Part shown: positions 1 through 32,374 of the stretch, piece after piece
Layout: each line of letters starts with the position of its first letter
How positions within the stretch are numbered: position 1 is the stretch's first letter
Origin: Anaerolinea sp.
Lineage (GTDB): Bacteria > Chloroflexota > Anaerolineae > Aggregatilineales > Phototrophicaceae
Length of the DNA: 32,374 bases
Assembly (NCBI GenBank): GCA_014879865.1
Contig: JACSRG010000381.1
Span: 1 to 32,374 of the forward strand
Reading direction: 5' to 3'
Program-made: the position numbers and the translations under genes
The notes under the pieces: generated by a model
The model's database searches: none
What the model was told of the DNA's origin: nothing
Seen by the model: only the letters and a program-made list of their open reading frames with translations

Positions 1-680
1 CCATTGTCGCCGCGCGGGGTCTTGCCGACAAACTTGGCGAAGACGACACCGCTCTGGGGCAGCCAGTGCTGCGGATACTCGCTGAACAGGAGTATACCGC
101 TCACGGTCGGGCGATCTGCCGTGTCAATCGCGCCGATCTCGCGCAGCAAATCATCGACCTTGCCGCTGTATGGACGCTTGGTGCGTTCAGCGCGCTTGGC
201 GATGTACTCGTCGATCATCTTCTTGCTGAGATCATCTTTGGTCGCGCCGGAGACGGGTTCCGATTCATAATCGCCCGTCGATTTGGCGCTCGCTAGCTTG
301 AGGATTTCCTGCCCGCCAAGCGGACGATTGGCATCTTCCGCCCGAATCAACACCCGCCCATCGCTGAGCGCATGGAGTTCGATACTGCGCGGCACACGGA
401 GCGCGTAGACGGTCGTACCTTTCTCGGTCTCGACTGGCTCCCAGTTGCCGGTCACAATCGACGGGCTGCACAGGCTGTCCGCATCTTTCAAAGCACGCGG
501 GAGCGATTCGCTCTCGATCTTCACGCCTGTATCGCCGTTGTTCTTCAACCCGACAACCAGCGTGCCGCCTTCGGTGTTCGCAAAGGCGACCAATGTCTCG
601 GCGATGACTTTGGAGTCCGGCACCTCCATAAAAGCGAGGCGAGGGCCGGGACCATTTTTTAAGAAATCGGGATTTAGCAT
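1..680 (-). CDS. AlbA_2/Schlafen-type putative DNA-binding protein, 3' end outside window
   Basis: Reading the minus strand from an ATG at 678-680 gives an open frame of 226 codons that runs off the window edge. Residues about 30-50 read AFANTEGGTLVVGLKNNG, the core signature of the AlbA_2 (Schlafen AlbA) domain found in RecG-like putative DNA-binding or RNA-binding regulators. A later stretch (residues about 190-205, TVSGILLFSE) is followed by an aromatic-rich segment that also occurs in this family, where further C-terminal helix-turn-helix or ATPase modules usually follow. The expected first ESxxVEFK motif is degenerate here. A good promoter lies just upstream at 714-741. The family assignment is fairly secure, but the biological role is unknown and the C-terminal architecture cannot be seen. 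Confidence 0.75.
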   Translation of the reverse strand, partial: MLNPDFLKNGPGPRLAFMEVPDSKVIAETLVAFANTEGGTLVVGLKNNGDTGVKIESESLPRALKDADSLCSPSIVTGNWEPVETEKGTTVYALRVPRSIELHALSDGRVLIRAEDANRPLGGQEILKLASAKSTGDYESEPVSGATKDDLSKKMIDEYIAKRAERTKRPYSGKVDDLLREIGAIDTADRPTVSGILLFSEYPQHWLPQSGVVFAKFVGKTPRGDN

Positions 681-713
681 ATTTTCGACTCTAAGGGCGT
701 GTCAACGTGACCC

Positions 714-741
714 ATTGTAACACGTTTTGAGGTACGTCCAA
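714..741 (-). promoter_or_regulatory. Promoter for the AlbA_2-type gene
   Basis: On the minus strand a -35 TTGGAC (736-741) and an extended -10 TGTTACAAT (hexamer TACAAT at 714-719) are separated by 16 bases. Predicted transcription starts near 707, giving a leader of about 27 bases before the ATG at 680. The same TGnTAnAAT pattern recurs at three other promoters in the window. Confidence 0.55.
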
Positions 742-772
742 TGGACTTCAGAGCATATCTCCTAGCGTGGCG

Positions 773-802
773 TAGACAATCTGCCGTAAAGCGGACTATA
801 CT
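773..802 (+). promoter_or_regulatory. Promoter for the small membrane protein at 848
   Basis: A -35 TAGACA (773-778) and a -10 TATACT (797-802) are 18 bases apart, each matching five of six sigma-70 consensus positions. Transcription would start near 809, about 40 bases before the chosen ATG at 848. It is divergent from the promoter at 714-741. Confidence 0.5.
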
Positions 803-847
803 GAAGCACAGATCGGCAGTGCGCTGCTTGTGCTGGTTGAGGCAGTT

Positions 848-1393
848 ATGTTCTTTTCGATAGTGGTGACGTGTGCAGGTTTCGGCTATTTCGTCTTTAA
901 TCTGCTCGTCGGTATGGGGTGGTACAAAGCGCCCCTCTTGGCGCGCTTCGAGCGCTATGGGATTGGCAACGATACGTACACGATCCTCCCTGCGCTGATG
1001 TTCAGCTTCGTGGTTCTGCTCATCGGGCTGACGACTCTCCTCGCGCATGGGGCACTTTATTCGGCGTTCTTGACCATCCTGCTGCCGCTGCTGGCATTGT
1101 CGATTTACTGCGTGTACCACGCTAAACGGTTGTCGCGCCGCTTCCCTATGATCTTCCTTGCTTACCCGCGCTGGTATGCCGATTTGCGCGACCGCACCAC
1201 ACGCGAGGAGCGGCGGCGCATCGCTTATCGCTGGTTGGTATTGCCCAAGCGTACCCGGCTGCACTACAACTCGAATGATCGCGCCTTCACCGTTTGGGCA
1301 GACTTTGTAATCCTTGCGACAACGCTCCATACGGTTGAAGATGACGAAGATCTGGCAATCGTCTCGTTCCTTGCCCGCGAGTTGTACTACTGA
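848..1393 (+). CDS. Small membrane protein of unknown function
   Basis: The protein has 181 residues with three predicted hydrophobic helices, roughly residues 2-20, 49-68 and 73-92, followed by a hydrophilic, Arg-rich C-terminal half of about 90 residues that is probably cytoplasmic. I chose the ATG at 848 because GAGG lies six bases upstream; the in-frame GTG at 830 has no such site. A sigma-70-like promoter at 773-802 supports independent transcription. The 3' end overlaps the convergent gene at 1387-1608 by seven bases. I recognise no family. The long opposing frame across the same DNA is Gln/His/Arg-rich, which is what the antisense of a membrane protein looks like, so this strand is preferred. 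Confidence 0.65.
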   Translation: MFFSIVVTCAGFGYFVFNLLVGMGWYKAPLLARFERYGIGNDTYTILPALMFSFVVLLIGLTTLLAHGALYSAFLTILLPLLALSIYCVYHAKRLSRRFPMIFLAYPRWYADLRDRTTREERRRIAYRWLVLPKRTRLHYNSNDRAFTVWADFVILATTLHTVEDDEDLAIVSFLARELYY

Positions 1394-1608
1394 CGCGACC
1401 GCGTTACGAGGATGTAGACGCCGATGATCGCCGCGATGATCGCCGGGGGGATGCAGAGCGAGACAATCAAGCGGGGGAGGCTGCTGACGCCCATGCTGCC
1501 CATCAACACCCACAACAGCAAAAATAAGCCGATTCCGACGACGGCAAGAACCGCGCCGGCAATGGCGATGCGCGGCAGGTTATTTCCGTTCAGCGGCGTG
1601 TTGCTCAT
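1387..1608 (-). CDS. Two-helix small membrane protein
   Basis: The product is 73 residues: a short polar N-terminus, then two strongly hydrophobic helices at about residues 13-36 and 44-67, ending in a basic tail (TRSRQ). The start is supported by an AAGGGA Shine-Dalgarno-like sequence about six bases upstream of the ATG. Its stop overlaps the convergent membrane gene by seven bases. Function is unknown. The size and topology fit a generic small inner-membrane protein; no catalytic motif is visible. It lies downstream of glnS in the same direction but is separated from it by a 142-base stretch holding two palindromes. Confidence 0.6.
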   Translation of the reverse strand: MSNTPLNGNNLPRIAIAGAVLAVVGIGLFLLLWVLMGSMGVSSLPRLIVSLCIPPAIIAAIIGVYILVTRSRQ

Positions 1609-1650
1609 ACTTTCCCTTTCTCGTGTCCAAGCAGATGATCGAAATAGGCT

Positions 1651-1670
1651 GGACGCCCCGTTGGGCGTCC
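1651..1670. repeat. Palindrome, REP-like (first of a pair)
   Basis: The arms GGACGCCC (1651-1658) and GGGCGTCC (1663-1670) form a perfect eight-pair stem with a four-base loop, followed by CTAC. There is no T tract, so it is not a classical terminator. It resembles the short intergenic palindromes of the form GTAGGGACGCCC that I recall from Chloroflexota and similar genomes. It lies between glnS and the two-helix membrane gene. Confidence 0.6.
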
Positions 1671-1715
1671 CTACGTCCGGACACGCAGCGGCGTATCCTA
1701 CTGGAGCGTAAACCG

Positions 1716-1741
1716 GAGGGACAAGGCTGCCCTTGTCCCTC
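1716..1741. repeat. Palindrome, REP-like (second of a pair), at the 3' end of glnS
   Basis: GAGGGACAAGG (1716-1726) and CCTTGTCCCTC (1731-1741) form an 11-pair perfect stem with a CTGC loop. It ends nine bases from the glnS stop codon, so transcripts of glnS would carry it as a 3' hairpin. No run of T follows on either strand. It shares the GGGAC core with the palindrome at 1651-1670, suggesting related interspersed elements or a transcript-stabilising structure. Confidence 0.6.
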
Positions 1742-1750
1742 GCTGTGTCA

Positions 1751-3463
1751 TCAGCCGCCGATAGATTTTTGCAGCTTCGCCCATTCGTCCTTAAGCGTCA
1801 CCGTGCGGTTGAACACCAGTTTTTCCGGTGTGGTATCGGGGTCGATTGTGAAGTAGCCCAAGCGCTCGAACTGGTACTGCATTCCCGGTTCAGCTTGCTC
1901 GATGGTCGGTTCGATGTACGCGTTCGCGATGACCTCCAGCGAGTCCGGGTTGACGTAATCGAGGAAATCCTTGTCGTCGTCCATCTCTGCCGGGTTTGCC
2001 ACCGTGAGCAGGTAATCGTACAGGCGCACTTCCGCCTTGACCGCGTGCTCGGCGCTGACCCAATGCAGCGTCGCTTTGACTTTGCGCCCATCTTTGGCGT
2101 CACCGCCGCGTGTTTCGGGATCATATGTGCAGCGGATTTCGACGATGTTGCCGTCCGCGTCCTTGATGACCTCGTCGCACTTGACGAAATACGCCGCGCG
2201 CAGCCGAACCTCCTTGCCGGGAGACAGGCGGTAGAACTTCGGCGGCGGATTCTCCATGAAGTCTTCCTGCTCGATGTACAGCACGCGCGAGAAGGGGACA
2301 GTCCGCGTGCCGAGCGACGGGTCTTCCGGGTTGATCAGCGCCTCGAATTCCTCGACTTTGTCTTCCGGGTAGTTGGTCACCACCACCTTGAGCGGACGCA
2401 GTACCGCCATGACGCGCGGTGCATTCTTGTTCAATTCCTGCCGCGCGAAGTATTCCAGCAGTTGAATATCCACGATGCCGTTCGTCTTGGTAATGCCGGT
2501 CTGCGCGCACATCGCGCGGATCGCCTTCGGCGGGATACCACGCCGCCGCATCGCCGACAGGGTGGACATTCGCGGATCATCCCATCCGCGTACATGACCC
2601 TCTTTGACCAGCCGGAGCAGCTTACGCTTGCTCATGACCGTATGGGTCAAGTTGAGGCGCGCGAACTCGATCTGCTGCGGGTGGAAGATGCCAAGCTGAT
2701 CGGCGAACCAGTCGTAGAGCGGACGGTGATCTTCAAATTCGAGCGTGCAGATCGAATGGGTGACGCCCTCAATCGAGTCGCTTTGACCGTGCGCCCAGTC
2801 GTACATGGGGTAGATGCACCACTGGTCGCCGGTGCGCGGATGATGCGCAAACAGAATGCGGTACAGCACCGGATCGCGCAGATTGAGATTCGGCGATGTC
2901 ATGTCAATCTTGGCGCGCAGTACCCGCGACCCTTCGGCAAATTCACCCTTGCGCATCCGCTCGAACAGATCGAGATTCTCCTCGACGGAGCGATCTCGAT
3001 ACGGACTGTTCCGACCGGGTTCGGTCAGTGTGCCGCGATACTCGCGGATTTCGTCTGCGGACAGGTCATCGACGTACGCTTTGCCGTCCGTGATCAGCTT
3101 GAGCGCCCACTCGTACAACTGACCGAAGTAGTCCGAGGCGTAATACAACCCCTCCCATTCATAACCGAGCCAGCGCACATCGCGGATGATCGCATCGATG
3201 TACTCCTGTTCCTCTTTCGTGGGGTTCGTATCATCAAAGCGGAGATTGGTCTTTCCACCGTACTCGTCTGCGAGACCGAAGTTGATCCAGATCGACTTTG
3301 CGTGACCGATGTGCAGGTAGCCGTTCGGTTCGGGTGGAAAGCGCGTATGCACCCGCCCGCCAAAGCGTCCGTTGGCGTTGTGCTCTTCGATAATCTCGTG
3401 GATGAAGTCCTTTTTGCCTTCGAGATTTTCATTCTCGCCGGTATTGTTTACATCTGTGGTCAT
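1751..3463 (-). CDS. glnS: Glutaminyl-tRNA synthetase
   Basis: This class I aminoacyl-tRNA synthetase attaches glutamine to tRNA-Gln in the cytoplasm. The 570-residue length fits bacterial GlnRS. The class I signature [13 protein letters not shown] places HIGH at residues 51-54; the second signature is VMSKR at 276-280, the usual GlnRS form of KMSKS. The catalytic domain is followed by the two beta-barrel anticodon-binding domains, seen in the C-terminal third as the [10 protein letters not shown] and [11 protein letters not shown] segments. An extended -10 lies upstream at 3506-3514. A tRNA-Gln gene lies about 1.8 kb away. Having a dedicated GlnRS implies direct charging, although it does not exclude a GatCAB route elsewhere in the genome. 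Confidence 0.97.
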
Positions 3464-3505
3464 GCCCGCTTACGTCCTGTTTGTCATGCACGTATCCAAT
3501 GCAGA

Positions 3506-3514
3506 ATTGTACCA
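3506..3514 (-). promoter_or_regulatory. Extended -10 promoter element upstream of glnS
   Basis: On the minus strand TGGTACAAT (hexamer TACAAT at 3506-3511) is an extended -10. No good -35 is visible at 16-18 bases, as is allowed for extended -10 promoters. Transcription would start near 3499, leaving a leader of about 36 bases before the glnS ATG. Confidence 0.45.
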
Positions 3515-3565
3515 TCACGCTCGGAGAATTATGATGTGCGATTCTTCAGGATCGGGCAGCGCGAG

Positions 3566-4513
3566 TCACGCCGCCGCAAGGGCGGCACGCGGTACGCTCA
3601 CGGTGATGCGTGTGCCCGCCGCCGGTTCGCTGGCAACCTTGAACTGCCCCCCTAAGTGCGCCATCCGCTCACGGATTCCGAGCAAGCCAAAATGCCCGTA
3701 GCTGGCGAACTCTTGAAGCTGGCGCGGAAGCTCGAAGCCCCGCCCATCATCGCTCACTTCGAGCGTGACGGCAGCAGGCGCGTAAATCAGCGTGGCTGTA
3801 ATGCGATGCGCGAGGGCGTGGCGCTCCGCGTTGCAGATCGCTTCTTGCGCGGCGCGGAAGAGCGCCAACTCCTGCGCATGATCGATCTCATAGGCACAGC
3901 CTGCGACCGAAAACTCAAGGTTGGGGTGATCTTCGCAGAGGATTTCGATGGCTGCGGCGAGTCCGAGTTCGTCAAGGACCGTCGGGCGCAGATTGGCGAT
4001 CAATTGGCGCAAGCCGTCGATGCAGCGAATCAACTGCGCGCGCGCGGTATCGAGATGGACGGATGCATCGCTGGCAAGTGCCTTGATAGGGTGTGCCGCA
4101 CGCTCAAGGCTGTGCGCGACCACCACCAGCGACTGGATCGTATCATCGTGGATTTCGCGGGCGATGCGCAGGCGTTCGGTCTCCTGACTTTCTGTCAGCG
4201 CATTGCGATAGACGATCTCCCGTTCCTGTGCCTGTTTGATCTGCCCGATCATGTGCTGGAGCGAACGGCGGAGCTGTTCCACTTCCCAGATGCCGCTGCT
4301 CGGAGTATCAAATTCCGGTAGTTTCCCGTCGATGATGCTGGCAGCCTGCTTCGCCAGTCGTCGGAGCGGCAGCAGCACGCGCAGCGCCACCCAAAGCATA
4401 CCGATCAGGAAGATGAACAGGGAAATCAGGATGCACCAGTGCAGCACTCCATCAAAATGGACAATCTGGCTGGCGTCGTTGATGACGTTGGTGACGGTGT
4501 TTGCGTGGTTCAT
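3566..4513 (-). CDS. NarL-type sensor histidine kinase
   Basis: The 315-residue protein has one transmembrane helix (about 25-48), a HAMP-like linker (about 45-100), a HisKA_3 dimerisation domain with the phosphoacceptor in AREIHDDTIQSL (His122), and an HATPase domain. The HATPase N box is EAICNAERHA and the G boxes are DDGRGFELP and GHFGLLGIRERM. Only about 24 residues precede the membrane helix, so there is no extracytoplasmic sensor domain and the signal is probably sensed at the membrane or through the HAMP region. Its ATG overlaps the stop of the upstream response regulator by four bases (ATGA), so the two are translationally coupled. The order regulator first, kinase second is clear. 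The stimulus is unknown. Confidence 0.93.
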   Translation of the reverse strand: MNHANTVTNVINDASQIVHFDGVLHWCILISLFIFLIGMLWVALRVLLPLRRLAKQAASIIDGKLPEFDTPSSGIWEVEQLRRSLQHMIGQIKQAQEREIVYRNALTESQETERLRIAREIHDDTIQSLVVVAHSLERAAHPIKALASDASVHLDTARAQLIRCIDGLRQLIANLRPTVLDELGLAAAIEILCEDHPNLEFSVAGCAYEIDHAQELALFRAAQEAICNAERHALAHRITATLIYAPAAVTLEVSDDGRGFELPRQLQEFASYGHFGLLGIRERMAHLGGQFKVASEPAAGTRITVSVPRAALAAA

Positions 4514-5133
4514 TCGACTGCTCCATCGAGCGGCTGGATAATACCGAGCGTCAGGGCGCGCAGCACCATTTCTGTGCGATTGGTGACATCAAGTTTTTGA
4601 AAGATCGTTTGCAAGTGAACTTGGACAGTCCGATCCGATATGCCGAGATGACTGCCGATCTGCTTGTTCGTCCAGCCGCGCGCGGCGCAGGTCAGCACCT
4701 CCTGTTCACGGGCTGTCAGCGTGTGATGTGCTTCTGTCCGTGTCAGTTGCGGCGGCGCTGCTGCCGTCTGCTCTTCACCGAGCACGCGCCGGATGACCGT
4801 CAGGAGTTCGGAAAACTCGGCGGTCTTCAGGACGAAATCGGCTGCGCCTGCCTCGCTCAGGGCGCGCTGATAGGCTTTTTCGTTATAGGCGGTCAGCGCG
4901 ATCACCCGAATGTTTGGGCACTGCTGCCGGATACGGCGTGTGGCTTCGATACCGTTCATTTCGGGCAGATGGACATCCATGATCACCACATCGGGTTGAA
5001 GGCGCACAGCTTGCTCGAGAGCATCAGCGCCCGTGCCGGCTTCGCCGACGACTTCGAGCGCCTCACCTTCTAGAAACGCACGGATACTCTGCCTGACTAA
5101 TACGTGATCTTCAGCTAGAAGTAAACGGGTCAT
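4510..5133 (-). CDS. NarL/FixJ-family response regulator
   Basis: The protein is 207 residues. The N-terminal receiver has the acidic pair E8/D9, the phosphoacceptor D53 in VIMDVHLPEMNG, T81 and K103. The C-terminal LuxR-type helix-turn-helix starts at LTAREQEVL and contains the recognition segment LGISDRTVQVHL. Phosphorylation by the HisKA_3 kinase encoded immediately downstream (four-base overlap) would drive dimerisation and DNA binding. Regulated genes are unknown. In the minus-strand direction it lies downstream of the tRNA-Gln terminator (5191-5221), so the pair is transcribed separately from gltX. Confidence 0.95.
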   Translation of the reverse strand: MTRLLLAEDHVLVRQSIRAFLEGEALEVVGEAGTGADALEQAVRLQPDVVIMDVHLPEMNGIEATRRIRQQCPNIRVIALTAYNEKAYQRALSEAGAADFVLKTAEFSELLTVIRRVLGEEQTAAAPPQLTRTEAHHTLTAREQEVLTCAARGWTNKQIGSHLGISDRTVQVHLQTIFQKLDVTNRTEMVLRALTLGIIQPLDGAVE

Positions 5134-5190
5134 GTTTGGGGACTCTGTGAAATGCGTAACACATATACCATAACATCAAATCAGAATAAC

Positions 5191-5221
5191 AAAAAGCCCA
5201 TCCATTGCACATGGATGGGCT
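5191..5221 (-). terminator. Rho-independent terminator of the tRNA-Gln transcript
   Basis: On the minus strand an 11-pair perfect stem, AGCCCATCCAT with ATGGATGGGCT (plus coordinates 5195-5205 and 5211-5221) and a five-base loop, is followed by a run of T (5191-5195). It sits 12 bases after the tRNA-Gln 3' end. It is the clearest intrinsic terminator in the window. Confidence 0.85.
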
Positions 5222-5232
5222 TGACTTTGTAA

Positions 5233-5303
5233 CTGAGGGACCTGGATTCGAACCAGGATTAATGGATCCAGAGTCCACTGTTCTGCCGTTGAACTATCCC
5301 TCA
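5233..5303 (-). tRNA. tRNA-Gln (anticodon CUG)
   Basis: The minus strand folds into a complete cloverleaf. The acceptor is TGAGGGA paired with TCCCTCA, the D arm GTTC/GAAC, and the anticodon stem GTGGA/TCCAT around the loop CTCTGGA, giving anticodon CTG. The T arm is CCTGG/CCAGG with loop TTCGAAT. The discriminator base is G, as expected for tRNA-Gln, and the 3' CCA is not encoded. It decodes CAG. The gene has its own promoter (5316-5344) and terminator (5191-5221) and sits between gltX and the two-component genes, with glnS 1.8 kb away. Confidence 0.95.
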
Positions 5304-5315
5304 TCAACGAGGCGC

Positions 5316-5344
5316 ATTGTATCATGCGCCCCTTAAGCATACAA
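5316..5344 (-). promoter_or_regulatory. tRNA-Gln promoter
   Basis: On the minus strand a -35 TTGTAT (5339-5344) and an extended -10 TGATACAAT (hexamer at 5316-5321) are spaced by 17 bases. Transcription would start near 5309, only a few bases before the mature tRNA 5' end. It lies just beyond the gltX stop codon. Confidence 0.65.
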
Positions 5345-5362
5345 GGCTCAGTCTGGGTTTCG

Positions 5363-7030
5363 TTAAGGATTCGAGATAAGCGCTGCGACACGATCCATGC
5401 GCCGTGTGATACGCTCGCGTCCCATAATTTTCAAGATTTCGTACAAGTCGGGCGTGTTGGTGCGTCCGGTCAGCGCTACGCGGACGATCATCATCACATC
5501 GCCGAAGTGCCCCTTGTACTGATCGGGCGCTTTCTTGTAGGTTTTCGCGTCGCGCGCGAATCCCAATGTCTCGCCCAAGGAGCGCATTTCATCCAACCAC
5601 GTTTCTTTGGTCTGCGCCGGGTCGAATGCGCGCACCCGATCCAACACCGCCGTGACCACATCCGGCGTATAGGCTGGCATCGGGAAGGATGCGGCGATGC
5701 TGTCCTCGTACAGCGCGTCGAAGAAGAACCCGACAGCGCGCTCGATGTCCGACCAGTTCACAATGTCCTTGCGCGGCGCTTGCCCGATGCGCTCCAAGTT
5801 GAAGACGGCGACTCCGTACACCGGATCGGCTTCCAGCAGTGCCGCCAAGCGCGGTTGATACTGCCGTGCCCATGCCAGCCCGTAGGCGTAGACCTGCTCG
5901 GCACTGTACGAGGCGATCACATCCTTGCTGATGTCGTTCAGCTTGACGAGGTCGAACAGCGGGCTGGCAACGCCCATGTCTTCGAGCCTGAGAGGAAACT
6001 CCTGATAGGGCTGATCCGGGTTCGCTTTGCGCCAGTCGTAGAACGACGAGTTCGCCAAGTTCAGCAGATATTCGCTCACCGCCTGCACCGGATACCCCGC
6101 CTCGTAATAGTACATCACGTTGGCTTCAGGGTCTTTGCGCTTGCTCAGCTTGCGCTTGGATGTGCCGTCCAGTTTGGCAATCGGGGCGACATGCGCGAAC
6201 GCCGGGATCGGCAAGCCGAGGAATTCAAACGTCTGGATGTGCAGCGGCGCGGACGCCAGCCACTCGTCGCCACGAATGACCGGGTTAACGTGCATGAGCG
6301 TGTCATCAACCACATGCGCGAAATGGTAGGTCGGCAGGCTGTTCGACTTAAGCAGCACGCTGTCAAGGTCATTGGCGGGCATGTCAATCGCACCCTTGAT
6401 CACATCGGTGAAGCGCACGCGCCCCTCGTTGGGGTAGGGCGCGCGGATGCGGATTACCGGGCGTTCGCCCGCGTCCAACCGCTCCTTGACCCGCTCCAGC
6501 GGTGCATTACGCCAGATCGCCCAACTGCCGTAGTAGCCCGGCTTGACGTTCTGTGCTTCCTGTGACTTGCGCAGACGATCCAGTTCGTCTTCGGTGCAGA
6601 AACACGGGTAAGCATGTCCCTGTTCGACCATGTATTTGGCGAATGTCTCGTAGATTTCTACCCGCTGACTCTGCACGTAGGGCGCATATGCACCGCGTTC
6701 GACCAGCGGATCGACACTGACGTAGCCTTCGTCGGGCGTCAGGTCGAAGTTGATCAGGTTCGTGACGATTTCCTCGACGCTGCGATCCTGTTCGCGCTTT
6801 TTGTCAGTGTCTTCGATGCGCAGGAAGAAAACGCCGCCGCTTTGATGTGCCACACGCCGGCAGACGAGCGAAGTCATCAAGCTGCCGATGTGGACGAATC
6901 CGGTCGGGCTGGGCGCGAAGCGAGTGACTTTCGCTCCCACCGGAAGATCACGCGGCGGATACTGGGCGAAATAATCTCTCGGCGTTTTGGTGATGTGCGG
7001 GAAAAGCAGGTCTGCGAGTGCTTTCGACAT
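5363..7030 (-). CDS. gltX: Glutamyl-tRNA synthetase (long form)
   Basis: This class I synthetase charges tRNA-Glu in the cytoplasm. The N-terminal signature is FAPSPTGFVHIGS (HIGS at residues 47-50). The second signature is KLSKR at 294-298, followed by an all-helical C-terminal anticodon-binding region. At 555 residues it is longer than the common 460-500. About 35 extra residues precede the catalytic fold (LLFPHITKTPRDYF and following), a feature I associate with a divergent GltX branch. It lies 20 bases downstream of rodA in the same direction and so probably shares the mre/min transcript. Whether it is discriminating or also mischarges tRNA-Gln cannot be told; the GlnRS gene nearby favours a discriminating enzyme. 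Confidence 0.95.
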   Translation of the reverse strand: MSKALADLLFPHITKTPRDYFAQYPPRDLPVGAKVTRFAPSPTGFVHIGSLMTSLVCRRVAHQSGGVFFLRIEDTDKKREQDRSVEEIVTNLINFDLTPDEGYVSVDPLVERGAYAPYVQSQRVEIYETFAKYMVEQGHAYPCFCTEDELDRLRKSQEAQNVKPGYYGSWAIWRNAPLERVKERLDAGERPVIRIRAPYPNEGRVRFTDVIKGAIDMPANDLDSVLLKSNSLPTYHFAHVVDDTLMHVNPVIRGDEWLASAPLHIQTFEFLGLPIPAFAHVAPIAKLDGTSKRKLSKRKDPEANVMYYYEAGYPVQAVSEYLLNLANSSFYDWRKANPDQPYQEFPLRLEDMGVASPLFDLVKLNDISKDVIASYSAEQVYAYGLAWARQYQPRLAALLEADPVYGVAVFNLERIGQAPRKDIVNWSDIERAVGFFFDALYEDSIAASFPMPAYTPDVVTAVLDRVRAFDPAQTKETWLDEMRSLGETLGFARDAKTYKKAPDQYKGHFGDVMMIVRVALTGRTNTPDLYEILKIMGRERITRRMDRVAALISNP

Positions 7031-7050
7031 ATGGTTGCCTTTGCCTGATG

Positions 7051-8154
7051 CTAGAGCCGACGGCGGCGCATGGTGACGCTCTGCACCAAGCCGATTCCAG
7101 CAAGAGTCGATAACAGTGAAGTGCCACCAGAGCTAATAAATGGCAGAGTCAATCCGGTTACGGGCATGAGACTGAGATTCATGCCAATGGACACCAGCGT
7201 TTGAAAGAAAATAAAGGCGGCGACGCCGTAGCAGATCAAACTGCCGAGCGGATCAACCGCACGACGCGCGGCGCGCAGAATGCGGAAGATCACCAGACCA
7301 ATCGCCGCCATGACCGCCATGCCACCGACCAAGCCAAATTCCTCTGCGATCACGCTGAAGATGAAGTCCGTGTGGCGCACGCGCAAGAAGCGTCCCGTAT
7401 TCTGCGGACCCTGTGCGTAGCCCTTGCCGAACAATCCGCCCGACCCGATGGCGATACGCGCTTGGCGGATGTTGTAGTAGGCGTCGGGATCGCTTTCGGC
7501 AAAGAAGAAGGAGGTAATGCGCTGGCGCTGATAGCCTTCCATCTGCGACCAGACGAGCGGAACGGTGATGGGCGCGCTGATCCCGACGACGAGCGCGAAG
7601 CTGGCGATATGTTTGAGGCGCAAGCCGGATGCCCACAGCATTACCACCCACATGACCATGAACACGATGGTCATGCCGAGGTCGGGTTGGCTGAAAATCA
7701 AGACGGTGGGGACACCGACATGGATCGCGGATTTAATCAGCGTGCCAAGTTCACCCATGCGCTCGTAATTGCGCGAGAGAAAGACGCCGAGCGTGATAAT
7801 AATCAGCACTTTAGCGATTTCGGAAGGTTGAATGCGGATACCGAGGTTCAGCCAGCTTTGCGCGCCGCCATCGCCTTCCACGCCAAACAGCTTGACGAGG
7901 ACGAGCAGCACGATCATCAGCAGATAAAGCCATTGATGCAGACCGCTCAACAAGCGGTAATCGAGCGCGGCGAGTCCCAGAAGCACCAGCAAGCCGACGA
8001 ACATGAAACGAATCTGGTCGGGGACGCGATTAATCAGTTCGGGGTCAACTGCGCCAAGAGTGGCGCTGCGAATCATCAAGATGCCAAAGACGGTCAGCAG
8101 GATGGTCGCCCCGAAGAGGACGTAGTCAAACTGCCGCCAAATGCCTTGAGTCAT
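7051..8154 (-). CDS. rodA: SEDS-family peptidoglycan glycosyltransferase RodA
   Basis: RodA polymerises lipid II into glycan strands during cell elongation, partnered with the class B PBP encoded by mrdA in the same cluster. The 367-residue protein shows about ten membrane helices. The family motifs are QPSEIAKV (109-116), the extracellular VRHTDFIFSVIAEEFG segment with the catalytic-type Asp263 (equivalent to E. coli Asp262), and the C-terminal LPFISSGGTSLL. The choice of RodA over FtsW rests on proximity to mreBCD and mrdA. A possible -10 (TATAAT) lies upstream at 8190-8195, so it may have an additional promoter downstream of minE. Confidence 0.93.
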   Translation of the reverse strand: MTQGIWRQFDYVLFGATILLTVFGILMIRSATLGAVDPELINRVPDQIRFMFVGLLVLLGLAALDYRLLSGLHQWLYLLMIVLLVLVKLFGVEGDGGAQSWLNLGIRIQPSEIAKVLIIITLGVFLSRNYERMGELGTLIKSAIHVGVPTVLIFSQPDLGMTIVFMVMWVVMLWASGLRLKHIASFALVVGISAPITVPLVWSQMEGYQRQRITSFFFAESDPDAYYNIRQARIAIGSGGLFGKGYAQGPQNTGRFLRVRHTDFIFSVIAEEFGLVGGMAVMAAIGLVIFRILRAARRAVDPLGSLICYGVAAFIFFQTLVSIGMNLSLMPVTGLTLPFISSGGTSLLSTLAGIGLVQSVTMRRRRL

Positions 8155-8189
8155 GACGATGTGTCCAACTTATAAACCAGCACTTCCCG

Positions 8190-8195
8190 CATTAT
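8190..8195 (-). promoter_or_regulatory. Possible -10 element upstream of rodA
   Basis: On the minus strand a perfect TATAAT hexamer lies in the 87-base gap between minE and rodA, about 36 bases before the rodA ATG. No convincing -35 is present and the TG extension is absent, so this is only a candidate internal promoter. Confidence 0.3.
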
Positions 8196-8241
8196 ATCGG
8201 CGGCGGGGCGTGGAGGGAAGGTGTGGTGTTGTGCACGCCTG

Positions 8242-8562
8242 CTACAGCGCTTGATCCGCCTTCGCGTCCGGATCATCTTTCTCAACCCCTTCCATCGTCT
8301 TGAAGAAGGGGATTTCGGCGATCAACAAACTATTGCGGTCACGCTGCTGGAGGGCAATATCGACGTGGTCGTTATCGACGGAGACATATTTCGAGATCAC
8401 GTCAAGGATTTCGCGCTTCAATGCCTCCATCTTTTCAGGCGGCAGGTTGATGCGATCATGGATGAGGACGAACTGCAATCGCTCTTTTGCCATACTCCCG
8501 CTCTTTTTGTTGGCGGGAGGTGAACTGCGACCAAACACCCGGTCAAATAGGTTCGGCATCAT
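8242..8562 (-). CDS. minE: Cell division topological specificity factor MinE
   Basis: MinE stimulates the MinD ATPase and drives Min relocation, confining division to midcell. The protein is 106 residues, slightly longer than the usual 85-90 because of a charged tail. The N-terminal segment NLFDRVFGR fits the membrane-targeting amphipathic helix. AKERLQFVLIHDRINLPPE (25-43) is the anti-MinCD region, followed by the beta dimerisation domain VDIALQQRDRNSLLIAEIPF. It begins with two Met codons, and the first ATG overlaps the minD stop by four bases. A GGAGAG site inside the minD end precedes it. The order minC-minD-minE is the canonical one. Confidence 0.93.
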   Translation of the reverse strand: MMPNLFDRVFGRSSPPANKKSGSMAKERLQFVLIHDRINLPPEKMEALKREILDVISKYVSVDNDHVDIALQQRDRNSLLIAEIPFFKTMEGVEKDDPDAKADQAL

Positions 8563-9362
8563 CGCTCTCCCCCTGCAAATAGGCGCGCGAGGCGCTTGAA
8601 CAGTCCCTTGGACTCGGTTAACTGCATGAAGGGGACAGTCTCCCCCATCAAACGGCGGGCGATGTTGCGAAAAGCTTGTCCTGCCCGCGAGTTTTCATTG
8701 AGCGTAACCGGAATCCCGCTGTTGGACGATGGGATAACGGTCTCATCTTCCGGCACAATGCCGATCAGCTTGATTGCCAGCAGATCGGTGACATCTTCCG
8801 GGGAGAGCATTTCTCCCTTGCGTACCATGTCCGCTTTGATGCGGTTGAGAATGAGCTGACCCGGACCTTTGTTCTCGGCTTCGAGCAGCCCGATGACGCG
8901 ATCAGCATCGCGGACGGCTGAAACTTCGGGGTTGGTGACGATCAAGACCTCGTCGGCAGGGGCGACGGCATTGCGGAAACCACGTTCAATTCCGGCAGGG
9001 GAGTCGATGACGATGAAATCGAATTCGGTGCGCAGACCATCGGTAAGCTGAATCATGTCGGCGGGACTCACGGCGGTCTTGTCGCGGGTCTGCGCGGCAG
9101 GGATCAAGTAGAGTTCGGGAAAACTCTTGTGCTTGATCATCGCTTGGCGCGCTTTGCAGCGTCCCTCGACAACATCCACCAGATCGTAGACGATGCGATT
9201 CTCCAAACCCATCACGATATCGAGGTTGCGCAAGCCGATATCCGCGTCGATCAGAACGACTTTTTGATTCAGACGCGCCAGCGCCACGCCTATATTCGCG
9301 GTCGTCGTCGTCTTGCCGACCCCGCCTTTCCCCGAAGTAATGGTTACGACCTTACCCCCCAT
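8559..9362 (-). CDS. minD: Septum-site determining ATPase MinD
   Basis: MinD is a membrane-cycling deviant Walker ATPase that recruits MinC to block FtsZ assembly away from midcell. The 267 residues begin with the deviant Walker A KGGVGKTTT (12-20). Switch I/II-type segments follow at IDADIGLRNLD (38-48) and VIDSPAGIERG (117-127). The C-terminus FKRLARLFAGGER is a typical amphipathic membrane-targeting sequence. The gene lies between minC (21-base gap) and minE (four-base overlap), so all three are cotranscribed. There is no sign of a ParA-type DNA-binding extension. Confidence 0.96.
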   Translation of the reverse strand: MGGKVVTITSGKGGVGKTTTTANIGVALARLNQKVVLIDADIGLRNLDIVMGLENRIVYDLVDVVEGRCKARQAMIKHKSFPELYLIPAAQTRDKTAVSPADMIQLTDGLRTEFDFIVIDSPAGIERGFRNAVAPADEVLIVTNPEVSAVRDADRVIGLLEAENKGPGQLILNRIKADMVRKGEMLSPEDVTDLLAIKLIGIVPEDETVIPSSNSGIPVTLNENSRAGQAFRNIARRLMGETVPFMQLTESKGLFKRLARLFAGGER

Positions 9363-9383
9363 GCAGCGCTTTCTCCTCGTTGG

Positions 9384-10067
9384 TTAGCCCCACGTCTCGA
9401 CGATGATCTGCCGGTCACGAATGGATGCGATTTCCGGTCGCACCTTGTGCCGCTTGTCTTTCGGCGGAATGCTGATGTATCCCGCGATCCGTAATTGTGT
9501 CGGCGTCATGTCCAGCGCGCAGATCACGGCGCTTTCGTCGCCGTCTGCCCCCGCGTGGACATTGCCGCGTAGTCGTCCCCAGACGATCACATCACCCGCC
9601 GCGATGATCTCCGCGCCGGGGTTGACATCGCCAAAGACGACCACATGTCCTTGACTGTGTACCGTGCGCCCGGAGCGCAGCGTGCGCCGGATCATCACGC
9701 CGAGTGTGCCATCCTCTTCCGGGTTGAACGGCGCGCTGTCCGGGTTTTGCGCTCCCGGCGTGGCGGCAGTCAGGTTGGCGCGCAAGTCAAGCGCGGCAGC
9801 CGCGTCGATGGACGTAGCGCTCTCGCTCATGACTGACCACAGGCTCATGTTGCGCCGTTCAAGCATGGCTTTGAGCGAACCGAGTTCATCTTTGCGTACC
9901 GGGCGCGCACCTACGTCAAGCGTGATGCGTGCCCCGGTGAAGAACGCGCTTTGATGGTCGATGCGTGTGGCAAGGTCGTTGACAATAATCTGCCATTCCT
10001 CGCTCTCACTCACCGTGACGAGTAGACCTTCTTTGACGCCTTTGATTGCCACCGTTAGTTCACGCAT
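9384..10067 (-). CDS. minC: Septum-site determining protein MinC
   Basis: MinC is the FtsZ inhibitor of the Min system, activated on the membrane by MinD. The 227-residue protein has an N-terminal domain (about 1-100) and the characteristic right-handed beta-helix C-terminal domain (about 125-225). The C-terminal domain reads RTLRSGRTVHSQGHVVVFGD, then NPGAEIIAAGDVIVWG, then LRGNVHAGA. The linker (about 100-120) is Pro/Asn-rich. The start has a GGAG site five bases upstream. It is the first gene of the min trio, 73 bases downstream of the unknown membrane protein gene. That gap contains a small hairpin and a possible -10, so minCDE may also be transcribed separately from mrdA. Confidence 0.93.
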   Translation of the reverse strand: MRELTVAIKGVKEGLLVTVSESEEWQIIVNDLATRIDHQSAFFTGARITLDVGARPVRKDELGSLKAMLERRNMSLWSVMSESATSIDAAAALDLRANLTAATPGAQNPDSAPFNPEEDGTLGVMIRRTLRSGRTVHSQGHVVVFGDVNPGAEIIAAGDVIVWGRLRGNVHAGADGDESAVICALDMTPTQLRIAGYISIPPKDKRHKVRPEIASIRDRQIIVETWG

Positions 10068-10100
10068 GGCGACTCCGCAGTGTGTGACTTGGATTTAATG

Positions 10101-10106
10101 ATAATA
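10101..10106 (-). promoter_or_regulatory. Possible -10 upstream of minC
   Basis: A TATTAT hexamer on the minus strand lies about 34 bases before the minC ATG. The matching -35 is not evident. A six-pair hairpin (TGCGCC, loop ACT, GGCGCA at 10122-10136) sits just upstream and could instead mark the end of the preceding transcript, but it lacks a T run. Confidence 0.25.
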
Positions 10107-10140
10107 CGAAATCAGAATCTCTGCGCCACTGGCGCAAACG

Positions 10141-11301
10141 TTACCGTGCGCCGATGATGCGCAGCAGCATAAACAGCGGCAGCAGTGTGAAGACCGCCGC
10201 CGTCAGCAGTCCGGCACGCTGATCCGGTGCGCGCAGGCTTTTGCCCAGCCATTGACCGAAGGTGTAGACGGCGTAAGTCATCCACACGATCTGGATCATC
10301 AGTAGGGGGAGGAGAAGCACGGGGCGGTCTTCGCCGAAGTAGCTCAAGCCGAACAGCCCGTAGCCGCCATAGAGCAGCATCGTGACGACCCCGACCGCCG
10401 GATGCCAGCGCGCCAAGCGGGAGAGTCCGAGCACGCCGAGCGCCAAGCCGATCCATGTAAACTGCTGCACGATCAACTCGGACAAGCCGATCCAGCGGAA
10501 GGGTTCGCGCCACGCATCTCCGATTAAGAAGGGGATATGGCGCATTCCGCTTTGCTGTGCCGCGTCGGCGGTGAAGTTCCACCAGTCGTAAGCATAGTAA
10601 TTGGCAAGCAGCGAATTCACGCCGAAAACGGCGATGCTCGCAAGGATCATCCAGTAGATCGGTGACAGGCGCTGCTTGGTCAGGAATAGACCGAGCGCTA
10701 TCGCCGGGATCATCAGCGTGAACATCGGATCGTTGAGCACGCCAATCCCCAGAAGGATCAGCAGCCCAAGGCTGTGCTGGAGTCCCATTGTCCCGTGAGG
10801 AGGGGAATCCGGGCGGGGATTACTGATCAGCAGCCCGTCGATCAGCAGAAACAACGTCCATGCCGCCAGCAGGGTATTCATACGCAGTGAGCGCGGCGTG
10901 CCGATGACAGCGAGGAACAGAGCTTCGAAGATGACCAGCATCAGCGCCAGTCCGGTCGAAGGGCGCACGCCTAACCGGATGGCGACGAAACCCACTACCG
11001 CAACGCCGATCAGCGCGCCGATGACTTCGACGGGATTCAAGCTTTCCGCGCCGCCCGTTTGAATCCAGAAGGACGGGCTGAATGCCAGCGCCAGCCCGCC
11101 GATGATCGAAAGCGCCGCGCCCATCGAACGCAGCGCCAGCGCCATCCCGACGACCGCCAGCGCCATGCCCGAAGCACGGAGCAGCGGCGTCTCGCCGATC
11201 ACGAGGAAGGCAATCCACGCGATCAACCCGGCGGCAATCGCGGGCAGCCACTCATTCCAGCGAGATTGACGCCAGTTAGCGGGCTGAAGCAGGGTGGTCA
11301 T
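10141..11301 (-). CDS. Polytopic membrane protein of unknown function in the mre/min cluster
   Basis: The 386 residues contain about ten hydrophobic helices spread over the whole length, with a short basic N-terminus and a basic, Arg-ending C-terminus. I recognise no family. No SEDS, MurJ, MraY or class C glycosyltransferase motif is visible. One soluble-looking loop (about residues 225-270) carries NYYAYDWWNFTADAAQQ and WREPFRWIG, rich in aromatic residues and reminiscent of the extracytoplasmic loops of lipid-linked sugar enzymes, but that is only a resemblance. Its ATG overlaps the mrdA stop by four bases, so it is translationally coupled to PBP2. This suggests a role in envelope synthesis, but that is inferred from position alone. 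Confidence 0.8.
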   Translation of the reverse strand: MTTLLQPANWRQSRWNEWLPAIAAGLIAWIAFLVIGETPLLRASGMALAVVGMALALRSMGAALSIIGGLALAFSPSFWIQTGGAESLNPVEVIGALIGVAVVGFVAIRLGVRPSTGLALMLVIFEALFLAVIGTPRSLRMNTLLAAWTLFLLIDGLLISNPRPDSPPHGTMGLQHSLGLLILLGIGVLNDPMFTLMIPAIALGLFLTKQRLSPIYWMILASIAVFGVNSLLANYYAYDWWNFTADAAQQSGMRHIPFLIGDAWREPFRWIGLSELIVQQFTWIGLALGVLGLSRLARWHPAVGVVTMLLYGGYGLFGLSYFGEDRPVLLLPLLMIQIVWMTYAVYTFGQWLGKSLRAPDQRAGLLTAAVFTLLPLFMLLRIIGAR

Positions 11302-13586
11302 GGTGTCCCCGGTAGTTCGATCTGAGTCGGTACAGTGCCTTGCCGTTCATTCTGGAGACGGAAATAGGCTTCCATCGTTTCCACGACGATAGGCAGCGCG
11401 ACCGCCGACCCTTCGCCGCCGTTGTAGACAAATGCAACCACGAGGATTTCGGGATTCTCGTAGGGGGCGTAGGCGGAAAACCATGCATGCGCGGGCCAAT
11501 TGCCGGGGCGACACAAGCCGAGTGGGCGCGCGATTTCGTCGCAGTATTCCGCTGTACCCGTCTTCCCGGCGACCAGCACGTAAGGCAGGTTAGCGGCTTG
11601 CCCTGTCCCATTCGTGACGGTGAAGCGCATCCCCTGCTGCACGATGCCGAGGTTTTCGCTGGTGACGAATGGCGGGCGGTAGTTATCGTCAAAGCGGATC
11701 GGAGCGCAGAAGCTGTCGTTGAATCCGTAATTGACGGGCAGGTGAACCTCGTAGCGCCGCCAGTCGGTTGCGAGCGGGTCTTGCGCCACGTTGACCATTC
11801 CGCTGTAGGTTGCGGGGTTGCAGCGCAGGGGATTGTAGAACTCGCTGTTCGGCTCACAGGTGCAGGCGAGGCTGTCCGCGCCGCGCATGATCATGTCTTC
11901 GACCAGCAGCAGCGTGATGGGTTCATCCGGCGCGAGGATCTCGATGTTGAGCGTGCGCAGCGTCAGCGGGTCGAAGGTATCGACCGTTTCGCCGTCGGCG
12001 TTGAAGGTATCGCGGATGATTGTCGGCTGATGCAGCGTGCCGCCATTGGCAATCGCCGCGACCGCGCTGGTAAGCTGCAACGGGGTCACATTGACGTAGC
12101 CCTGACCGAATGCGGCGTTATAGGTATCGCCCGTTGACCAGTTTTCGCCCCACAGGCGGCGTTTCCAGTCCGGGTCGGGCATACGTCCGGCGTTCTCGAA
12201 GGGCAGTTCGATCCCCAGTTTCGAGCCGATACCGAATGCCGTCCCATAGCGGAACAGGTCATTGGGACCTAAACCGCCTTCGCGTAGGACTGCCGTCGAA
12301 ATCTCCGGATTGCCGCCGCCGACTTGATAGAAGTAGACGTCACAGCTCTGGGCAATCGCGCCGATCATGTCGAGGTTGCCGTGACCTGTGCGCAGCCAGC
12401 AGACGAAACGCTGTGCCGCCGCACGGTCAAGCGGCGCGTAACGGTTGGGCAGCAGCAGATCGCCGGGATCGTTGAGGAAGGAACGCGGATCGATGACATC
12501 TTCTTGCAGTACACCTGCCGCCGTGATTAGTTTCCAGACCGAACCGGGTGGATAGAGCGACTGTGTCGCGTGGTTGACCAGCGGCGTGAGCGGATCAGAG
12601 GCGACGTCGAGGTAGTATTCCACGTCGATGTTACGGGCAAAGCGCGAATTGTCGTAGCTCGGATAGCTAACCATCGCCAGCACTTCGCCCGTCTGCGGGT
12701 TCATCGCGATGACCACACCCGTTTCGCTGACGATGCGTCCGGCGTTCGCGTTGAGCAGCGAAATCCGATTGCGGAGCGCGGTTTCAGCAGCTTGTTGGAG
12801 CGCCGTGTCAATGGTCAGACGAACGCTCAACCCGGCTTGTGGTGCGATGTTCACCAGCGGTTCACCAATTGGCTGACCCGCGACATCGACTTCACGCACG
12901 ATGCGTCCGCGCGTCCCGGCAAGCTGTTCTTCGAGATACGCTTCCAAGCCCGCGTAACCGATGCGGTCGTAGGCGGGGTTATAGCCGAGTTCCAGTAGTT
13001 CGAGTTCCTGTTCCGCCGGAATACGCCCCATGTAGCCGATCATCTGCGCGGTGAGTTCTCCGGTAGGGTATTCACGCACGGAAGCCGTCTCAATCGCTAC
13101 ACCGGGCAGGCGATACGCTTCTTCAAGGATTTGCATCGCCACACGCTGACCCACGTCCTGCGCGATCACCACAGGTGAATAGGGGCGAATACCTTCGCCT
13201 TCCAGCACCACTTCTTCGATACTGCGCACGTTTTGCCCGCTGGCGATGGCGATGGCGCGCGTCGGCGGCACGCCCGTGAGTGCGGACAGGCGGTTATAAA
13301 TGCGTAAAACTTCTTCATCGTTGGTCGGCAGCGCCGCCGGAACGACCGTCACGTTATAGGCGGGTACGTTGATCGCCAGCGGCACGTCGTAGCGGTCGCG
13401 GATGACCCCACGCGGCGCAGAGATGGGCAGCTCGCTCAAACGGTTCTCGTTGACCGCCGCCTGCGAATCGGCAGTGTCCAGCACTTGAAGCTGGTACATG
13501 CGCACGCCGAACAGCACGAACACGGCGAAAATCATGCCTTGAAAAAAGGTCAGCCGCCAGCCTTGAAATGGATTCGACTTCTGCAT
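11298..13586 (-). CDS. mrdA: Penicillin-binding protein 2 (class B transpeptidase)
   Basis: PBP2 cross-links peptidoglycan during elongation together with RodA. The 762-residue protein has a short cytoplasmic tail, one membrane helix (about 12-32), the pedestal domain with the RGVIRDR motif (59-65), and a transpeptidase domain. The catalytic SVWK is at 349-352, the SxN-type motif is SCD at 414-416, and KTG is at 675-677. It is longer than the usual 600-650 residues because of roughly 100 extra residues between SCD and KTG (about 560-660) containing several cysteines (575, 577, 589, 627). More cysteines lie at 396, 415, 682 and 692. These could form extracytoplasmic disulfides. A GGAG site precedes the ATG. 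mreD is 21 bases upstream. Confidence 0.95.
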   Translation of the reverse strand: MQKSNPFQGWRLTFFQGMIFAVFVLFGVRMYQLQVLDTADSQAAVNENRLSELPISAPRGVIRDRYDVPLAINVPAYNVTVVPAALPTNDEEVLRIYNRLSALTGVPPTRAIAIASGQNVRSIEEVVLEGEGIRPYSPVVIAQDVGQRVAMQILEEAYRLPGVAIETASVREYPTGELTAQMIGYMGRIPAEQELELLELGYNPAYDRIGYAGLEAYLEEQLAGTRGRIVREVDVAGQPIGEPLVNIAPQAGLSVRLTIDTALQQAAETALRNRISLLNANAGRIVSETGVVIAMNPQTGEVLAMVSYPSYDNSRFARNIDVEYYLDVASDPLTPLVNHATQSLYPPGSVWKLITAAGVLQEDVIDPRSFLNDPGDLLLPNRYAPLDRAAAQRFVCWLRTGHGNLDMIGAIAQSCDVYFYQVGGGNPEISTAVLREGGLGPNDLFRYGTAFGIGSKLGIELPFENAGRMPDPDWKRRLWGENWSTGDTYNAAFGQGYVNVTPLQLTSAVAAIANGGTLHQPTIIRDTFNADGETVDTFDPLTLRTLNIEILAPDEPITLLLVEDMIMRGADSLACTCEPNSEFYNPLRCNPATYSGMVNVAQDPLATDWRRYEVHLPVNYGFNDSFCAPIRFDDNYRPPFVTSENLGIVQQGMRFTVTNGTGQAANLPYVLVAGKTGTAEYCDEIARPLGLCRPGNWPAHAWFSAYAPYENPEILVVAFVYNGGEGSAVALPIVVETMEAYFRLQNERQGTVPTQIELPGTP

Positions 13587-13607
13587 GGCGCTCCTTTCCT
13601 GTATTAA

Positions 13608-14096
13608 CTACACGCCCACCCGGCGCGGCTTGAAGCGCCGCATGAACCAGAACACAGGGAGCGCGAAGATCACATTATAGGCGAGAGTCGGGGCGACGAC
13701 GTAGATCGAATACTCAAACAGGTTGATGCCGAAGCCCGACAGGATCATCACGACGGCGAAAACCAGCTTTTGGACTACGGTCCCGCCGATCAAGAGCAAT
13801 ATCACGAGCGGGAGGCTGATGTTGACGAACTGGCGGCGCAGTGCGTCGATGCCGAACACAATCAGCAGCAAGCCGATGACCGATGCGCCCGTAGGCGCGG
13901 CGGACAGCAGATCGGTCAGGATGCCGCCAGCGAATGCCCACAGCACCCCGATTTCCAGATCAGCCGTGATCGCCCAAGCCAATACGCACAGGAACGTTAG
14001 GTCGGGGGTGCCGCCGAACACCCGGATTTGCGGCGCGAAGGTCGCTTGCAGGGCGGCAGCAATCAAGAGAATTGGGAGTGCAGCGTAGTTCCTCAA
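13608..14096 (-). CDS. mreD: Rod-shape-determining membrane protein MreD
   Basis: MreD is a small integral membrane partner of MreC, RodA and PBP2 in the elongasome. The 162 residues form about five or six helices and carry the family-typical segment PDLTFLCVLAWA (31-42) and the GGILTDLLSA motif (57-66). The start is a TTG overlapping the mreC stop (TTGA), so translation depends on mreC. It ends with a basic tail (FKPRRVGV). Identification rests on both sequence and the invariant mreC-mreD-mrdA order. Confidence 0.88.
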   Translation of the reverse strand: MRNYAALPILLIAAALQATFAPQIRVFGGTPDLTFLCVLAWAITADLEIGVLWAFAGGILTDLLSAAPTGASVIGLLLIVFGIDALRRQFVNISLPLVILLLIGGTVVQKLVFAVVMILSGFGINLFEYSIYVVAPTLAYNVIFALPVFWFMRRFKPRRVGV

Positions 14097-14956
14097 CTGC
14101 CGCCGCTCTCCTCGAAAACGGAGAGGTCGATTGGCTGGAAGTCGGTCACGACGAGGACAAATTCGAGCGTGTCAAAGTTGACCAAGCTGCGGACTTGCGC
14201 CTCTTGATACAAGCCGCGTTCCGAGGGGCGCACGCTCGTCACCTGACCGATAACAACGTCGGGGGGGAAGTTGCCGCCCAAGCCGGAGGTCATGACGAGA
14301 TCGCCTTCGCGCACCGATGAGTCGAGCGGGATGAGTTCCATCAGCAGATTGCCCGACGCCAGCCCGACGACCGAGCCTTCGACCCGGGTGGTTTGCAACC
14401 GCGCGCTGACCGCGCTGGTTGGCTCGGTGACGAGCATCACGCGGGCGGCGTTTGCGCTGATTTGAATCACGCGCCCGACTAAACCCTGCCCGGTCACGAC
14501 GGGCATTCCGACCGCGATGCCATCGCGTGTGCCCCGGTTGATCGCAATGGTGCGCAAGCCACCGCCGACATCGACGCCGATCACATCGGCTGTAATGGTT
14601 TCTTGATCGAGGACGCTGTTGCGGTAGTCGAGTAGACTGGTCAGGCGTTCGTAATCGCTGACAATCTCACGCGCTTCGACCAATTCGGTTTGATAGAGGG
14701 CAAGGGCTTCTTCAAGATCGGCGATGCGCGCCTGCAAAGTTTGAACGTCGTTGAAGCGGGTGGTGTAGTCGTTCACGGCGAGCGCGAACCGGTTGAAAAC
14801 GCCGGAGATCGCGTTCAGCGGGACGGCGAGAACCTCTTCGAAGGGCGACAGCAGCCCGGTTTGACTGGCGACGATCAGTCCAATGGCGACGAGCAGGGAA
14901 ACGAACAGGAACACTGTCCGGTTCGAACGCCAGCCCCGTCGGAAATTCGCGTTCAC
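14093..14956 (-). CDS. mreC: Rod-shape-determining protein MreC
   Basis: MreC is a bitopic membrane scaffold that links cytoplasmic MreB to periplasmic or extracytoplasmic PBP2. The 287 residues comprise a basic N-terminus, one membrane helix (about 13-33), a coiled-coil segment (about 65-105, with LQARIADLEEALALYQ), and the beta-barrel MreC domain. Domain motifs are NRGTRDGIAVGMPVVTGQGLVGRV and MTSGLGGNFPPDVVIGQV. The start codon is GTG, supported by a GAGG about eight bases upstream. mreB ends 45 bases upstream and mreD overlaps downstream by four bases. Confidence 0.95.
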   Translation of the reverse strand: MNANFRRGWRSNRTVFLFVSLLVAIGLIVASQTGLLSPFEEVLAVPLNAISGVFNRFALAVNDYTTRFNDVQTLQARIADLEEALALYQTELVEAREIVSDYERLTSLLDYRNSVLDQETITADVIGVDVGGGLRTIAINRGTRDGIAVGMPVVTGQGLVGRVIQISANAARVMLVTEPTSAVSARLQTTRVEGSVVGLASGNLLMELIPLDSSVREGDLVMTSGLGGNFPPDVVIGQVTSVRPSERGLYQEAQVRSLVNFDTLEFVLVVTDFQPIDLSVFEESGGS

Positions 14957-15001
14957 TTAGCAAACCTCGTTATTGAGCAACTCTGTCAACGAACAGCCGC
15001 C

Positions 15002-16063
15002 TTAGTGGCGCGTGCTGCCGCGCTCCAAGCCGACCAACAGACGGCGTAGGTTGTTGTAATCCTCAAGTACGCGACCCGCGCCGCGCGCCACGCATGTCAG
15101 CGGATCGTCGGCGACCCAGCAGCGAATGTTGACTTCTTCCTGAACGCGGTCGGCGAGACCGGCGAGTAAACCGCCGCCGCCCGCCAAGCAGATACCGCTC
15201 TCCATCAAATCGCCGACCAGTTCCGGTGGCGTGTCGTCGAGGGCATCCTTGATCGTATCGACGATGATCCCCACCGAACCGGAGATCGCGTCGCGGATTT
15301 CAATCGTACTCACCTCCAGCGAGGTCGGCATACCGGTGACCAGATGCCGCCCGCGCACGAGCGCGATGTCTTCGCGGGGGAGGGGAAATGCCGAGCCTTT
15401 TTCGATCTTGACCCGTTCGGCAGTCGGTTCGCCGATGAGTAGATTATGTTTGCGCCGCATGTACTGCACGATGTCTTCGTCCATCTCGTCGCCCGCCACG
15501 CGGATCGACCGGCTGATGACGATCCCGCCGAGGGAGAACACCGCGACTTCGGTCGTGCCGCCGCCGATGTCAACGATCATGCTGCCGCGTGTTTCCTGCA
15601 CGGGCAAGCCCGCGCCAATCGCCGCCGCGACCGGTTCTTCGATCAAGTGGACTTCGCGCGCGCCGGCGCTCACCGCCGCATCATAGACGGCGCGCTTTTC
15701 GACCTCCGTGACGCCGCTGGGAATCCCGACCACCACACGCGGGCGGGGGATGGGAACCCAACTCTGCTCGTGTGCCTTGCCGATCAGGTGGTGCAGCATC
15801 GCTTCGGTCACCTCGAATTTGTCGATCACGCCGTCGCGCACCGGGCGCACGATCATGATGTCTTTCGGGTTCTTATTCCACATCTCTTTGGCGCGCGAAC
15901 CAACCTCAATCGGACGCTGTGTTTTGCGTTCGATGGCGACAAACGATGGTTCGTTGATCACAATTCCCTTGCCGCGAACACTGACGAGGGTATTGGCAGT
16001 GCCTAAATCAATGCCGATATCGAGAGAGAATAAGCCGAAGAAGTAATCTAACGGACTCAGCAC
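15002..16063 (-). CDS. mreB: Rod-shape-determining actin homologue MreB
   Basis: MreB polymerises on the inner face of the membrane and orients cell-wall synthesis. The 353 residues include the actin-like phosphate 1 loop DIGIDLGTANT (15-25), the phosphate 2 loop IVDIGGGTTEVAV, and the adenosine-binding segment CLAGGGGLLAGL. The N-terminal MLSPLDYFFGLFS is an amphipathic membrane-binding sequence. The start is GTG with a GGAG upstream in the leader. It is the first gene of the mreBCD-mrdA run and has a strong promoter (16098-16125). Confidence 0.97.
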   Translation of the reverse strand: MLSPLDYFFGLFSLDIGIDLGTANTLVSVRGKGIVINEPSFVAIERKTQRPIEVGSRAKEMWNKNPKDIMIVRPVRDGVIDKFEVTEAMLHHLIGKAHEQSWVPIPRPRVVVGIPSGVTEVEKRAVYDAAVSAGAREVHLIEEPVAAAIGAGLPVQETRGSMIVDIGGGTTEVAVFSLGGIVISRSIRVAGDEMDEDIVQYMRRKHNLLIGEPTAERVKIEKGSAFPLPREDIALVRGRHLVTGMPTSLEVSTIEIRDAISGSVGIIVDTIKDALDDTPPELVGDLMESGICLAGGGGLLAGLADRVQEEVNIRCWVADDPLTCVARGAGRVLEDYNNLRRLLVGLERGSTRH

Positions 16064-16097
16064 AAAGTTGATCTCCTAGCGGCATAACCAACGCGGC

Positions 16098-16125
16098 ATT
16101 ATAACATGGGCTTGGGTGAATACAA
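16098..16125 (-). promoter_or_regulatory. mreB operon promoter (overlapping a possible tilS -10)
   Basis: On the minus strand a -35 TTGTAT (16120-16125) and an extended -10 TGTTATAAT (hexamer TATAAT at 16098-16103) are separated by 16 bases; the -10 is a perfect consensus. Transcription would start near 16091, giving a leader of about 28 bases. The same TTATAA core also reads as TATAAC on the plus strand (16100-16105), a possible -10 for tilS, so the two divergent promoters may overlap and compete. Confidence 0.65.
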
Positions 16126-16139
16126 AGCACGGGTGACCT

Positions 16140-17543
16140 ATGCCATTACAAACAAGTGTCTTTCAAGTTATCCAGAGGCACGCGCTGATCCCCCCGAAAT
16201 CAACTGTCGTCGTCGGCGTGTCCGGCGGCGCGGATTCGCTGGCGCTGCTGCACGTCTTGAGCGCGCTGCGCGACAGGTTGGAGATGCGCCTTCACGCGGC
16301 GACACTGGATCACGGGCTGCGCGGTGACGCGGGCGCGGACGATGCGCGCTATGTCGAGTCGCTGTGCGCGCTGTGGAATGTCCCGTGTACACATGGGTTC
16401 GCCGACGTACCCACGTTGATGCGCGCTGGCAAACTCGGTGTGGAAGCGGCAGCGCGGCAGGCACGCTATGACTTCCTCGCGGAGATCGCACGCCAGCAAG
16501 GCGCGCGCATGGTCGCCACCGCACATCACGCCGACGATCAAGCCGAAACTGTGCTGCTGCATTTGCTGCGCGGAACGGGTTTGCGCGGCTTAAGCGGAAT
16601 GAGCATGAGCGCGCCGATGCCGGATCACCCCGGCGTCATGCTCGTTCGACCGCTGCTGACGGTCACACGGGCGGACATCGAAGCCTACTGCGCCGAACAC
16701 GGCATTCAGCCGCGTCATGACGCGACCAACGACGACCTCGACTATACGCGCAATCGCATCCGTGCCGAGGTACTGCCCATTCTGCGCCGGATCAACCCGC
16801 AAATCAGCCGGAGTCTGGTGCAGCTTGCCGACATTGCCGCCGAAGAAGACGCCTATCTTCAGGCGGAACTCGACGAGCTCATCGACGGATTCGTCTGGAA
16901 GCGTGGCGACCGTTTGACGATTCCGCGCGACGTGTTCGCCGGTGTGCCGGTTGCCCTCAAACGCCGTCTCCTGCTATGGGCGGCGGGGCAGTTGGACTCC
17001 GAGACGGGCTATGAGCATGTAATCTCGGCGCTGGACATCCTCGAAGATGGGGTACTAGGGACAATCGCGCTGCTGCCAAACGGCGTGCGCTTGCGGGTTG
17101 ATTACGACGAGATCGTCATCGAGCCGCAAGATGCGCCCATCCCGCCGGAGACTCCCCAGATCGCCGAAGCCTTCGACGTGGCTGTCCCCGGTCAGACTCG
17201 GCTCGGAGGCGGATGGGTGCTGAAGGTGTCGAACGCAGCGGTCGAGTCCGCGCACGCGCGCCTTGCTATTCCGCCGCTGGCAGCAGTTCGGCTGCGTCCG
17301 CGCAAGCGGGGTGATCGGTTTACGCCATTGGGACTCGGCGGGCATACGCAGAAGCTGTCCGAGTGGATGGTCGATCACAAAGTGCCGCGCGCCCTGCGCG
17401 ATACGCTTCCGCTGCTGACGGTAGATGGCGAAATCGCCGCGATTGTGTGGGGCGAACAGTGGACAATCAGCGAACGATTCGCGGTAAAATTGGACAGTAC
17501 ATTCATCACATATTATGTAATCGAAAAAATTCATGAAATTTAG
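16140..17543 (+). CDS. tilS: tRNA(Ile)-lysidine synthase
   Basis: TilS attaches lysine to C34 of the CAU-anticodon tRNA-Ile, changing its decoding to AUA. It is ATP-dependent and cytoplasmic. The 467-residue protein has the N-terminal PP-loop SGGADS (28-33) and the ATPase-domain motifs ATLDHGLR and ATAHHADDQAETVLL. The TRNRIR segment (about 200-205) follows. The C-terminal TilS domain reads RLRPRKRGDRFTPLGLGGHTQKLSEWMVDHKVP. It is divergent from mreB with 76 bases between the starts. The Shine-Dalgarno sequence is weak (GGGTGA). Confidence 0.95.
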   Translation: MPLQTSVFQVIQRHALIPPKSTVVVGVSGGADSLALLHVLSALRDRLEMRLHAATLDHGLRGDAGADDARYVESLCALWNVPCTHGFADVPTLMRAGKLGVEAAARQARYDFLAEIARQQGARMVATAHHADDQAETVLLHLLRGTGLRGLSGMSMSAPMPDHPGVMLVRPLLTVTRADIEAYCAEHGIQPRHDATNDDLDYTRNRIRAEVLPILRRINPQISRSLVQLADIAAEEDAYLQAELDELIDGFVWKRGDRLTIPRDVFAGVPVALKRRLLLWAAGQLDSETGYEHVISALDILEDGVLGTIALLPNGVRLRVDYDEIVIEPQDAPIPPETPQIAEAFDVAVPGQTRLGGGWVLKVSNAAVESAHARLAIPPLAAVRLRPRKRGDRFTPLGLGGHTQKLSEWMVDHKVPRALRDTLPLLTVDGEIAAIVWGEQWTISERFAVKLDSTFITYYVIEKIHEI

Positions 17544-17603
17544 GATAAAAAGGGTAAGTGACATGCTATTGGAAGTTGCAAATTCGCGCTGATATAGCTA
17601 TCC

Positions 17604-17631
17604 TTGAGAAAGCATAAAATTCATGTATGAA
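17604..17631 (+). promoter_or_regulatory. Candidate promoter for the response regulator/GH3 pair
   Basis: In the 112-base, AT-richer gap after tilS, a -35 TTGAGA (17604-17609) and a -10 TATGAA (17626-17631) are 16 bases apart. They would start transcription about 18 bases before the ATG at 17656. The match is moderate. Confidence 0.35.
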
Positions 17632-17655
17632 CCATAAACACTAGGCTGGCAGTGT

Positions 17656-18513
17656 ATGACTGAGAATGGCATGGATTCTGCAAGTGTGCTGGTCGTTGAT
17701 GACGAGGCAGCCATTCGGTATTCCGTAAGCAAAACGCTTCAGCGGTTAGGCTACAGCGTCCGCGAAGCCTCGAACGGTGAGGATGCGCTCGACATTATCC
17801 GGGGTGAGACCTTTGATGTGGTGCTCACCGATATTCGTATGCCTCCGGGGCTGGATGGCGTGGAATTAGTCCGACGCATCAAGGACACCGACCCCGACAC
17901 GATTGTCATTCTAATGACGGCGTATCCAAGCCTCAACACCGCCGTCGAGGCGCTGCGGTTGGGGGCGCATGACTACCTGATCAAGCCAAGCTCCAGCCAA
18001 GACATCCGCGCGAGTGTGCAGCGTGGCATCGAACGCGCGCATAACTTGAAGCGCCGTCGCGCTTTGCTGGATGCAATCCGCAGCAATGTGCATGAGCTGA
18101 GCCGTGCTGCCGAGGAAACGGTCGTGGCAATTCGCGAGGGCGGCGGAGGCGATGAGCGCCAGATACTTCCCGACGCGGCGGGCGAAGTTGCCATCGGCAG
18201 TGTCATGACGCTGGGTCCCCTAACGATCTATCCCGGTCGCTATGAAATCTCGGTAGACAATCACCGGATCGATTTGACGCCGACCGAGTTCGATCTGCTG
18301 CTGTATCTGGCGGCGCATCGTGGACGGGTCGTGTCGTGCCATGAACTGGTGCGCGAAGTGCGCGGCTATGCGGTCGATGAAGCCGAAGCCCGCGAAGTGA
18401 TCCGCCCGCACGTGAGCAATCTCCGGCGTAAGCTGAAGGGGGCAGGACAGGACGAGGATTTGATCGTCAACGTGCGCGGCATTGGTTACCGGTTGAGTGA
18501 ACAGGTTGATTAG
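17656..18513 (+). CDS. Response regulator, receiver plus OmpR-type winged helix
   Basis: The 285-residue protein has an N-terminal receiver with acidic residues D15/D16, phosphoacceptor D59 in VVLTDIRMPPG, T88 and K110. A linker of about 70 residues (125-195) with a basic helix (AHNLKRRRALL) and a Gly-rich stretch (EGGGGDE) follows. The C-terminal winged-helix domain carries LTPTEFDLLLYLAAHRGRVVS and VSNLRRKLK, the signature of the Trans_reg_C (OmpR/PhoB) family. The receiver is closer in appearance to NtrC-type receivers (LMTAYPSLNTAVEALRLGAHDYL) than to OmpR ones, and the linker is unusually long. No histidine kinase gene is adjacent. The next gene begins at the very next base, so this is its most obvious partner or target. 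Confidence 0.9.
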   Translation: MTENGMDSASVLVVDDEAAIRYSVSKTLQRLGYSVREASNGEDALDIIRGETFDVVLTDIRMPPGLDGVELVRRIKDTDPDTIVILMTAYPSLNTAVEALRLGAHDYLIKPSSSQDIRASVQRGIERAHNLKRRRALLDAIRSNVHELSRAAEETVVAIREGGGGDERQILPDAAGEVAIGSVMTLGPLTIYPGRYEISVDNHRIDLTPTEFDLLLYLAAHRGRVVSCHELVREVRGYAVDEAEAREVIRPHVSNLRRKLKGAGQDEDLIVNVRGIGYRLSEQVD

Positions 18514-20169
18514 TTGAAACGACGATTGGTCGGCGTTTTATTCAGCGTGCTTATTGTGGGGGCAACGGCGGTTCGAGCGCAGTTGCCCCTAATTGATCAG
18601 CTTACCCTAGCGCAAAAAGTCGCGCAGATGTTCATGGTCACGCTGCACGGCAGCATCTTGACCGAGGAAGGCGCGGCATTCCTCCGGCAGTATCAGCCGG
18701 GATTGGTCGTGCTGTTCACGTCGAACGCCGGGACTCCTGATGCGGTCACGCGGCTGACCAACAGCTACCAGCAGACCATGAGCGATGTGGGCGGGATTCC
18801 GCTGCTGATCGCGGTCGATCAGGAGGGCGGTGTTGTGACCCGCCTGCCGGACGGCTTCACGATGTTCCCCACGCCCCTGCTGATCACGGCGGCAGGTACG
18901 GACATGGCATACGCTGCCGGACGCGCGACGGCGGAAGAACTCGCCGCCGTCGGCATCAACATGAACCTTGCGCCGGTCGCCGACCTTGAAACCAACCCTG
19001 ACAACCCCATCATCACGCGCCGCTCGTTCGGGAGCGATCCGCAGATCGTCGGCGAAACGATCAGCGCTTACATTGAGGGATCGCAGTCGTTGAACGTGCT
19101 GGCGACCGCCAAGCATTTCCCCGGACACGGCGAAACATCCGAGGATTCGCACGGTACGCTCCCCCGGCTTGATCTATCACGCGAACGCCTTGAAACGGTC
19201 GAGCTTGTGCCGTTCCAGCACGCGGTCGATGCCGGAGTCGCGGCGGTGATGGTCGCACACATCGACTATGACGCGCTGGACTCGACACCCGGTTTGCCCG
19301 CGTCGCTCTCACCGGAGATCGTCACGGGGCTGCTGCGTGAGCAAATGGGCTTCGATGGACTGATCCTCACCGACGCGATGGACATGAACGCCGTTGATCT
19401 ATACTACAACCTCTATGATGCGCTGGTGATGGCAGTCAATGCGGGCGTCGATGTGCTCTCGATGGGACCGGGGATCGGACTGCCAGTGGTCGAAGCGGGA
19501 ATTCAGCGGATCGTCGCCGAGGTCGAGGCGGGCAATATCCCCGAAAGCCGCATCGACGAGTCGGTCGAGCGCATCCTTGCCGCTAAAGAGCGTTTCGGCG
19601 TGATGAACTGGCAGCCGCTTGACCCGGCAGCCGTAGACGAACGCATGAACATCGCGGCGCACGCCGAGGTCTTCAACCAGTTGTACAGCGCGGGGGCGAC
19701 GGTGGCATATGACCGGAATAACCTCATCCCGGTACAGCCAGATCGCAGCGTCGCGGTGATTTTCTTGGCGACGCGCTACCAAATCCAACAAGAATGCGTA
19801 TTGTACCGGGATGATATTCGCTGGGTCGGCGTGGCAGACAACCCGACGGCGGAGCAGATCGGCTGGGCGGTCGGTGCGGCGGCGCAGTCGGACGTGGTGA
19901 TCGTCTGGACACAGGATGCGATTCGCAACCTCGAACAGCAGGCACTCGTCAACGCGCTGCCGCCGGAAAAAACGATTGCGGTCGCCCTGTGGTCGCCGTA
20001 TGATTGGCAGACTTTTCCTCAAATTGCCGGGTACGCGCTGACCTACACACCGGCGCGTCCGGCGGTTCCGGCGGCGTGTGCGGTCTTGTTCGGGGCGCAG
20101 CCCGCAACCGGACGGTTGGCGATCACGCTTGCGCCGGAACTGCCTGCCGGAAGTCACGACGAGTCGTAG
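18514..20169 (+). CDS. Secreted glycoside hydrolase family 3, NagZ-like beta-N-acetylhexosaminidase
   Basis: This GH3 enzyme is expected to release N-acetylglucosamine from peptidoglycan-derived or related glycans. The 551 residues start with a signal peptide (MKRRLVGVLF, hydrophobic to about 20, cleavage around VRA-QLP). A (beta/alpha)8 domain follows, with the NagZ-type motif KHFPGHG (200-206) and catalytic dyad D211-S-H213. The nucleophile Asp287 lies in LILTDAMDMN. A C-terminal alpha/beta domain (about 390-530) is present, as in two-domain NagZ forms. The start is TTG immediately after the regulator's TAG, with AGG about eight bases upstream, so translation is probably coupled. A cytoplasmic recycling role as in E. 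coli NagZ is unlikely given the export signal; wall turnover outside the membrane fits better. Confidence 0.88.
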   Translation: MKRRLVGVLFSVLIVGATAVRAQLPLIDQLTLAQKVAQMFMVTLHGSILTEEGAAFLRQYQPGLVVLFTSNAGTPDAVTRLTNSYQQTMSDVGGIPLLIAVDQEGGVVTRLPDGFTMFPTPLLITAAGTDMAYAAGRATAEELAAVGINMNLAPVADLETNPDNPIITRRSFGSDPQIVGETISAYIEGSQSLNVLATAKHFPGHGETSEDSHGTLPRLDLSRERLETVELVPFQHAVDAGVAAVMVAHIDYDALDSTPGLPASLSPEIVTGLLREQMGFDGLILTDAMDMNAVDLYYNLYDALVMAVNAGVDVLSMGPGIGLPVVEAGIQRIVAEVEAGNIPESRIDESVERILAAKERFGVMNWQPLDPAAVDERMNIAAHAEVFNQLYSAGATVAYDRNNLIPVQPDRSVAVIFLATRYQIQQECVLYRDDIRWVGVADNPTAEQIGWAVGAAAQSDVVIVWTQDAIRNLEQQALVNALPPEKTIAVALWSPYDWQTFPQIAGYALTYTPARPAVPAACAVLFGAQPATGRLAITLAPELPAGSHDES

Positions 20170-20217
20170 CGCCGATCCGTCCAGAATGAGGTATGATCGC
20201 AGCGTGGGGCGTGCCGG

Positions 20218-20237
20218 GTTCCGCGTGAGCGCGGAAC
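20218..20237. other. Perfect hairpin in the gap between GH3 and the Clp-like gene
   Basis: GTTCCGCG (20218-20225) pairs with CGCGGAAC (20230-20237) around a TGAG loop. It lies in the 141-base gap between the genes. There is no T tract, so it may be a Rho-type 3' structure or a leader hairpin of the downstream gene. No convincing promoter or Shine-Dalgarno is visible before the ATG at 20311; AGGA lies 11 bases upstream of it. Confidence 0.45.
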
Positions 20238-20310
20238 GCACCTTGTCCGCAGTCCCGTTTCACGCTAACTTTTATTCGCGTAGATCAATGACTACAGGAT
20301 TTGCCTACTC

Positions 20311-22551
20311 ATGGGAACGCTCAACCCCGATCTCTTGTCTAAAGACCTGACAGAGGTCATGAATGACGCCGTTGCGCTGAAAGATCAGTACAAGAAGACC
20401 GTCATCATGCCGGAACTGATCCTCTTGGCGCTCCTGCGCCGCAAAGAGACGGCGGCGGCGCGCCTCCTAGACACGTTCAAGAGCGGGCGCGGTGCTGACC
20501 TCGACAAGCTGGATCGGCAGACCGTCCTCGCCGTCGAGAGCCGCCGTGATCAAAACGGCAATCTCGACTTTTTGGCGAAGGGCAACCGCTCTGTACCGCT
20601 CTCCAAGCAATCCATCATCTTGACGGATGATGCCCTCAGCCTCGCCAACTCACAGGATCAGGTGCGCGTCGATACTGACCATATGCTGGCAGTCATGGCG
20701 GAAAGTACCATCAGCACCAGCGGTCTGCTGCGCCAGTACGGGATCACGCCGAAGGCGATTGCCGACGTGCTGTCCGATACCTCGCAGATCATTCGCATGG
20801 ATGGAACGACGAAGGATCACGTCGCGGCGTCGAAAACGGGCAAGCTGCGGGCGGTCTTCTTCCGCGAAAACCTGCTTCGTGACCTGAACAACATCCTGTC
20901 GCAGGCGGTCAATCGCCATGTGATCCTGATTGGACCCGATGGTGTTGGCAAGCGCACACTGGCGTACAGCCTCGCGCTGCTGATGTCCGAAGGGAAAGGT
21001 CCTAAGAACCTCAAAAGTCTCGTGCAGGTCGATGAGACCGCGCTGCTCGACAGCGACCAGAAGGCGATCCGCGCCGGGTTGAGTCAAGCGGCGGGCGGGA
21101 TTCTGTTCATCCCGCACATTCACCGCTTCTTCGGCGGTCCCATCAAGGCGGAATTCGCCAAAGCGACCCCGATGATCCAGAAGGCGTTTTTGAATAACGA
21201 TCCGGTCATCATCGGCACGACGACCGAAGCTGAATACTCGCAGCGCCTCGCGGGGATGAATGCCATCACCGAGCATACGCAGCTTTTGCGCGTACCAGAG
21301 CCGAGCGTCGAAGAGACCATCGAGATGCTGCGGGTGATGAAACCGCACATCGAGTCGGATTACGCGCTCACGGTGGCGGACGAATCGCTGATGCTGGCGG
21401 CGCGGCTGTCCAAGCGCTACATGACCGCTAACCCGCAGCCGCGCAGCGCCGAACAACTGCTGCACCGTGCGGCGGCGATGGTGGTCATGAGCCGCAATCA
21501 GGTCAGCGTCCCCGGCAAGCCGGAAGACGCCGACTCGACACTGGACGCGGAAGATGTCACGCTGGCAGCCAGCCAGATGACCGGCGTTCCGGTCAACAAG
21601 CTGGGGCAGGATGAGCGCGTGCGCTACGCCAGCATGGTCGAACACATCAAGGAGCGCCTGATCGGTCAGGATCAAGCCGTGCTGTCGGTCAGCCGCGCGA
21701 TTAAGACGGCGCGCGTCGGCTTGAAGGACGCCAAGCGTCCGATTGGTGCATTCCTCTTCCTCGGTCCGACGGGTGTCGGCAAGACGGAACTGGCGCGTGC
21801 GCTGGCGGAATTCATGTTCGGCAGCGAAGACGCCATGCTGCCGCTCGATATGTCCGAATTCAAAGACGAGAGCAGCCTCAACCGCTTGATCGGGTCGCCG
21901 AGCGGCTACGTAGACAGCGAGGCGGGCGGTCAGCTAACCGAGCGTGTGCGCCAGCAGCCCTACATCATCGTGCTGTTTGACGAGGTCGAAAAAGCGCATC
22001 CGCGCGTGCTCGATATTCTGCTCCAGATGATCGAAGAGGGGCGTTTGACCGATGGACGCGGCAATGCCACCTACTTCAGCGAGACGGTCATCATCCTGAC
22101 GAGCAATCTCGGCTCGGAACACCTCGCCGTGACGGTGATCGACGACGATGTGCGCGAGTCGGTGATGGATGAAGTGCGGACGTTCTTCCGCCCTGAATTC
22201 CTCAACCGCTTGGATGAAATCATTATGTTCAACGCGCTGTCGGACGAAGACCTGTACGACATCCTCAAGCTGCTGCTGAAGAAGGAAACCAAGCTCGGCG
22301 AAGAACGCGGCTTGAAGCTGGAGTTCACCGAGGCGTCGATGCGCTGGATGCTCGATCAAAATGACGAACCGGAATTCGGCGCGCGCCCGCTGCGGCGTAT
22401 CATTCGCCGCTCGGTGCGCGAACCACTGGCGGACTTCCTGCTGCGCGCAAACCCGCCCGCCGGGACGCTGGTGCGGATCGACGCCAATGATGAGGGTTTA
22501 AATTTCGCCGCTACGGTGGATGGCAAAGAAATCAAGGTTGCAGCGGAATAA
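20311..22551 (+). CDS. Clp/Hsp100 AAA+ ATPase with degenerate first nucleotide-binding domain
   Basis: The 746-residue protein has a Clp-N-like helical region (about 5-160), two AAA+ domains and a D2-small domain. The second domain (about 450-740) is intact: Walker A GPTGVGKT (485-492), Walker B FDE (556-558), sensor-1 TSN (597-599), a finger Arg in EFLNRLDE (633) and sensor-2 GAR (690-692). The first domain is altered at both key sites. Walker A is GPDGVGKR (208-215), with Arg replacing Thr/Ser, and the Walker B position reads ILFIPHIH (264-271), with Pro-His replacing Asp-Glu. There is no ClpB-type middle coiled coil. The IG[FL] ClpP-binding loop is also absent from the D2 region. It is therefore likely a ClpP-independent remodelling factor using only D2. 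It is followed 19 bases later by the phosphohexomutase gene. Confidence 0.9.
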   Translation: MGTLNPDLLSKDLTEVMNDAVALKDQYKKTVIMPELILLALLRRKETAAARLLDTFKSGRGADLDKLDRQTVLAVESRRDQNGNLDFLAKGNRSVPLSKQSIILTDDALSLANSQDQVRVDTDHMLAVMAESTISTSGLLRQYGITPKAIADVLSDTSQIIRMDGTTKDHVAASKTGKLRAVFFRENLLRDLNNILSQAVNRHVILIGPDGVGKRTLAYSLALLMSEGKGPKNLKSLVQVDETALLDSDQKAIRAGLSQAAGGILFIPHIHRFFGGPIKAEFAKATPMIQKAFLNNDPVIIGTTTEAEYSQRLAGMNAITEHTQLLRVPEPSVEETIEMLRVMKPHIESDYALTVADESLMLAARLSKRYMTANPQPRSAEQLLHRAAAMVVMSRNQVSVPGKPEDADSTLDAEDVTLAASQMTGVPVNKLGQDERVRYASMVEHIKERLIGQDQAVLSVSRAIKTARVGLKDAKRPIGAFLFLGPTGVGKTELARALAEFMFGSEDAMLPLDMSEFKDESSLNRLIGSPSGYVDSEAGGQLTERVRQQPYIIVLFDEVEKAHPRVLDILLQMIEEGRLTDGRGNATYFSETVIILTSNLGSEHLAVTVIDDDVRESVMDEVRTFFRPEFLNRLDEIIMFNALSDEDLYDILKLLLKKETKLGEERGLKLEFTEASMRWMLDQNDEPEFGARPLRRIIRRSVREPLADFLLRANPPAGTLVRIDANDEGLNFAATVDGKEIKVAAE

Positions 22552-22570
22552 TCTTACGGGAGGATAGGGT

Positions 22571-23989
22571 ATGGCGCAGGTGGTGACAACGGTTTTTCGC
22601 AAGTATGACATCCGGGGGACGGTCGCGGGTGCGAATCCGCAGCTTACGCCCGACTTGGCACGGTATGTCGGCAAGGCGTTAGGGACATATCTGCCGAAGG
22701 AATTCCGCACGGAGCGCGTGTTTGTTGGGCAGGACAACCGCATGTCGTCCGAACCGCTCCGGCTCGCGCTGATGGACGGCTTGACCTCGACCGGCATGAA
22801 TGTCACCGACATCGGGCAGGTACTCACGCCGACCGTGTACTTCGCTTCCGCCAGCTATGGCGAGCGGGGCGCGGGCGTCATGATCACGGGCAGCCACCTT
22901 GATACCAGTTATAACGGCATCAAGATGGCGTATGGGTCGCTGGCACTGGCAGATCAGCAGATTCAAGAACTGCTCAAAATCATTCAGGCGGACGCATTTG
23001 CGGCGGGTCAGGGAACGGTCGTTCAGGATTTCGACATGCTGCATAAGCACATGGAGGCAATCAAGACGAAGGTCAAGATCGCGCGTCCGCTCAACGTGGT
23101 CATGGATGCGGGCAACGGCTTGAGCGGCAGCGTCGTGCCGCAGGTGCTGCGCGACTTGGGCATCAACGTCACCTGTTTGTACTGTGAGCCGGATGGCACA
23201 TACCCGAACCACCTGCCGAACCCGGAAGACCCCGAAATGACCAAAGACCTTGAGGCGAAGGTCGTCGAAGTCGGCGCGGATCTCGGTCTGGCGTTCGACG
23301 GCGACTCGGATCGCTGCGGGTTCATCGACAATCACGGGCATCATATCGCGGCGGATCGGCTGCTGGCGCTGCTGGCGCGTGACCTGCTCAACCGTCAGCC
23401 CGGCGCGCCGATTGTCTTCGACGTCAAGGCGTCGCAGGCGCTGCCGGACGAAATCCGCAAATATGGCGGCGTCCCGGTGATGTGGAAATCGGGACACAGC
23501 CTGATGAAACTGAAGATGCGCGAAGTCGGGTCACCGTTGGGCGGTGAGGTCAGCGGGCACCTCTTCATCGGCGAAAACTACTACGGTTTCGACGATGCGC
23601 CGCTGGTCGCGCTCAAAACGCTCGAAATCATCTCGAACAGCAGCAAGACCATCGGCGAATTGTTCGAGGAAATCCCCAAGCTGGTCGCCACGCCGGAAGT
23701 CATCATGTCCACGCCGGACGCGCTCAAGTTCCAGATTATCGACGAAATCCGCGAGGCATTGGACAAGGATTTTGAGGTGGTCACGGTGGATGGCGCGCGC
23801 GCGATCTTCGATCAGGGGTGGGGCTTAGTCCGCGCCAGCAACACGCAGCCCGCGATCACCATGCGCTTCGAGGCATACACGGCGCAGAAGTTGGTCGAGT
23901 ACATGCTGCGCTTCAAGGCGCTGGTCGATCAGCATCCCGAAGTGGACTCCGGCAAGCTCCAAGATCAGATCACGGCGTTCAGCAGCTAG
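22571..23989 (+). CDS. Alpha-D-phosphohexomutase (phosphomannomutase/phosphoglucomutase)
   Basis: Enzymes of this family interconvert hexose 6- and 1-phosphates through a phosphoserine, feeding nucleotide-sugar synthesis. The 472 residues show the four domains. The catalytic loop is ITGSHLDTSYNGIK with Ser108, the metal site is DGDSDR (243-248), the sugar-specificity loop is GGEVSGH, and the phosphate-binding loop is RASNTQPA. The residues after the catalytic Ser-His are Leu-Asp instead of the near-invariant Asn-Pro, which is unusual. The GEVSGH loop fits PMM/PGM-type rather than glucosamine mutase specificity. A strong GGGAGG site precedes the ATG. It follows the Clp-like gene by 19 bases and precedes the methyltransferase by 7, so the three are cotranscribed. 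Confidence 0.92.
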   Translation: MAQVVTTVFRKYDIRGTVAGANPQLTPDLARYVGKALGTYLPKEFRTERVFVGQDNRMSSEPLRLALMDGLTSTGMNVTDIGQVLTPTVYFASASYGERGAGVMITGSHLDTSYNGIKMAYGSLALADQQIQELLKIIQADAFAAGQGTVVQDFDMLHKHMEAIKTKVKIARPLNVVMDAGNGLSGSVVPQVLRDLGINVTCLYCEPDGTYPNHLPNPEDPEMTKDLEAKVVEVGADLGLAFDGDSDRCGFIDNHGHHIAADRLLALLARDLLNRQPGAPIVFDVKASQALPDEIRKYGGVPVMWKSGHSLMKLKMREVGSPLGGEVSGHLFIGENYYGFDDAPLVALKTLEIISNSSKTIGELFEEIPKLVATPEVIMSTPDALKFQIIDEIREALDKDFEVVTVDGARAIFDQGWGLVRASNTQPAITMRFEAYTAQKLVEYMLRFKALVDQHPEVDSGKLQDQITAFSS

Positions 23990-23996
23990 AGGAACA

Positions 23997-24698
23997 ATGA
24001 CCGACTTTCACCACATCTACGCGGAAGAAGCGGCTGCCTACGATGCGATGGTTGCCTGCGAGGATTATCAGGGCAACCTGTGGACGACGCTGCACGCGCT
24101 GTGTCCGCTCGATGGGCTGAATGTCGTCGAAATGGGGGCGGGTACGGGGCGCATTACCCTGTATGCCGCTCCCCTCGTGGATCGGATCATGGCATTCGAT
24201 CTATCACCCAAGATGCTTGCTATTGCTCAAGAGAAACTGCGGGCAGGCGGCTTCGATCACGCGCTGACGATGGTTGCCGACAATGCCGCACTGCCGGTGA
24301 AAGCGCGCACCGCCGATGTCGTGATCGCCGGTTGGAGTCTGGGACATTCGTGCGGATGGTTCCCCGGCGAATGGCGCGACGTGGTCGGCGCAGCCTTGAG
24401 CGAGATGGAGCGGGTGTTGAAACCGGGCGGCAGCGTGATCATCATCGAGACGCTCGGAACGGGGACGTCAGCGCCGCAGCCGCCGACCGAAAATCTTGCC
24501 GCCTTCTACCGCCTGCTCGAATCCGTCTACGGTTTTCGACGCAGCGTCGTGCCGACCGACTATCGTTTCGAGTCGCCTGAAGCCGCTGCGGAACGCACGC
24601 GTTTCTTCTTTGGCAGTGAGTTAGCAGATCGACTCCTGAAAGACAAGCGCACTATCCTGCCCGAATGGACGGGCGTGTGGCATAAACAAATCCCCTGA
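23997..24698 (+). CDS. Class I SAM-dependent methyltransferase
   Basis: The 233-residue protein has the Rossmann-type methyltransferase core. Motif I is VVEMGAGTGRIT (43-54), the acidic residue after beta-2 is in MAFDLSP, and the motif II/III region is ADVVIAGWSLGH. The post-core motif is LKPGGSVIIIETLG. It resembles the Methyltransf_11/UbiE-like group; the substrate cannot be inferred. The C-terminal third is specific to this protein (about 165-233). The start, with GAGG four bases upstream, lies seven bases after the phosphohexomutase stop. Association with the mutase suggests a small operon, but functional linkage is not evident. Confidence 0.88.
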   Translation: MTDFHHIYAEEAAAYDAMVACEDYQGNLWTTLHALCPLDGLNVVEMGAGTGRITLYAAPLVDRIMAFDLSPKMLAIAQEKLRAGGFDHALTMVADNAALPVKARTADVVIAGWSLGHSCGWFPGEWRDVVGAALSEMERVLKPGGSVIIIETLGTGTSAPQPPTENLAAFYRLLESVYGFRRSVVPTDYRFESPEAAAERTRFFFGSELADRLLKDKRTILPEWTGVWHKQIP

Positions 24699-24797
24699 CT
24701 TGCGCGTTTTTCCTGTGCGTCATACCATTAATTCATAAGCTGTGAATGACAATCGCATATTAACCGTCGCACATGGTTGCAGAACATGGAGGTCGCT

Positions 24798-25247
24798 ATG
24801 ATCATTGAACTACTTGCGAGTCATATTGGTATCCCCGCCGAAGATGTGCAGGGACTGCTCGAACTGAACACAGAAGAACTGCTCCAGAATGAATACTTTC
24901 AAAGTCTGGTTGGCTCCATCGACGGGGAGATCCTGAGCACGACCATCGGTCCAGTCCGCGCCATCTACGATCAACAACTGCCGGCACTGATCAATTATCT
25001 GCGCAGCGATCATGGTTTGGCAGGCAAACCCATGACCTCATCGACATTGGGAAACTGGGTCATCGCCTTTTTACATCATCCCGATGAACTCAGTCGGCTG
25101 CTCGAATTCCATCAACGCGTACCAACGGGGATCATCGAGGCGGGACTCCCTCACCTGCTGGAGATGCTGGATGGGATCGGCGCGGCAGCACCTGAGTGGA
25201 AAAAGGCGCTGGCGCTGCTGTCAGTGCCCTTGATGACTTCCAACTAA
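24798..25247 (+). CDS. Small helical protein of unknown function
   Basis: The protein is 149 residues, predicted mostly alpha-helical and acidic to neutral, with no signal peptide, no membrane helix and no motif I recognise. I chose the ATG at 24798 because GGAGG lies five bases upstream; the in-frame TTG at 24777 and ATG at 24786 lack a site. It is separated from the methyltransferase by 99 bases without a clear promoter. It converges on the GTPase operon, with a shared hairpin (25248-25268) between the ends. It might be unrelated or a partner; the sequence does not say. Confidence 0.6.
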   Translation: MIIELLASHIGIPAEDVQGLLELNTEELLQNEYFQSLVGSIDGEILSTTIGPVRAIYDQQLPALINYLRSDHGLAGKPMTSSTLGNWVIAFLHHPDELSRLLEFHQRVPTGIIEAGLPHLLEMLDGIGAAAPEWKKALALLSVPLMTSN

Positions 25248-25268
25248 GCGGCGGCTGTCAGCCGCCGC
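25248..25268. terminator. Bidirectional hairpin between convergent genes
   Basis: GCGGCGGC (25248-25255) pairs perfectly with GCCGCCGC (25261-25268) around a five-base loop, directly after the TAA of the small helical protein gene and ten bases beyond the end of the convergent 73-residue gene. It is GC-rich but lacks a T tract on either strand, so termination is inferred from position. Confidence 0.45.
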
Positions 25269-25277
25269 ATCCAAATG

Positions 25278-25499
25278 TCAACCGACTTCAAAACCGGTGA
25301 TCTGCTGAATGTAACGCAGGACGATTTGATAGGCTTCAGGATCGACCATACGCGTGATCGTGTGTACCGCGCCATCTGCGTGGACTTCGACGAAGGCTTC
25401 GTGCGGCGTATCGACGTGCCGGAAGCGCGTCGCATGCTCAATATTAAAGATTTCGGTCGTGCTGTCACTCGGGGTGTATTTGATCCATGTGCCCTGCAT
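25278..25499 (-). CDS. 73-residue protein, third gene of the GTPase operon
   Basis: The ATG at 25499 is preceded by GGAGAGGA at a suitable distance; a longer in-frame reading from 25637 would overlap the upstream gene by 125 bases and has a non-coding-like Arg-rich start, so it is rejected. The product (MQGTWIKYTPSDS to ITGFEVG) is small, soluble-looking and rich in predicted beta strand, ending in a helix (DPEAYQIVLRYIQQI). I recognise no family. It starts 13 bases after the stop of the 341-residue gene and ends at a convergent hairpin, so it closes the operon. A regulatory or accessory role is only a guess. Confidence 0.65.
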   Translation of the reverse strand: MQGTWIKYTPSDSTTEIFNIEHATRFRHVDTPHEAFVEVHADGAVHTITRMVDPEAYQIVLRYIQQITGFEVG

Positions 25500-25512
25500 C
25501 GTGAATCCTCTC

Positions 25513-26538
25513 CTATTTGTGTTTTGGGGAAACGAGCGCCTCGAACAACCGAACAATCCAGCGCAGCGGATCAAATCCGCTGGGCGCGGGCGGTGGTTCC
25601 TTCTGCGTTTCGGCACGAATGCGATCTCGCATCTCACGAATGGTCAACAACGGTGTCTCGTCGGCGCTGTCATCGCCGATGAATTCACGTTGTTCGCGCG
25701 GTCGAGGTGCTGCCCGCGTGACCGGACGTTCGCCTAGCAGTTCAGGCTGCGTGTCATCCGACACCGCTATCACATCATCGGGAAGCGATGGGCGCAGCGC
25801 CATTGATGGTGCGGGCAAATCGTCATCGTCGTCATCCGGGGGCATGGGGGTTGGAATGCCCGTGCGCTGCCCCGTTTGCCGGCTGCGATACGCGGGCACG
25901 TCGGTGTTGAAGTAGCTGACCATGTCAATGGCGATATCACGCGCGTCGAATTCGCCGAGCACGCTCGAATTGGTGCCAAAGGCGAACAGCGGCGGCGAAC
26001 TGTACGCCTGATAGCTCAGCACGGCTTGAAGCAGCCGCAGTCCACGCCGCGAAAAGGGCAGATACAAGCGCTCGCCGTCAATGCGGGTGAGGAAATCGGC
26101 GACGAACTCGTCGTTCGGCAGCCGATCCGCCTTGCTCCCATGCCACTCGTAGAGCGGCGACAGGGTAACCGACTGCTGGTTGATGTCCATGCCGCCATCT
26201 AGCACGTTGAGGCGGTTGATGTCCGCGATGAACGACGGCAGCGCGACCGCCAGTTCCGCACCATCGCTTTGATGCACGGCGATCCCTTCGATCACGCCGA
26301 TGGCGCGTCCGGCATGACGGCGTCCACTGTTGTAATGGCGCACGAGCAGGTAGTACTCTCCCATAGGAAAGCAGTAGATGCTCGGAAACGAGCGTGCCAG
26401 CCGGGCGACTTCGTGCACGTAATTGAAGATGTTGCCGATGGCGCTCACGTCCTTGTTACTCAGCGCCGACGGACGCACGAACGCCGTGAAATCACGTTCT
26501 TGATTGCGTGTGAATAGAAACTGCTCGTAGCGCATCAT
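25513..26538 (-). CDS. Unknown protein of GTPase operon, GAP1-like candidate
   Basis: The 341-residue protein has a folded N-terminal region (about 1-215), an acidic low-complexity linker with six consecutive Asp (235-240), a Pro/Arg-rich tail and a C-terminal amphipathic segment FDPLRWIVRLFEALV (322-336) that could bind a membrane or a partner. The N-terminal part contains FPSIYCFPMGEYYLLVRHYN (51-70) followed by SGRRHAGRAIGVIEGIAV. This faintly recalls N-terminal domains of GTPase-associated proteins (GAP1 type) described computationally in bacterial conflict systems. The similarity is an impression, not a computed match. Its ATG overlaps the GTPase stop by four bases (ATGA), so the two proteins are made in coupled fashion and probably interact. 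Confidence 0.65.
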   Translation of the reverse strand: MMRYEQFLFTRNQERDFTAFVRPSALSNKDVSAIGNIFNYVHEVARLARSFPSIYCFPMGEYYLLVRHYNSGRRHAGRAIGVIEGIAVHQSDGAELAVALPSFIADINRLNVLDGGMDINQQSVTLSPLYEWHGSKADRLPNDEFVADFLTRIDGERLYLPFSRRGLRLLQAVLSYQAYSSPPLFAFGTNSSVLGEFDARDIAIDMVSYFNTDVPAYRSRQTGQRTGIPTPMPPDDDDDDLPAPSMALRPSLPDDVIAVSDDTQPELLGERPVTRAAPRPREQREFIGDDSADETPLLTIREMRDRIRAETQKEPPPAPSGFDPLRWIVRLFEALVSPKHK

Positions 26539-27566
26539 ACGAGCAGCGGGCGCATCTTTTTGTTCGCGGTTTTGGTCACGGTGCGGATTTTCGGTTCGAG
26601 CGCCTTCAACCGTTCCGCCATTTCGTGCCGTTCCTCATGAAGCTGCTTGATAGTCCGACCGCGCAGAATCCGCGCCAGTACATTTTTATCCAAGCGGGTG
26701 AGACGCGCTTCGAGATCGGTCATGTGCTCCTCCAACACGAGCGCCGTCCGGTCGAGTTCGTTGCCAATCGCGTAGAGGAAGGGAAACTGCACGTTCTCCG
26801 GTTCTGGTGCGCCTTCGAGCGTAAAGCTCGCCAGTTCATAGCCTTTGCCCTCGGTCGCCAGCGCCGCGTTGCCGTCGCCGACAATCGACACCGCCAACAT
26901 CGCGGAGGGATAAAGCCACGGACGCAGCCCGCTGACCTTCGACCGTTCCTCCAGTACGAAATCATGCACGCCTTGGAAGACCTGCCGCGCGCGGGCGTAG
27001 AGCTTCTCGTAGTTATTCTCTTTGAATTCGTCCGGCAGCGCATCAGCTTTCGTCAGGACAATCGTGATCGTAATGCCCTCGTTGACGCCCATTTCGCCTT
27101 CCTGCGCGGGCTTGAATTTATAACTGTTGAGCAGATGGAAGATCAGCGGGGCGGAGGTCAACATGCGCGCTTCGATCAGCGGGCGGGTGGCGATGGTATA
27201 GGCATCCGCCACGATGATGACGGCGTTGCTCTCCTGAATATCGGCGTGAAGCTGCGCCGCCGCGTCGGATTCGTCGGTTGGCTGGTTGATCGCGCCGCCC
27301 TGATAATCGACCCAGAGAAAATCGGTGATGAACTGGTCTTGGAAGTACAGCCGGAACTTATCTTCACGGCGACCCATTGTCGGCGCGGGCCATTCTTTCT
27401 CCATGACGAAGTCCGCCCACGGCTTCATGTACTTCGTCGTGGTGTTCACGTCTTCGTCTTCAATGCGGAAACCATCGACGCCGTCCACCATCAGATACAG
27501 CAGCGCCAGCGTGTAGCACGTTTTTCCCTGCCCCGTGCCGCCGAACAACGTCACTTTCAACGCCAT
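26535..27566 (-). CDS. P-loop GTPase with C-terminal coiled coil, first gene of a three-gene operon
   Basis: The ATG at 27566 is chosen because AGGGA lies seven bases upstream and a promoter places transcription start near 27591; the GTG at 27632 would lie upstream of that start. The 343 residues include G1 GGTGQGKT (9-16), a possible switch-I Thr in WPAPTMGRRE, G3 WVDYQGG (Asp87, Gly90) and G4 TKAD (172-175), which argues for guanine specificity. A C-terminal coiled-coil region (about 277-330) and a basic end (TKTANKKMRPLLV) follow. The arrangement resembles TRAFAC-like bacterial GTPases of the double-GTPase/GAP1 type. The gene is followed by two small unknown genes with tight coupling. The precise subfamily needs a profile search. 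Confidence 0.8.
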   Translation of the reverse strand: MALKVTLFGGTGQGKTCYTLALLYLMVDGVDGFRIEDEDVNTTTKYMKPWADFVMEKEWPAPTMGRREDKFRLYFQDQFITDFLWVDYQGGAINQPTDESDAAAQLHADIQESNAVIIVADAYTIATRPLIEARMLTSAPLIFHLLNSYKFKPAQEGEMGVNEGITITIVLTKADALPDEFKENNYEKLYARARQVFQGVHDFVLEERSKVSGLRPWLYPSAMLAVSIVGDGNAALATEGKGYELASFTLEGAPEPENVQFPFLYAIGNELDRTALVLEEHMTDLEARLTRLDKNVLARILRGRTIKQLHEERHEMAERLKALEPKIRTVTKTANKKMRPLLV

Positions 27567-27597
27567 ATGCTTGTCCCTTGTGTGCCAATCTGCCCTT

Positions 27598-27625
27598 AGT
27601 GTAGCGTCCGTTCGGAGCGTGTCAA
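27598..27625 (-). promoter_or_regulatory. Promoter of the GTPase operon
   Basis: On the minus strand a perfect -35 TTGACA (27620-27625) and a -10 TACACT (27598-27603) are 16 bases apart. The predicted start near 27591 leaves a leader of about 25 bases to the ATG at 27566. A similar TTGACGTTACACT string lies just upstream (about 27647-27659), so the TACACT element appears twice. Confidence 0.5.
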
Positions 27626-27680
27626 TCGACACTCAGTAATCTCTAGTGTAACGTCAATACGGGTTGGGCTGCCAGCGGAT

Positions 27681-27977
27681 TCAGTCGTACTTGGCGTTGA
27701 GCGTCGGCGCATACTTGTTGACGGTCTCCTCGCCGAGCTTGCTGACCAGTTTCTCACGCAGCTTCGGCGTTTCTTCCGCCCATTTCGCCGTGAGTTCGGC
27801 TTTGCTGGCGTTCGGGCTGACGCTGGCGCTCATGCCCTGCATAACCCCCGGCGCGGATGTGATCACGCGCTGAACGTCGATTTCTGCGCACACGGGACAG
27901 GGTGGCGCGGGAGCGTCAAAGCCGTGCCGCGCCTCGAACAGATGCCCATTGGCACAGCGGTAATCGTAGAGCGGCAT
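27681..27977 (-). CDS. FmdB-type zinc-ribbon protein
   Basis: The 98-residue protein begins MPLYDYRCANGHLFE and continues to PPCPVC (C27, C30), the layout of the FmdB/CxxC regulatory-type zinc ribbon. The first knuckle has a single Cys (C8) followed by His12 in place of the usual CxxCG, so the metal ligands would be Cys-His-Cys-Cys. The C-terminal half (about 50-98) is helical, charged and less conserved. The family is often annotated as a putative regulator, but its role is not established. It lies 72 bases downstream of the ABC permease gene. That gap holds a possible -10 (TACAAT, 28021-28026). Confidence 0.8.
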   Translation of the reverse strand: MPLYDYRCANGHLFEARHGFDAPAPPCPVCAEIDVQRVITSAPGVMQGMSASVSPNASKAELTAKWAEETPKLREKLVSKLGEETVNKYAPTLNAKYD

Positions 27978-28020
27978 GGGAAGACATTCCTTTCATAACT
28001 TGCGACGCTGACGTGATCCT

Positions 28021-28026
28021 ATTGTA
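28021..28026 (-). promoter_or_regulatory. Possible -10 upstream of the FmdB-type gene
   Basis: TACAAT on the minus strand lies about 44 bases before the FmdB ATG, in the gap after the permease stop. No clear -35 or TG extension accompanies it. Confidence 0.3.
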
Positions 28027-28049
28027 ACGGTGTTAATGCGCAAAGCCAG

Positions 28050-28997
28050 TTATTCCAAGCGGATGCGCGGGTTGAGCAGGGCATACAGCACGTCGGCGGC
28101 AAGGTTGGAGATGGCAAAGAAGAAAATCGTCACCATGACGACGGCTTGCATCAATGGGATGTCTTTGCGCTCGACCGCCGCCGTCATCAGCCGCCCGACA
28201 CCGGGAAAGCTGAACACATTCTCGATGACGATCAGCCCACCGATCAGCCAGCCGAACGACACGGCGATCACGGTGATGGTGGGCAGAAGCGCATTCCGCA
28301 GCACGTGCCGGAGTATCACCTGACTCTGCGGCACACCTTTGAGGATCGCGGTACGCACGTAGGTCTTCTTGAGTTCGTCGATCACGCCTGCGCGCGTCAT
28401 GCGGACGACATACGCCATCAGCACGAATGATGCCGAGATCGCCGGGAGGATCAACTGGCGAATCCATTCGCCGAGCGGGGCGCTGATCGGGGCGGTGGCG
28501 CTGGCGGGAAACCAGCCTAAGCCGAGCGCGAACACGTTGATCAGGATCAAGCCCGTCACGAACTCCGGCAGTCCAACCACCGACAGCGTGAGGATCGAGA
28601 TCAGACTGTCGATCCATGAGTTTTCGCGCAAGCCCGCGATCACGCCCAATGTGATCGAGATCGGGATGCTGATGACGAGTGTGAGCGCGGCGAGTCGCAG
28701 CGAATTGCCGAGTCGATCCATGATCAGCGGGCGGATGGGCGCGTTGCCGCCGGTAAAGGATGTCCCCCAGTCGCCGCTGATGAAGCCCGTCAGCCAGTTG
28801 ATGTACTGCTGCGGCACGGGTTGATTCAAGCCGAGCTGTTCGCGCAGGTTTTCAATCGCCTGCGGTGGCGCATCACGTCCGAGGATCAGGCGCGGAACAT
28901 CGCCGGGCAGGATTTGCGTGAGGGCGAAGACTACCGCCGATGTAACGAGCAGGGTGACGGCAAGCAGGACGATGCGACGGGCGAGAAAACGGAGCAT
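28050..28997 (-). CDS. Peptide/nickel-type ABC transporter permease (DppB-like)
   Basis: The 315-residue protein is a typical first permease of dipeptide/oligopeptide/nickel ABC importers. It has an N-terminal helix MLRFLARRIVLLAVTLLV, the conserved TQILPGDVPRLILG segment, six helices in all, and the C-terminal coupling region with VVERKDIPLMQAVV-like context (AAVERKDIPLMQ). It begins immediately after the fused ATPase gene: the ATPase stop (28998-29000) and this ATG (28995-28997) are adjacent. Substrate cannot be inferred, since no substrate-binding protein gene is present in the window. Confidence 0.92.
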   Translation of the reverse strand: MLRFLARRIVLLAVTLLVTSAVVFALTQILPGDVPRLILGRDAPPQAIENLREQLGLNQPVPQQYINWLTGFISGDWGTSFTGGNAPIRPLIMDRLGNSLRLAALTLVISIPISITLGVIAGLRENSWIDSLISILTLSVVGLPEFVTGLILINVFALGLGWFPASATAPISAPLGEWIRQLILPAISASFVLMAYVVRMTRAGVIDELKKTYVRTAILKGVPQSQVILRHVLRNALLPTITVIAVSFGWLIGGLIVIENVFSFPGVGRLMTAAVERKDIPLMQAVVMVTIFFFAISNLAADVLYALLNPRIRLE

Positions 28998-31055
28998 CTA
29001 GACTTTCTCCGGCTGCGGCGGAGCTTGCTGCAAAACCGCCAGTTCTTCGACGGGAATGTGACAGCGAATGAAATGTCCCTCGCCCGCGTCACGGTAGGGC
29101 GGGGCGTCGGTCTCGCAGATCGCGCCGATTTTGCGCGGGCAGCGGGTGTGAAAACGGCAGCCGCGCGGCAGTTGATCCGGCAGATCGCCGTCCAGTCGGA
29201 TGTGCTTCGACGCTGCCCCCGGATCAGGATTCGGGATTGCCGACACAAGTGCTTCAGTATAGGGGTGTGACGGAGTCGTGTAAACGTGAGCCGCCGTGCC
29301 TTCCTCCACGATTTCGCCCAGATACATCACGGCGACCCAATCGGCGAGATAGCTGACGACGTTAAGGTCGTGCGAAATCAGCACATAGGACGAGCCTTGC
29401 TGCGCGCGCAGGTCTTTGAGCAAATTCAAGATCACTGACTGCACCGAGACATCGAGCGACGAGGTCGGCTCGTCGGCGAGCACGAGCGCCGGATTGGTCG
29501 AGAAGGCGCGGGCGATGGCGACGCGCTGTTTTTCGCCGCCGCTGAGTTCACTGGAATAACGGTTCGCGTAGTCAGCGGGCAGGCGCACTGCTTCGAGCAG
29601 TTCGATCACACGCGCTTTGATCGCTTCACGGGTCAGCGACTTGTCGCCGAGCCGTTTGATCGTCCGGGCGATCTGCGCGCCAACGGTCTGGTATGGGTTG
29701 AGCGCGTCATTCGGATTCTGGAAGATCATCTGCAAGCTGCGCAGCATCTCCGGTGTGCGCGCGTCGAGGCGGTTGGGCAGGGCGATGTCGAGCAGTTCCA
29801 TAGTGCCGCTGTCGGCGGTATCCAGCCCGACGATCAAGCGGGCAAGTGTCGTCTTGCCACTGCCGCTTTCACCCACCAAGCCAAGCGTCGAACGGTTCAA
29901 GACCTTGAGCGACACGCCATCGACGGCGCGCACCTCGTGCGGCGGGCGCATGGTGATGCGATCCATCAGTGTTGGCGCGCCGAACGATTTGCGCATGTCG
30001 TCGGCAGTCAGCACGTAGCTGTCATGCGGCGGAGCGGGAATCACATCGGCGCTAGGAGACGTATCAATCGTGAGTGAACCCTCGGCGATTTCGCGCCAGC
30101 GGTGGCACTTGATCAGTCGTCCAGCCGTGACTTCTTCCAGCGGCGGCTTGACTTCATGACACAGCGGCAGGGCGACCGGGCAGCGCGGCGCGAACACGCA
30201 GCCCTGCGGACGGGCATTGAGCGAAGGCGCAGTCCCTTCGATGGTGGGTAGGCGTGTCTCCGTCCCTTCGAGCAAGCGCGGGAGGCTGGCAAGCAGGCTG
30301 ATCGTGTAGGGATGCAGCGCGCGTTTGAAGATTTCAGTGACCGGGGCGGATGCCATGACCTCGCCGCCATACAGCACGGTCACGCGGTCGCAAAGCTGCG
30401 CGACCAAGCCGAGATTGTGCGAGACGTACAGCGCCGCCGCCTGATTATCGCGGATCAGTTCCCGGAACAGATCGACGATGACCGCCTGTGTGGTCACATC
30501 GAGCGCGGTGGTCGGTTCGTCCAGTACGAGCAGGCGCGGACGGGTGCTGAGTGCCATCGCAATGCTGACGCGCTGCTGCATCCCGCCGCTCAACTGGTGC
30601 GGGTAGCGCCGTGCGACGCTGTCGGCATCCGCGATTTTGACGCGCCGCAGCATTTCGACGGCGCGCCGATGGGATTCTGCCTTAGAGAGACCTTCGTGCA
30701 GCCGCGACACCTCGGCGATTTGATCGCCGATGCGATGCGACGGATTGAGCGCCGCCAGCGAATCCTGCGCAACGAGACTAATGTCTTTGCCCCAGATGGC
30801 GCGCATCTGCGCCGGTGGCTTGTCGAGCAGAGTCGCGCCGTCGAAAAGCACGCTGCCGGAACGGATGCGCGCGTTCGGCGCGAGATAGTTCATCAGCGCG
30901 AGCGCCAGCGTCGATTTGCCGCTGCCGCTTTCGCCGACCAAGCCGTGAATTTCGAGCGGCTGAATGGTCAGCGAGATGTCATAGAGCGCATTCACCCACT
31001 CGTCGTTCAGTTTATAGTCCAGAAACAGGTTTTCGACCTGAATAACTGGCGTCAT
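28998..31055 (-). CDS. Fused double ATPase of a peptide/nickel-type ABC transporter (DppD-DppF fusion)
   Basis: One 685-residue chain carries two complete ABC ATPase units. The first has Walker [10 protein letters not shown] (41-49), signature LSGGMQQR (155-162) and Walker B LLVLDEP (175-181). The second has GESGSGKTT (395-403), LSGGEKQR (504-511) and LVLADEP (524-530). Each is followed by an oligopeptide-transporter C-terminal module with three spaced Cys (C286, C292, C299; C633, C639, C647). Fused ATPases of this kind occur in GsiA/YejF-type importers. The gene overlaps the upstream permease by four bases and abuts the downstream one, so all three form one operon with the order permease, ATPases, permease. 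Confidence 0.93.
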
Positions 31056-31882
31056 CCAAGCTGACCCTCATACCGGAAAACCCGGCGTAAACCGTCGGAG
31101 AGGAGATTCACCCCGATGATGAGCAGCGCAATCGCCCCGGCAGGAAACCAGAGCGCCCACGGGGTTTGCGCAAACGAATCGCGCGCTTCGTTGACCATCC
31201 GTCCCCAATCCGGCGACGGCGGTTGCACGCCCAAACCGAGAAAGCCGAGCGAAGCGGTCAGGAAGATCGCGTAGGTGAAGCGCAGCGATGCCTCGACTAC
31301 CAGCGCGGGCAGTACGCCCGGCAGAATCTCCCGAAAGAGGATGTAAAACCGGGACTCGCCGCGCAGTTTCGCCGCTTCGATATAGCCGCTCGTGCGCAGG
31401 CTCAAGGTGGCGGCACGGACGACGCGCGCGACAATCGGCGTGTACAGAATCACGACGACGAACACGATCCCGATGGCGGACGGTCCAATCGTGCCGAGCA
31501 TGACCAGCGCCAGAATCAGCGCGGGGATTGCCAGCAAACTGTCCAGTGCCCGCGAGACGACGTTATCGAGCCAGCCGCCGACATAGCCAAGCGTCAAGCC
31601 AATCGCCGTACCGAACAGCACAGAAAGAACGGTGGTGAGCGTAGGCAGCACGATCATATCGCGCGCGCCCCACAGCACCCGGCTGAGCACATCGCGCCCC
31701 AAGCGATCTGTGCCGAAAGGGTATTCTGCCGATGGCGCGAGCCGCGCTGCACCGCGAATGATTTCGTCGTAGCGGTGGGGCGCGAGGGTGGGTCCTGGAA
31801 CTGCGGCCGCGCAGCCGAAGCCCGAAGCCGCTCCCCGGCCAAGCGACGGCGCAGCCGGCGCCGTTCCCCGGACCAGCGACAC
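31052..31882 (-). CDS. Peptide/nickel-type ABC permease (DppC-like), N-terminus probably artefactual
   Basis: From about residue 34 onwards ([21 protein letters not shown]) this is a clear DppC-type permease. It has helices for TM2-TM6, the coupling EAA region ([21 protein letters not shown]) and the C-terminal [12 protein letters not shown]. The expected first membrane helix is missing: the first ~30 residues read [20 protein letters not shown]-like Ala/Pro/Gly-rich sequence that is not hydrophobic and not family-like. The change coincides with the region around 31795-31810. I therefore treat everything upstream of that as possibly not the native gene, so the true start lies outside this contig. 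The annotated start is only the first available ATG. Confidence 0.75.
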
Positions 31883-32037
31883 CGAAGGTGGAGCGCCGAT
31901 CCGGGGTCCAGCGCACGACTCCCGCGCAGCGGGGCAATGGCTGAGGGCGCTGGGAATTTGGACTTGAAGTGAATTACTTCATTATTTGATTGAGATAAAT
32001 TAATTAGCCCCGTAGTTCTCCGGCAGCTAATAACACC
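31883..32037. other. AT-rich intergenic stretch next to the suspected chimeric junction
   Basis: No gene is supported here. It combines a GC-rich part (to about 31950) with a palindromic CCCCGGA/TCCGGGG pairing that continues back to about 31870, then an AT-rich part (31955-32010) with a short GAAGT/ACTTC hairpin. This composition break does not resemble the rest of the window. Confidence 0.5.
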
Positions 32038-32374
32038 TCATCTCGAAAACTTCTTATACTGGATCCGTTTCGGGATGACGCTGTCCGTCCCCAGGCGCCG
32101 CTTCTTGTCTTCCTCATAATCCGCGAAATTGCCCTCGAACCATTCCACATGGCTGTCGCCCTCGAAGGCCAGCATGTGGGTGGCGATGCGGTCGAGGAAG
32201 AAGCGGTCATGGGAGATGATGACGGCGCAGCCGGCGTAATCCTCCAGCGCCTCTTCCAGCGCCCGCAGGGTGTCCACGTCGAGGTCGTTGGTGGGCTCGT
32301 CGAGGAGGAGCACGTTGCCGCCGCGCTGGAGCACCTTGGCGAGGTGGACGCGGTTGCGCTCGCCGCCGGAGAGC
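32038..32374 (-). CDS. ettA: EttA-type ABC-F ATPase, C-terminal fragment
   Basis: The frame enters from the window edge as [19 protein letters not shown], then Walker [12 protein letters not shown], the H-loop ISHDR and the EttA-type end [17 protein letters not shown] to YKKFSR and a TGA stop. Only the last part of the second ATPase domain is visible. EttA throttles translation at the first elongation step in response to energy state. The segment is richer in C at third codon positions than the rest of the window, and phrases such as [18 protein letters not shown] look alphaproteobacterial to me. This supports an origin different from the neighbouring genes. Confidence 0.88.

Follow-up and report, generated by a model that had tools for sequence, protein, structure and literature searches.

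The window, the whole stretch of 32,374 nucleotides that was analyzed, is contig C62 of a 6.4-Mb draft genome of Anaerolinea sp. with an estimated contamination of 6%, and its close relatives are Chloroflexota/Anaerolineae MAGs. On its minus strand, a GTPase gene is followed by a gene encoding a 341-residue protein, referred to here as the partner, which overlaps the GTPase gene by 4 bases, and, after a gap of 13 bases, by the gene of a 73-residue protein named P0003. The features of the locus are as follows:

27598-27625, minus strand: promoter-like sequence TTGACA-16-TACACT, upstream of the GTPase ATG
26535-27566, minus strand: GTPase, 343 residues, DO-GTPase superfamily by profile comparison, separate DYQGG branch, ATG 27566 taken as its start
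27519-27542, minus strand: G1/P-loop motif GGTGQGKT, GTPase residues 9-16
27294-27308, minus strand: G3/switch II motif DYQGG, GTPase residues 87-91
27042-27053, minus strand: G4 motif TKAD, GTPase residues 172-175
25513-26538, minus strand: partner, 341 residues, overlapping the GTPase gene at 26535-26538, no family-library match
26134-26538, minus strand: predicted longin-like N-terminal domain, partner residues 1-135, from the structural model and conserved residues
25645-25812, minus strand: disordered linker in the AlphaFold model, partner residues 243-298
25531-25569, minus strand: C-terminal hydrophobic/basic helix, partner residues 324-336, a proposed membrane tether
25278-25499, minus strand: P0003, 73 residues, a co-directional neighbor outside the conserved unit
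25249-25269, no strand assigned: strong hairpin GCGGCGGCTGTCAGCCGCCGC between P0003 and the convergent gene, recognized by folding energy and without a T-run

Most of the elements described in the initial annotation were recovered. The promoter was found at 27625-27598, in a region holding four promoter-like sites against 1.0 expected, and the minus-strand GTPase frame was confirmed with its G1, G3 and G4 motifs all intact, as was the 341-residue frame with its 4-base overlap, its DDDDDD stretch and its C-terminal helix. The C-terminal coiled coil attributed to the GTPase is plausible (helices 269-338) and falls where the model has low confidence. The convergent hairpin was confirmed as a strong fold (-25 kcal/mol, z -3.75), but it lacks a T-run and is accordingly absent from the terminator scan, and a terminator was rejected. 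A GTPase start at GTG 27632 was considered and discarded in favor of ATG 27566, the most likely start, since the relatives begin at the same residue and the longer frame would contain the promoter. The relatives of the GTPase are 64-71% identical to the window protein and those of the partner about 36-40%, and this conservation indicates that both open reading frames are real genes.

The GTPase begins with MALKVTLFGG and carries neither a zinc ribbon nor a transmembrane segment. Its kinship with the double-GTPases, which the initial annotation had proposed, was supported by a match to the Pfam family DO-GTPase1 (PF19975; E 1.2e-4, below the cut-off) and by profile-profile comparison of the GTPase family with GAP1-linked DO-GTPases (hhalign, 93% probability, E 3.6e-7), and two of three GTPase paralogues from the cyanobacterium Calothrix exceeded the cut-off of DO-GTPase2 (PF19993) with 57 and 54 bits. 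Judged by these sequence comparisons, the protein is a member of the DO-GTPase superfamily in a separate branch characterized by DYQGG and the lack of a zinc ribbon. Its AlphaFold model was poor (pLDDT 56.9), and the best structural rows, those of Rag/Gtr GTPases (Z 12.8-12.4), lay within 1 of other small GTPases and are to be read as a tie. An NCBIfam TrmB match of the GTPase was dismissed as chance, with 17 bits versus a cut-off of 113 (E 0.0023), and sequence searches of the PDB with the GTPase, the partner or the partner profile returned nothing credible.

The distribution of both genes was surveyed at several taxonomic depths. When 98 same-family genomes were searched, 10 were matched by the GTPase profile, and the strong partner matches (E 1.6e-5 or better) fell in the identical 10 genomes, a coincidence with a chance probability of about 7e-14 under an assumption of independence that overstates the case, since the genomes are related. 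Both genes were neighbors in 9 of the 10 carriers, and in the remaining one, G330, the end of the contig cuts the partner. P0001 searched against 298 genomes of the class and A1 against 400 genomes of the phylum matched only the window's own genome; these evenly sampled sets missed the other carriers, which family- and order-level searches found. A single-protein scan of genome contigs likewise gave no relatives. For the wide scan, cyanobacterial plasmid sequences obtained as weak tblastn matches had been added to the GTPase alignment, and this alignment, run on one genome per species, detected 41 loci, of which 32 fall beyond the close Chloroflexota clade. These 32 were fetched by the GTPase alone, and 30 had usable context and two did not. 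The partner lay within about 160 bases of the GTPase in 29 of the 30 and one gene away in the other, and 13 of the 29 adjacent loci share the 4-base overlap of the window. The distant hosts comprise anammox and other Planctomycetes, cyanobacteria, Thermoguttaceae, Thiotrichaceae, Marinomonas, Ruminococcus and a divergent member of Anaerolineae (L044). Conservation of DY[QR]GG among the distant loci is partly by construction, because the scan pattern for those loci included this motif; it played no part in the selection of the window gene and the same-family genomes.

An iterative profile search that started from the Chloroflexota partners and covered 1163 neighborhood open reading frames collected 48 proteins, all encoded with GTPases of this kind, and unrelated frames stayed under the threshold. 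Within the genome of the window itself, the only match to the partner profile was the partner gene of the window. When the partner family was divided in two, the halves aligned with one another across most of the domain (P 2.9e-4); the Marinomonas and Thermoguttaceae partners were assigned by the motif R..D[FY] and position only. Viral contigs and phages yielded no match. Taken together, these results show that the GTPase and the partner are a conserved pair, almost invariably side by side, in several phyla, and that the 341-residue protein is, as had been suggested, the dedicated partner of the GTPase.

Several loci showed further features of their own. Three of them (L032, L033 and L125) hold one operon with three GTPases of the family and two partners, one predicted to have transmembrane segments and one not, and four others (L034, L123, L127 and L129) hold two GTPases each. 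In L034, plasmid pANA01 of Anabaena sp. 90, four of five consecutive operon proteins (4404-10488), namely Hsp70, partner A, the second GTPase and partner D, end in WF, an ending shared with no other of the 55 annotated coding sequences checked in this 45-kb stretch; this C-terminal WF tag was also seen in L123, L127 and L129. In the anammox loci L113 (4651-4926) and L110 (4636-4908), a related protein of ~90 residues with a hydrophobic stretch, recognized by eye, precedes the pair and is possibly a membrane component. In the assembly of Brocadia carolinensis the GTPase gene appears as two separate open reading frames (L135, 5001-6072), owing to an assembly error, a frameshift or pseudogene formation.

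The partner had no match in Pfam, NCBIfam, PADLOC or the PDB sequences, and the libraries searched contain no description of the pair, as expected from the earlier proposal of an undescribed system. Its AlphaFold model (mean pLDDT 73.5, with blocks of residues 1-110 mostly at 74-94), which rests on a shallow alignment of 9 sequences, is folded to about residue 230, then disordered in the linker at 243-298, and ends in helices at 300-311 and 324-336. When this model was compared with known structures by VIA-align, the top six rows were all longin domains of GTPase regulators (8yqg, Z 9.4; 4zy8, 8.2; 6ulg, 7.6; 9o5a, 7.5; 7o2w, 7.5; 9o5d, 7.3), the best matches of residues 1-135 being the Lokiarchaeal roadblock-longin (Z 9.4), Lst4 (8.2) and FLCN (7.6). 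The top value of 9.4 modestly exceeds 7-8, a level attained by models without relatives, yet the top rows agree coherently on one family. The next row was TagF (9t0n, Z 7.3), with 200 residues aligned within partner residues 1-232, and TagF was also the best Foldseek match (E 2.1e-3; nothing below E 0.001). On the strength of the model, the N-terminal domain of the partner is predicted to be longin-like. Longin and Roadblock domains are established GTPase-binding folds (PMC3521125). The initial annotation had cast the 341-residue protein as an effector or adaptor; the predicted fold gives it the look of a regulator or adaptor, and the effector part was not upheld, an enzyme effector having been rejected for want of a family match.

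Residues R11, D16, P23, R78 and G85 were constant in 46 aligned partners from several phyla. P23, R78 and G85 played no role in the selection of these proteins, whereas R11 and D16 belong to the motif used for trimming the alignment and their conservation is partly by construction. The C-terminal hydrophobic/basic helix is conserved in the Chloroflexota partners, and cyanobacterial partners of one type and a single Ruminococcus partner have predicted transmembrane segments in its place; the anammox partners showed neither. The hydrophobic moment of the tail stood clearly above that of shuffled sequences in the window protein only (10 of 500 shuffles, compared with 79 to 393 of 500 for the other partners).

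The reading that we favor, and consider somewhat probable, is that the pair constitutes a two-protein GTPase switch, in which a dedicated longin-like regulator is held at the membrane by its C-terminal helix or by transmembrane segments. The partner would consist of a predicted longin-like N-terminal domain, a disordered acidic or proline-rich linker and a membrane-seeking C-terminal helix, the latter replaced in many cyanobacterial relatives by predicted transmembrane segments. We infer that the longin-like domain docks near the switch regions of the GTPase and controls its nucleotide state. The position usually occupied by Gln61 is not a glutamine in the DYQGG switch II, and for this reason the partner may supply a catalytic residue in trans, with R78 or R11 as candidates. 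The linker and the tail would anchor the complex to the membrane, where the GTP-bound form might mark or recruit something.

An alternative, which appears unlikely although it stands above the other two considered below, is that the pair represents a reduced form of the DO-GTPase/GAP1-N2 conflict systems, with the partner as a GAP1-N2 lacking the M and C domains and with infection sensing coupled to an effector encoded elsewhere. Such systems (PF19975/PF19993 and PF20013) were described by Kaur et al. 2020 (PMC7159879). The homology of the GTPases noted above speaks for this alternative, as does a common gene order, with a dedicated protein encoded directly downstream of the GTPase. Two paralogous GTPases occur in 38% of the DO-GTPase systems, and Hsp70 neighbors in some GAP1-N2 systems (PMC7159879); the cyanobacterial forms of the pair have two or three GTPase copies, and one is present in the window genome, and Hsp70 is found near the pair in some cyanobacteria. 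Short GAP1-N2 proteins of about 300-380 residues exist in Chloroflexota (L148, L149 and L152). Furthermore, the combined partner profile matched GAP1-N2 with P 7.5e-4 and a score of 26.9, above all 52 decoy slices (best 19.3, P 0.016), with the DF/GF and GR positions in register. However, this match was lost when the halves of the partner alignment were compared separately (P 0.1 and 0.33) or the Chloroflexota family alone was used (P 0.36), and Pfam gave no GAP1 match. A sequence relationship between the partner and GAP1-N2 is suggestive, not proven, and the N-terminal domain is possibly GAP1-N2-like.

The differences from the canonical systems extend to both proteins. DO-GTPases have an N-terminal zinc ribbon in 60% and a transmembrane segment in 13% of cases, together with a conserved G3/Walker B glutamate (PMC7159879), and the canonical Chloroflexota DO-GTPases encoded beside GAP1-N2 genes showed cysteine-rich zinc-ribbon-type N-termini and DTAGE, DTSGE or DSSGE. 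In contrast, the pair has DYQGG/DYRGG in switch II instead of D-x-x-GE, without the G3 glutamate, and the window GTPase has no zinc ribbon. Unlike GAP1, the partner lacks the three-domain N-M-C architecture, its 341 residues ending in the disordered stretch and two short helices. Concerning a function in conflict or defense signaling, which the initial annotation had also suggested, defense-type genes lie near a few relatives, namely an HmaC-like ATPase (L044, E 8e-114) and LeoA-like dynamins (L034 and L130), but most Chloroflexota pairs are located among conserved metabolic genes without a recognizable defense island. No FNIII, GASH or effector genes were recognized by eye among the open reading frames around the window and Chloroflexota pairs, nor any conflict or defense gene beside the window pair. 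A defense role is possible for the pair and unsupported in the window. In L044 (69-1487 and 9464-11411), the divergent pair shares its contig with the HmaC-like ATPase fragment and a recombinase-like frame recognized by eye, and the locus is possibly a mobile defense island.

Other GTPase-regulator couples were compared with the pair. In the TssM-TagF couple of type VI secretion systems, tagF directly follows tssM in three annotated plasmid loci, just as the partner follows the GTPase, and the partner and TagF have a D..GR stretch in common, the part that aligns in the profile comparison; on the other hand, there was no significant sequence match (hhalign P 0.18), no Pfam match of the partners to TagF_N (PF09867) and no recognized type VI secretion gene next to the pair. 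Kinship by profile was not significant for the partner versus TagF or for GAP1-N2 versus TagF. MglA and MglB are a Ras-like GTPase and its Roadblock GAP (PMC4316618), and resemble the pair in that a small longin/roadblock-type regulator adjoins a bacterial GTPase; the window GTPase, however, is not MglA-like by Pfam, and the partner differs from MglB in its long linker and C-terminal helix and in the absence of a Robl_LC7 match, which a search with 9 partners did not yield even at E values as high as 10. The eukaryotic and Asgard longin regulators of Rag, Arf and Rab (GATOR1, FLCN-FNIP/Lst4, C9orf72-SMCR8 and the Loki roadblock-longin) share with the partner a GTPase as counterpart and the predicted fold of the N-terminal domain, a fold-level likeness drawn from a model, with no sequence similarity detected. 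Common ancestry of the partner, GAP1-N2 and TagF is advanced here as a hypothesis, and the broader proposal that the pair, DO-GTPase/GAP1-N2 and TssM/TagF are branches of an ancient and widespread bacterial GTPase-plus-longin module is speculative, and we judge it rather improbable at present. In literature largely outside subscription journals, DO-GTPase/GAP1 systems were described only in PMC7159879 and mentioned briefly in PMC11237479, and longin or TagF was linked to DO-GTPase or GAP1-N2 in no paper.

A second alternative, which seems distinctly unlikely, is that the pair serves neighboring B12-radical-SAM, amidohydrolase and ABC-transporter genes, for instance as a chaperone or localization switch for the enzymes. 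MeaB and other GTPases that act as chaperones of B12 enzymes offer a precedent, and in six Chloroflexota carriers (L036, L037, L038, L040, L041 and L043) the pair follows the same B12-type radical-SAM gene, directly or past small genes, as judged by eye. Nevertheless, six loci of the same genus (L065, L066, L068, L069, L071 and L075) retain radical-SAM genes from this block and lack the pair, the window contains the pair without those genes, and in other phyla the pair occurs in different contexts. At the site of the pair between radical SAM 1 and P0003, L071 carries two small adjacent open reading frames (5673-6227) that look by eye like a RelE-type toxin-antitoxin.

P0003 was found to be a bystander. 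It had nothing above the cut-off in Pfam, and it represents a conserved 73-residue orphan family of the genus, often encoded just upstream of a B12-type radical-SAM gene. Its homologues adjoin radical-SAM genes or sit downstream of ClpC-PMM (neighbors named by eye). The order radical SAM 1, P0003, radical SAM 2 in L065, with nothing in between, and the location of the pair just behind radical SAM 1 in several carriers (L037, L038, L040, L041 and L043, by eye) indicate that the pair is optional as a unit, with P0003 as a neighbor. The three-gene operon with the 73-residue protein as regulator, as first annotated, is consistent with the co-directional arrangement, the short gap and a weak P0003-like frame that precedes the GTPase in L036 (E 0.055), but it is very improbable and largely refuted by the survey, in which clear P0003 homologues (E below 1e-7) occurred in 11 genomes of the genus that do not have the pair and in only one of the 10 GTPase carriers, the window's own genome; the GTPase and 341-residue genes remain as the unit, and next to homologous GTPases elsewhere the partner is retained and the 73-residue gene is absent.

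The favored reading of a membrane-held GTPase switch, beside which no downstream effector was recognized in Chloroflexota, makes the pair a compact and genetically simple GTPase-regulator couple whose partner occurs in several phyla yet lies outside the libraries used. If the longin-like fold holds true, the pair would provide a test of the age of longin/roadblock control of GTPases, and a possible structural reading of GAP1-N2, from proposed conflict systems, and of TagF, from type VI secretion. Should the common module also prove true, the longin-type control of Rag, Arf and Rab in eukaryotes would have a bacterial counterpart beyond MglA-MglB.
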